A stretch of DNA of 64,000 nucleotides from contig NC_087073.1 in the NCBI RefSeq assembly GCF_026151205.1, positions 13,721,837-13,785,836 on the forward strand, read 5' to 3'. A program made the position numbers and the translations under genes. Below, one piece after another: positions 1 through 64,000 of this stretch. The notes under the pieces are model-generated. The model ran no database searches. It saw only the letters and a list, made by a program, of their open reading frames with translations, and was not told where the DNA came from. Position 1 is the stretch's first letter. Each line of letters opens with the position of its first letter. The DNA comes from Bolinopsis microptera. Lineage: Eukaryota; Ctenophora; Tentaculata; Lobata; Bolinopsidae.

Positions 1-886
1 TAAAAAGTTGGCCCTTTTTAGCCCCTTGCCCAGATTTCATGGGGGGGTGATGGCCCCCCTGCCCCTCGCTTCCAACACCCCTGGGTCAGTGACTAGCGTG
101 GGTACTGACCAAGATCGCAAGGGGTTAAATTTAGCTCATACCCGAAGACGTTATGTAATGGAGTAAACTAATTTCTCTTAATAAACTTGAATCACTTAGT
201 TTCCTCCACTACACAGTCTATTCTACTTGTCGCGATTTGTAAGTTTGAGATTTGGAGTATAGCTAGCGTCACAATTTACATGTTACATATCCAACTAGAT
301 CATAGACTCAAGAATGCTGCGCGTTCCCACAGCCACATTTTTACCGAATTTTTAGCGCATTTTTTGGCGAATTTAACAGCCCTAAAAATTAACACTTGAA
401 GTTGTAAATTGGCAAATTATTCGCGTACTTTTTGAGAACTCTTAATACGCCGTACTTTTTGACGAAAATTTGGCGAATTTAACAGCCTGCCCCCCCCCCC
501 CCCCCTGTATATACAGTCAAACCTCTCTATTCCGGCCTCTATTCCGGTATAGAGAGGTTCACACGATCCCAATTCCTGGTATCTAGCCTGCTAATGTTAT
601 CAAGCGTAAATACTATCTCTATAACAGTCTCCACCATTATACCCCGTTCCTAAGTGCGAGATTGAAAATGTTTACCATATTTGAAGTAGAACTGTGATTA
701 ATTTTAAGTAGCAAAGAGTGCACTGTACAACTACATGCAACTTTACAATTAATTTCACGAAATTTGTTTTTTAAAGATGCTGTGCTTTGTTGATACAAGT
801 GTACGATCTTTCCTCTGACTTACTCGAAATGAAAATGGCGTTTATAGTACTATTTTACCTGATTAAAATCTCGACAGACACTAGGC
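1..886. other. Intergenic, no gene seen
   Basis: No convincing coding region is visible. A short direct repeat around the phrase tttggcgaatttaacagcc occurs near 360-385 and 468-487. A poly-C tract lies at 490-505. Next to it, a hairpin pairs cctctctattccgg (522-535) with ccggtatagagagg (544-557). The bases cagtcaaacctctcta at 514-529 look like the end of a pogo/Tc1-type transposon, but no partner end was found. Confidence 0.5.
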
Positions 887-1190
887 GCTCTCTGCTAGGC
901 AACAAGTTGCTAGCTGCTCTCTGCTAGGCAACAAGTTGCTAGCTGCTCTCTGCTAGGCAACAAGTTGCTAGCTGCTCTCTGCTAGGCAACAAGTTGCTAG
1001 CTGCTCTCTGCTAGGCAACAAGTTGCTAGCTGCTCTCTGCTAGGCAACAAGTTGCTAGCTGCTCTCTGCTAGGCAACAAGTTGCTAGCTGCTCTCTGCTA
1101 GGCAACAAATTGCTAGCTGCTCTCTGCTAGGCAACAAGTTGCTAGCTGCTCTCTGCTAGGCAACAAGTTGTTAGCTGCTCTCTGGTTGGC
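887..1190. repeat. 29-bp minisatellite, about 10 copies
   Basis: A 29-bp unit containing gctctctgctaggcaacaag repeats with exact 29-base spacing from 887 through 1177, where a partial eleventh copy decays. Copies are nearly identical, with single-base changes near 1108 and 1171. The array sits about 380 bases upstream of the ShK-repeat gene start. The unit contains caacaagttg, a short near-palindrome. Confidence 0.95.
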
Positions 1191-1565
1191 AGTGTCCTGG
1201 GCAGTTATAGAGGGATTTAATATTTCACTTAGGTTATTTTTTCTGTTAACCTCGAATTTGCTAGTCACTAGTTTCTCGACCGTTTTTTGCATCCAAATCA
1301 TTTTTTCTGTTCCCAATAACCTTTAAAGTAATAGCGATAAGGCGTACAACTAGTGTATCATTAACTGAGAGAAAGACGCGTGTTTATGTTCAATGAGATT
1401 CAAGTTTAAACACAAAAACTTGTCCTTCTAATGAACAATAATGACACGTAATGAACATTGTTGTTGCGGAACGCAGGATTTTTGAACGTTTACATTAAAT
1501 ATTTCTACACCGTCTACTAATCACCCAATTAACTAATTAAGCTGACCGAGAAGGAGATAACCAAG

Positions 1566-2501
1566 ATGATAATGAAACTGCTTCAGATTTGTATTGTCAC
1601 CTCCAGTCTGTTCATCCTCTCGCAAGGTAGATATTCAACATACAGTAAAATCTAAGAGTTCCTCAACGAGACGTCAACAAACCAAAATCACATATTCAGT
1701 TATTCGCATATTCACATAATATGAGCACTGCTCCTCCAAGTCCTAAGGGGATCGCACAACATGCAAATCCCGCTTGAAATTACTCTGCGTATTAAAAAAA
1801 TAACATTTTGATCTAGCGAGCTTTGCTTAAGGTAAACGGTTGGTAACATTTTCAGGGACTGATTGCGGTAAAGATGACATAAGAGAATGTATGAGATGGA
1901 AAGGCATGGGCATGTGCAACAAAGAACCCTACCTCACCAAGTGCCCTCATGCTTGCGGTCAATGTAAGTCGTTCTTATAATTTAAATACTTTTACAACAG
2001 TTCATTCAGAAGAATAGTTGCTTTTAAGTTAACGGTTATCTAGTGGTGAGTAGCTGTAGATCATTTTATCAATGATCAATAATACTGAGAGGGGCCCGAC
2101 TACTTGTTGTCTAGATTAGTTGTATTCTATGTTCCTACATACTAAATGATAGTCATGTTATCATAGGGTGACGTCAATGTTATTGTTAACAACGTCGCAT
2201 ATTCATACTCTAAAACTGACTTATAGGTACTAGTTTACATGGGCTACATTGCAGACTTGCAGTACTGTTGAAAGCATCTGATAATCTATACTTTAATTCA
2301 TGATATACAGGTGAAACGCAAGCTGAGAAGACAGCACTGAAGAGGAGTCTTCATGGTAAGAGACAAGCAAACTGTGTGGACGAGTCTAAGCCGGCCATTT
2401 GTTTGAAAGCAAAGAAGAACAACCTGTGCAGGCAGGGGTTTTTGGGAGGATTTGGATCCTCAATCAGGGCCGGATGTCAGAAGACATGTGGAATGTGCTA
2501 A
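1566..2501 (+). CDS. Secreted precursor with two ShK-type Cys domains (three exons)
   Basis: Exons are 1566-1626, 1856-1963 and 2311-2501, with GT..AG introns and matching phases (total 360 bases, 119 residues). Exon 1 encodes a hydrophobic signal peptide of about 20 residues starting at the first ATG of the exon. Exon 2 plus the first codon of exon 3 encode a six-cysteine domain with ShK spacing, including the GMC and CPxxCGxC-like features. Exon 3 encodes dibasic KR and GKR sites and then a second six-cysteine domain ending CGMC at the stop. Known: ShK domains occur in anemone K-channel toxins but also in many non-toxic secreted enzymes and matrix proteins. Inferred: cleavage at the dibasic sites could release two peptides. 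No enzyme domain is attached. An AATAAA lies at 2706. Toxin activity is not established. Confidence 0.8.
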
Positions 2502-2705
2502 ACGTCAGACAATACCTACTGGGAGCGGTGTCGAATGTGATCTCTGGCATTATTTGGACTTTTTTTCTGACAAAACTTCGCCCATTTAATGTTTTATGTA
2601 GTGTTTCATGTGTAATATAAAGTGCTGCGCACGATTAAAATAGTTAAAATCGGGATTTGCTTTATAAACTGTATCTAATTTCAGCTGTTAATGAATAATA
2701 CGTTT

Positions 2706-2711
2706 AATAAA
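2706..2711 (+). terminator. Poly(A) signal of the ShK-repeat gene
   Basis: A canonical AATAAA lies about 205 bases after the stop codon on the same strand, in AT-rich sequence. Cleavage position cannot be read from the sequence. Confidence 0.45.
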
Positions 2712-2724
2712 TATTAATAATATA

Positions 2725-2905
2725 CAAGATTAGTTATTGTTCGCTGTATTTACGTAATATCAATTTGTTCGCAAACCAACTTCTACTAATTGTTCTCAAT
2801 TCAAATAACAATAACCAACCATGATAGATGTATCATTAATAATTTAATAAAGTCTCGTATAAATGATAGTGCAGCTCTAAAGTTTAAAGTCCGGTCTAAA
2901 TTTAT
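2725..2905. repeat. Dispersed repeat, copy 1
   Basis: This stretch matches 11430-11655 in the same orientation: both carry gttattgttcgctgtattt-like text, then aaccaac..tgtatcattaataatt, then cagctctaaagt. The copies are diverged with small indels. Part of it may be 3' UTR of the ShK gene captured in a repeat. The family is not recognised. Confidence 0.55.
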
Positions 2906-3144
2906 GAAATAATGTGTTTCTAGAGCAAAACGTGGGATTAGTTGATAGTACGTTAGCTAAGTTTTTCAAAATTGTCCCACATTCAAACGATGATCTGTCT
3001 AGTATGAATGGTATACAACAAATGAGATGTTATCCATTCATGATAGCGATTTGAGGGCTTCAGTGTGTTCCTGTACCTCTGAGCCAGCAGGATCTATCAC
3101 ACCTCTACAACTGCCTGGTCATAGTCATACATAATAAGTACTAA

Positions 3145-4199
3145 GTATACACCAAATCTGTCCAGACCAAATGACCTCATAGGCAGTTCAGTGACCTTCT
3201 AGCGCACCGTTTCCACACCAAAAAAATATTTTGAGAATACCTATTTTGTAATCGAGCATTTCCTGGTTAAGAGTGCAATTTTCGGAAAAAGTAATTTTTT
3301 GGTTGAGACGCTATAAGTAAATAATTTTTTGCTGTATCGGGTTGAAATTTTGCTCGCCGTTTATTCACATCTATTTTAAGGTGTGTGTAAAATCTTGATA
3401 TCGTATCTAAAAAGGCTGGTGTGTTATGAATTTGTAAAGTCAAAAAGCTAAAATTGTCCTTTTCAGGCTTATTTTAACAAAACGTCAGTCAGGGAAGATC
3501 GGATTGATTTTTTATCTGCAAAGCCAAAAAATCACATTTTCTCCCATAACTTCAAAGGGAAGCATTTTAGGGTGTTTTGTTGTTCATAACTTATATATAA
3601 ATGTGCTAGTTGCGGTTATTTTGCACCCTTCAAAAAGTCACTAGCACATTCCTATCAAAATTTTAGAAAAATCAGTAAATATTAAAAACGAAAAATGTGC
3701 CTAAATTTGTTGTTTGGCTTTGAGATCCAATAGATCTGAAGATAAATGAGTAAAAACATTTTTGAGGGCATCAAAAACTGCGCTAGAATTCAGAGAACAA
3801 TTTGATGTCAAGCATCAAATCAATCCAATCTTCCCTGACTGACTTTTTGTTAAAATAAGCCTGAAAAGGACAATTTTAGCTTTTTGACTTTAAAAATTTA
3901 TAACACACCAGCCTTTTTAGATACGATATCAAGATTCTACACACACCTTAAAATAGATGTGAATAAACGGCGAGCAAAATTTTAACCCGATACCGCAAGA
4001 AATGATTAACTTATAGCGTCTCGACCAAAAAATTATTTTTTCCGAAAATTGCACTCTTAACCAGGAAATGCTCGATTACAAAATAGGTATTCTCAAAATA
4101 TTTTTTTTGTGTGGAAATGGTGCGCTAGAAGGTCACTGAACTGCCTATGATATGAGGTCATTTGGTCTGGACGGCACAAACCACTGTTTTGGTGTATGC
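3145..4199. mobile_element. Fold-back (MITE-like) element with about 365-bp arms
   Basis: The left arm (about 3145-3510) is the inverted complement of the right arm (about 3805-4199): for example gtccagaccaaatgacctca at 3160 pairs with tgaggtcatttggtctggac at 4153, and ctgactgacttttt-type text near 3836 pairs with the cgtcagtcagggaag end of the left arm. Arms differ by a few substitutions and indels. The roughly 300-base loop has no coding capacity. Non-autonomous foldback transposon is the simplest reading. No clear target duplication was found. Confidence 0.85.
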
Positions 4200-5237
4200 C
4201 CCTTAAGTTTTATACAGCGGTATAGTCGCATTTTCTTTCTCTTTCGGATGGTCCAAGTTTGGTTGAATTCTGAATAATCGTTTAGCTAACAGCTATCTCC
4301 AAATGTTTGAAATGTCTGCTTTGGACGGTAATTATTGGATTTTGACGGTTTGGGCCTTTGGTATGGATTGTGTCGGCCGCGGCCGTCGGGGTTATCACAG
4401 ATCACTAAAAGTCTACATGTCTATGGAATCTCTGCCTTTGACTTACTGTCAAGGAGTCAACAATTTGCGCTATTGGTAATACTAGGTTTATCATTGTCAT
4501 ATTCTGAGTTCTTCTTATTAACAAAATTCCATCAGGTTAGAACCTATAAGACTGGCCTCTAGCTCACCATTTTTGAGATTCAAGCAAATCGAACAGGATG
4601 TTTAAAGGGTGTAGGATGTTCAGCTCGACAAAATACTGGTGGAAATTATTTCGTAGGCCGTAAAATTAACTCATCTGAAACTATGCTTGGTGTAGCTCGT
4701 GGGGATAGTATAGGAATTCTAGTTCCTATAGTTGGGAATGAGGTAGTTGTCCAAAATTTGGACCCCCAAGTGGTGTCAAAAACGCGAATTAAATCACAGT
4801 GCTGGCAAGCACGACCGTTGCATTTATTGTGGGTATACTATGTTCCCCATTTACTATTATACTCCCTTTACTATTATACCCCCCTCCTGCCGAAGGCCGT
4901 CGCCTCCGGCAGGAGTTTTCCAGGCATTAAGACTCATCAGAAGTCGTTCAGCAGATTTATTTTTAGTTCAAAACATTCTAATTTGATGTCAAAGATGACA
5001 GGAATAAAAATAGTTATGTTGAGATTTGTAAGAAATTTGCATAAAATACTCGCCAGCACTGTTATACGAAATTCGGTAAAAAACCCAAAATCGCCATATT
5101 CAGGTGCCTTAAAAACCATGTTAAACCACTAGACGTTGACCAAATCGACTGCAAAAAAAGTTTCAGGTTTCAGGAGCATCGGGAAATGGGTTTTCTAGAA
5201 CCCCTGTTTTACGATAGATTGTCGTGAATAAATATTA
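4200..5237. other. Spacer between two inverted-repeat elements
   Basis: No gene is supported. A GC-rich stretch with overlapping cggccg lies near 4374-4385 and a hairpin cctgccgaagg..cctccggcagg at about 4886-4914. The stretch around 4725-4795 (caaaatttggacccccaagt, then gtgtcaaaaacgcgaattaaat) resembles 12995-13038, so it belongs to a dispersed repeat family. Confidence 0.5.
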
Positions 5238-5926
5238 TTTAAAAGTTATTACTTTGTCAAAAATCAAGTTTTAAAAACGGTTAACTTGATGACGTCATCA
5301 AGGGGTGTTTATGACGTCAAATAATTTTTTTATACAATGTAAACTAAAGTGTAAACAAATATTTGCAAGACCTGTGGTCGGAAATGGCTGTATCTTTTAT
5401 ACTTTTGAATCTATGGACACTTAAATACAGGCTACAATTGACTGGCAAAGCGTCTATCCCTGAATATATATATATGTATGTATCACGACTAGAGAGTGGT
5501 TCATTTTACCAAAAGTTGTTCAAATAATTAGACATCATATCTTATTAGTTGCTCTATAGGGTCAGGAACGACCAAAAAAATTTTTTTGACTCTAGTGTTC
5601 CGGATATGGTCCGCACATGCCACGCCCATTTTTATAGCGTTTCTTATACAGGTAAAATAGGGAAAATCGCATTTTTTAACATGAAAGCGTCATTTCTGTG
5701 CTTTGAGACTTTCTACTCTAATATAAATGTGATGATGGCATTTCGTTTAAACATATTTTCAAAACTCTGTGACCACGCCCTGGCCGTGGACCACGCCCCT
5801 ATTTCTTATACACATAAAAACACGAAAATCGCAGATTTTTAAATGATTGGATTGATTTAGAGCTTTGAGACTTTCTACTCGAATATAAATGTGACCCAAG
5901 CATTTCGTTTGAACATGGTTTAAAAT
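5238..5926. repeat. Left terminal inverted repeat
   Basis: It pairs with 9335-10024 in reverse complement over its whole length. It contains ttgatgacgtcatcaagg and a second tgacgtca within 40 bases, plus the ta-rich atatatatatgtatgtat. The open frame in it is a shadow of arm identity, not a gene. Confidence 0.9.
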
Positions 5927-6222
5927 TTGATAACTCTATAGATCGTCATTGATAGGATCAGTATTAATGAGATCGAATGATTACTTCATAGCTCGTCACT
6001 AACTGGATCAGCATAACATGACTAAAGACTAACGAGGTCCAGAAATGTGAGCCAAAAGATACCGTTGACACCATGGTCCATGGTCAATGAATGTTGAACA
6101 AGATCTGGCCCTTGACATCCTTGTAGCGTCCACGAGTCACATAACAAACCCTGGTAAGTGCTGACACCGGCAATAACGTTTAAAAGAACTAAAAACGATG
6201 AGTAATTATCAGTCAACCAACA

Positions 6223-8387
6223 ATGTCAACCTCCAAAAGAAAGCGAAGAAAGCCTAGAAGAGAGATTCCATTGATAGGAAAGCTCCTCGACAGAATCCCT
6301 GACTCCAAGCTACCCACTAACCAAGTTGTTCTACAGAGACTCTTCTTTATTCTTGAGCACAATTTCGGTAATGCTGCGGGAGAGTTAGCTAGAGTTACTG
6401 TGAAGAACGATGTCGTGTCCGTTTGGGAGTATGCTGGTTTTGGAGACGTCCTCAAGACACAGGGCAACATCATGAAGAGGATGATCGAGCCTCTCCACCA
6501 GAAGTGGAAATCCCTTTTAAAAACCCCGATTTCACGACAATCTAGTGCCCCCTTCCTGAAGAAGAGAGCAGAGTTCGTCGAATCCCTCCCTAAGCTTTTT
6601 GACATCTCAAATAGATCCCTCATCTTCACCTCTAGAGTCCATAAAGATGACAGACAGTTTCTACTCCATCACTGGGATGCGCAGATTTCTTCAACTCGGG
6701 ACTTCAAAACCAAGGCTGTGGTCGAGAAGAAGCTTGCTCGGGAAGCCAAGTACGAGGAGTACGCTAAGTCCCAGTCCGTCACTGAACCTCCTTCTACCCC
6801 TACTCCTTCCATTTCTTCTACACCCCCAGCCTCCAGCCATGACTCCAGTCCTGACTCCTCCGTAGAGTTCCTACCCAAGAGGCCTCGTAGAGAATCCTGC
6901 ACTCCCCGATCTACTACTATTACTGTCCCTTCCGACATAATTAAAAAGACAGAGGCAAAAATCACGAGCTGTTGCAGCGAAGAAGATCAAGGATGACTTT
7001 GAGTGTGCTGATATTTGTCAAATTAATTTTGATGCTAAATTATTACCAAATTTGGGAGGGTTTGGGAGTGTTAATCGACTTGCCATAGTGGCTGTCCAAG
7101 AGGACTGTAATCAAATATTGGCTATTGCAAAGACTGAAAATGGGACTGGGGAGGTAGAGGCCAGGGCAGTTGCGGGAGCTCTTGAAGAGTGGGATCTTAC
7201 TAATAAAGTTGTTGCTTCAGGTTTTGACACGACGTCCTCTAACACGGGAGTCCACAAGGGAGGTTGTACTATCCTACAGCAGCTGCTTGAACGTCAAATC
7301 CTATGGTTACCCTGTCGCCATCACATCCTAGAACTCCTACTCAGAGGAGCCTTCCACGAGGTCTTTGGCGGTACGAAGTCTCCTAACGTAGCCCTATTCA
7401 AAGTACTGAAGGATCCCCCTACATGGAATTCTCTAGACCTTACAAATATCCATTTCCCTACTCTCCCTCCGTCCCTCCGTTCATCAGTTCCTGATCTTCA
7501 ATCCTTCATCGACCACCGTCTCCTTCCTGAGAATGAGCACCTCCTTCCTCGCGGTGACTACAAGGAGTTCCTGGAACTGACGAAGCTTTACCTTGGTGGG
7601 ACAGTGGAACGAAAGAAGAGATGGACCTTCAAGATATCCCGTCCTGGAGCGGTCCACCATGCCAGGTGGATGTCTAAAGCAATCTACATCCTGAAGTTGG
7701 CGCTCATTGGTCATCAACTGAACCAATCGAAACTCTCCTGGCAGAAGAAGGAGAAAGTCCGTACCCTAGCTCCTTGGATAGTATTCTGCTACATGCAGTT
7801 CTGGTTCTCTTCTCCCTCCCTAGAAGATGCAGCCGTTAACGACCTCAAGATGTTCACAGAGGTTTAGCAAAGTTCCTGGAAGACTTTCGAAGAAAATCGT
7901 GAAGAAGACGAGCGAAATCATCCAGCGACACACCTGGTACCTATCAGAAGAGTTGATTCCTATTGCACTCTTCTCAGATAAAGTCCCGGACGAGAAGAAA
8001 GAAATCCTTGCCGCTAAGATAGGAAAACTACCGTCCCGATCTTTACCTATACAGAAACCGAAGCTGCCCACTATCAATGAGAAGTCTTGCCTTGGTGACT
8101 TCGTGGGACCCCGCTCCATCCTCATCTTCCAGCTACTTGGGGAGTCTCACACCTTCCTATCAAAAGATGAGTGGTGGCTTCTACCTCAATACGACGACAT
8201 GAAGCGGGGTCTCCGGAATCTTGTCCCCCTGAACGACTCCTGCGAGCGGGCTCTAGCGCTAGCCACTCGACTCAACGGGGCAATCACAAGGGACGAGGAC
8301 TCATGGCAGGAGCTGGTGAGGGTGGTGGCTTCGCATCACGAGAAGTTCCCGATCAAGACCAAAGAAGATCTGAAGAAGTTTTTGTAG
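6223..8387 (+). pseudogene. hAT-like transposase, two frameshifts
   Basis: Three frames read in series. Frame 1 (6223-6996) starts MSTSKRKRRKPRRE and ends in a Ser/Pro-rich linker. Frame 2 continues from about 6953 to 7867 and holds GFDTTSSNTG (candidate catalytic Asp), CRHHILEL (C-x2-H) and HHARWM (RW). Frame 3 (from about 7866 to 8387) holds SKDEWWLLP and NDSCERALAL (candidate Glu). D, CxxH, RW and E in this order are typical of RNase H-fold transposases of the hAT/P/Kolobok kind; hAT-like is the best guess, not proven. The first break fits one extra A in the A-run 6957-6961 and the second one extra T at 7863-7865. No BED zinc finger is seen. It lies between long inverted repeats, supporting the call. 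It should not give full-length protein. Confidence 0.75.
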
Positions 8388-8514
8388 TTTAAATAGATGT
8401 TTTTAAGTAGTATTACAATTATGTATGATTTAATTTTCATAACTTTTAACAATAAAATTAATGTACAAATTTGTTTAAAAAATATGGGTGTGGCACATAG
8501 GGCGTGGTCACAGG
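7682..8514 (+). repeat. Tandem duplication, first copy (833 bp)
   Basis: This segment, the 3' third of the transposase plus about 125 bases of 3' UTR, is repeated immediately downstream. The first copy keeps a 13-base segment (aagaaggagaaag, about 7748-7760) that the second lacks. Confidence 0.93.
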
Positions 8515-9334
8515 ATCTACATCCTGAAGTTGGCGCTCATTGGTCATCAACTGAACCAATCGAAACTCTCCTGGCAGTCCGTACCCTAGCTCCTTGGATA
8601 GTATTCTGCTACATGCAGTTCTGGTTCTCTTCTCCCTCCCTAGAAGATGCAGCCGTTAACGACCTCAAGATGTTCACAGAGGTTTAGCAAAGTTCCTGGA
8701 AGACTTTCGAAGAAAATCGTGAAGAAGACGAGCGAAATCATCCAGCGACACACCTGGTACCTATCAGAAGAGTTGATTCCTATTGCACTCTTCTCAGATA
8801 AAGTCCCGGACGAGAAGAAAGAAATCCTTGCCGCTAAGATAGGAAAACTACCGTCCCGATCTTTACCTATACAGAAACCGAAGCTGCCCACTATCAATGA
8901 GAAGTCTTGCCTTGGTGACTTCGTGGGACCCCGCTCCATCCTCATCTTCCAGCTACTTGGGGAGTCTCACACCTTCCTATCAAAAGATGAGTGGTGGCTT
9001 CTACCTCAATACGACGACATGAAGCGGGGTCTCCGGAATCTTGTCCCCCTGAACGACTCCTGCGAGCGGGCTCTAGCGCTAGCCACTCGACTCAACGGGG
9101 CAATCACAAGGGACGAGGACTCATGGCAGGAGCTGGTGAGGGTGGTGGCTTCGCATCACGAGAAGTTCCCGATCAAGACCAAAGAAGATCTGAAGAAGTT
9201 TTTGTAGTTTAAATAGATGTTTTTAAGTAGTATTACAATTATGTATGATTTAATTTTCATAACTTTTAACAATAAAATTAATGTACAAATTTGTTAAAAA
9301 AATATGGGTGTGGCACATAGGGCGTGGTCACAGG
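8515..9334 (+). repeat. Tandem duplication, second copy (820 bp)
   Basis: The copy is nearly identical to 7682-8514: the 186-codon C-terminal frame (8647-9207) translates identically to 7827-8387. It has a 13-base deletion near 8577 and one base difference in the T/A run near 9294. It carries the same second frameshift as the first copy, so that frameshift predates the duplication. Confidence 0.93.
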
Positions 9335-10024
9335 AATTTTAAACCATGTTCAAACGAAATGCTTGGGTCACATTTATATTCGAGTAGAAAGTCTCAAAGC
9401 TCTAAATCAATCCAATCATTTAAAAATCTGCGATTTTCGTGTTTTTATGTGTATAAGAAATAGGGGCGTGGTCCACGGCCAGGGCGTGGTCACAGAGTTT
9501 TGAAAATATGTTTAAACGAAATGCCATCATCACATTTATATTAGAGTAGAAAGTCTCAAAGCACAGAAATGACGCTTTCATGTTAAAAAATGCGATTTTC
9601 CCTATTTTACCTGTATAAGAAACGCTATAAAAATGGGCGTGGCATGTGCGGACCATATCCGGAACACTAGAGTCAAAAAAATTTTTTTGGTCGTTCCTGA
9701 CCCTATAGAGCAACTAATAAGATATGATGTCTAATTATTTGAACAACTTTTGGTAAAATGAACCACTCTCTAGTCGTGATACATACATATATATATATTC
9801 AGGGATAGACGCTTTGCCAGTCAATTGTAGCCTGTATTTAAGTGTCCATAGATTCAAAAGTATAAAAGATACAGCCATTTCCGACCACAGGTCTTGCAAA
9901 TATTTGTTTACACTTTAGTTTACATTGTATAAAAAAATTATTTGACGTCATAAACACCCCTTGATGACGTCATCAAGTTAACCGTTTTTAAAACTTGATT
10001 TTTGACAAAGTAATAACTTTTAAA
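9335..10024. repeat. Right terminal inverted repeat
   Basis: Reverse complement of 5238-5926. It begins directly at the 3' border of the tandem duplication (aattttaaaccatgttcaaa) and ends at ...aataacttttaaa. Both arms end in TTTAAA-type sequence. Confidence 0.9.
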
Positions 10025-10830
10025 ATTAATTTTAAACCATTAAGGAGTAATTTTATTCAAAATCTGAGGAAATTTTTACCTTAGATACCGTAATTGTTCA
10101 AGCATTCTGAAAATCTACCAGAAAGTTTTTCTAGCTAGCTCCTTCATAAAGATATTCGTCATTGAAGTTTGTGCTTTTTTGAAGAATTATTTTATAAAAA
10201 CGTCAAATTTGCGATTTAGTATTCTCTGGTGTTGGGCCATGCCTTAGGTTGTGGAGCTCAGTTCTGCTTTCTATAGGTATAAATTGTGCATTAGGCTAGT
10301 TTTAAAGTTAAAAATCGAAAAGTTGCACACTTGGGGACACGCCTAAATTGATAGAAAATTGCTAAAATCACTAAAAATTGCTGTTTTCGTCATTTTCTGT
10401 CAACTTTAGAGTGCCGTTGTGATTACAGTTCTTCTTGAAATACTTTGAAACTTTGCATGCTTATTAAGCTATATATAAAACAATTACATGCACAAATTTA
10501 CGGCGATTCAATATTGGATGCGCACGCAACGTCCGCTCAAAGTTTGCACGTGCGAAAGGTGAGAATTTTGCTCATTCGTGATTTCCAACAAATTCTGCTT
10601 TGCCACGACAGTTTAATGTCATTATATATGAATTTAATGCCAACTTGAATGAGTATTAAGTAGCATATTCAGTCAGTGATCGACCGATATGCTTCCCTAA
10701 ACACAAGGAAATGTTTTTAAAGGAAAAATTTCGAAATCGTTGAAACTTCCTCCTTATTATTGAAGATATCACTATCAGTTTATATTTCGACTTTATAAAG
10801 TACCCTGACATTATAATCAAAAAGAGATGA
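10025..10830. other. Intergenic, no gene seen
   Basis: AT-rich sequence without a supported gene. Around 10672-10720 the text gatcgaccgatatgcttccctaaacacaaggaaatg resembles a decayed version of part of the fold-back element that follows, so an older relative may be buried here. Confidence 0.4.
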
Positions 10831-11350
10831 TATTTTACCAAAACCCATAATCATGGGTAGAGTGGACCGCTGCCAGTGTCTCTCTTTCCCAAACAAAAGG
10901 AAATGATATTAATTTGATTGACCGTTCTCAAATGCAAAATGATATCGAGAATGAAATCGGTCGCTCGCTTTTCCCATTCATTTACAATTGTAATAGATTA
11001 AGAAGAACTACCCAAAGGCAGCTGTACTCGGCAATGAAGATTCAATAAACTTCAGCTTGTTCAATAAGTAATAACTACCACCCTTGTCCCTTACCCCGAA
11101 ATACTAGGTATCGACCCGAACGCAACCCAAAGAGATTTTTACGGCATCTGATTGATGTAATCAATCGAAACTTATTTATACAATTCGTAAGCCGTGAATG
11201 AATGGGAAAAGCGAGCGACCGATTTCATTCTCGGTATCATTTTGCATTTGAGAACGGTCAATCAAATTAATACCATTTCCTTTTGTTTGGGAAAGAGAGA
11301 CACTGGCAGCGGTCCACTCTACCCATGATTATGGGTTTTGGTAAAATAGG
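10831..11350. mobile_element. Fold-back MITE, about 520 bp
   Basis: The left arm (10831-about 10985) and right arm (about 11193-11350) are inverted copies: attttaccaaaacccataat at the left pairs with attatgggttttggtaaaat at the right, and tttcccattcatt pairs with aatgaatgggaaa at the inner edge. Arms are about 150 bp with few differences. The central 200 bases have no coding potential. Confidence 0.88.
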
Positions 11351-11354
11351 TAAT

Positions 11355-11655
11355 AATTATTTTAGTCTCTTGAGTCTTGACACCACTTTAGGGTTAGACG
11401 GGTTCCTGCTAGTAGTAAATAATACGTACACGATTAATTATTGTCCGCTATATTTACACAATATATCAATTTTTCGTAAATAAACTTCTTATAATTGTTT
11501 TTTATTCACAAAAATATAAACGACTATCAATAAGTTGCACACAAAAGCGAGCTAAAATAGAAATAACCAACAAATACGTGTATCATTAATAATTGGATCA
11601 AGTTTCGTAATGATTTTGCACTTTGCAGCTCTAAAGTCTAAAACCTGGAGTTTTA
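11355..11655. repeat. Dispersed repeat, copy 2
   Basis: The first part (ttttagtctcttgagtcttg..cgggttcctgctagt, about 11360-11412) recurs at 13053-13112. The second part (11430-11655) recurs at 2725-2905. This suggests one longer unrecognised repeat family of which three partial copies lie in the window. Confidence 0.55.
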
Positions 11656-11944
11656 TTTCAGAAGTTCAATCCAGAAGTTTTCTTTGTCTGATTATTATTA
11701 TTGAGTTGAAGCCCTCACTTTTAGCCCAAGTATGGTAATTATTGACCGGTTGCCATGGTAACTATTTGTCGTGTATCCCAAGACGTTTCATCTGACCTGA
11801 AAAATAGAAAATCATTCTCCCTCAACTGTAAGTGTAAACGTATAGAAAATTGGCATCGGCAAACACCAATTTTATATGCAATGTTTGCAAGCAGTAAATT
11901 TGCAAAGAATTTGCAAAAAACTTTGCAAAGAAAGATATAGTATT

Positions 11945-12797
11945 TCATGTTGGGCTCCACCAATTAAGCAGTGAATAATTGGCTCTGTTAAGAGTTAACT
12001 GACCCTGCAGAATGTTGTTTGGTTCCACAAAGTTGCCCTCTTCAACAGGTCTGATCGATTCCTGTGATCTCAAATAAACTACTCCTCTCACTGGCTGGTT
12101 GTCATGGTAACTCACTGGCTGGTTGTCATGGTAACTTACTGACTGGTTTGTTATACTATCGTTACTTTCGTTCGTGTTCCTCTTCTTCTGAACTCTTCTA
12201 AGGCTGGCCCCTTTTAAAGTTTTCGTATTCTCCTTTGAGGACGGTTTTAGGTGATTCGTTAATTTAGTCGGTTTAAAAGTAGTGGTTGAGTGCGGAGGTC
12301 GTTTGTTTCTTTTCCGACCCGCTGAAGACGAGGAACTGGATGAAGTTGTGTTACTGTTGGACGATGCAGTAGTCGAAGAAGAATCTGAAGATGAAGATAA
12401 TTTGGTTGAAGAGGAAGATGATGATATGGAGGAGGTGGAGGAAGTTGTGGAGTCTGAAGAACAAGAAGAAGATGAGTCTGAAGAAGAGGTCTGATCTGAA
12501 GGTGCGTTTTTCCCCTCCTTCACTGTCCTTGTTTTTGAAGGGAACGGTATTCTGCTCCCTCTGACTGGAGCCTGAATTATTAAGATCTAAATGTAACGTA
12601 TCTACCAAGTGTTATTTACAGTGGTAACTATGATTTCCAAGGTTAGCAAGTGTTATTTACAGTTGGTAACTATTACAATAAAAGTGGACCAATAACTTGA
12701 GAATTCAAACAAATAATTTGCTTACAACTTTGCGTAGTTTAAAGCACTTCAACTTCCGTTTAGTTAACTTCTTTTCCCGAATAATTCTACCGCTCAT
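11945..12797 (-). CDS. Ser-rich, basic-tailed protein of unknown function (two exons)
   Basis: On the minus strand, exon 1 is 12797-12726 (MSGRIIREKKLTKRKLKC.., 24 codons) and ends at a GTAAGC donor. A 154-base intron ends in an ATTCAG acceptor, and exon 2 runs 12571-11945; both junctions are phase 0. The predicted 232-residue protein has a Lys/Arg-rich start, then a Ser/Thr-rich stretch of about 60 residues, then a basic patch AGRKRNKRPP and a tail with a duplicated YHDNQPV unit. It has no membrane segment or signal peptide. The composition fits a nuclear or RNA-processing protein, but no family was recognised. The serine run on the opposite strand reads as an acidic frame, so low complexity inflates frame length; the paired splice sites and phase are the main support. 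Confidence 0.5.
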
Positions 12798-13192
12798 GTT
12801 CAGACTATAAAGCGAGACGATATATATCCGTACCATTTTACTGACACCACGGCATCAACTTTAACACGACTTTCGGCAAAAACCGTAAAAGATATACAAC
12901 TTAAACTTTTTCGTCCGGTTCAAATGCTTTTAATTATTGGCCTTCAAATAAGCATGAAAAAATTAAAATTTGGCCAAGGAATGAGAATTTTAGTTACCAA
13001 AATGTGGCCCCCAAGTTGTGTCAAAAACGCGAATTAAATAGGAAACAATTATTTTAGTATCTTGAATCTTGACGCCACTTTAGGGTTAAGTTAGACGGGT
13101 TCCTGCTAGTGTATATAAATTATAAATTACTGTAATAAAAGATTAACATTTGAGAAACGTAACTCTAACAGTTTGATATTATTTGTCATAAT
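12798..13192. other. Upstream of the Ser-rich gene
   Basis: This may hold the minus-strand promoter; a TATATATA run is at 12821-12828. The parts at about 12995-13038 and 13053-13112 match dispersed repeats seen at 4725-4795 and 11360-11412. No other gene is visible. Confidence 0.4.
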
Positions 13193-13514
13193 AATAAGAG
13201 TTAAGAGTTAAGAGTTAAGGGTTAAGAGTTAAGAGTTATGAGTTAAGAGTTAACTGTTAACTGTTAACTGTTAACTGTTAACTGTTAACTGTTAACTGTT
13301 AACTGTTAAGAGTTAACTGTTAACTGTTAACTGTTAACTGTTAACTGTTTACTGTTAACTGTTAACTGTTAACTGTTAACTGTTAACTGTTAACTGTTAA
13401 CTGTTAACTGTTAACTGTTAACTGTTAACTGTTAACTGTTAACTGTTAACTGTTAACTGTTGACAGTTTACGGTTAACATTAAACAGTTAACAGTTAACA
13501 GTTTACGGTTAAAC
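13193..13514. repeat. 7-bp satellite of GTTAACT units
   Basis: The array starts as gagttaa units, switches to about 28 copies of gttaact, and ends in the inverted-phase form acagttaac. Because GTTAAC is its own complement, the array is largely self-complementary and could extrude hairpins. The internal change in unit sequence suggests successive amplification waves. Confidence 0.95.
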
Positions 13515-16349
13515 GTACTATCACAAACCGCCTGCACACAATCATTACCACGTTCAAATAGACAAGTCGCGTGAAAGTATTTGAGGACCTCCAAGTTGAG
13601 CAAGATTAATAACGATAATAGTTCCGTAGTATATCACGTGACTGACACGTCGGTTTCCTTGACAACCCGTGACTAACACGTGGGTATCCCTGACGACCTG
13701 TGCTCGACAGAGTCAACTTATACAAGCTTGTTAGTCATCAGGTCCTACTAACGAGTGCTAGATACTTTAGTAGCAAACTTTAGGAGTTGTGTTAAAGACA
13801 TCACTGTATTATCACCATTATGAAATCGATAATCGTGTCTGTTTTTCGCACGTGCAAATTAGTAAGAAAGAGTAGTGGGTGGTAATTACTAAAGCATTGT
13901 GACCGTACACTGTACACTCAGCAAAATTATGCACTTGCGATATATCGTCCTCCGTTATTTGGTCTAATGTTCTTATATCAGCCCTTGGGCATTGCTGGAC
14001 GGATATGAGAAGAGTAGAGTAGTAAAGAAGAAAATACAAGTTCTGGTTTGGTGATCCTCCGTGTGTCTTGTCAAGCTAGTGTTAACTTTACAACATTCTG
14101 CTAGACTACACCATGGTTTGATGCTTCCCTAACCCAATCCCTAACTAGAGCATATGCTAAAACCCTAACCCTGTACGAGAAATTAGACCAACTTCCTTAC
14201 TTGGTCATGTCACGTGATCGAGACAGTTCTTCGCCGATATCTCGCGAGGGGATATTTGCTACGTAATTCTGTAATCCTAGTGTTTTAGCTTGTAAACCAA
14301 AGAACCAAGACGATCATAAAAATGTGTTGGGAGCTTTTAATCCACATCACACTTAAAGTTAAATACACAATTATTATATAGTTATAATTATAGATCATAA
14401 GATTATATAACTTTAATATCAATATTATATTTTAAACTTGATGAAATCTCCCCGGCAACGGCAGACCAAAATACTTTCTACAGTACGGAGCTAGTTCATG
14501 AAGAGAAATTAGAACATAACTGCAATTTTTAAATTTCCTCCAATGACCAATGAAGCTTTAGACTAGCGGGTTTTTAGTTATATACATTATATAATTTTAT
14601 TCAAACCATTTAAATAGAACATAATATGGACATCTTAAAGATCTGATAAGTGGCCTGAAAAAGAAAGTCAGATACACAATTTAAACTTCTAAAGTAACTT
14701 CTTCCACCCTGCTTTATAATTAGAGGCTAATATTCTTAAACTGTTCAAATCTTTTGTATTCAGAATGTATTTATTACTTCAATCAAAGTCTCAATCAGTC
14801 AATATAATCCGTTTAATTCACTAATAAACATAATTATCCTCTATTACAATACACTAATAAGCTCTTAAAATAAATGCTCCTTTTCAAAACAGAGATATTT
14901 TCTATTTTCATGTGCTCCGAGCACGATGTTGTGGCGAGATGAAATAATTACTTTTAATTAGACACAGTCTACAGTCTTCATTAATATAAAATAAACGCAG
15001 GTTACCAAGGTTACCAAGGCAGGGGCCGACATTGCCTGTAATTAAATACACGTAATTGATAACTTTAAAATTAAATTTCTCATTTTTACCTCTGATCGAA
15101 ATGTCTTAAAGCCATACATGGTAATTCAAAATTTCATTGATGATTGATCTGTACTTACTAACTTGCTTATAACCTTGCATTTTTCTACTGGTTTTAAATT
15201 GCCACTTATATTTGTGACCACTCCCATCTTTGCAAAATGGCAAATGTTAAGCTTGTAATTCTAATATGACGAAGCATATGTGAATAATGATCTGAATTCC
15301 AAATTTTTCAAAAACATTTCCGGCCAAACTTTTGACCGACCTTAGTTGTGTGGGTAAGTAAACATGACCACACAGGTAGGTAACCATGGTAACAGGTAGG
15401 CTCAGCCTGACGATAAAACTCCCCAGCAACTGTTTTTGACCGGTCTTTAGTCGTCCGTTCGTACGGTTAATCAGTTGTAAAGGTAGCCATGGTAACCGTT
15501 TGTCTGTGTTTGTAACCTGTCTAGAATTTCGTCTTTAGAGCTACTTCATAGCAACGACTTGTCGCTGTCAGATCAATTTGACAATGACTAGTCACACTCG
15601 CAGTGACTAGTTATTATGTAGTACTTCACACGTGAGACCGGCGCCAGTACACTTCTATACCTGTTGTGAATTACTGTCACCAGGAAATAGCAGCAGATTC
15701 GAAACAAGGGAGATTCGCTACTATAACAACGTAGATTCGTTGCTATTAGTAATGTTATTTGGGATTCTTGGCCAGATAATTGTCCTCTTCCCACTTTACT
15801 GTTACAGGACACGCACTCGCAATACTCCTTCTTGTCGAGCTACCAGTTCCCTAAATAACACCTCATATACCTGGTGTTATTAAAGCATCATTATTGACCT
15901 TTTATTCATTATTTTCCCAGGCTATTATATTTATGTTCATAATCATAGAGATTCTGCGGAATGACAGGCTAAGCGCCGCCCAGTAACCATTTTCTTAATA
16001 GTTTGATGCTCGTGGTACACCTAGCTAGTAGCTATAACATAGCAACTGCAGTGACGAAACGTACCTATGTGTGCCGCCCGCCTTTTTAATGGGTTTATTT
16101 AGTTCCCCGCCAACCTAAGTAGACGATATCGGTAAAACATCTGCGACATCTTTGAAGTTTGAACGCGCAGATTCCTAACCATTACCTATCGATCTGTAGT
16201 GTGGTGTATGTTACTCTACTATAGAAAACTGAGTAATATTATTCCCCTGACATGTTACCCATGGTCGTGTTACCATAGAAACATCACCTTTCCTGGATTG
16301 TATTCAATCTGTTTAGATAAGATCTATCGTTTAAATTATTTTTCGCAAG
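13515..16349. other. Intergenic upstream of GPCR-1
   Basis: No gene is supported. The stretch 14135-14265 (aaaccctaaccctg..gatcgagacagtt..gccgatatctcgc) recurs diverged at 31312-31425. An X-box-like palindrome gtaaccatggtaac is at 15380-15393. An open frame at 15632-15883 encodes one hydrophobic stretch but has no supporting start or splice context. The region 14300-15100 is plain AT-rich DNA. Confidence 0.5.
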
Positions 16350-19300
16350 ATGGCAAGTTGCCACGGTGAGCCCAGATGCAATGAGATTCTGATAAGTTTG
16401 ACCTGCATTGTTTTAGTAGCTCTGCTAGTGCTCACAGTAATTGGAAACATCGTCACTTTCTTGTGAGTTACTAGCTTTCCTGCTATTAGCTGATATATTA
16501 TTTGTAATATAAGCTAGGATTCCTTTTTTATGATTAACTTTTATTATCTTCAGGTTCTCCAATCTCCATCCTGATTATCATTGTTGGCACTAATTTCTGA
16601 GTTACTGTGACAACCATTTGTTTCAGAGCGTTCTTTAAACTGAAGCACAGTGCTAACAACGTGTTCTTCCTGAACCTGAGTCTGATGTATACTGTGGTAG
16701 CATTGCTCGTACACCCCTTCTCCATCTACTTGATAGCAGTACAGAACCTAACAGAACCCTCTTCTACTGTCCCAATGGTTACTTGTCAGATAACAGGGGT
16801 AATCTTCGAGACTTCCATATACTTATCACTCTTCTCACTTACTTCTGTTAGTTTAGATAGGTGAGTTACCATGACAACCAGTACCACTCACTAACTTCTG
16901 TTAGTTTAGATAGGTGAGTTACCATGACAACCAGTACCATTTACTTAGTTCTGTTAGTTTAGATAGGTGAGTTACCATGACAACCAGTACCACTCACTAA
17001 CTTCTGTTAGTTTAGATAGGTGAGTTACCATGACAACCAGTACCACTCACTAACTTCTGTTAGTTTAGATAGGTGAGTTACCATGACAACCAGTACCATT
17101 TACTTAGTTCTGTTAGTTTAGATAGGTGAGTTACCATGACAACCAGTAGCACCCACTTTGTTTTGTTAGTTTAGACAGTTGAGTTACCATGACAGTGCGT
17201 AGTACTTGTGAGCAGGCAAAGTTTATCATCGGTACGCCCCGGGAGGACTAGTCTAGGTTGCCGCTCCTATTTCACACTATATCATTGTTTCAGGTTCGTT
17301 ATCGTGTTCTTCCCGCTAAAATACAAGTGTTTCGTGACAGTAAAGAAGGTGTACGTTTGGATCACTATTTGTTGGATAGCAGTCTTCATCTTGGTTATAC
17401 CAGTAGCAGTCAATCACGGAGTAAACTCCTCCGATTTTGTAGTGTACTCGACTGATAACTCAACAACTGTGTGTCAGGGTCGTTACTGGTTCCTGGTAAT
17501 TATCTAACTCATCATGCTTATAAACCTTCCCAAACATGCATGACAAGCTGTTATCGTAGGCAGATTTTTTAAATAGCTATTTTAATAGCTTTTATGGGCC
17601 CCTTTTCTAGTATTACAACCTGATCTCTGGCAGCATTATTAACAAGGTTCTAGTATTGAAACCCGACTTTAATTATCATGTGCCCAGGAGAGTGGATCTG
17701 ACTCAGAAGGGATGTCCTACTTTGAAAGGCACGTGTTTGTGCACGTGGTGGCTATTATTTACCTCATCCTATGTGCCCTCTCTCTTGCCCCAAATCTTGC
17801 AGTGATTGTGAGACTAAACCAGTCCATGTATCGTACCATTCAGAGAACTGTCAGCAAATCTACGTCTCAGCTATCTACCCAGGATACCACATTTAGGTGA
17901 GCAGACAGGCCCTGTGTCAGACTATTTACCCAGTAGTTAATCTACTATCTCCGATACCATTTTCCTAAAATTACAAAATTAGCAACTTTAGTACATATTC
18001 AATTTTGGCTACTTGGAAATCCAGGCTGCATTGAAACAGCCGAGAAATAATTTGTTCTAATGCTGCCAATTTAAACAAGGTGGTATCTTGCTTTTATTAG
18101 CTATAATTATTTGGACATACTTATAATTAATTATAATTTGTTAATCAGGTGCCCTGCCCTTCATATGAAGAATTCGACTATATTGTTAAAACTTATGCTC
18201 CGACTTCTGTGGATACTTTTCGAGAGTTGAATTACCAAAATCGGGAAATAAAAACTTTTACACTTTACATGTTATACAGGGTGTCCCCAAAAAGGCAACC
18301 AAGTGATCAGTGTTAATAACCAAAGAATAATTTGAGAACGTAATTTATCATTAACAAAAAGTCACTTGTTTGCCTTTCTTGGGACAGCCTGTAGATACTA
18401 CCTGCGTAACTTAACTCTCACCACTTCCACTGCAGCAACAGTTATTTAGAAGAAAAAGATGAGACACCTGCAGATCTGATTAGCCCCTTGAGGTGCAGTG
18501 ACATGATGAAACTGACTGGTAAAGCTGATATCCTTCAATCTAACCTCGTTATAATCCCCAGTACTGCCGAGTTCAAAGTGATGCCCAATATTAATAAGAG
18601 GTTGTCTCTGGGTGATGTGTGCAAGTCCTTATCCACTTCTACACTACAGAGCGAGGGGTCGAGTTCTGCAGCAAGGAGCGGCATTAAAACCAGTCCAAGC
18701 CTCGCCAGTCTGTCCATAGCTGCTTTGAGTGCTGCTGTGCCATCAGGGTCGGCTCCTATTTGCGCTGGAGTGAAGGGGATGGGGCCTTTTAACAATGCTG
18801 TACCCTCCATTAACAATCTCCCGACACCTATCGTTAGAGCTCCTTCGAGAAAAAGGTTCCAAGCTACTGTCAAAAGCAGCATAAAAAAGGTAAGCTATGT
18901 CGCTGTATGGAACCTTATTGCTTGAACTATGTAACTTGTGATAAGACACTCAAGGTGCCTCTTACAGCTCTGCTAGCAAAGTAGTGTTTTTTTTAGATGA
19001 TAATTCAGACTGGTATAGCTTAGTTTTCTCTGTTTCTTGGTGAACTATAATATTCGAACATCAAATCCTTTTGATTTGAAATAACATTTTATAAAGTAAC
19101 TCTTTCAGGTCTCGATGGCCAACACGTTCATAATACGAAACCAGCTGGCAGTCAAGAAGACTCATCAAGTAAAGCTCAGGAAGAGACGACAGAGATCAAT
19201 AGTGATAACTCTCATCATCATGTGTTTGGTAAAACTATTACTAATAATACTTATTCTAAGTTTTACTTACTGTAGCATTACTACCACTATCACTACTATC

Positions 19301-22300
19301 AGCCTTTTTGCTTTTGCATACATTTTTACAAAAAGTCAGATGATCGTTAGAAAATATATTATATGGACACGTTCATTGAAGTTTGAGGATATTGGTAAAT
19401 ATTAGTGACCCTTCTGAATGGCACGATGATGTAAAATGTGTCACACTATGAAACTATATAAACCCTCTAACCCTAAGATAATCGTTTCATCCTCTAGATA
19501 AACTTTGTCACATAACGATATCTTTATCAGACGATAAGATATCGCTTAAATGCGGCCGGCAGTGAGTTGTAAACTTTGTCACACTATAAAAACGTGACGG
19601 AGTTTATATGGACCCCTTGTTGCCGTGTTTGACCAAATTTTCGAATTTCCAATTCATAGAATAGCTGTATATGACTATTATCTACATATTTAGCGACTTT
19701 TTTCCTTAAATGGTAGCACCATGTAAACTCCGTCACACATTTAAGAAATTTATATGAGGGATGTTTATGACATCCTGACAAGAAATGCCGAATAGTCTAG
19801 CATTATTTTGTGAGCTGAATGTGTTTGGAATTGTTCACATATTTCATTGTTATAGGCAAAGAAAATACTACAATATAATCAAGGTACGATGTTGGATACC
19901 TGAGTTCTATATCTTTCGATAGCAACTCCATCTATGTATCTGCTTAGCTTCCATCACTGATCCTGGTACTTGAGATTCCAGGTGTGGCTTTAAACAATGT
20001 TTTAAGGGCCCAACACTCAGCTCACTCAGTTGATGGTAGAACAGTGGGTCTTTGTGCGATGTTGTAGCAGGGACTCCACTTCTTGTTTTCTCTTGCTAAC
20101 CAGATTGCATAGGAACATCTGAGAGCAACCAAAGCCGCCTCTTGGAACACTGCTTTCTTTACTCTCTTTGTAACACCAAAGTAGTTTAGTAGGGCTGGTA
20201 AGGTATGATGCCAGAAGCCTCTACACCCAACCTCTACCGTAAAAAGCTGAGCTTTCCACCCACTGCCATGCAGCCCAGGAATAAGCTCTCTGTTGTAACG
20301 TGCTTGTTTACGTTCTACTTGGTCACTAAAGTTACTCTCGTCACCAACTGTCAACTCTACTAATATGACCACCTTTCCTTTATCAGACCAGACTACAATA
20401 TCGGGACGTTCTGCAGTTCCGTAGATGTGCTGGGGGAACTGTGCTGGGAGGTCATCTTCGTCCCAGATAATCTGCCAATCTTGGTCTTTCTCAAAAGGGC
20501 TCTCTCTTTTCATCTTCGTCTTTGGTTTTTGGTAACAGCTGCTAGATGACTTGAAGCCTGTCCAGTCCTGAACTTCAAGTTTGAAATCTTTGTTGTTGAA
20601 CTTCTCTATTTGATCCAGTAGGGATTTTGCAATGACCCGCAGCACGTTGTCATGCCTCCAATTGTATCGTTTGTTGTTCAGCGAGAAGTTGCAAGCTACC
20701 AAAATGTGCTTAATGTTGCAGTGTCTCCATCCGCAAAGTGGACAGTGTCCTGTGTCAGCATAGTTCCACAGGCTCATGTTTGCTGGAGTATTTGCAACGT
20801 CATGGGTTGCATTGAGGTGGAACTTAAGAAGAGCAGGGCTCATCTTGTAGTTGTAAATAAGGTTGTTCCAACCTAGGTCTAGCTGCATGGTGTTTTCCCA
20901 TGTTAAGAATTGTCCTTGAACTCCCTTGTCTACCAGTGTCAACAGGATATCCTGCTCTGAGATGTGGGATACCAGTTCTTTCAGTTTTTCCTTTTCACTG
21001 GCTACACTCCTCTTGGATCCCAAGCCCATCCTGCCTTGCACTGTTACCCCTACTAACTCTCTGAAGTAAAGATCTCTTTCTCTAGCACTCAGCTCATTAG
21101 TGTAACCCCACCGACTGCTCCCTTCTTGTTTCTTGGCCCTGTGCTCGTAGACCTCCTTAACTTTAGGATCCTTGCTGTTCTTTAGAGAGTAACCTTTGGA
21201 CACCTGAAGGAACTTGTATAAGTCCGATAGTCTTTTAAGATTTAATCCAAAGCAATCCTTATTTCTGTAAAGCACACTGACAGTAATTGTCTTTGTTACA
21301 CCTAGCCATTTCTTCAGATACTTCGTACATATTGCTTCAAGATCTTTGACAAAACTAACCGGGAGATTGTAGATCATCAGGTCCCAGGAGAGCTTACTGG
21401 TTAGGAGGTTGTTGTAAATCCAGCATTTCATCACTCCATTAAGGCCTGATCCGTCCACTGCCTGAAACAGTGTAATCAGTTTGTCTTCTATCAGCTTCTT
21501 GGTATCTTTGAGGCCCAGATCCACATATATCCAATGGCCAAGAAACTTCATCGGTGTATTTCCAATAAACTGGATTTGAGCTCCATCTATGAAAATTTCA
21601 GGGTCATAGGACACATACCTTCCATCTATAACCTTCATCCCCAGGGATACACATTTACTCGGCTTGGCTTTCATTTTCCTTGACCAAGTAAGAAATCTTT
21701 CCATCACATCTATTAGCTTCTTCATCTTTTCCAGCCTGGGAGACATCAGAGTTAGGTCGTCAGCAAAAGCACGACTTGACGTGCTGCTAGAACTAAAAGA
21801 CGGCTTGTAACCCAAGTCGCTTTGATTTTTCAGGAGATCCAATAGTAGGTTGAAAACTATTAAGAACAGTACAACCGAAAGAGGGTCGCCCTGAAAAAGA
21901 CCTAACATATAAAAGAACCAGTTTGTTTTCCAGTCCTTTGTCACCACTCTCACAATCAGCTCATCATAGTACTTAAACATATATTCTATGAGCCAGTTTG
22001 GGAACTTATAATGTCTTAGAGCATATATTATCAAGTTGTGGGGAACCCGGCCGTAGGCGTTCATTAGGTCCACCCAAACTGCAAAGATCTGTCGTCTATT
22101 AGATTTGGCATCCTTCAACTCTTCCATCAGAGCCTGAGTATGCTCGAGGCAACCTGGTGTCTTACGCAGGAATCCTTTCTGGATAGACGTGTCTATGTAG
22201 CTATTACTGACCATATACTCTAGCATTCTGTCCGCTAGTAATCCCATCTGCAACTTCCCACTAGTGTTTGTTTTAGTGATGTTTCTGAACTTACTAGGGT

Positions 22301-25300
22301 CATCTAAATCCTCAGTTTTTGCTATCAGAATGGCTTCACCTACTCGCCATTGCAGCGGGACTCTCTGGCTTTCCCATAGAGAATCCAGCAATTTGAAAAC
22401 TGCTTTCGCCATTCTGGGACATCTCTTATATACCAGATATGGGACTCCATTCGGACCAGGTGATGATTTGTTTCTACGGCTTTTCAGCTTCGATTGAAAC
22501 TCATTCCAGTCCAATCTCTCCATCTCAAATGCAGTCTTTGGTACTGGGGCGTCGGGCAGTCCTTTAAGCTTTACATATAGAGCACTTCTCTCCTTATCAC
22601 AGTACTCATTCTTAAAGAATCTGTCAGCCACTTCCTTGGAGAAATTAAGGGGTTTGTTCTTCTTATCCCCGTCAAGCAGTTTCTTTCCAAATTGAAATGG
22701 GTTTTGTTTAAACTGTGACTGTTCCTTTTTGCTCTCCTTATTCTTCTTCTTCCTGAGCTCATTACGACGGCTTTTGTTGTGTAAGCGCACGAGTCTCAGG
22801 TACTCAGTCTTAGCTTGAGCCAACATATTCTGATCATTGCTTCTCCTAGCATCTTTCTTGTTTCTCTTAGCCTCTCTCTTGGCCAAGCGAATAACTTTTG
22901 TCTCCTTGTTCTCCTTTTCCTTCTGGGGAACACGAGGTTTCTTCGCTTCCTCTTCACCGAATCTACTTTCCAGATAGCTGTATACCAGCTTTTCTACCTT
23001 CTCCAGTCGGGACTCCACGTCCTCTGCTGCTACATTGTTCACCAAAACAATCAGGTCTTCATCAACTCCCTTCCATACTCCCTTCTCTGCTGCTGTTGGT
23101 AGTTTAAGTCTCTTTGTGACCTCCATCACTATGGCAGGCGGTTCTAAGTCTTTAAAGTGGAACTGTATATCAGAGCTTGCAGGTCCCGTTTCTGCGCTGT
23201 GGTTGTAAACCTGGCTTGTTCCCTGCTCCGACAAATTATTACGGATGTCATCTCCCCTCACCTGAGGCTCGGTTATGAGCTCCGCCGGTCTCATCTTACA
23301 TCTCCACAGATGTTTTGCGACTTGTTTGAACTCGCGCTTGCACCATTGACAAATATTGTCGTTCTTTCTCAAAGGTCCTTCATCAGTTAATCCGGGTTGA
23401 CCTTTGATGCTCCCCACCTGATCGGAGGTCTTGAGGCATTTATCTGTATATTGTTTTGTAGTGATTGCTTTCTGTAAAGCGGGGGCCTACTAAGCCTGTT
23501 GCTAAACTCTGCACTTTCGCAGGGGTCATCAGTCTTTCCAGATGTCACCAGTCTTTCCCAGGCGTCACTCGGTCTTTCCCAAGAGTCACTAACACTTTCG
23601 TCAGAGTCAGCTGTCTTTCCCGCTGTCAACAGTGAAACTCGCCTCCCTGCAAGGCGCCATGTCCATTTCCATTGTGAGAAAATACTACAATATAATCAAG
23701 GTACGATGTTGGATACCTGAGTTCTATATCTTTCGATAGCAACTCCATCTATGTATCTGCTTAGCTTCCATCACTGATCCTGGTACTTGAGATTCCAGGT
23801 GTGGCTTTAAACAATGTTTTAAGGGCCCAACACTCAGCTCACTCAGTTGATGGTAGAACAGTGGGTCTTTGTGCGATGTTGTAGCAGGGACTCCACTTCT
23901 TGTTTTCTCTTGCTAACCAGATTGCATAGGAACATCTGAGAGCAACCAAAGCCGCCTCTTGGAACACTGCTTTCTTTACTCTCTTTGTAACACCAAAGTA
24001 GTTTAGTAGGGCTGGTAAGGTATGATGCCAGAAGCCTCTACACCCAACCTCTACCGTAAAAAGCTGAGCTTTCCACCCACTGCCATGCAGCCCAGGAATA
24101 AGCTCTCTGTTGTAACGTGCTTGTTTACGTTCTACTTGGTCACTAAAGTTACTCTCGTCACCAACTGTCAACTCTACTAATATGACCACCTTTCCTTTAT
24201 CAGACCAGACTACAATATCGGGACGTTCTGCAGTTCCGTAGATGTGCTGGGGGAACTGTGCTGGGAGGTCATCTTCGTCCCAGATAATCTGCCAATCTTG
24301 GTCTTTCTCAAAAGGGCTCTCTCTTTTCATCTTCGTCTTTGGTTTTTGGTAACAGCTGCTAGATGACTTGAAGCCTGTCCAGTCCTGAACTTCAAGTTTG
24401 AAATCTTTGTTGTTGAACTTCTCTATTTGATCCAGTAGGGATTTTGCAATGACCCGCAGCACGTTGTCATGCCTCCAATTGTATCGTTTGTTGTTCAGCG
24501 AGAAGTTGCAAGCTACCAAAATGTGCTTAATGTTGCAGTGTCTCCATCCGCAAAGTGGACAGTGTCCTGTGTCAGCATAGTTCCACAGGCTCATGTTTGC
24601 TGGAGTATTTGCAACGTCATGGGTTGCATTGAGGTGGAACTTAAGAAGAGCAGGGCTCATCTTGTAGTTGTAAATAAGGTTGTTCCAACCTAGGTCTAGC
24701 TGCATGGTGTTTTCCCATGTTAAGAATTGTCCTTGAACTCCCTTGTCTACCAGTGTCAACAGGATATCCTGCTCTGAGATGTGGGATACCAGTTCTTTCA
24801 GTTTTTCCTTTTCACTGGCTACACTCCTCTTGGATCCCAAGCCCATCCTGCCTTGCACTGTTACCCCTACTAACTCTCTGAAGTAAAGATCTCTTTCTCT
24901 AGCACTCAGCTCATTAGTGTAACCCCACCGACTGCTCCCTTCTTGTTTCTTGGCCCTGTGCTCGTAGACCTCCTTAACTTTAGGATCCTTGCTGTTCTTT
25001 AGAGAGTAACCTTTGGACACCTGAAGGAACTTGTATAAGTCCGATAGTCTTTTAAGATTTAATCCAAAGCAATCCTTATTTCTGTAAAGCACACTGACAG
25101 TAATTGTCTTTGTTACACCTAGCCATTTCTTCAGATACTTCGTACATATTGCTTCAAGATCTTTGACAAAACTAACCGGGAGATTGTAGATCATCAGGTC
25201 CCAGGAGAGCTTACTGGTTAGGAGGTTGTTGTAAATCCAGCATTTCATCACTCCATTAAGGCCTGATCCGTCCACTGCCTGAAACAGTGTAATCAGTTTG

Positions 25301-28300
25301 TCTTCTATCAGCTTCTTGGTATCTTTGAGGCCCAGATCCACATATATCCAATGGCCAAGAAACTTCATCGGTGTATTTCCAATAAACTGGATTTGAGCTC
25401 CATCTATGAAAATTTCAGGGTCATAGGACACATACCTTCCATCTATAACCTTCATCCCCAGGGATACACATTTACTCGGCTTGGCTTTCATTTTCCTTGA
25501 CCAAGTAAGAAATCTTTCCATCACATCTATCTGTTTGGAATTGTTCACATATTTCATTGTTATAGGCAAATACAAATACAGAAGGCAGAAATAGGTAAAT
25601 TTAGTCACATAAATTTGTATGATATCTCAACATCATGTGTGAAATTGAGTAAATATTAGTATACCAACTTAAACACCCTATATTACGTACTATGGATCAA
25701 TTAACAATATTTCAACCATACGCCGGTCATATAAATTATTATATGGCAGTGATATGTTAACATTGGATAAATTTCAACACCTGAACAGGGTAAAAATTTG
25801 TAAATTTCGTCACAAAAAAAATTATAACTTTATTTGCTCCGTGTTGGCAAAATAACTAATTTATCGACATAGTGATGGTGATAAAGTAACATTATATACT
25901 AATTGAGGTATGATTCTTCAAAATAGGGGCAAGAAATGTAAATTTCGTCACATCAGCCATTGCATTAGTTAGATAGATTTTCTTTCATATCAACTGCCCT
26001 TATTATAGTTGGAATGGATTTATACAGGAAATATAGAAACCCATGCCCATTTTTCATCACATTGAAATTATACTGTTGGGGCAGGAAAAGTAAATTTCGT
26101 CACATTTCGGTAAATTAGTGATATCAAACTCAGCATTGTTAAACTTGAGTTCTGATTTGCTGAAAAATAACCTACCAATAATTCCTGGAAGAATATTGAA
26201 TTCTAATCGGGGTATGGTTCTTCAAAATAGGGTCAAGAAATGTAAATTACGTCACATACGTCATTTTAAAATTTAGATACATTTTCTTTCACATCAACAG
26301 TCCTAATTATAGTTTGAAATGATTAATTCAGAGATAAAGGAAATATAGAAACCCATGCCCATTTTTCATCACATTGAAATTATACTTTTGGGGCAGGAAA
26401 AGTGAATTTCGTCACATTTCGGTAACTTAGTATAATTAAACTCAGAATTGTCAAACTTCAGTTCTGATGATCTGCTAAATAATAACCTACTAATAATTCC
26501 TGGAAGAATATTGAATTCTAATCGGGGTATGGTTCTTCAAAATAGGGTCAAGAAATGTAAATCTTGTCACGTCATACGTCATTGTAAAATTTAGATACAC
26601 TTTCTTTCACATCAGCAGTCCTAATTATAGTTTGAAATGATTAATTCAGAGATAAGGAAATATAGAAACCCATGCCCATTTGTCATCACATTGAAATTAT
26701 ACTGTTGGGGCAGGAAAAGTGAATTTCGTCACATTTCGGTAACTTAGTAAAATTAAACTCAGAATTGTTAAACTTGAGTTCTGATTTGCTGAATAATAAC
26801 CTACTAATAATTCCTGGAAGAATATTGAATTCTAATCAAGGCTTGTTTCTTCAAAATAGGGTCAAGAAATGTAAATTTCGTCACATCAGCCATTGCATTA
26901 GTTAAATAGATTTTCTTTCATATCAACTGCCCTTATTATTATTGTGACAATTTTTACATCAACTGCCCTTAACTTGAATCAGCTCTATCCGTGCATCGTC
27001 CTTATATACAGTTTTCCCGCCTTCCAAACCAAAATCAGATATAAATGTTTTCGGCAAATCACCCAAAATTTTAAATTCCATATAATGTGACAGAATTTAC
27101 ATCATTTCCCAATAAGTGCATGTATTTGCTAACTTTTCAAAACAACATATTTTAGGGCTATGATTGGTAGAAGAACCATCAAATAATGAGTTGAAAGGGT
27201 TTTGAGGACACCTCACAGTAGAAAAGAGGTCTCGTATTCTGAGTGTGACAAAGTTTACGAAATGTTGCCTTAAAGCCGTTCGATCACTGCCCTTTAGCCA
27301 AATGTTGTATCATAATTGTTAGAATGACCTAATCTACTATATTTTAAACCAAAAAATGCTAATTGGGCAGCTATGGTTAACACAGTCACAAAAATGTGAC
27401 ATTTTTTACATTATAGTGCCTAAAAACAATAAATTGTATTTCTGAGCCGTGTATATGGAAGTATGGGTCACGTGGCTAATGTCCAGAACTTCTGAACACG
27501 CTATTTTTTTTGGTTTACCAATATCCTTAAACTTCAACATGAACGTGTCCATTTACGATTTCGTATCATTTTGTGACGATGTTTACATCAACTGCCCTAT
27601 ACTTCAATCAACTGTATCCGTGTATCGTCCTCATATAGAGTTTTCCCGCCTTCCAAACCAAAATCAGGTATAAATGATTTCGGAAATTCACCCAGAATTT
27701 CAAATTCCATATAATGTGACAGAATTTACATCTTTTCCCAATAGCCAAGTGCATGTATTTGTTAACTTTTCAAAACAACATATTTTAGGGCTATGATTGG
27801 CAGAAGAACTATCAAATAATGAGTTAAAAGGGTTTTGAGGACACCTCACAGTAGAAAAGAGGTCTCGTATTCTGAGTGTGACAAAGTTTACGAAATGTTG
27901 CCTTAAAGCCGTTCGATCACTGCCCTTTAGGCCTACATTGTATCATAATTGTTAGATTGACCTAATCTACTATATTTTAGACCAAAAAATGCTAATTGGG
28001 CAGCTATGGTAAACAATGTCACAAAAATGTGACATTTTTTACATAACAGTGCCTAAAAGCAATACATTTTATTTTTGAGCAGTGCATATGGGAGTATGGG
28101 TCACGTGGCTAATGTTCAAAACTTATGAACACGCTAGATTAATATATGTTAAAATTAAACCACTATCGTCAAAAACGCTGTTTTAGAAATTTACCAATTT
28201 CCTCAAACTTCAATGAACGTGTCCATATCGTTAGCAAATTGTAGTCAGCATTTGGATATCACTATAAGTTTCTTTATGTGAACATTGTTCCACCTTATAA

Positions 28301-28577
28301 ATATTTGTAGGTTTGTTTGATGAGCAGTGGACTATACGGGGTGGCAGTGTTCTCCGTCAACCTCAGAGAGCACCATCATGATTCACTCCCCACCATGTAT
28401 GTTAACTTCTACGCTCCTTTTCTCATGTTTGCAGGTATGGTCACCATTCCTGTTATACACTACTGGAGGAACGCCAAACTCAAAGCTTATATTGATCAGC
28501 AGTGTTCCGCGACTGTACTAAAGATACTCCCTTCAAGAAAAGATTCGGTCATTGCTGACTCGTTAAAAAAGGTGTAA
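16350..28577 (+). CDS. GPCR-1: rhodopsin-class receptor, seven exons
   Basis: Exons are 16350-16462, 16627-16860, 17294-17495, 17688-17896, 18436-18889, 19109-19228 and 28311-28577. All splice sites are GT..AG, phases match, and the sum is 1599 bases (532 residues). TM1 carries VIGNIV (the class A Asn). The TM3 end reads SLDRFVIVFFPLKY, so DRY is DRF, split by intron 2. TM4 is ITICWIAVFILVIPVAV; TM5 is HVVAIIYLILCALSLAPNL. Exon 5 makes a Ser-rich third intracellular loop of about 195 residues. Intron 6 interrupts TM6 and is 9.1 kb, containing the LINE pair. TM7 ends in GMVTIPVIHYW, so NPxxY is not canonical. The tail is short. The ligand cannot be told; a long third loop resembles aminergic receptors, but the TM3 aminergic Asp is not evident. 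It acts at the plasma membrane. Confidence 0.85.
16844..17185 (+). repeat. 53-bp minisatellite duplicating an exon 3' end and its splice donor
   Basis: The end of GPCR-1 exon 2 (ctgttagtttagatag) plus its donor gtgagttaccatgacaacca is repeated with donors at 16861, 16914, 16967, 17020, 17073 and 17126 (exact 53-base spacing), then a decayed copy near 17179. Only the first donor keeps the reading frame: reading past it meets TGA at once. Each unit also carries gttaccatgacaac, an RFX X-box-like sequence. Confidence 0.95.
19822..19860. repeat. Target-site duplication, left copy (39 bp)
   Basis: Bases 19822-19860 (tgtttggaattgttcacata...) are identical to 25532-25570 and directly border the two ends of the LINE pair. 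Confidence 0.93.
19861..23677 (-). mobile_element. R2/Hero-like LINE, apparently full length
   Basis: This 3.8-kb minus-strand element ends 3' at 19861 (gaaaatactac on the + strand) against the target duplication. Its 5' end abuts the 3' end of a second copy at 23678. It has one long intact frame (23417-20022), about 260 bases of 5' leader and about 160 bases of 3' UTR without a poly(A) tail. The last point fits R2-clade elements. Confidence 0.88.
20022..23417 (-). CDS. R2/Hero-like LINE polyprotein: zinc finger, RT, RLE endonuclease
   Basis: The 1131-residue frame has no stops. Residues 23-41 form a zinc finger (CQWC..AKHLWRC, C-x2-C-x9-H-x3-C) as in the N-terminal DNA-binding region of R2-type elements. 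Residues about 140-260 are very Lys/Glu-rich. RT spans about 315-640: VWVDLMNAYGRV (motif A), GLFQGDPLSVVLF (B) and AFADDL (C, near 548), with catalytic Asps present. A second finger CPLCGWRHCNIKHILVAC (C-x2-C-x8-H-x4-C, from 891) precedes a PD-(D/E)xK-type nuclease with RPDIVVW and VELTV (from about 1003). Known: this layout defines single-ORF, site-seeking LINEs that prime reverse transcription at a nicked target. Inferred: this copy could be active. Clade (Hero versus R2/R4/NeSL) needs a tree. Confidence 0.92.
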   Translation of the reverse strand: MGSIKGQPGLTDEGPLRKNDNICQWCKREFKQVAKHLWRCKMRPAELITEPQVRGDDIRNNLSEQGTSQVYNHSAETGPASSDIQFHFKDLEPPAIVMEVTKRLKLPTAAEKGVWKGVDEDLIVLVNNVAAEDVESRLEKVEKLVYSYLESRFGEEEAKKPRVPQKEKENKETKVIRLAKREAKRNKKDARRSNDQNMLAQAKTEYLRLVRLHNKSRRNELRKKKNKESKKEQSQFKQNPFQFGKKLLDGDKKNKPLNFSKEVADRFFKNEYCDKERSALYVKLKGLPDAPVPKTAFEMERLDWNEFQSKLKSRRNKSSPGPNGVPYLVYKRCPRMAKAVFKLLDSLWESQRVPLQWRVGEAILIAKTEDLDDPSKFRNITKTNTSGKLQMGLLADRMLEYMVSNSYIDTSIQKGFLRKTPGCLEHTQALMEELKDAKSNRRQIFAVWVDLMNAYGRVPHNLIIYALRHYKFPNWLIEYMFKYYDELIVRVVTKDWKTNWFFYMLGLFQGDPLSVVLFLIVFNLLLDLLKNQSDLGYKPSFSSSSTSSRAFADDLTLMSPRLEKMKKLIDVMERFLTWSRKMKAKPSKCVSLGMKVIDGRYVSYDPEIFIDGAQIQFIGNTPMKFLGHWIYVDLGLKDTKKLIEDKLITLFQAVDGSGLNGVMKCWIYNNLLTSKLSWDLMIYNLPVSFVKDLEAICTKYLKKWLGVTKTITVSVLYRNKDCFGLNLKRLSDLYKFLQVSKGYSLKNSKDPKVKEVYEHRAKKQEGSSRWGYTNELSARERDLYFRELVGVTVQGRMGLGSKRSVASEKEKLKELVSHISEQDILLTLVDKGVQGQFLTWENTMQLDLGWNNLIYNYKMSPALLKFHLNATHDVANTPANMSLWNYADTGHCPLCGWRHCNIKHILVACNFSLNNKRYNWRHDNVLRVIAKSLLDQIEKFNNKDFKLEVQDWTGFKSSSSCYQKPKTKMKRESPFEKDQDWQIIWDEDDLPAQFPQHIYGTAERPDIVVWSDKGKVVILVELTVGDESNFSDQVERKQARYNRELIPGLHGSGWKAQLFTVEVGCRGFWHHTLPALLNYFGVTKRVKKAVFQEAALVALRCSYAIWLARENKKWSPCYNIAQRPTVLPSTE
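23678..25531 (-). mobile_element. 5'-truncated second copy of the same LINE
   Basis: Bases 23678-25530 repeat 19861-21713 with no difference noticed; C-terminal translations agree. It is truncated at tcacatctat (25530), followed by one extra C and the right target duplication. Truncation removes the N-terminal finger and the RT catalytic core but keeps the RT C-terminal part, second finger, nuclease and 3' UTR. Confidence 0.92.
23839..25530 (-). pseudogene. Truncated LINE polyprotein (C-terminal half)
   Basis: The frame equals residues from about 568 to 1131 of the full-length protein. An open frame reads on upstream into host sequence and adds 26 unrelated residues (to 25608), but no promoter is known there. 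It lacks RT motifs A-C, so it cannot support its own retrotransposition, though it retains the second finger and nuclease motifs. Confidence 0.85.
25532..25570. repeat. Target-site duplication, right copy (39 bp)
   Basis: Identical to 19822-19860. No copy of this sequence lies at the junction of the two LINE copies (23677/23678). Confidence 0.93.
25571..26940. repeat. Intronic tandem repeat, about 315-bp unit, four copies
   Basis: Units recur with ttcttcaaaatagggtcaag at about 25914, 26218, 26533 and 26847, and with cccatgcccatttttcatca in the first three. Each carries two gtaaatttcgtcacat-like motifs. Copies are diverged by a few percent, and the last is cut short. Confidence 0.85.
26956..28213. 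repeat. Intronic tandem repeat, 629-bp unit, two copies
   Basis: Unit 1 starts at 26956 and unit 2 at 27585, both with acatcaactgccct. They share cgttcgatcactgcccttta, gtttacgaaatgttgcc and tatgggtcacgtggctaatg. Here the motif is in the opposite orientation (tgtgacaaagtttac) to that in 25571-26940. Confidence 0.88.
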
Positions 28578-29576
28578 TACAATCAACAAGGAAGTTAGGC
28601 GAAACGATGAATATTATACATAACAGGGGAGGGGGCCGTGGGGCAGAAGTCAATTTACATACGTTGGCAGAAAATGAATAATTATTGTTGTCTCCAGACA
28701 CCACTTTATAGTAGAGGATCTTACGGGCAACAAGACGTGTTTTCTGCTATGAGTTTGGAGACCTAACCATTAATTGGACACAAAAGTATGATGTGTAAGG
28801 ATCGAGAATATGTTAAGAAATATAAATATGGCCTTATTAGTCACGTGCTATACCTATGCGCGTTTTAAACTTTGGCGGTCTATAACTTTTAAGCCAATAA
28901 AGTAATTATATTCATATTATGTCAGCAATAAGATCACATTATTTTCTATTTGGTGTGAAAATATGAGCTAGAACAGACGTAATCTCGCTTAGTTATGGCT
29001 GTTTGAAATTTATGATGAACGATCGAGCGAGTGCCCATTGATAACAACTAAATGCTTTTGCGCGTAGTGCGCGTCGAAAGTTTGACAAAAACGCTTGCGG
29101 GGTGAAAATATTCAAACTTCGATAAAGTATATTAATTGGGTACTTCTCGGAAAGGAAAAATTTAGGCAAACACGATGTGACTATTTTTGGGTTGATTGAA
29201 TACAACTGCATAAAATTATTCAAACTTTAAGCAAAAAAGGGCACATTTTGACCACCTTTTTGGATTTAATTTACTAGGGGATAAATTAAGGGCTTTGTTT
29301 TATTTTTATACCATCATGTGCAGCTGTATTTTATCTATCTTTATGCAAATTTTGCTGATATGCCAACAAAATTAACTTGCTCAAAAGTTCAAAAAACATG
29401 TTTTTTTGGGCCTATTTTGTTTGACATACGTTGCATGCCACTTTTCGTATTGGGATACGAAACATGTATCAATATTTTGTTGACGGATGTTACTTTGACG
29501 GATGTTACTCGACTAAATTTCTTCGAAGTAAAGCGCGCAGCTTTCTTCTCGGCAAGTGCTACGAAATAGCGCTTAC
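28578..29576. other. Intergenic downstream of GPCR-1
   Basis: No gene is supported. A G-rich run (acaggggagggggccgtggggcag) lies at about 28623-28645. A possible poly(A) signal AATAAA is near 28897. Between 29450 and 29520 a short direct repeat (gacggatgttact) appears. Confidence 0.4.
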
Positions 29577-29885
29577 TTTAACGGGTGATACTCATAAAAT
29601 ATCTGTTCCAGGACCGTCGACGAGTCCAACTCGGCGCGCGTCCTGGTAGGTTGTAAACCTACAACGCTTACTGGGCCGCGCTCAACCTGTCATTCCGCCA
29701 AATCTCTATTCATATGTTTATGAACATAATAGCCTGAGGTCCCCAGGTAAAGTAGCGCGCGTCGGGCCAGACCATTAACAATGGTCAACCTATTTTGGCT
29801 TGTAGGTTTACAACCTACCAGGACGCGCGCCGAGTTGGACTCGTCGACGGTCCTGAACAAATATTTTACGAGTATCACCCGTTAA
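29577..29885. mobile_element. Small inverted-repeat element, GTGATACTC ends
   Basis: Left end taacgggtgatactcataaa pairs with right end acgagtatcacccgtta. Both arms also carry the pair ccgtcgacgagtccaactcg / cgagttggactcgtcgacgg and then ttgtaaacctacaa text. It is about 308 bp and noncoding. Related arms occur at 29985-30080, 30766-30845 and 38090-38180. Confidence 0.75.
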
Positions 29886-29984
29886 ATTTTGGCCCAAAAA
29901 TCGGTTTTTTGCGATTTTTCCCGGAGAAACTCAGAATTGTCAAGTGTTCAAAACCACTTTTAATCGATTCTACGGTCAAAATAT

Positions 29985-30845
29985 TGTAGGTTTACAACCT
30001 ACCAGGACGCGCGCCGAGTTGGACTCGTCAACGGTCCTGGAATATATGGAACAGATATTTTACGAGTATCACCCGTTAATCAAAATACGACTACAAAGGT
30101 GTATTTGAAGTCCCTAGCATATCGAGCAGAAAATGCCCGTAAGAACCTCTACTATTAGGATAATACGGGTTTTTGCAATTTTTATTCAATATTCAAGGAC
30201 GTGATTAAGCAAATTCCTGATTATACATTATACATTATATTTGTTTGTCATACGTTGTATGACCCGCCTGTATCGTCAGGACGATAAACCATAGTGAAAC
30301 GACCATAGTGAAACGACCGTAGTGAAACGACCGTGGGGGGTCGCAACGTGATACAAATATTTGTCACTGAGGTTTATATTCTTGTTTTAAATTTTAGATA
30401 ATAAATTATCGAATTTCCTGATCGGAAAATTATTTTATATTATATTTTGTAATAAATAATTTTTGATGAAAATATGATAATTATATTGTTAATACAAATT
30501 ACACTTTTCATATTTATGTTTTAACCAAATTTCAATCGAAAATTCGAACGATAAAATATTAAAATGTAAAAAGTGAATGTATAAATATTATTAATAATTA
30601 ATAATGAAATATTATGATCGTGATCGTATAATAAAATAAATTACATTATAAAACGTTTGCTAGGCTTTTATACTAAATTGTTTGCTAGACGTTGCATATT
30701 TTTTGTGCGCGTTCATTGAATTGCATTAATCGCTAGGCTAGACTAATTTTTTTTCCCTACTCTTAACAGGTGATACTCGTAAAATATTTGTTCCATATAT
30801 TCCAGGACCGTCGACGAGTCCAACTCGGCGCGCGTCCTGGTACCA
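29985..30845. repeat. Second inverted pair of the same arm family
   Basis: An arm at 29985-30080 (aggtttacaacctaccagga .. gagtatcacccgttaa) faces its complement at 30766-30845 (aacaggtgatactcg .. gcgcgcgtcctggta). The 685 bases between them are AT-rich and include the motif cluster at 30241-30352. Either one element with a long loop or two solo arms. Confidence 0.65.
30241..30352. repeat. CATACGTTGTATG repeat with three 18-bp units
   Basis: Starts tttgtcatacgttgtatgac and ends gggtcgcaacgtgatacaaat, the same text that marks the ends of 37014-38088. Between them ccatagtgaaacga-type 15-18-base units repeat three times. It reads like a short internally deleted member of that family. Confidence 0.7.
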
Positions 30846-32274
30846 GTGTTTCCAATAATAATATTAGAATTTATGATATGTATGATGCATTGATTGAATA
30901 ATTGGTAATAAATTTAACTTTTGTTTTATTAAAATTGGTAGTACTTTGTACTAGTTTCTGATAGAAGGGAAATGTTTCGAGGAGAAAGCGGCGCGCTAGT
31001 TTACTGGGTGATGCTCAGCCTGTCATTCGGCCGCAGCTTCTATCGTTTTTATAATTATAAACTGTACACACTATCGGTAAGAAATTTAAACGTGTATCAT
31101 ACATCAAGGCTCAGCAAACCTTTGCGAAGTAGCGCTCGCCGGGTCAGTCCATTAAGGATGATGATTAATTACCTTACACTTGACTGTCACGTGACTTTTT
31201 AAACACGTCCTCTAGGTGACTCTGAATGACTATTCGAAACCCTAACCCTCTAAACTGATCACAACTCTAACCCTTACGGCTTACCCAATCCTTAGTTGAA
31301 CTTGAAGCATGTGCCATGAAACCCTAACCCTAACGAGAAATTTGACACACTTCCTTTTATAATATATGGTCATATTATGTGATCGAGACAGTTTTTTTGC
31401 CGATATCTCGCTAGGGGAGCATTTTAACCCTATCACCAATGTCATGTGGGGTGATTCGGAATCAGTGATCGAAAATACATCGAGTCAGGTACTGACTGTA
31501 GATCGAGTGATTTACCACGCTCGAGTTTATGACATGTATCAGCACTTGAGAAGTGAAACGAGCTTCTTTGTCAAAACTGGACAAATTTATTATGCAATGA
31601 ACACAAACATAATTTTCGAAAATCAACAAATAAAAATTCACATGAAAATATTTTAATTTTAAGAAATGGGAACTCAAGATCAGATAACGGGCTCAATGAT
31701 TAAATAACATAATTATCAATACTTAAAATTCGCACAAATACAAAATAGGCAGGCAGATGGCAAATTAATTAATAAAATTCGCATACACTTACTGTGCACA
31801 AATAGAAAAATTAGTACAAAATTTAACAAACTGAAATTGAAATGATATTAGCGACCTCTGTAATTGTTAAATTGTTGTGACTTTAGAACTTCTAAAGTCA
31901 CAACTTCTAATAGAAGTGGAAGTCATTATTTAAAGTTAAACTGTCCTTAATCAGATTTTCTGATTAATTATAAAAATAAAATGTAATAGTTAATTTCAAC
32001 GAAATAATAGTCAAAAGTATTCAAATTGAATATTTGATTCCGAAAATGTATTCTATCTTGCAATCAATCAACCGGACAAGGATAAATATTTGCCACTTAA
32101 TTACTTTTAGTTTTACAATCGAACAAAAATTCATGGATACCACCGAATTCCCGTTGGAATTTGGAAATAATTCTTTGGTTTCTAGTAAATACCACATTAG
32201 TTAGCTATTGGAGTGAAGGAATTTTAAGTTCATTCACGTTCTCTTGAGTTTCCTTAGCAACGTACGAACATGTT
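30846..32274. other. Repeat-derived intergenic DNA
   Basis: Bases about 30990-31160 (tgctcagcctgtcattcggcc .. agtagcgctcgccgggtcag) resemble 29664-29775. The stretch 31312-31425 is a diverged copy of 14135-14265, with cccta(a)-rich text ahead of it. The 96-codon open frame at 31366-31656 overlaps that repeat and is not supported as a gene. The rest, 31660-32270, is plain AT-rich DNA. Confidence 0.45.
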
Positions 32275-33876
32275 TCAAACCGAGGTTTCGTTAGATGGCG
32301 CCTCCTCATCAGGTATGATTCCTTCGCTGTTTTTATCTGCAGGGAATGAATTGTAATGTCTTTTTTTTATCTATCCATGACTGATTCAACAAGTGTTCCA
32401 TCATATTAGATTTTTGAAAGTACTGTTTGTATTAAAATATTTTGATTTCATGATTTTTTGAATATTTGACACTGACAGAATAAAACTTAATTGTAAAAAC
32501 CTGCAATGTTCTGTAGTGAGGTCTGGTCAGATGGCGCCTCCTCATCAGGTGCGATTCCTCCACTGTCTTTATCTACAGGGAGTGAGTTATAAATATAGCA
32601 TGTCATTTTATTAGTATCAAAACAAGAAGTGTTCTATAATATTAGATTTTTGAAAATACTGTCTGTATTGAAATTGTGAATATTTAACCGAACGTAACTC
32701 AATTTAAAAAACCTGCAATGTTCCCGGAGTTCTGTAGTGAGGTCTGGTTAGGCGGTAAGTTTTTCTTGTCGGCTGTTTTTCTTTCTTGGTTGTCACCTTC
32801 TGGAATATATTTGATCAGGATTCCTGACTGTGGGTCCCATTGCTAGAAAGTTGATAAAATATTTATAATTAGTTGAGTAATTATTAATTAGTTAAATACT
32901 GTGATTTACCTGTTCTGGATGCTATGTTCGAGGCACATAACGAGACTGGAAGCGAAACAACCGAGATAATTTTGGAAAAGATGAATCTACGGAAACTTCT
33001 GATCATCAAAACGTATATGTAAAAGTTGGCCACAACATTTATCATCAAGAAGAAAAAGAAAAATTTATAGAAATGGAAAAGCAATAACTCGGGAGGATCT
33101 TTCATGCAGTTGATGGCGACGATGTTCAAAGTGTAAGGTAAAGTGGAGATGCAGTAGATGACAGCAGTGAGGACCACAGTGAGGGCTCCTTGCCATGGAA
33201 CACTTCCACCAACTCGTCTTGCAGATTTCCCTGCATCAGCTAGGTACTTCAGTATAGGAACTGTAGTGGCGACGATGATTATGTTTGGAAGTATACCTAA
33301 TATAAATCCAAGTATCGGTGCTATTGTCTTCCAGGCATGAGAACTGTAGCTGTACTCACAGACGTAAACTCGGTAGTCAAAGTGAACATCATCCTTGTCG
33401 ACAGCGAGGAGGAGTATTGGAAAGATAAGGCCATAAGCCCAAATGAAGCTGCAAACTTGATGAGCTCTTTTTGTTGGCCAACTTGCTGCTCGGAGAGGAT
33501 ATTTGAGTATCAGGAACTTGCTTGTAGTGAGGACTGTGATGAGGGACATGCCAGCTGGGAAAATGAAGTAGCCGACATATACTCTAACATAGCAAAGTGT
33601 TTTTCCTAGGACCCACGAGTTGGCTAGCAAGGAGATAGCAGCAGGAGCAAGGGTAGAGATAGTACATATTAAATCAGAGACTGCAATGTGCTGGATTATT
33701 GTGGCCAAGATTTTGTTAATTTTGAAGGCGTCTCTCTGGAACGATGCAATCAAGATCAGAGTATCTCCAATAAGGGATGACAGGATGCCAAATAAATGGT
33801 AAGACGCCCAAAAATATCTTTCTGCATTGTTGTGCATCCCGAATTCGATGTCCGAGTAGTTGCTGGAAGTGGTCAT
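32275..33876 (-). CDS. GPCR-2: rhodopsin-class receptor with tandem tail exons
   Basis: On the minus strand the receptor body is 33876-32910; tail exons are 32799-32713 (A), 32572-32501 (B) and 32336-32275 (C). Each junction is phase 1 with GT..AG sites, total 1188 bases (395 residues). TM1 has LIGDTLIL (GN changed to GD), TM2 IAVSDLICT, TM3 ends SKFLILKYPL (DRY replaced by SKF), TM6 ISTLPYTLNI, TM7 NVVANFYIYVL (NPxxY relic). Tail exons encode related peptides: A ends NQTSLQN, B DEEAPSDQTSLQN, C DEEAPSNETSV-stop. ETSV fits a class I PDZ ligand. A, and B, are multiples of three, so either can be skipped without changing frame. Reading through the exon-1 donor instead ends after KSQYLTN (stop 32884). 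Ligand unknown. Confidence 0.82.
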
Positions 33877-34006
33877 GACTCAAAAAAGATCTTTACTTCA
33901 GATGTGGTCATATACGTGTCTATCTGCTATGATGTGAAAATTCGATTAATTATTATAAAACTCTTGGCCACAATAATCCTATGCAATCTGGTAAGCAAGA
34001 TAAAAT

Positions 34007-34219
34007 AAGAACTGGAGTCCCTGCTATAACATCGCACAAAGACCCACGGTTCTACCATCACCTGAATGAGCCTTTGAGTGTTGGGCCTTTAAAATATGCT
34101 TAAAGCCACACCTGGAATCTCAAGTACCAGTATCAAAGATGGAAGCTAAGCAGATGTATAGACGGAGTTGCTATCGAATGATATAGAACACAGGTATCCA
34201 ACATAGTGCCTTTGACTTA
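34007..34219 (+). pseudogene. Fossil 3' end of the R2/Hero-like LINE
   Basis: The sequence matches, with scattered changes, the last coding bases and 3' UTR of the LINE at 19861 (inverted): ggagtccctgct, then cacaaagaccca, then aagccacacctggaatctca, then ggtatccaacat. It is a severely 5'-truncated old copy. Its last bases (tttgtagtattttctc) lie beyond an inserted MITE at 35172-35188. Confidence 0.85.
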
Positions 34220-35169
34220 GAGGTCGTTCACATATTACAGCCGAGGGGGAAGGGGGTTTCCAAAATCCAAATGCTTACGGTTGATTACGAAGGGGGGGGG
34301 TTGGTCGTTTATTACGTCATCAAAATATCTTTTTTTAGTTCCCGCTAGAACAATAACAATTTGACAATATTTTAATTCAAATTCTACTCAATTTCACTCT
34401 GATCTGATAGTGCTAAAATTTAGAAATTGATCGGATATCCGACTATGGTAAATAATTTAGAAGGTGATCGGCCGGATATCAATCAGAAATTTTATTAATT
34501 TCCAGGAAAACTTCTCGAGGGCTGGGTCCTGAAAAATATTTTCGGCTAGTAATGATCAGGGTGATATGAACTGTGGAGAAAATTAGTTTCCGGGAAAAGT
34601 TAGAAAACTTAAAAATTGTTGACTTAAAAAATTTTCGGTCCGAGGGGAGACCTGCCCTCCGAAATTGCATTACAAAGGGGGAACCTCGACTCCAAGATCG
34701 TATATTGAGGGTGAGGTGGGGACTTCGAAATCGAGATAGCTAGATAGAAAACATGAAAACTTATGAAAATTTCGGAAACTTTTGAATTTTGGAAATATTT
34801 TTACTGGATTGTTTTCAGCTTGGAAAGGCAAAACCTTTAGTACCAAATTTAAGATATTCGAAAAACAATTTTTTGTACAAATCTTACAAATTATACAAGG
34901 GGGGACCCTTGTGTTCGAGCTCGAAAATTGTTGAAGGTCGAAATACGACATCATCATGATCAGGGTAGAATGAAACGTAAAGAAAAATTATTTCCAGGGA
35001 AAGAAGTCAAAGGGGGGGGGGGGGGGGGGGGGGGGGGGGGTCAGGCCATGATTACGTAATTTTGCTGTCAGGAGGGGAGTTGGTTCTTGATGACGGTTGA
35101 TTACGGAGGGGGGAGGGGGGGGGGGTAAAAATTGCTAAAATATTGATTATTTAATATGTGAACGACCCC
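34220..35169. mobile_element. PIF/Harbinger-like MITE, 950 bp, G-rich
   Basis: Terminal repeats are GAGGTCGTTCACATATTA and the complement of GGGGTCGTTCACATATTA, flanked by TTA (34217-34219 and 35170-35172). Three-base TWA duplications are typical of PIF/Harbinger. There is no transposase. Two internal segments ggttgattacg followed by G-runs (34271, 35095) repeat directly, and a 29-base poly-G tract is at 35012-35040. It splits a fossil LINE tail, so it inserted after that copy. Confidence 0.85.
35012..35040 (+). repeat. Poly-G tract, 29 bases
   Basis: An unbroken run of G within the MITE, followed 70 bases on by further runs (35107-35125). Such tracts can form G-quadruplexes and are often length-variable or misassembled. 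Confidence 0.9.
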
Positions 35170-35224
35170 TTATTTGTAGTATTTTCTCATATATAATATA
35201 TATAATTTAAAAATGTCTTTAAAG

Positions 35225-35819
35225 CTTATGAAGAAGGATATCGTGATATATAGAATCGAAGGCTTCAGCAAAATCAAAATACACAACATAATTTGTAATG
35301 TTTTCATTCTGAGACAATGCCAGGCTATCACAAAAATCAACCACATTGGTTGTTCACGACTTGTGCTCTATAGAAAGTCATGCTGCCTAGGATCAAGAAG
35401 GACTTTTGTCAAAGAAAGGAGTTTACTTTTAATAATCCGCCCAAAATGTTCATAACTTAACAAGTAAGGGATATTGCTCGATAGTTTTCGACCTCACTTT
35501 TTTATCTTTCTTAAATATTGGGACAACATTGGCAAGTTTCCACTTTTGCAGAATATGGCCGCTATTGAAGGATCCACTTCAAATTCATGTTATATAGAGG
35601 ATAAGCATTAAGCTATAATAAACCAACGGAAAAATGTTTAAGAATGTTACCGTGTATACCATATTGGCACTGGGCTTTATTTGAATTAATAGTTGAAAGA
35701 AGCTTACAAACATGAGCAAAGTCAATTTTAAAATCAGTATCATTGAAATAGGACCAGGAGATAACGAAGCGAATTATCTCGTGCAATATACAATAAAATA
35801 TTGTGTAAAATCTGGTCAA
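35225..35819 (-). pseudogene. Decayed LINE reverse transcriptase fragment
   Basis: Minus-strand translation across several frames gives INSNKAQCQYGIHGNILKH (compare NKAPGPDGI..), then WKLANVVPIFKKDKK, then NVVDFCDSLALSQNE and YVVYFDFAEAFDSIYHDILL (RT motif A). Stops and shifts are frequent. The wording fits Jockey/CR1-type LINEs and differs from the other two LINE families here. Only the RT fingers-to-motif-A part remains. Confidence 0.75.
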
Positions 35820-36354
35820 CTTTTGAAGTTACTTAAAATTTAATTCCATTTTAATTTTATATCCTTCTATCAGTTACGTAAGAGGAACTAATTGCGAGAA
35901 GAGCAATTCGTGATAACTTGGTAAAATTTGATATTGCTTCTGGTAGCTAAACAGCCAATCAAATGGTTGCCAGGAGATTGCTCTCAGGAGTCAGGAACTG
36001 AATATTGTGAAACTCCTGAAAAAATGGAGCTACTCAACAATTCATTTAGCTTTACAACTGCGTGAAAAGTTTGAAGAAATTGTAATCCTTAAGTCTCGAG
36101 ATATGCGCTTTCTTTGTGACCCCCAAAATGCCCCTTTGGATAAGGTTTCCTGAATATCTCAAGTTCGGCTGCTTAAAATTGGCCCAAAATTTCACCGATT
36201 ATCCGTCTCCTGACCATACAACTGCATGAAAAGTTTGAAGTATGTGTGATCTTTAAGTCTCGAGATATTGCATGGTAGATTGTAAACCTACAACCCTTCA
36301 CATAGCCATGTGTATACGCGTACTGTGGTCGCGTGCTACTGCAAGCGAGACACA
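35820..36354. repeat. Noncoding, with an internal direct repeat
   Basis: A phrase acaactgc(g)tgaaaagtttgaag .. cttaagtctcgagatat occurs at about 36053-36102 and again at 36219-36268. No gene is supported. At 36285 ttgtaaacctacaa links to the arm family at 29577. Confidence 0.55.
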
Positions 36355-36500
36355 GGAGGGGCTAAGTGCAAAGAAACTGCTGCTCACTGCTGCTCACTGC
36401 AGCAGTGAGCAGCAGTGAGCAGCAGTTAGTAGCAGTGAGCAGCAGTGAGCAGCAGTGAGCAGCAGTTAGCAGCAGTTTCTTTGCACTTAGCCCCTCAGCT
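36355..36500. repeat. Long hairpin built of 9-bp AGCAGTGAG units
   Basis: ggggctaagtgcaaagaaac (from 36358) pairs with gtttctttgcacttagcccc (ending 36496). The stem continues through ctgctgctcactgc facing gcagtgagcagcag. The right side is expanded by tandem agcagtgag / agcagttag units, so part of it must loop out. Confidence 0.9.
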
Positions 36501-37013
36501 CCTGTGGAGAGGGCTCTGGTTAGAGCAACTGCAAGCGAGAGGGCTCTGGTTAGTTATAGAGCAACTACAACCCTACTCTTGCCGAAGGCAAAAAGATCGT
36601 AGGGAATAAGTAATCGAGTTTGGATATATGAGGTGGCGCGATAGACCTACGATGACGACAAAAGTCTGCTCCTTCGCAATATAGACCACTCCCCTATAAT
36701 TATGTATATAAAAGGAACCTATTTTGCGCGCGCGACGCCAGTTACAAGCTATGTGTTACTTAATTACAGGCATAGCAACCAGTTTTAGGTGCTTGACGAC
36801 TGTTACACAGGTTTCTGGTTTCCATCGTGCATCGGGTTACAATTTACTCTAATTCATTAATATAGCATATTAGTCATCTGAGCGGATTAATTATCAATAT
36901 ATGATATAAGTGTTATTTTGTTGAAACAAGCTTAATAAATTACCGAGTGATAAAATTCAGCTAGTCAAAACAAACTAAATTATTACATCAGCTGATATAA
37001 TAATATATACTTT
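36501..37013. other. Short spacer, no gene
   Basis: The phrase gcgagagggctctggttag and a near copy lie at 36505-36555. The rest is AT-rich with a gcgcgcgcgac patch at about 36726. Nothing else recognised. Confidence 0.4.
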
Positions 37014-38088
37014 TGTCATACGTTGTATGACCCGCCGCGCACGAGTGCGCGGCTCCCCCTGTATCGTCAGTGGGGGTCGCAACGTGATACAAATATACTT
37101 TTAATCGATTCTATGGTTGAAAATACGTCTTTTAAGATGAGTCTGGTGATTTTAGTGTATCGAGCAGACATGAATGCCCGTTGATTGACGATGTCAATCC
37201 TTCGCATCTCGCCGATCTGCTTAAGATCTGTGGTTGCGAGAAGCATTATTTGATGCGCGCGCGACCCAGTAGTGCATCGCGCTACAAGAATGCCCGTAAA
37301 AGCCTCTACTAATAAACTCGTGGCTGATTATTTAACAGTTGATCGACACTGAATGGTATAAAGCGAATACATATTTGAGAACAGATGTTACTTTACATTT
37401 ACATTCAAGAAGCTGAAGCAACTAAAATCAATAATGGTGCTGTAAATGTGTCGAGTAAGCATCAAAATGTATTAGTTACGTTTATGTTAGATACAAATAA
37501 TAACTAAGATGAGACAAATTATTTTATTACAGTCAATAAAGTTTGCATACGATTTGTAGTGCTATGCACTACTGGGCAGCGCGCACATCTTCTCGCAACC
37601 ACAATATGCAAATCGGCAAGATGCGAAGGATTGACATCGTCAAGCATACGATGTAATAATATGAGGTGACATGATACGCATCGTTAACACGAAACAAACC
37701 GCGCAAAATATGAAATGATCTACAACCAAACCACATTGCCCATTGCACATACTACAAATCAACGGCGACACCTCAGATGCGCGCGGAATTTTCAAGTTCT
37801 GCACGCCTAATATAATGAAAACAATTATCACGTGCGCTGCGCCAAACACCACTCTGGGATACAATAAAGTAAAACAATTACATTGTAGGTAGTAGGGAAA
37901 TTTGATCGTGCGTGGTGTTTTGCGGCGAAATTCTTGTTAGCCTTGCAAAAGTATAAAAGCTGAAAGAGCGCATAAAATTTGTTGTATCACGTTGCGACCC
38001 CCACAGTCGTTTCACTATGGTGTATCATCCTGACGATACAGGGGGCCGCGCACTCGTGCGCGGCGGGTCATACAACGTATGACAAAAG
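37014..38088. mobile_element. Inverted-repeat element with CATACGTTGTATGACC ends
   Basis: Left end tttgtcatacgttgtatgac and right end gtcatacaacgtatgacaaa are complements; both run into gcgcacgagtgcgcgg hairpins and cctgtatcgtca / tgacgatacagg. A second nested pair is gtcaatccttcgcatct (37194) with agatgcgaaggattgac (about 37619-37635). No transposase is seen. A 74-codon frame at 37640-37864 is unsupported. Confidence 0.75.
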
Positions 38089-38089
38089 A

Positions 38090-38180
38090 TTTTTAGGTTT
38101 ATAACCTACCAAGACGCCATAGTTTACCAAGTTTAGACTCGTCGACGGTGCGGTCAAATATTCTACGAGTATCATCCGTT
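38090..38180. repeat. Solo arm of the GTGATACTC family
   Basis: Diverged copy of 29985-30080: ggtttataacctaccaagac .. gactcgtcgacgg .. acgagtatcatccgttaa. It directly borders the 37014-38088 element. Confidence 0.7.
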
Positions 38181-39700
38181 AAGCATAAAATCCCCATATG
38201 AAAAAATGCGTCAAAAATGATCAAGTTACATAATAGGAGCGCACATCATGCATTTTTTGTACCTCCAAATCGTATGATTCAAAGGGGGACCTCATTCCTC
38301 AAACCAAGTTTTTGATGCACGACAATTTTCGATGCACGACAGTTCAAATGCGCGTTCGGGTTGTTCATTATTAATTGACTGACCCAGCGCGCGCTAATTC
38401 GAAGAAATTTAGACGTGTATAGTCCGTCAACTATGCGCGGCGCTCATTTCGTGAGAGGAGCGAGCATTCACCTAACCAGTAATATAACCATATGCTTTTG
38501 TGCTACTGCGGCGCGCAAAGACTCTTGTTAGAACAAAAGCGAGCATTCAATATACTAGCAAGCTAATAATAATAACAAAGTATTTATATCCCGCTCATAT
38601 TAGAAACTAGTAACCAAAAATGGTACTAGCTACTAATGTCAGAGCGGCTCTCCTAACAAAGAGAAAACTATAATAATTTAGAATCCTCCAACAAAAAATC
38701 TCATTTTCCTTTAAACTGCTTATTGGTAACACTAACGTCTAAAAACTATATACGACAGACATGGTGGTACAATCAGACATCAGATGGAATAAACTATGAG
38801 AGAAAAATAATAATCTCGACACATAATGGTTACCTTTATTTATTCAAAAGAATTTAATTAATTGAACTTCATTATACACTCTTCTTTATTTGTAGCTCAA
38901 AACAACAAACACAAACTGAGGTCTGTATCCCCGTCAATACCCCACAATCATTTAATGAGTTGCTCAAGGTAGTAGACCAGGCCGACGGATCCCCTCCGAT
39001 TTCCCTGAGTATTGTCGCACCCAATTAAGGGAACTCGCACACTACATCACCCTGTACCCAACAGCTTGCAAGCAAGCTGCCGTTCACCCACCGGTTCACT
39101 GAGGTACAGGTAGATTGCCTGTAGACCGGCCAAGGATACAGGTTATAAAAATAAAAAATAAAAACAAGCCAGGGCATGGCAAATGACAGTCTAGTCTCTT
39201 CGTGTAAGACACAAATAAAGACGCTTTCCTGATAAGTTATAGGCAAAAGAGTTTTGGTTACATGACATGCTTCTTCATTGTTAATAAACTGACCCGACGC
39301 AGCTACTTTACTTCGCAGCACTTTAAATCAAGGGTCAAAATTATTATTATCAAACATGTCAACCTTACAAATGTCAACAATCCTAAAATAATTTAGAACC
39401 GAAACGTGAATTGACTTGTACTCAAGTATAAAGTTAAACAAGGGTCAAAATGTTCGAAAAAAGTTGCATTTGACCGAGCTGATTCCGACAACATTTTCAG
39501 CGAGAAATTATTTATTTTTCGTAACTTTCAATGCACAGGATAATGAGTGAGGAGTCCCACACATATATATAAAATAGTTTACAATTAAATACATTTATTG
39601 AGGATGACTGTAAAGGTACATTTTACCGACATTTGAAGTCAAGGCGTTGTTTTACTGATAGTTGTGGCTGATTAATAATATATATATATATATATATATA
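38181..39700. other. Intergenic, no gene supported
   Basis: GCGCGC-rich patches at 38384-38450 recall the arm families upstream. The minus-strand frame 39025-39321 (98 codons) lies in relatively GC-rich, repeat-like DNA without splice or start support. A TA dinucleotide run is at 39678-39700. Confidence 0.45.
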
Positions 39701-39941
39701 GGGGCCGGGCTGAAACCAGGTTTTCGATCAAACGCTGCCATTTGCATTCATTTGCATTCATTTGTATCCATTTTCGTGTGCAGCGCTTGACTTCCAAAAT
39801 GCAGCGATTTCATTGGACAAGAGCAACTGCGTCATTAAGTTAATTGTTTTTGGCGACGTTTGACCACGAATGATCACAAATATCTAGGCTACAAATGGAT
39901 GAAAATGGTAGCGTTTGATCGAAAACCTGGTTTGAGCCCCC
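39701..39941. mobile_element. MITE, about 240 bp, with TA-rich flanks
   Basis: Left end ggctgaaaccaggttttcga-tcaaacgct pairs with right end agcgtttgatcgaaaacctgg-tttgagcccc. An atttgcattc unit is doubled in the left arm. It sits in a TATATA run, as Tc1/mariner-like MITEs often do. No coding capacity. Confidence 0.82.
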
Positions 39942-40629
39942 TTGTGTATATAACTCGACTTATTCGTGCTCGCTCCTTCTAAATCTCTCGCCTCAATTAA
40001 ACAATTTTTGTGAAAAGGCCCTGAAGGTATGAAAGTAATCTAAATCGGTGTATTTTTGGTCGCTGATTCCGAATCACACAATGACGTAGGCAGAGTAAAA
40101 ATGCTTCCCTGTACTGGAGAGTTGTGGGCAAAAAACTGTTTTGGTCACGTGACAGGCTAGTTAAACACGGATTCTATTGTTTAGGGTTGTAGTTATGGTT
40201 GGGATTAAGCTTTATGTAAAACTGTTTTGTTCGGCTGCTGAAGCCATTTGTGCTGCACGGTCTATTTGTATTATTCACAGTCAGAGGCAATTTTTTGTTC
40301 CAAATTTAACAAAATCAGGGACAAAAATTCCGTGCCAACTCATGGCACTAATTACATAAACTATAATACAAACTGTGGACTGTATCAACATATCGGGGGT
40401 CAAATTCAGATAAAGAAAGTAAACAATCGATGAACTTTTGCCACTCCTGTTGCATGATTTGTCGGATTAGGGGCAGATGCATGTGACATTGATCAGTTAA
40501 GTTAAGTTGAAGATTGTTTTGATCTTTTGTTGCAGTTTGTCTACCCATACGTACCCCACAACTCTACTTCAACCTCAGTAGGATCAAAATTTTGTTTGTT
40601 TTAGTAAAACATGAAATTTTAAGGTATAA
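39942..40629. other. Intergenic, no gene seen
   Basis: Small open frames at 40177-40433 overlap in several phases and show no family resemblance or splice context. Confidence 0.4.
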
Positions 40630-40738
40630 GGGGTCGTTCACATATTACGTATTGTCAAATTGATATTATTCTAGAGGGTAAAAAAGAAAATTTTGATTAC
40701 GTAACCAACGACCAATCACGTAATATGTGAACGACCCC
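40630..40738. mobile_element. Short PIF/Harbinger-like MITE, 109 bp
   Basis: GGGGTCGTTCACATATTACG at the left is the exact complement of the right end CGTAATATGTGAACGACCCC, flanked by TAA on both sides (40627-40629, 40739-40741). It shares its ends with the 950-bp MITE at 34220, so both likely used the same transposase. Confidence 0.9.
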
Positions 40739-41754
40739 TAAAGAAAGTATATTGGGCTATGAAAAAGTTTTATTCATTTCTCGTCAGAAACAGTCATAAA
40801 AATGAGTTCACAACCAGGCTATGTGGATATTTTGGTTATTTTCAAGCCTGGTGACTGAAAGTGAGGAATCTTGGAATCATGTTTGTAGCTGATTCATACA
40901 ATTTTTGATATTTTTGAAATAGCCGCTAAACCTCTGGAACTAACTATTCATTGCAAAAGCACATATTTAACATTATTCTCGTCATATTCTTTCCATTATA
41001 AACTTCCGTAAATTATTATTGGCTCCCTGTGGCTAATACTTGCTAAAGATTCTTAACAGGTAGTCAGAGAGCTAGAAGTAGCCACCCATATTGTACAGTG
41101 GATGCCTGGTCTAGTGGTTTAAAGTGACAGTTCCAGACAGTCCCATCAAAGAGAAATTTTGTTATGTTTTGGCAAGTATGAATAACTCTGTCAATGAAAC
41201 AAGAAATTTCAATGAAACAAGAAATTTAATTTTAGCACAAGAATAAAAAGATGTAAAACAATTCATAAAATATAATGCCCATTTGGTGTATGACTTTTTG
41301 TCCTTGACTGCTAGTTTGGTTTTGGAAGGACAGGTAACTAACGGGGCAAGGAATGCGCGTGCCTGGAAGCTTTTGCACACACCGAAACGCTAGTTCAGTT
41401 AAGTTTATAGAGACAAGGCTCAGATTAGGACTAGAAGAAAAATTGTAAGCAGACATTAGGGGTTCTGTTTATAGTTGTTATTATAGGTTGCAGTCTTGTT
41501 GTGACAAAAAGTCTACACTAAAACATTCTTTAGTTTATATTATGTAGTTCAAGGATATAAAATGCAGCTTAAAGTTGGATATTGGAGAGCTGGCGAAAGA
41601 TTATGGCCTTTGTATCAATGGTTATAATAAGCTATAGATATCTTAAACTATACAGTGCTAATTACAAATTTCTTTAAACTTCATTCTCAAATTAGATTTT
41701 AAAAATTCAAAAGTAAATATACAATAATTTTATTAAAAATTTCTCACACATACT
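40739..41754. other. Intergenic, no gene seen
   Basis: AT-rich. The phrase aatgaaacaagaaattt is doubled at 41194-41228. Minus-strand frames at 41162-41456 overlap each other and look non-coding. Confidence 0.4.
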
Positions 41755-43290
41755 TTACAAAAAAGAATGTGAAGAGGACCCCATCCCTCTAAAACTTCTA
41801 ATGCAGTGTTTTAATGAAGTTAAACCAATTGTGTCATTTATTATCAATGACTCACTTGTCACTGGAAAATTTCCGTCAGTCTTAAAGAGTGCTCTTGTCA
41901 GACCAGCCATCAAAGATGATAAAGGAGATGTCAATAGCTTCAACAACTATAGACCGATTAGTAACTTACCTTTCCTCTCGAAACTCATTGAAAAGAGTGT
42001 CCAGAAACATTCTGGATGACCAAACATCTTGACTATCACAATCTTCATGCTGAGCATCAAAGTGGTTATAGGTCAAATCATAGCTGCGAAACTGCAACCC
42101 TTACCATCTACAATGATCTTCTTTGTATCAGTGACATGAAAAGCAAGGTTATCCTCCTCCTTTTGGCCCTCAGTGCTGCTTTTGATACTGTAAATCATCA
42201 CTTGCTCCTAAAAAAACTAAAAAAGGACTTTGGTTTTGAAGGTACTGTTCTCGAATGGTTTACATCATACCTTAATAACAGATCCTTCACAGTAACTATT
42301 GATAAATCAAGATCAAAGAGATGCTTCCTTAGAATTGGAGTCCCGCAAGGTTCAATTCTAGGTCCAATTCTGTTTATACTTTACTCAAAGGAGCTCAATC
42401 AGATCACAAAGAGACATGGATTTAACATCCATATGTACGCAGATGACACTCAACTGTACATTGAGTTTAACCCACTATTTCGAGATCTGTCAACAATCAC
42501 AAGTCGATTTTAGGCCTATGCTAGCATGGTAGCCCACTGTGGAAGATAGAATAACAAATTGTTTTGAAGATATTAAAACCTGGATGACCCAAAATAAACT
42601 CAAACTGAACCAAAACAAAACAGAAGCTCTTGTAGTACAGACCAAGAACAGTTACTCTTCATGTCCAGTCGATTCAATACAACTTGACAATGCAGCTGAC
42701 CCTGTGGATGCATCCCGCACAGTGAAAAGTTAAGGTGTCCTTTTTGATCAATTCCTAACATTTGAAGATCAAATAAATTCAATTATCAGTTGCTGCAACA
42801 TCCATCTGAGGAACCTTGAGTTATAGGCTCAAAGCTTAACTATGATCTAAAAAGACAGCTCATTCACTGCCTGATCTTTTCAAAACTAGACTACTGCAAT
42901 GGACTCTTATACGGTTTACCCGATCTTCTCATAAAGAAACTCCAGAAGGTACAAAATTCCTGTGTTCGATTCTTGTTTGGTTGGAAAGCTATCAAAAAAT
43001 GGGACAGTATCACTCCATTCCTGAAAAAAGCCCATTTTCTTCCAATACGACAACGAATAGAGTATAAGATTGCTCTAACCGTGTTCAAATGCGTCAACAA
43101 CATAGCGCCGGAGTATATCACCAAATGTATTGACATCAAGAGTCAACCTGTACGTGTACTAAGAACTGAAGAAGACTATTTCCTCCTAAATGTTCCTCCT
43201 ATTTCAAACTATAGTAAAACCGAGAGAAGTTTCAGCTACTGCGGACCCTCTGTTTGGAATCAGCTTCCTTATCAATTGAGAACACAATTT
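41755..43290 (+). pseudogene. CR1/Jockey-like LINE reverse transcriptase, degenerate
   Basis: Read with frame changes, the + strand gives the start of the RT region (EEDPIPLKLL, 41775), NNYRPISNLPFLSKLIEK, HAEHQSGYRSNHSCETA, LLALSAAFDTVNH (motif A), GVPQGSILGPILF (motif B) and HMYADDTQLYI (motif C), then the RT-tail [22 protein letters not shown] and [14 protein letters not shown]. Breaks fall near 42010, 42514-42540, 42732 and 42820. Motif A carries Ala where related LINEs have the catalytic Asp (usual LLDLSAAFD). It ends abruptly at about 43290, where the endonuclease of the neighbouring segment begins on the other strand. It probably belongs to the same element, inverted. Confidence 0.85.
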
Positions 43291-44071
43291 GTCTCCCAAC
43301 AAATTGACAGTTTTCCCATTTAGCTGCTTTGCAAGTAATTCAAGGGTTTCACAAAAGCTATCAAAGCAGCCATTAGGGGGTCGGTAGATGACTCCATGAA
43401 CAATAGTGCAGCCACAGATAGTGCAGCCTGCGCTATCTGTGGTTTCAACAAAGAGGCTCTCAATATTTTTAGTACAGTGTGATACGTTTTCTAAGACCAC
43501 AGTGTTTAAATGGTCAGATACATAGAGTGCAACACCTGTGCCTTTTTTCTTACCTGCCAATGATTCTTGATAGAATCCTGTGTATGCTGGAATTTGGTAC
43601 AGACCCTGTTGTGCAGGATCAGTATTGGTTTCAGCAAGACCAATCATATCAAACGAGTGCCCTATACTTTTGAGTTCAATTAGGAAGCTATCAAAGTTAG
43701 ATGCGTTTCCATGATATATTGTAGAATAAAGTTGATAACATAGATTTTTTAGAGAAATTGAGCTGCTTGATTGCATTTAAGAACTCGAGTTTAGAGTAGC
43801 GACGGCAACTTTCAAGTACATGGGCATATGATGCAATTAAGGCACCCTCCTGGTTTCTATTATCATAGAATCTATCAGAATCAATAGATTCCTCATCAGA
43901 TGGAAATGGGCAGTACCGTTCTTCTGCAGAACTGGCACACTCGCAGCACATCCATAGTCCATTTTTGCATGAATATTTAGCTGATTTGAAACACTTAGTA
44001 TGAATGGCATTATTACAGTTTTCACACTCTAGTAAAGGTTGTCCGATGTTAATAGATCTACTGCCATGCAT
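43291..44071 (-). pseudogene. LINE ORF2 start: PHD-like finger plus APE-type endonuclease
   Basis: From 44071 the minus strand encodes a Cys/His finger (CENCNNAIHTKC .. GLWMCCEC), then an acidic linker. After a frame change at about 43750 it encodes the endonuclease: DMIGLAETNTDP, GLYQIPAYTGFYQES, GTGVALYVSDHL, GVIYRPPNGCFDSF and VNLLGD. These are the N-terminal blocks of APE-type LINE nucleases (Glu of ..LAETN and the YRPP block visible). It stops inside the nuclease at 43291, before the later catalytic blocks. PHD fingers at this place are known in some CR1-group elements. Confidence 0.82.
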
Positions 44072-44111
44072 GGCTCACACACATCTTTAATAATTTTCAT
44101 AATCATTTTTA

Positions 44112-44604
44112 CTAAGTGGGGTTGTTAGACCCCACTGACTGGTTGTGTTTTCCACGTCTTGTCCGTTCTTGCCTCTCTCTCACATACACCCAATGCTTCA
44201 CACACCTCACAAATTTGGTAATACCATAAACTTCTAAGTGAATATCATCACCACCTCTGGTCAGGTTGGTGGTAAGGAGTCCCTTACTATCTAAAAAGTG
44301 TCCAACTCCAAGGTGCCACACACTCTGGTTAAAGTTGGCACTCAACATTTCTCCAACGAGCCGATTGAAGGTCATGATATTCTCGTTCATTTGAGGTAGC
44401 CTGGTTGGAAGGACTGCCATGATATGCTGCGACAAAAACTTTGATCCTAGGGGAGAGCTTTTTTATCTGTTGGATTTTCATGTGGAGAATGTCAACCAGC
44501 TGATGGATTGAATTTTCTACTCTAAGGCTGTCTGCTCGGAGGTCATTTGTGCCACAAACAAGAACAGCGTTGCTGTATCCGATACAGTGACAAGGATCAA
44601 TCAT
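44112..44604 (-). pseudogene. LINE ORF1 C-terminal part: SGNH hydrolase domain
   Basis: It continues the AlkB-bearing frame. Block I is ILGDSNTKTL (just upstream, inside 44601-45284), block III is VLVCGTNDLR, and block V is GGDDIHLEVYG, so the Ser, Asn, Asp and His of an SGNH esterase-like fold can all be seen. One frameshift lies at about 44601 and another at about 44419-44429, where roughly 10 extra bases (atatcatggc on the minus strand) interrupt VFVAA..VLPTRLPQ. Esterase-type ORF1s are known from CR1/ZfL2-like LINEs. It ends SVGSNNPT-stop, 40 bases before ORF2. Confidence 0.8.
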
Positions 44605-45290
44605 GTCAAACTAACTTTGCTTGCCTTAACTCTTTCACCCGGGAATGATTGACCCATCGTTCCAGCACCACTACCAAACTTTAGTGTTTTGGTGTTCGAA
44701 TCTCCAAGTATGATGGTGCTTCTCCTAAATTTTTTGTCAATTGCTCTAAGGGTAATGGAATACCGGCCCATAGACGGGTTTATCGGAGTCTGTTGTGTGG
44801 GTTTAATCCCGTGTTTGAACCATGCCTGTGAGAAACGTGTCATGGTGTAGACTGAGTTCGATTCTAGGGACATTTCAGTATTTTTTGTAGGTGATTGTCC
44901 TTCATGGATGGGCATAAAACTTATTTTTCTAACTTCTCCTATGGAAATTGTTGCTATATCAGAGCCAGCAAGAATCTCTGGCTCGTCATCACAGTGGAAG
45001 GGTAACATACTTTCCTCTGTACCACTTGGAGGGAAGTAGTTTATAAGTACAGAGTTAGGCTTGTGCGTGAGTTTACACTGAGAAGTGACTCTATCAATGG
45101 CCGCTGATAATACTGGTGGGATGGCTGGTGAGGACGGGGGATTTGAGTCTCCAGAATAAGTGTAGCTTTCAACGTATTTGAGGACTGACCTTCCATTCAT
45201 CTGGTTAAACTTACCAGATTCTTTCGACTCAGTGAGAAATCTGGATACCTCGTCAAGCAGTTCTTCATCTTCTGTGGTAGCCAAATGTTA
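44601..45290 (-). CDS. LINE ORF1 N-terminal part: AlkB-type 2OG-Fe(II) dioxygenase
   Basis: The minus-strand frame reads FNQMNGRSVLKYVESYTYSG, then PNSVLINYFPPSG, PFHCDDEPEI (iron HxD), IATISIGEVRKISF, NSVYTMTRFSQAWFKHGIKP (second iron His) and GRYSITLRAI (2OG-binding Arg). This is the AlkB double-stranded beta-helix order, with all ligands kept. AlkB enzymes remove alkyl groups from DNA or RNA bases. It then runs without a stop into the SGNH block GDSN. No in-frame ATG precedes it: upstream is a TAA at 45288-45290, the first in-frame Met is in FNQMNG, and an ATG in another frame is at about 45314. It is therefore a decayed copy. Neighbours (SGNH, PHD, endonuclease, RT) place it in a LINE rather than a host gene. 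Confidence 0.82.
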
Positions 45291-46571
45291 TTTAAAATGT
45301 AGATTCCTAGCCATTTTAAAATTTAATGCCTTCTCATTAGTTTTAATGGGTGGAAAACCGAGCTCCAGCTCAGGTGACGTTATAATCACCCAATCAACTG
45401 TGATCAACACTTGGGGCTAATAATGGTCTATTTGTACCACAATCAAATATTGCAATGATATCGTTTATGCTTAATTTGACTGAAACTAACCCTACTGCAC
45501 TTCTCATGCTCTATAGAAATCTTTTGGCTAAAGTACTTTAATCTTTAATCTTTATTAAAATGAAAATGATGCACAACAGACAAAATGCATAAAACTTAAA
45601 ACAAAACAACAAAATGTTTCTAATTTGTGTATAAATAAACTTATGTCCTATATTCATTTTGCACCCCCATTTTTGCCATAGTAAGAGTCCAGAGCATGTG
45701 TGCTCTAACATGGATGTTACTGGTGTCCTCAATCAAATAGTTCAGTCAAATCCTGTTTACTTGTGCCTGCCCTAACCTGTAATCAGTCTGAGCACTTTTC
45801 CAGACTAAACATTCTTTGTCACTATTGTATTAAATAGCTCTATTGCTGTATTATTCTGTACCATTTGATGAAAGTTTCAAATGGAATCAGAGGGAAAATT
45901 ATTTCAATATGCTCTATGACATGTGGTATGCTACAAGTTATGTTTTACTAAGATACTGCAGCTTTTGCAAGCTTTAGTAATCTAGGCAAGGTCAGTTTTA
46001 ATATTTTGTTGAACACTGTTTAAGGCTAAGTTCAAGTCATTTAGTTCTCCTTCCTTTTGAGTGTGAGTAATAGTTATTTGTGTTACAGATGATTGATTTG
46101 AATCGGTTTAAATGAAAATAACGTTTGAAGCTGGTGTTAGGCCTCAGGATTAATTTGATTGCTAAAGAAGAAGTGATTCATTGTTTTAAAAAAAGTTATT
46201 CATTGTGAACCAATCAAATCTAAGCAGTACGAATTTCTGTCCAACTTATTCAGATTTTGAATAAACTGCATTTGATGTGAAGTCTTCTGCTGTTTAAATT
46301 GATTTTCAGTGCCATTGGGGAAAAAATATTAATTGTGCTCTCTTGTCTTATTATTACATTATGCCCTAAACTCTAAGATTATTTGAGCAGTATCATCCCA
46401 TATATATCTAGAATGACTGGTTTCACTTTAGCTTTGGGTTCAAGTATGTAAAATGTAAATCCTTGTCCCCATCAAGTCTGTAAGATGATTAATATTCATA
46501 CCAATTTGTTTTTTTTATGAATTTGGTACATATCTAAACTTTTGAACCTTTTAACAAGGATTTAGCATGCT
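45291..46571. other. Intergenic, upstream of the multi-exon gene
   Basis: No gene is supported. The first 130 bases may be the LINE 5' region. The rest is AT-rich DNA that may carry the promoter of the 46572 gene. Confidence 0.45.
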
Positions 46572-49500
46572 ATGGGTAGATCAAAGAAGGTAGCTAACGG
46601 TGAAATTACTAATGAGAAGATCCTGGGAAAGCTTCCAAAGTCCAGCCAAATCAAGTCCAATTTGGCAAACCTGGACTTTGAAGAGGACACAATTGATGGG
46701 ATCAGTATATTGTCATTTAAAGCCTACGATGATCTAAAGGTTGGTAAACTTCATTTTGAATTTTCTAATATCTACTATCTATTTACATTAATTAAGTGAC
46801 TAACCAACATGTAATATGGTACTATCTAATTTAAATGTATTAAGTGGCTAATGATTTTAAGAGGATAGTGCTCAAATCTTTCCTGAAATTTTATTTTGAA
46901 TCAGTTATACGTATTGTCCTACCGTCAAGTTTACTGAACTTAGACTTGTCCTTCTTTTGTAACAGACACCTAGTAGTTAGCACTTATCACACTGCCTCCA
47001 CAAACCCAATAAGTCTTCACAATATCGAGTTTTGTTTCTATAGTGAACCCCATTTTTCTCAAATTTCGACTTTTTGGAACAGAGCCAAAAATTAACAAAG
47101 TTGAGTCACTCGAACAAACGAACTTAAACTAGAATTTCGCCACAGTTACACCGTACCACGCACGATCAATTTCCCCTACAATGTTGTTGTAATCAAAAAA
47201 TGTATATGCCAATCAAAGACGCACACAGTGAAAGCCGTGCATTTAAAACAATTGTAGAGGGTGTCAAATCTGCATTATGAATCAAGCGCTCAATGGTGTA
47301 TAGTTGTCAACCACCAATAGTTGGGAAAAAGTTAAATTTGTAACCCTTACGGACTAGTAGCAACCGGTAATTGTTTTTGCTCCTTTATACAAGTTTTTAT
47401 TGTTTCTAAAATCAGGACATTATGAAACACCCTGTATATAATATAGAATATGACAGATGGGCTGGGTATGTTTTAGGGGCTAAAAGCACAGCAGTAACAT
47501 AGAGTTTAAGGTGAAGGTGTCAATGTATTACAGGTGCAACTTTGAAGTAAAGTGCAGTGGTCATGGTTTATGAGTTTTGTACCCCTCCCGTAAGGTTGGT
47601 ATTTGTACCCCTCCCCGGCCCTAGTGTTGGTATTTGTACCCCTCCCCGGCCCTAGTGTTAGTATTTGTACCCTTCCCCGGCCCTAGTGTTGGTATTTTTA
47701 CCCCTCCCCGGGCCTAGTGTTGGTATTTGTACCCCTCCCCGGCCCTAGTGTTGGTATTTGTACCCCTCCCCGGCCCAAGTGTCGGTATTTGTACCCCTCC
47801 CCGGCCCTAGTGTTGGTATTTGTACCCCTCCCCGGGCCTAGTGTTGGTATTTGTACCCCTCCCCGGCCCTAGTGTTGGTTTTTGTACCCCTCCCCGGCTC
47901 TAGTGTTGGTATTTGTACCCCTCGGCCTCCCCGGCCCTAGTGTTGGTATTTGTTTCAATGTATTACAGGTGCAACTTTGAAGTAAAGTGCAGTGGTCATG
48001 GTTTATGAGTTTTGTACCCCTCCCGTAAGGTTGGTATTTGTACCCCTCCCCGGCCCTAGTGTTGGTATTTGTACCCCTCCCCGGCCCTAGTGTTGGTATT
48101 TGTACCCCTCCCCGGCCCAAGTGTCGGTATTTGTACCCCTCCCCGGCCCTAGTGTTGGTATTTGTACCCCTCCCCGGCCCTAGTGTTAGTATTTGTACCC
48201 TTCCCCGGCCCTAGTGTTGGTATTTGTACCCCTCCCCGGGCCTAGTGTTGGTATTTGTACCCCTCCCCGGCCCAAGTGTCGGTATTTGTACCCCTCCCCG
48301 GCCCTAGTGTTGGTATTTGTACCCCTCCCCGGGCCTAGTGTTGGTATTTGTACCCCTCCCCGGCCCTAGTGTTGGTTTTTGTACCCCTCCCCGGCTCTAG
48401 TGTTGGTATTTGTACCCCTCGGCCTCCCCGGCCCTAGTGTTGGTATTTGTTTCAATGTATTACAGGTGCAACTTTGAAGTAAAGTGCAGTGGTCATGGTT
48501 TATGAGTTTTGTACCCCTCCCGTAAGGTTGGTATTTGTACCCCTCCCCGGCCCTAGTGTTGGTATTTGTACCCCTCCCCGGCCCTAGTGTTGGTATTTGT
48601 ACCCCTCCCCGGCCCAAGTGTCGGTATTTGTACCCCTCCCCGGCCCTAGTGTTGGTATTTGTACCCCTCCCCGGCCCTAGTGTTGGTATTTGTACCCCTC
48701 CCCGGCCCTAGTGTTAGTATTTGTACCCTTCCCCGGCCCTAGTGTTGGTATTTGTACCCCTCCCCGGGCCTAGTGTTGGTATTTGTACCCCTCCCCGGCC
48801 CTAGTGTTGGTATTTGTACCCCTCCCCGGCCCTAGTGTTGGTATTTGTACCCCTCCCCGGGCCTAGTGTTGGTATTTGTACCCCTCCCCGGCCCTAGTGT
48901 TGGTTTTTGTACCCCTCCCCGGCTCTAGTGTTGGTATTTGTACCCCTCGGCCTCCCCGGCCCTAGTGTTGGTATTTGTACCCCTCCCCGGCCCTAGTGTT
49001 GGTATTTGTACCCCTCCCCGGCCCTAGTGTTGGTATTTGTACCCCTCCCCGGCCCTAGTATTGGTATTCGTACCCCTCCCCGGGCCTAGTGTTGGTATTT
49101 GTACCCCTCCCCAGCCCTAGTGTTGGTATTTGTACCCCTCCCCGGCCCTAGCGTTGGTATTTGTACCCCTCCCCGGCCCTAGTGTTGGTATTTGTACCCC
49201 TCCCCGGCCCTAGTGTTGGTATTTGTACCCCTCCCCGGCCCTAGTGTTGGTATTTGTACCCCTCCCCGGCCCTAGTGTTGGTATTTGTACCCCTCCCCGG
49301 CCCTAGTCTTGGTATTTGCACCCCTCCCCGGCCCTAGTCTTGGTATTTGTACCCCTCCCCGGCCCTAGTGTTGGTATTTGTACCCCTCCCCGGCCCTAGT
49401 GTTGGTATTTGTACCCCTCCCCGGCCCTAGTGTTGGTAGCCGCAGTATTGGAGAGTGTTATTAGTGTGTTGAGAGAAGCAGTGCCACATAGAGCCCCCCT

Positions 49501-52500
49501 CTATAACAATACACAGTGTGGGGTGTGAGACCAGTACGCAACACAAAGTAACCCCCTCACCTGACCTCTATTACACTAGAGGAGAGCACTGCTTTTTAGG
49601 GGTCAAATTATCCAACTAGTAGTCTCTCTGCCTCAATGGTGGTAGACGTAACCATGGTACCATGATGGCAGATGTAACCATGGTAACAGACATGACGTGA
49701 CTTGTTTCTCAAGAGTGTGATGTTATAATGGCGCAGACCTTTTGTTTAGCTATGACAGATTTACACCGAACTTATTTCAAACTTTATCAAATGTACATCC
49801 TTGACGTGTTCTGTTTTTGTCATTATGTTATTTTTAATCCTGAACTAGTGACATGAAATATGTTTTACTGTTAACCAGACATGTAACCATGGTAACATTG
49901 TTCAACGTTAATAATTAACAACAACACAACACACTCACGTGTTAGTGTGTGTGTTTTAGTTGCTCTTACACTTAATGGTGTGTTCTAAATTATAGCCTGC
50001 AATGCAGAAACACTAAATATTTGTATTGGCCACTCCTAACAAGCTCCAATTAGCTCCAATTAGCTTAATTAGGTTTTAATTGAGTGAGGCGGGGTATCTG
50101 CCAAGTTTTACTGCTTTCATTTAACTACCCAAACTAACCAATAAGAGAGCTCTACATTAGTAACCATGGTAACGAGATGTAACCATGGTAACTGCATAAG
50201 TCTAATAACTGGAACTTACTAATCAGAGTATCAACCAGCCGTCTGGCAAAAATACCGTCGATAGAGGGTAATGTCAGGAATTATTGTACTGTTATATCAT
50301 ATACGGCGTAGACTGTAAAAGTCCATGTCAATGATCGAGATAAGAGCCACTATCAGCTGCAAACTCTGAGCTCCACTATCATTAGTAAGATTGAGGGGTA
50401 TTGTTAACTGATGTTGAGTAACATAACGTCTAGTGTTATATAGCAACACTGTATACACTGTACACTGTATACCGTATAGTGTATACACTGTATACATTGT
50501 ACACACTGCGTCTGCACTGTAGAGTCGTAGTCTGTTTACACTGTATTGACTATAGAGGCCCAGTTCCCAAGCAGTTACGTGCTAGGTAGAGGAATTTACA
50601 CTTAAATCAACACATTGTAAAATATTGCTCAACTCTTTCTTGGCTGAGCTGTGGTGTACACATAGCAGCTTTCTGAAATCTGTCTGATATCTAGGAACAG
50701 TAATGTTACAGCTTGTTGAATAGTTGGTGTGGTTTGTCGTGTTATTTAGTATGATTTCAACTGCTCATATTATATGATACAAAGAAAACTCCATTTACGG
50801 ACGTGAGGAGAGTTAGGACTCCTCAAACTACATTAAATTAATTCCTTCTGTAACGTCCTGAATAAATATAATTACGAAAACAAAATTCACTAAACCTTTT
50901 AAAACATTACTGAACACCAAAATTATAATACTTATGCAAAGATACAACAAAAGAACACATAATAATAAATCAAAACAAATATGCATAGTCAAGTACAACA
51001 TGTACTAATACTTAGTACATGTTTTCTGGACATGGGGAACTGTGGTGTTATGGTGGGCTGCAAGATCTGCATCTTAAAACAGGGCATCTTGGAGAGTCGC
51101 CCAGCCGAAGCTAAAGACGACAGCAAAGTTTCATCATAGTGGGGATTTCGTCTATGGTTGAAAAGTTTTTGTAGAGCCTGAAGTGGAAATTAGTTTGTTC
51201 TCGAGATATCAAAGATTTATATATCGAGGTTTGTTGTTAGAGCGATCGCATTTTGAATGTGAAACCTGACTAATTAACGAATTAAATTTATTATTTTATT
51301 CTAATTAACTTTTTTTCAGGAGTACTACCCTACTGATAAGATACAGCCTGCCCAGAGCCTGGACCAGCCTAAGAGAACTAATGCTACCAAGAGGAAGAAG
51401 TGTGCTGATAAGGTGAATTGTCATTATAATAAAGTAATAATATTATGTTATCATCACTAATTATAACTGTGTACATACAGCTCACTTTTTTGAGATGGTT
51501 AGATTTTAAACACAGCTGACTTTAAGTTTGATCTTAACAATTGTGTTTTTTCAATTTGCTATAATCCCGTATATTGAGAGAGTTCGTTGTCCGACTCGTC
51601 TAAGCTAAGGGTGGTTTTACTCTGTAATGTAGAGAAGTCATGATAAGTTTACCGGGCTAGGTAGTTACAACGCATCCTCATATAATTAGTAATTTTCACA
51701 TTCACTGTAATTTGTCGTTATTTAAAATATATATTATTACGAATTTCGGTCTATGTAAACTTATTTCAAAACAAGATAAACTAAAAACTCTGCTCAGCTG
51801 TGTAACGATGTGATTTAACACCAATTTGATATGAGCGATTAGTTATGATCAATTATGCCACGTGTACGTTGCTATGAGAACCAATTCCATTATCTGCGTC
51901 CATAACGCTACGGTAGACTGTACCCTATTCCTATAAATTATAACTCAACTAATTAGTTAAGAAACCCCCACTGCCTCTATTAGAAGTCTGGTTATTGTTA
52001 GTTTCTTTATTGTGTTCTTTTGTAAGCACGGTATACTGTGTGCTACTATTATATACATAGTATATTATAGTTGTGAGATACAATATAACAATCTTACTCC
52101 GTATAATGGGTATAATACAATACAATACAATGTATCATGAGTCATGACTGGATGATAATTTATACTCGTGTTCATTGAAGCAACTCCTGCTAGGCGCGGG
52201 AATAACAATGACAAATGGGGTGTTATGTCGAGTAATGGAGTGTGGAGACGTGTTTAGATTTAATTATCTTTTAACACGTCGTGATAATCTTCTTTGTTTA
52301 TCACACAAATTAATTCATATATTATGTTGAAATTGTATAATTTTACAAAGCGGTATTCATTTAAATTGTAAGGAACCGGCATATTATAATTTAATATAAT
52401 AATAATAATACATCATAAAAACGAGGCACGTACACTCGCTTTTAGTGTGCTGTTCTTTAACATATTATGTAACTTATTTCATTGTAACGAAGGGAACATG

Positions 52501-55500
52501 TGTTTATAAACACCTATTGCAGCTATAAATAACTGTAATATTCAACTGGCAACTAGGCGAGTGGAGAGGGGCAAATAGACGAGGGGAGAGCGAGGGGTAA
52601 CTTCTATTTAATCCTGGCTACTATTTGCGTCTGACCTGAGCTTCATGCTGAAGCTCTAGCTCTGTATTTGAGCACTTCTTGGTGAAAGTAACATACACTT
52701 ATTATATATAATATGTACTGCATATTATACTGATCATATATTATTATCGTGTTAACTAGCAAACTACTTAAGGACACGTTTTTTTTTAAGTGTGGTGAAA
52801 ATGACTTTGAGTGCCATGACACTTTTGACAGTGAAAGTGAAATGACTAGTAACTAGAAAGTGTTGCACAGAAATGCCTTCAATCTTAACTGCTCCTGTAA
52901 GGAAAATCCATTAGTTAGTTAATATGTCATAATGTAATACCAAGGCAGTTCCAGTTTTCAGCATTTTGGACTATAATGTTTAAAACGCCCATAAAAAACT
53001 AAATTTTGCGACTTTTCTGTTCAAAATTCAGATTATGTCTCAGAATTATTCAAAGAATATTTGGATTTTGGTAGGAATACTTGAGCTGTGCTAAAAATAA
53101 GCAAAAAGTCATTTGTTTGGTAAAATTTATAGTTTGGTTGAAGGGGTTGTACAAGGCCCATACTTTCGATCAGCTTGTGAATGAACTGTAACAACTTTCA
53201 AGAAACGTTGATCTGTAATAATGTAACCTAGGAAAAACCTTATGTGTGCCTGTATTCAGTAAAAATTCACTCGCAAAATTACAATTGATTTTTTTTCATT
53301 GCAGTAGCTAGACAGCAACAAATTAGAACGTTTTTCAATCATACTGTCGAGATTAAGTCTGCTCAACAGTATTCTGTTCGAAAATCAAATTAAGAGTGTT
53401 ATTACAGACAAATCCGTCTGAAAAAATCGATCTGCTGACACACGAAGCTTTCAGAGGATTTTTGACGTTTTTGAGTCCCATTAGGTGCCCTTTATGGCTG
53501 ACCAACTTTTCCAAACTTTTCCACTTGTCTTAAGGCCACTTTTTGCCACTTTACCACTTTTTACCACCTTTCTTGTTTGTCGAATATATTTAGTTGTGAA
53601 CATCGTAAAAGGTTGCGGATCAATCGAGTGTGTTCATATTATCAGGAAGAAAAACCTTTGTTCAAACAATTTTTACGTCAGATAATAAGTTAATTGGATA
53701 ATTATCAATTAACTAATTAGCAAAATTCTAAAAATTTTTTATTGGCTTAAAATGATCGGAATAGCTTGAAACACGGAGAAAAGTATTTTTTAGAAAAACT
53801 TTGAAAATTTTTCACTTACATTTTTTTTCGAGACTTGAAAAAAATTTCGAAAATTCAAAATATTTTTTCCGCCAAATGTGATCAAACCACATGAAACACG
53901 GAGAAAAATGCCTTTCAAAAAAACTTAGTGAATTTTTCGTTTCAAGAATACTTAAATCGCCAATATTTGTAGTTGGAGTTCAGTAAATCTCGGCAGATTT
54001 TAGTAATCAGGAATTACTAAGTGAAGAGGTCTGAAACTGAAAAACGTTAACCATACGATCGCGCGGCGATATAAGAGTTTCATAAACTAATTTTCACAGA
54101 AACTGCACCAATGGCACAGTCAAGATCGAAACGATAGCCTGCTGTACTGTCATTTTATTGATTTCAATGATGAATCAGTGGGGTTAAGATAATCACATTT
54201 GTAATAAATAAACATCTCTGTACCGTCAATTGTGCTAATCTAAACCAGCCTACCTGTATTACCAGACCTCTTCTTTTCCTCGACAATCAAACCAAGTTGT
54301 TCATATCGCATTTGGTGGGTGATGTAAGTAGTAATGCGCTTAGTCAATAAAGACACCGTGATTTTTATTAAAAGGAGATGATGAAGCAAGTATTCATAAC
54401 ACAAAGAAGAATGGTCGGTGGGAATTGGGACCCACTTAAATCACCTTAACACAGTGCCCTCAGTAATCCATCCTGTCATTAAAATTATTTGTTATATAGT
54501 ATAGTGTTGAAAGTATTGAAACTAATACATATCGAGCTGTATTCAATCAGACTACGACACAATACGTGTATATTATATGGCTCTTAATGACTAATGAGGG
54601 TTATGTAACGCTTTATACCGTGAGAAACCCGGTATAAAGACGTTTTAAAGTTTATCACGAAAACGTATACTTGGCCTCATGGCTCATTTACAGTTCGAAG
54701 AAGGCAAGAACAGATCAGGGAAACTAAGGAACAGCCAGGTCCAGGAAGCAAGTGTAAATACACCTTCCAACATCAACTGTGACTTGTTTTGTATTGTTCT
54801 GCATACCGCTTCATTTACTATGCTGGATCGGTGGTTACCTCAAATCACCCCCATATGTCAGGGTCGGCTAAACGTAAAATCAGCAAGGGTAACATACTGG
54901 CAAGGGTAAGATGTAGATACGAATGACGGGCAAGGGGTAATAAAAAACCAGTAATAATTAATTCAGTGAAATGTTCCACGAGAGTCAGGATATTTTGGAA
55001 ATTGCTAATAGAGACAGATCCTGATCAGGAAGGATTGTTAATGTTATTGAGGGTGTTGATTTGAAATCCGGACGTCGTGAGGTAAAAATACAGGTTCTTC
55101 CCGTAGGATATTTGGGGCCATGATGATCAGCTCAGGATAAATGTGGAGTTGAAAATTTAAGCTTTCTGGTCTTTTCTCGCCTTCTTTGAGCTCAAAGAGC
55201 CATGAGGCCAAGTAGACGTTTTCGTGCTAAACTGTTAAACCTCTCCATACTGGGCCTCTCACTGGAGTAACGAGAAGTGTACGGTATAGAACGTTTCATA
55301 TACCTCATTAAGGGCCATAATATAATATAAACGTATTGCATTGTGTCGTATTGTGATTGAATACAGCTCGATATGTATTACTACTTACATCACCCACCAA
55401 ATGCGATATGAACAACTTGGTTTGATTGTCGAGGAAAAGAAGAGGTCTGGTAATACAGGTAGGCTGGTTTAGATTAGCACAATTGACGGTACAGAGATGT

Positions 55501-58500
55501 CTATTTATTACAAATGTGATTATCTTAACCCCACTGATTCATCATTGAAATCAATAAAATGACAGTACAGCAGGCTATCGTTTCGATCTTGACTGTGCCA
55601 TTGGTGCAGTTTTTGTGGAAATTAGTTTATGAAACTCTTATATCGCCGCGCGATCGTATGGTTAACGTTTTTCAGTTTCAGACCTCTTCACTTAGTAATT
55701 CCTGTTTACTAAAATCTGCCGAGATTTACTGAACTCCAACTACAAATATTGGCGATTTAAGTATTAAGTTTTTTTGAAAGGCATTTTTCTCCGTGTTTCA
55801 TGCGGTTTGATCACTTTTGGCGGAAAAAATATTTTGAATTTTCGAAATTTTTTCAAGTCTCGAAAAAAAATGTAAGTGAAAAATTTTCAAAGTTTTTCTA
55901 AAAAATACTTTTCTCCGTGTTTCAAGCTATTCCGATCATTTTGAGCCAATAAAAAATTTTTAGAATTTTGCTAATTAGTTAATTGATAATTATCCAATTA
56001 ACTTATTATCTGACGTAAAAATTGTTTGAACAAAAGTTTTTCTTCCTGATAATATGAACACACTCGATTGATCCGCAACCTTTTACGATGTTCACAACTA
56101 AAGATATTCGACAAACAAGAAAGGTGGTAAAAAGTGGTAAAGTGGCAAAAAGTGGCCTTAAGACAAGTGGAAAAGTTTGGAAAAGTTGGTCAGCCATAAA
56201 GGGCACCTAATGGGACTCAAAAACGTCAAAAATCCTCTGAAAGCTTCGTGTGTCAGCAGATCGATTTTTTCAGACGGATTTGTCTGTACTATGTGTCAGT
56301 TTTCAGTAAAAAGTCATTTTTAGGTCAAATTCATCACGATTAAAAATTCAAAAGAAATGACTCTTTGCTGAATATTAGCACTATACAATTGATGTCTGAC
56401 AGCATAAGCAGGTTCATCAAGATGGTTCTTTACAAAATCTAACGATATTGTGTGTTCTAATTCAGCAAAAAGTCATTTTATAAATAATATTTTTAGCTTA
56501 AAATCTTTATAGAAATGACTTTTTGCTGATTATTGGCACGATAAAGTAGATTTTTGACAACAATATCATGTTCATCATAGAAATTTGGTACATACTATTG
56601 ATGTTTGAAGTTCATTGTGCCAGTTTTAAGTTAGTTATAGCAGGTTATCACAACACTGCTTACAAAGCAAACGATTTATGTGATTTACCATTGGTATACG
56701 CCTAGAAAAAGAAGTCATTTAAAGCTGAATAATGGCACACAGTGCAACAAAATTGTGCCATATTAAACAATAAAGGCACACCGCTCCCTCAAACAATATT
56801 ATGAACTAAAAAGAGTGCCATTTAGCAGTAAGAATGACTATTTCTGTCAAATAAGTCACTTTTTACTGATTTCCAAGACACATATGCTGTTTAAATTTTC
56901 AGGATATAACTAAACTAAGATTTGTATCTGCACCATAAAATATTCGGTGGTTTGAGATGATTGATAATGCTGATATTGACTTACAATAATTGGTAATTCC
57001 CACGTTGGCTGCAGCAGTCACTACAGCTGATTAGTGGCACTCTAATTGTATTATCTGTTTTTGACCCCTTTATGAACACATTACTTTTCGAAATAGATGC
57101 TTAAACTAACACTAGTACACCCATGGATCAAGAAATAGACAAATTTTGTCTTTTTACATCATTTATCTATATGACTGATATGCTGAATTTGGGCACTCGG
57201 GACATAATTGAGTGTAAGCAGTACAGAGTTCAAGCTTTCTTTTAACTGATTAATGGCACCTTCAATCTAAAAGTCAATATGGTGACTGAAAAAGAGAACT
57301 GAAATTTCGATACTTATTTCATCAATTAGAAAAAATTAAATTTCAAGCTGATACATGTGTGACTTTTTGCTGATGGCTGGCACATAGACATGTAGGAATT
57401 AGTTTAAATACACAACCAAACATTATCTTATCCAGAAAAAACACAGTCACACCTTGATCTTTTTAATATTTTGACAAGAACCATCAATAGAGCAGTCGTA
57501 TTCAGATATAAAAATGACTTTTTGCTCAATTCTGTCACTTACTGGAATTGCTAATAATGACTAAAATGCTGAAAACAGTTACTCACTCCAATTTACTAGT
57601 GTAATGTGAACAATATTGAGCAAAATATGGCGAAATCAATGGAATTAGTCAATTGGAGGTTAAAATGGTTTGCTGATTTTTGGCACTCAGTTTAATCGCT
57701 CATAAGTCATATTCTGCTTGAGCCTGGCACATCGTTTTTTCAAATCACAACTGCTGAATATTTTCACTTCATCCTATGTACAAATTTATGGTTGCACTTT
57801 AAAAAGCATTGCGACTTTTGTCTTTTTCCTCATTTTGTGCACTCTACTTTGAAAAAGGTGAAATCAGCAACTCACCACACTTAAAAAAAACGTGTCCTTA
57901 AAGTAGAGTGTTAGAGTGCAGACGTCTTATCTTCTTCCAATCCAAAGTAAAAATATGTAGGGACACTGTTTTAATCTTTTCCATCCTTGAGTACAGAAAG
58001 GAGACGTAGTACGGTACTTAATACTTACATGGACTCCTGAAGTACTTCTCCAGTCTACTTGTTTTCTATAGCTAACTCAACTAGAGCTGAAGTGTACGTC
58101 TTGTTTTCTACTGCGCCCCTACAATAGAATGTGTGGAATTTGTCAAGTTAAACTGAGAAGCAGTATTGCTGGTAATCACTACAAGTTTAATTGTTTTAGG
58201 GACATTATTGTTCTAGAACTAGTGTTCGTCACTGTTCGCCTTTTACTCCGCAAATTTTCGATTTCCAAGGAAATGGCTTGAACACTTTTACACCAAGCAT
58301 TCCCGTAATTTGTACAAAAAATGCAGACGGCGACAAAAGCACAAAGAAGGGAGGAACCGTCTCCCTGTATTTTAGTATTCGTGCTATTCCGGTAGTAGAC
58401 ATTGTGTTCAACTGTTAAACTGAGCTTAACGGCTGTTATTATTATCCGTTTAGATGAAAACTTTTAAACGACAACACACGCTAACTTAAACATTCCACCA

Positions 58501-61500
58501 GATATAGTGTTTAGAATTATAAAACCAGCCCCTCGGACTGCTGTACAGTTTTTAAGTGTGGTTTTAATGAGGGTGACTAGTTGGAGTTGTTAAAATAGTC
58601 TGCAATATCTACTACTTATTATAGTACTAGTATAGTACTACTACCCACCGGTATTACTCCTTCATAATTGACACTGCATGCCACCAGTACATAACATGTA
58701 CAAACAATAGCTCATTTTCATTGTTCTTCATGTTACATTGTCATTACTGTTCATGTTACTAATGTGTGTCAGAGTATTAGTGTGTGTTTTACAACCATTA
58801 CTACTACTTCGATGATGTGTACATAATGACAGTGTCACTGTCTTGTATCGAGGTAATGATAACAGTCACCATGCCTAGGGCGTTAAGTTTATATGATACT
58901 ATCACCTAGTTACCACCTAGTTACCACCTAGTTACCACCTAGTTACCACCTAGTTTATCTGATACTATCACAATTATTATCAATCATTGAAGATATTTTG
59001 GTCTTGTGTAAATGTAATTGTAATACATAGATGGAAAACTTATTGAATTTTGAAATAAAAAGTAAATACCTTCATGAACTGTACATAAAATATTTACAGT
59101 GAATTGTAGAACTATTGTCTTCACTTGCCTATTCAGTACGACCACCTACACCGTTAAATAATATGGCATCCAACTACCTAGTAGTTCTAGTGTCACCTAT
59201 TGTTTAAACAGTTCAAGGACTGTACATTAGGTGTACTGTTTCGTTTGTTTGTTTGTTTGTTTATAGAACCCGTCCTCAATCTCGTATCGGAAAATGACTA
59301 AACTCAGGTCTGAATGTGAATACAGGTGGTACCTGCAAGTGTGTTCATTAAGCATTTAACCGTTGTATACTGTATAGTGGCTGTGCTCATACGAGCAAAT
59401 AAGTCACCAAAACAACAGATTCATTTATTCATTCCAGTCATCAAACTACAATTCGCAATTTATTTGCTGACTGAAAATGTATTTGAACCAAACCGTCGAC
59501 CCAAAAAGCTACAACAAAGTGAACAGAGCGTGAACCAATACCTCTCCCTCAATACCATATCTTATCTGGGACCATTTCTAAGCTCATTCTCAATCAACTG
59601 CACATTCGATTGTATAACAGTCTAGTAACTCTTATCTATTCTCTTTCAGGCTGACAAGAATAAGACTCGACAAGTTAAGAAGAGGCCAGTAATAAAACAG
59701 CAGGTAAAATTTAACTTTGTATTTTTGTACATAAGCTGCAAAGTGTACATGTATAGTTTCAGTGTAAAATATCACGCGCATATTTTGTAATGTAATTAGC
59801 TGATTGTAAGATATTCGCATATAGGTATTTGATGGCAAGAAAGAGGCATTGCGTGACCTTGCACAATACAGTCCAGTATCATTATAATGATATATGCGCA
59901 TATATTTGGATTTTCCTCAAGGGTATAAGTTACTCGTCCTCTTTTTGTTCCTGTGTAGTAGTGTAATTACTTTTATTAAACTGTACATATTTCAGGGTGC
60001 TAGCAACTTGCCTCAGTTTGATAAGAGTGAGGTGAGTACAAAACCTTACAAACTCTCCCACTCTCACCCTCCCTCCCCCTCCCCCTCTCGGCCTCGGCCT
60101 CCCTCCCTCCCTTCCTCCCTCCTTCCCACTCTCTCTGAGCTCTCTCTTCATATCCTTTTATCTCTTTCATATTCAAAACGATTAAAATTTACAACTGAAA
60201 ATTCCAGAGCACCTCGTTGAGACTTAGCGCTCTTTTGATTTTGCCGACTGTACAATGTACATTAAAACTAAACCCTACTTTGAGTAGAAGATAACATTCA
60301 TAATTCATTCCCATTAAATAGAATTGCCTTAATAATCAGCTGCGTTTTATGTTTCCCTCCCTCCCTCCCTCCCTCCCTCCCTCCCTCCCTCCCTCCCTCC
60401 CTCCCTCCCTCCCTCCCTCCCTCCCTCCCTCCCTCCCTCCCTCCCTCCCTCCCTCCCTCCCTCCCTCCCTCCCTCCCTCCCTCCCTCCCTCCCTCCCTCC
60501 CTCCCTCCCTCCCTCCCTCCATCCCTCCCTTCCTTCCTCCCTTCCTTCCTCCCTCCCTTCCTCCCTCCCTCCCCTATCTTAAAAGCTTATTTGAGAGACC
60601 ACTCCTTTCTAAAATTGTGTCTTCTCTAATAATATGACATGTTATTGTTAATAACTTTGGTGGAGCGTATTATATACCTCTATATAATATATTATATACA
60701 GTATTACGATCGCTCTATTTATATAGCTCACCGGTCAGTTTGATATTCAGAGACCACAGAAATCCCTCTGTATTCCCACTGTATACACGGGAGACCAGCA
60801 AGCCCGGTTGTTGAATAATGTATCAGGCTGCCAAGTGACGTTGAGTGTACAATAGCTAAAGCTGAACAATCAGGCACCAAACTTACTTATCCCGCTCTGG
60901 TATAATTTATTACCGGTATAATTTATTACCGCGACCGGTATAATTTATTACCGGTATCATTTCTTAGCGGTACCGGCTACTATTTTAAATACAATAACTT
61001 GACGATGTAGCAAGTGAAACTAACGGTAATATCATAACTGAAAGCTTGACTGCAAGTTCAAAGGAGGGTTGTTTACCTTGGAACTTACAGTGTTATTCTA
61101 TAGTCTATTTATATACGTCTAGTCATATTTATGGGTATTTAAAGAAAATGCAATATTAACAATTAACCTATCGGACCATCTTATTCCCGATAACATTGTT
61201 ATTTTAACGGAGTAATAATAACCCTGGGATAAATACAACTAATTGATAAATTAATTAATAGAGGTGTACTGAAAGAAAGTTATTGTTTTCTTATTAGGGA
61301 TAGTAATGCCCATAATTTCACCCTCACCACTCCGCCCTTTCACGTCACACACCACTCATCATTGACACCACTAGTCATTACAACATATATAATCACCCTT
61401 CACAACATCTTACATCATCCTCAGTTGAAAACGATTTACACAAGTATTTTGAAAGCTCCTGCTAATACAATCTTTCGTATCACTTATATGTTTTAAATAT

Positions 61501-62326
61501 CCCCCTCCAGCTCCAGGCATAATGAGCTGTTCAAGTATATAGTGTATAACATACTTATACTGTATAAAACGGTGTATAATATGTAGTATTGATTAGGGTA
61601 CCCGGTACACTTATAACTGAGTTGAATTTACACCGGTCACAGTGGTGTTATATACAGAAAAGAAATGAGAACAGTAGATTGAGTTTAAAATTCTTCGAAT
61701 ATAGCGATATTTCGACCATCAGGTTTCTAGTATACTATATTATTATGTACTATATCATATACTATATTATACCCATTATAAACTATATAATAACTAGATA
61801 TTAAATTGCACCATCCCTCACACAGCACACAGCAGTGTTTGCTGATTAATTTGCCGTGAAGATCATGTCATGTTAAAGTATGCTAACTATTCGCAACGTG
61901 TAATCACTCCTGACGCATCTATATGCTACGTATATATATTCTACGTCAACATGAACATTATAAATGAGGGTGGGAAATGCCGTCCTAAATTTTACTCTCC
62001 GCCAAATAAATCAACTATTTATATTTCCTAGATACTCCCAGCTCCTCGGCAACAATAATACTACTAGTAATAATACTACTAGTAATAATACTACTAGTAA
62101 TAATACTACTAGTAATAATACTACTAGTAATAATACTACTAGTAATAATACTACTAGTAATAATACTACTAGTAATAATACTAAGTTAGTAATAATAGAT
62201 GTACTACAAATCTCTTTTAAATTACCAGCTGTTAAATTGCTACTTTAGTGCAGTAGTAGTGACTTTCAGTGACACCTTCCTTTTCAGAGTGAACCAGAGG
62301 AAGACCAGAAGAACCTACTGATCAAG
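46572..62326 (+). CDS. Unrecognised multi-exon gene, 5' part, phase-0 exons
   Basis: Exons proposed: 46572-46739 (MGRSKKVANGEITNEKIL .. ISILSFKAYDDLK), 51320-51412 (EYYPTDKIQPAQ .. KRKKCADK), 59650-59703 (ADKNKTRQVKKRPVIKQQ), 59996-60031 (GASNLPQFDKSE) and 62288-62326 (SEPEEDQKNLLIK). Every junction is phase 0 with a pyrimidine-rich AG acceptor; donors are GTTGGT, GTGAAT, GTAAAA, GTGAGT and GTTAGT. The first is weak, and GTAAAC four bases later is an alternative that would break phase. The 130 residues are charged and Lys-rich, with no signal or membrane segment, suggesting a nuclear protein. No family is recognised. Exons of 36-54 bases, all multiples of three, invite exon skipping. Introns hold the 31-bp minisatellite and the TTAA element. 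No stop is reached: the gene continues past 64000. Further small exons may have been missed. Confidence 0.55.
47519..49437. repeat. 31-bp minisatellite with higher-order structure
   Basis: About 55 copies of a 31-bp unit (tatttgtacccctccccggccctagtgttgg, shown here as one period) fill intron 1. A 60-base interruption starting caatgtattacaggtgcaac recurs at 47520, 47958 and 48454, marking higher-order blocks of about 437 and 497 bases. The variants (ccggcccaagtgtcgg, ccgggcctagtg) recur in the same order in each block. The array is strongly strand-asymmetric, C-rich on the + strand. Confidence 0.95.
49648..50192. promoter_or_regulatory. Cluster of RFX X-box-like palindromes
   Basis: gtaaccatggtaac is found exactly at 49674-49687, 49883-49896, 50160-50173 and 50179-50192, with gtaaccatggtacc at 49648-49661. 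This matches the RFX X-box form (GTNRCC, 0-3 bases, RGYAAC). Function is inferred only; a repeat origin is possible. Confidence 0.4.
50445..50520. repeat. GTATAC/GTACAC palindrome cluster
   Basis: Overlapping units of cactgtatacactgtacac and its complement-like forms fill this stretch, so long hairpins can form on either strand. Confidence 0.7.
51413..52767. other. Intron 2, left part
   Basis: AT-rich noncoding DNA. Nothing recognised beyond short AATAATAAT and ATATAT runs around 52385-52400. Confidence 0.4.
53404..56289. mobile_element. Long fold-back nested in the TTAA element
   Basis: acagacaaatccgtctgaaa at 53404 pairs with tttcagacggatttgtctgt ending 56289. Complementarity holds nearly without gaps to about 54333 / 55378 and then in patches (ttggcctcatggct 54671 / agccatgaggccaa 55200) to a loop of about 440 bases. 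The 66-codon frames seen at 53485 and 56006 are mirror images from arm identity, not genes. Confidence 0.88.
56290..57800. repeat. Degenerate motif array, TGACTTTTTGCTGATTnTTGGCAC
   Basis: Variants of tgactttttgctgattattggcac occur at irregular spacing, e.g. near 56358, 56516, 56715, 56862, 57025, 57243, 57360, 57511 and 57668. Some show only the gtcattttt or the gattnntggcac half. Similar pieces occur at the left end (52802, 53100). No coding potential. Confidence 0.65.
57902..59649. other. Intron 2, right part
   Basis: Noncoding. Holds an 11-bp tandem repeat (58906-58955) and (tttg)n just before 59262. A possible small exon 59267-59325 was considered and not accepted because it would not be phase 0. 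Confidence 0.4.
58906..58955. repeat. 11-bp tandem repeat, ACCTAGTTACC
   Basis: Four to five head-to-tail copies of cacctagttac between tgatactat sequences. Confidence 0.9.
60351..60580. repeat. (CCCT)n microsatellite
   Basis: More than 40 CCCT units, nearly pure to 60518, then mixed with CTTC and CATC units. A smaller imperfect relative lies at 60058-60125. Long Ser/Pro/Leu and Gly/Glu/Arg frames here are artefacts of the repeat. The + strand is pure pyrimidine, so triplex (H-DNA) formation is possible. Confidence 0.97.
60582..62053. other. Intron between 12- and 13-codon exons
   Basis: AT-rich noncoding DNA. ggtataatttattacc units repeat around 60900-60960, partly palindromic. Nothing else recognised. 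Confidence 0.4.
62053..62184. repeat. 15-bp tandem repeat AATAATACTACTAGT
   Basis: Nine nearly exact copies. The period is a multiple of three, so it stays open and would encode repeated NNTTS, but it is flanked by intron sequence. actagt is palindromic. Confidence 0.95.
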
Positions 62327-62330
62327 GTTA

Positions 62331-62405
62331 GTTGTATTGTATTGTATTGTATTGTATTGTATTGTATTGTATTGTATTGTATTGTATTGTATTGGATTGT
62401 ATTGT
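62331..62405. repeat. (GTATT)n microsatellite
   Basis: About 14 pentamer units directly after the 62326 splice donor, with one variant (ggatt). Confidence 0.95.
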
Positions 62406-63009
62406 TCCATAGTGAGAATCGCTATCTACTCAATGGGGGTTTTAGTGATATGAAATGAAATTAAATTGAATGAAATAATGCAGCAACTGACACAATACAA
62501 GTGTCAGGTAACATTATATAAATAAATATTATAAATGTGGTATTATCTATACTAAGTATTAATCAATATTGAAACATCCCGAGTTAATGTTATTCGATAT
62601 CGCTATTGAGTAGATTTGTAATATAACCAGTGGTTATTAACAACCTCAATATTATATATATTAGATAGATTCATGATATATATTATATTGTATAATGTAG
62701 GGAATGTACTAACATTATATTAGCTATAATGCTATTGATAACTTTGACTTTTGAGTGATCTATCCCATTGTAATCCTAACTACAGTTACTTTTATAAATT
62801 CTATTGATAAGGTTGGTTGGGGGCCCAAAATAACTTATCTTGTTTGTGTAGTGTTATTTCACACACAACACACATATTCAATCTAATCAAAATAGTATAT
62901 TCTGCATATCCGCATATATCCGCACACTGTAGTGTTTTATTGTTATGAGATTATTTGTTCTGGTGGCCTATACAATAAGATAACTCAACTGGTAATTGGG
63001 TCTTTTTAG

Positions 63010-63172
63010 CCAGTGTGGTTGTCATGGTTACCAGTGTAGTTGTCATGGTTACTAGTGAAGTTGTTATGGTGTAGTGTATTACTAGTGTAGTTGTAATGGT
63101 TACTAGTGTAGTTGTAATGGTTACCAGCGTAGTTGTCATGGTTACCATTTGTATTGCAGCAGTCATGGCAAC
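63010..63172. repeat. About 21-bp repeat GTAGTTGTCATGGTTACCAGT
   Basis: Seven or eight units of the form gt(a/g)gttgt(c/a)atggttac(c/t)ag with one disrupted unit at 63066-63080. Each unit holds gttgtcatggttac, close to the RFX X-box-like sequence found in other repeats here. Confidence 0.88.
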
Positions 63173-63297
63173 CGTTTAAGTAGTAAGTATCAACTACAGT
63201 TACTTCACCTATTTTTGCTCCTGACGTGTAGTCTCATTAGATAAGTTAATTTTAAAACTAACGTCTTACGTTAAGCTGATCCCCTAACCCACTGGTT

Positions 63298-63541
63298 AAG
63301 ATGGCTGTAACCCGGCCCCTATTATGGTTATGTTAAGATGGCTGTACCCCGGCACCTATTATGGTTATGTTAAGATGGCTGTACCCCGGCCCCTATTATG
63401 GTTATGTTAAGATGGCTGTACCCCGGCCCCTATTATGGTTATGTTAAGGTGGCTGTACCCCGGCCCCTATTATGGTTATGTTAAGATGGCTGTACCCCGG
63501 CCCCTATTATGGTTATGTTAAGATGGCTGTACCCCGGCCCA
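63298..63541. repeat. 37-bp minisatellite, six and a half copies
   Basis: Units begin atggctgtaccccggcccct at 63301, 63338, 63375, 63412, 63449, 63486 and 63523, exactly 37 bases apart, with few substitutions. Confidence 0.96.
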
Positions 63542-64000
63542 TAATATAGACGTTACGTAGGGATTTAACGGTTTAACGGATATAACCCCTGAAAAGCGTG
63601 AGCATCACTAATCTATGTTCTATATATTATGAGCATTTCCTATATTATTTTAATATACTAACATTGCTCATTTGAAATCACGATTCTCATGAAATACATG
63701 TAGTTAAAGATATTAATGGTAGGTATATGGTCATATTGCTATATGGTTTATTGTGAATTAATATCCCTCGACCACGAAGAATCACAACTTTCGTTTTAAT
63801 CATAGGAATATTTCGCTAAGTATAACCCTCATTAAGTGTTTCCAGATTCATTAAAAGTCTAGGAAAGTTCGTCATCTAGGAACCTGGAACTTAGTTAATA
63901 CAATTTATGGGTAATGCAGTCGGGCAGTTACGAAGATTTGTTTGCATAATTACGGTATTAATATATTGCTTGGAACATATATGATAGAAGGGTGGGGAAA
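63542..64000. other. Noncoding to the window end
   Basis: AT-rich, no exon with convincing splice sites recognised. It is presumed to be intron of the 46572 gene. Confidence 0.4.

Follow-up and report, generated by a model that had tools for sequence, protein, structure and literature searches.

LINE retrotransposons of the ctenophore Bolinopsis microptera with a predicted AlkB-type dioxygenase fused to an SGNH hydrolase in ORF1

Does the segment at positions 41755 to 45290 of the window represent a single LINE that encodes an AlkB-type dioxygenase in its first open reading frame? The window is the whole 64,000-nt stretch of Bolinopsis microptera contig NC_087073.1 that was analysed. The earlier note had read this segment as one element, with an AlkB-SGNH ORF1, an ORF2 encoding a PHD-like finger and an APE-type endonuclease, and an adjoining reverse transcriptase (RT).

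The AlkB-type domain was confirmed on the minus strand, where the open frame 44601-45287 matched Pfam 2OG-FeII_Oxy_2 (PF13532) over residues 40-181 with an E-value of 7.5e-18 (65.9 bits; cut-off 31.2) and carries the motifs HCDDE, WFKHGI, and RYSITLR. In a nucleotide comparison, the match to the intact copy L023 begins at 45269. The proposed in-frame fusion with SGNH held up to the GDSN block; beyond it, the frame breaks in the window, with CGTND and DDIH in frames other than that of GDSN, whereas AlkB and SGNH form one frame in the intact relatives. The SGNH segment terminates at a TAG that is the ORF1 stop of the relatives. The PHD-like finger and the partial endonuclease were recovered after SGNH on the same strand by profile matches, both below cut-off in the window (for Exo_endo_phos on frame 43204-43776, E 0.009). 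In outline, the element occupies 45269-43291 and a 3' end at 41758-41191, both on the minus strand and with 96% identity to L023, and about 2.6 kb, comprising the remaining endonuclease and the RT, is absent between 43291 and 41758 (Table 1).

Table 1. Parts of the AlkB-LINE and the foreign LINE piece in the window
Feature	Position	Strand	Remark
AlkB (2OG-Fe(II) dioxygenase) domain of ORF1	44745-45269	minus	Pfam PF13532; 5' truncation directly upstream
SGNH hydrolase domain of ORF1	44112-44744	minus	GDSN in AlkB frame; frame broken in window copy
ORF2 start with PHD-like finger	43697-44074	minus	PHD E 3.5e-4 (below cut-off), C1_1 3.8e-4
APE-type endonuclease of ORF2, N-terminal part	43291-43776	minus	L023 match stops at 43291
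Foreign LINE piece (RT and C-terminus) replacing about 2.6 kb of the AlkB-LINE	41753-43285	plus	95.1% over 1,534 nt to L045
AlkB-LINE 3' end with short tandem units at terminus	41191-41758	minus	96.1% over 583 nt to L023 3' end

The adjoining RT did not prove to be a part of the element. Its frame (41992-43323; RVT_1 E 7.5e-21 for 41992-42513) lies on the opposite strand and belongs to another family, so a single element spanning 41755-45290 was ruled out. A twin-priming inversion of the AlkB-LINE was likewise rejected, for it is L045 (95%) and not the AlkB-LINE that the RT piece matches. A profile scan of the L045 ORF1 yielded a zinc-knuckle-like match and none to AlkB, and the foreign piece recurs at 34 further genomic places with at least 88% identity. 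The window copy is dead and 5'-truncated, a member of a diverse and recently active LINE group.

The intact form occurs elsewhere in the same genome. The AlkB search gave 587-794 candidate places in the same genome at first look, varying with the query; each search scored at most 150 candidates, and 150 of 150 scored places matched at E <= 0.001, most of them in long frames. AlkB matches are far beyond chance in this genome. A host gene with introns, which had been named as a finding that would count against the element, was not seen and was rejected on the same 150 places; AlkB-SGNH is found as long uninterrupted frames in many copies. ORF1 and ORF2 were both open in 15 of 16 genomic stretches; long open frames had been favoured in picking these, and the fraction does not stand for the genome as a whole. 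Likewise, the sets L045-L047 and L048-L050 were selected by eye from search rows. The set of 17 ORF1s compared below excludes L036, a near-duplicate of L021, and L024, in which the frames are rearranged.

The intact copies bear out the proposed combination of the two ORFs on one element: ORF1 consists of AlkB and SGNH, often preceded by a PHD, and ORF2 of PHD, endonuclease, and RT. In the ORF2s of intact copies, RVT_1 scored between 7.2e-37 and 1.7e-36 (3/3), and Exo_endo_phos between 1.7e-6 and 0.0079, above the cut-off in one of the three; the endonuclease of L050 matched at 1.7e-14. Their PHD-like region gave weak matches at the place equal to that of the window finger. No integrase or RNase H match was obtained in the four ORF2s scanned (4/4; PHD-like, endonuclease, and RT). 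Among the SGNH blocks, GDSN was present in 14 of the 17 ORF1s and the G-x-N block in all 17. Block I of L048-L050 has a sequence other than GDSN, and the esterase-type (Type IV) ORF1 feature was found for L021-L035 only.

L021 and L036 share 7.0 kb at 99.4% identity with differing flanks, and L026 is inserted in a LINE RT frame, the joined flanks of which read through about 30 codons. The ends of the 10 inspected copies are short units, with no LTRs. A single possible target-site duplication, an 8-nt repeat adjoining both ends, was seen in L021; the remaining inspected copies showed no duplication or short matches off the ends. Long target-site duplications are often absent from CR1/L2 elements. 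With RT and APE-type endonuclease, no LTRs, dispersed copies, and a fixed 3' end, the element is, as predicted from its sequence, an APE-type non-LTR retrotransposon. The host spliced leader lies upstream of ORF1 in 12 of 18 loci, which implies that the element mRNA would be trans-spliced.

The AlkB domain is kept in all ORF1s compared. PF13532 was above the cut-off in all nine scanned ORF1s, and the HxD...H iron triad and Rx5R of a predicted dioxygenase were kept in all 17, in families with ORF2 identities as low as 39%. The dN/dS values were 0.09-0.13 between pairs, with four of nine pairs left out as saturated or near saturation; these values point to strong purifying selection on the elements. 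AlkB-type enzymes demethylate RNA or DNA; ALKBH2 and ALKBH3 repair m1A and m3C. The AlkB profile search placed ALKBH2 nearest, followed by ALKBH3 and ALKBH8 (4.5e-14), and also matched AlkB and ALKBH6; in the predicted structural model, ALKBH2 was again the nearest relative. The element domain shares with ALKBH2, ALKBH3, and AlkB the fold, HxD...H, and RxxxxxR, and the DDE of ALKBH2 aligns with that of the element; identity to AlkB-type structures is 17-25% among the matches listed. Unlike these enzymes, it has its gene on a mobile element and is fused to SGNH. Profile and predicted fold thus favour an enzyme of the ALKBH2/ALKBH3 type, acting on m1A and m3C.

In an RT tree within the genome, 16 of 17 AlkB rows clustered (support 89/90), and the RT of L048 was placed with AlkB-less LINEs with weak support; one clade of AlkB-LINEs was not rejected by the AU test (p 0.279), so that one acquisition of AlkB and several are both compatible with the tree. 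A first RT tree had used the window's other LINE as outgroup, which was too distant for use. An AlkB match lay within 4 kb upstream of at least 70 of 105 ORF2 matches (57 and 13 more), a lower bound as the list of AlkB places was partial. Of the other 35 ORF2 matches, 11 begin past query residue 40 and 24 are without such an explanation; upstream of two of the latter, AlkB matches lie at distances of 4.8 and 7.7 kb. Intact AlkB-less relatives, which were expected to weaken the case, did not occur among the relatives read, but those had been chosen through their AlkB matches, and the ORF2 count bears on the question from the other side. Among the 93 pattern matches in a scan of viral contigs and the 20 in a scan of genome contigs, none was a relative.

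What would such a domain do? Our preferred, tentative reading, which we hold at slightly short of an even chance, is a two-protein LINE in which AlkB clears RT-blocking methyl groups from the element's RNA template or new cDNA. The ORF1 protein would coat the element's RNA; by oxidation, the AlkB domain in this protein would remove the methyls of m1A and m3C from the Watson-Crick faces of element RNA or new cDNA; methyls left in place would halt the element's own RT short of the 5' end. Two other readings are both unlikely. AlkB might erase m6A or a similar mark, so that host readers fail to silence or degrade the element RNA, as was proposed for the AlkB of orchid Ty3/Gypsy elements; however, neither ALKBH5 nor FTO matched at E <= 0.1 in the AlkB profile search, and, in the accessible text of PMC7873242, m6A promotes L1 in human cells, ALKBH5 overexpression suppressing it about fourfold and FTO having no effect. 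With equally low probability, an ALKBH2-like activity would repair target DNA or first-strand cDNA by clearing 1-methyladenine and 3-methylcytosine; host DNA methyltransferases that methylate transposons may be the source of such lesions. The proximity of ALKBH2 by both profile and structure agrees with this DNA-side action. According to the accessible part of PMC8857917, DNMTs generate 3-methylcytosine, and the loss of ALKB2 is one component of a methylation machinery that is incomplete.

Rather improbable is a counter-defence whose substrate is a host protein factor or tRNA, hydroxylated or demethylated by the domain in place of element nucleic acid; the third place of ALKBH8, which acts on tRNA, and the PHD modules, which may suggest chromatin contact, speak for it, but a protein substrate lacks any specific pointer. 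Very improbable is accidental capture or artefact, with AlkB-SGNH as a host gene or passenger and not a working part: the broken window copy with the RT of another family would fit, but the uninterrupted frames across many families with matched downstream ORF2, the invariant active site, and a dN/dS near 0.1 argue against it. Returning to template clearing, the dealkylase may be core LINE machinery and not a recent passenger, a view that we consider evenly balanced; its active site has stayed intact while many families diverged, the cassette would be swapped between families, its expression would be trans-spliced, and it would travel in an RNA-packaging protein. A testable question is raised: do methylated template bases limit retrotransposons, and are some of these equipped with a remover of their own? 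A system with AlkB and RT would provide natural pairings, within trans-spliced RNA.

RNA-binding, PHD, and esterase modules in LINE ORF1 were previously known. The esterase LINEs (CR1, L2, and RTEX; ZfL2-1 ORF1p) resemble the AlkB-LINE in having an SGNH hydrolase in ORF1 and APE endonuclease and RT in ORF2, and differ in that the AlkB-LINE ORF1 has the dioxygenase ahead of the esterase. The ORF1 alignment profile matched structure 4c1b ('ORF1-encoded protein') at 8.9e-5, which we take to be the ZfL2-1 esterase. The accessible parts of PMC4120745 and PMC3905857 report PHD and esterase ORF1 types; 'oxygenase' and '2OG' have no occurrences in the main text of the former, a survey of 448 elements, and 'oxygenase' has none in the latter. 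As the earlier note had supposed, a nucleic-acid demethylase in LINE ORF1, or any AlkB-bearing LINE, did not appear among the full-text literature matches listed, several of these lists being partial.

In a viral structure library, the best 50 structural matches included several AlkBs of polyproteins or replicases, from Pinela virus, unnamed Picornavirales, and grapevine viruses, with E-values of about 1e-13 to 1e-9; unlike the element domain, these are parts of viral polyproteins, with no RT. The nearest precedent is the orchid Ty3/Gypsy element (Tat/Ogre-like), a retrotransposon that likewise acquired an AlkB-type domain, described as an active demethylase and a recent gain in the accessible text of PMC9289625. 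The orchid elements are LTR elements of plants with a recent acquisition, whereas the AlkB-LINE belongs to an animal, has AlkB fused to SGNH in ORF1, and carries the domain across families deeply diverged in ORF2. The AlkB-LINE would be the second case of AlkB recruitment by transposons, in another element class and kingdom.

Remains of a non-LTR element whose ORF1 carries an AlkB-type dioxygenase and an SGNH domain (AlkB-LINE) were recovered in the window as a broken copy. The AlkB frame is open and continues into SGNH block one, after which the SGNH frame is interrupted; downstream, and in other frames, come a PHD-like finger and then the beginning of an APE-type endonuclease. In the comparison with intact copies, the intact AlkB-LINE L023 is 96% identical to window 45269-43291 and 41758-41191, and about 2.6 kb, comprising the remainder of the endonuclease and the reverse transcriptase (RT), is missing from the window copy. 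The gap is filled by a 1.5-kb inverted stretch of another LINE, 95% identical to L045, a locus of a different LINE family from the same genome, and because of this replacement the RT lies on the plus strand. The earlier note had assembled all these parts into one LINE; its AlkB-SGNH-PHD-endonuclease series was confirmed, whereas the RT, in opposite orientation, belongs to the other LINE.

Coordinates of the features in the window, the element loci (L) and the large contigs of the host genome (C)
Feature	Location	Position	Strand	Remark
AlkB-type dioxygenase frame	window	44601-45287	minus	open; PF13532 E 7.5e-18
Reverse transcriptase	window	41992-43323	plus	
RT frame	window	20022-23486	minus	1154 codons
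Second frame	window	23839-25626	minus	
720-bp copy	window	7756-8475	plus	
720-bp copy	window	8576-9295	plus	
7TM receptor frame	window	32884-33879	minus	331 codons; 7tm_1 E 4.1e-18
41-nt leader copy	L021	859-899		
41-nt leader copy	L022	374-414		
41-nt leader copy	L029	723-763		
Inserted element	L026	1394-7582		
Divergent AlkB-containing stretch	L021 vs L023	~1400-2800		element nt
Divergent AlkB-containing stretch	L028 vs L030	~600-1800		element nt
Divergent AlkB-containing stretch	L029 vs L035	~600-2000		element nt
Giant AlkB frame	C12	2469580		
Giant AlkB frame	C10	16875843		
Giant AlkB frame	C3	14441692		
Giant AlkB frame	C12	8338315		
Giant AlkB frame	C9	15868177		
Giant AlkB frame	C9	11092850		
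Top PF13532 match	C5	18690430		
Top PF13532 match	C2	9636400		
Top PF13532 match	C5	22266892		

The AlkB piece was searched against its own genome (264,652,675 bases, 232 contigs), which gave 727 first-look candidates; 150 of these were scored, and all 150 matched. Sixteen stretches of 10 kb (L021-L036) were fetched, with long frames preferred in the choice. All except L024 have, in this order, an ORF1 frame (679-779 codons) and an ORF2 frame (968-1181 codons); the 968-codon ORF2 belongs to L027 and is shorter than that of L026, a relative to which L027 is nearly identical. The order within ORF1 is N-terminal region, PHD-like finger, AlkB, and SGNH. By motif, the finger was present in 11 of 17 ORF1s and was not found in those of L029, L034, L035, and L048-L050. 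The last three loci were reached via other AlkB matches, and in their ORF1 AlkB precedes a divergent SGNH-like region; the RT frame of L049 is broken, and the ORF2 frame of L048 begins within the endonuclease. The scanned ORF2s matched Exo_endo_phos and RVT_1; two of the three scanned, and L050 as well, also begin with a weak PHD- or C1-type match. In 13 of 15 elements, the ORF2 frame has its first ATG close to the ORF1 stop, from 32 nt upstream of it to 13 nt downstream (482 nt separate the two in L050; L048 could not be scored), and we infer that translation of the two ORFs may be coupled.

The copies are dispersed, their flanks differ, and their 3' ends consist of short tandem units; among those inspected, one possible target-site duplication, an 8-nt repeat, was seen in L021. 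The L026 element sits within a LINE RT frame, and joining its flanks at one shared base leaves this frame open for about 30 further codons.

Pairwise ORF2 identity within L021-L035 is at least 39%, versus at most 33% against six further LINE frames from this genome. For three of them, L045-L047, the ORF1 was read too, and no AlkB match was found; the remaining three are fragments without visible ORF1. The RT tree clustered 16 of the 17 AlkB rows (89/90) and placed L048 outside with weak support, and a single clade of AlkB rows was not rejected by the RT-tree test (p 0.279). The AlkB tree agrees on the groups L021-L027, L028/L030, and L029/L034/L035, and joins L032 to L048-L050. The ORF2 start of L032, used as a genome query, returned 105 matches, at least 70 of which are preceded on their own strand, at a distance of up to 4 kb, by an AlkB match (57 and 13 from two comparisons). 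Among the other 35, 11 lack the ORF2 start itself and 24 are unaccounted for; given these 24, the group may include AlkB-less sister elements.

All 17 ORF1s keep the iron ligands and the Rx5R motif, and H105, D107, H166, R183, and R189 are invariant columns in a 13-row AlkB alignment, although ORF2 identity between families falls to 39%. Of nine pairs compared, five are unsaturated, and three of these five have members in common. In the five, AlkB dN/dS was 0.09-0.13, compared with 0.04-0.14 for the RT (tighter than AlkB in two pairs) and 0.03-0.13 for the endonuclease; the ORF1 N-terminus gave 0.21-0.33. The AlkB residues of L048-L050 are intact although SGNH block I no longer reads GDSN. Taken together, the kept residues, the low dN/dS, and the intact AlkB of L048-L050 make it very likely that 2OG dioxygenase chemistry is in use.

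In three related element pairs, identity is 70-86% over the AlkB-containing part of ORF1, whereas the adjoining stretches are mostly above 90%; additional identity dips occur in the UTRs. Synonymous divergence in AlkB versus the endonuclease was 0.87 vs 0.07, 1.23 vs 0.13, and 1.63 vs 0.22 (7-12 times), with AlkB dN/dS still about 0.1. One of the other two unsaturated pairs has a twofold AlkB excess (0.93 vs 0.44) and the other none (0.43 vs 0.42). For three of the five unsaturated pairs, it thus looks as if AlkB cassettes were exchanged between element lineages.

Common reverse transcriptases are described as hindered by m1A, m3C, and m1G, and AlkB treatment as removing m1A and m3C with little effect on m1G (PMC12140624). 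In the same source, OTTR capture after AlkB, with an enzyme termed R2 RT, improved for tRNA fragments and modestly for intact tRNAs. The favoured reading, by inference, is that an ALKBH2/3-like enzyme within the RNA-packaging protein of a LINE would clear RT-blocking methyl groups from the template. The element domain may instead act on m6A: RNA binding and demethylation were demonstrated for the AlkB of an orchid Gypsy element (PMC9289625), but L1 in human cells is reported to be aided by m6A and suppressed by ALKBH5 (PMC7873242).

A 41-nt sequence was found upstream of ORF1, with 0-2 mismatches, in 12 of 18 AlkB-LINE loci (near-duplicates counted); the best of the shuffled controls, 20 per locus, had 14 mismatches. 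It is also present on L045 and L046, which have no AlkB match. The element 5' boundary, set by pairwise alignment, lies within 4 nt of its start in L021, L022, L023, L029, L035, and L036. As counter-examples, L028 and L030 have a common alignment-set 5' boundary and no leader, L026 is shorter at its 5' end than its leader-bearing relative L027, and the full leader is absent from L033, L049, and L050, about 26 nt being left in L050. Where the donor GTAAG comes directly after it, the sequence is arrayed in tandem, with repeat periods of ~591 bp (C3) and ~857 bp (C5), and arrays occur also on C13; genome-wide, 333 matches with at most 2 mismatches (element copies counted) were obtained, versus 0 for the reversed control. 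Spliced leaders are in use in comb jellies. We read the sequence as the host spliced leader, copied into the elements when trans-spliced mRNA was reverse transcribed; this copying seems to reach the very 5' end in AlkB-bearing LINEs and others.

No AlkB-bearing LINE was found among the matches listed from the open-licence full-text literature. The main text of an ORF1 survey of 448 Jockey-superfamily elements nowhere mentions an oxygenase, and the survey limits esterase ORF1s to two vertebrate groups (PMC4120745), whereas another account spreads them over several clades and a large number of animal phyla (PMC3905857). Compared with the LINEs described there, the AlkB-LINE would add a new ORF1 enzyme.

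PF13532 matches of 70-86 bits also occur within giant uninterrupted frames of 2225-3388 codons in the same genome, which may represent another element class or an integrated polyprotein carrying AlkB. Host ALKBH genes may account for the top three PF13532 matches listed (101-112 bits, frames of 234-505 codons). Elsewhere in the window, an RT frame that weakly matches zf-RVT is, by its look, another LINE type, and a second frame exactly repeats its last 563 residues. Two identical 720-bp copies, 820 bp apart, share a 187-codon frame for which no Pfam match was found; on their sequence, the pair is a recent direct duplication. The window also contains an intronless frame for a rhodopsin-type 7TM receptor.
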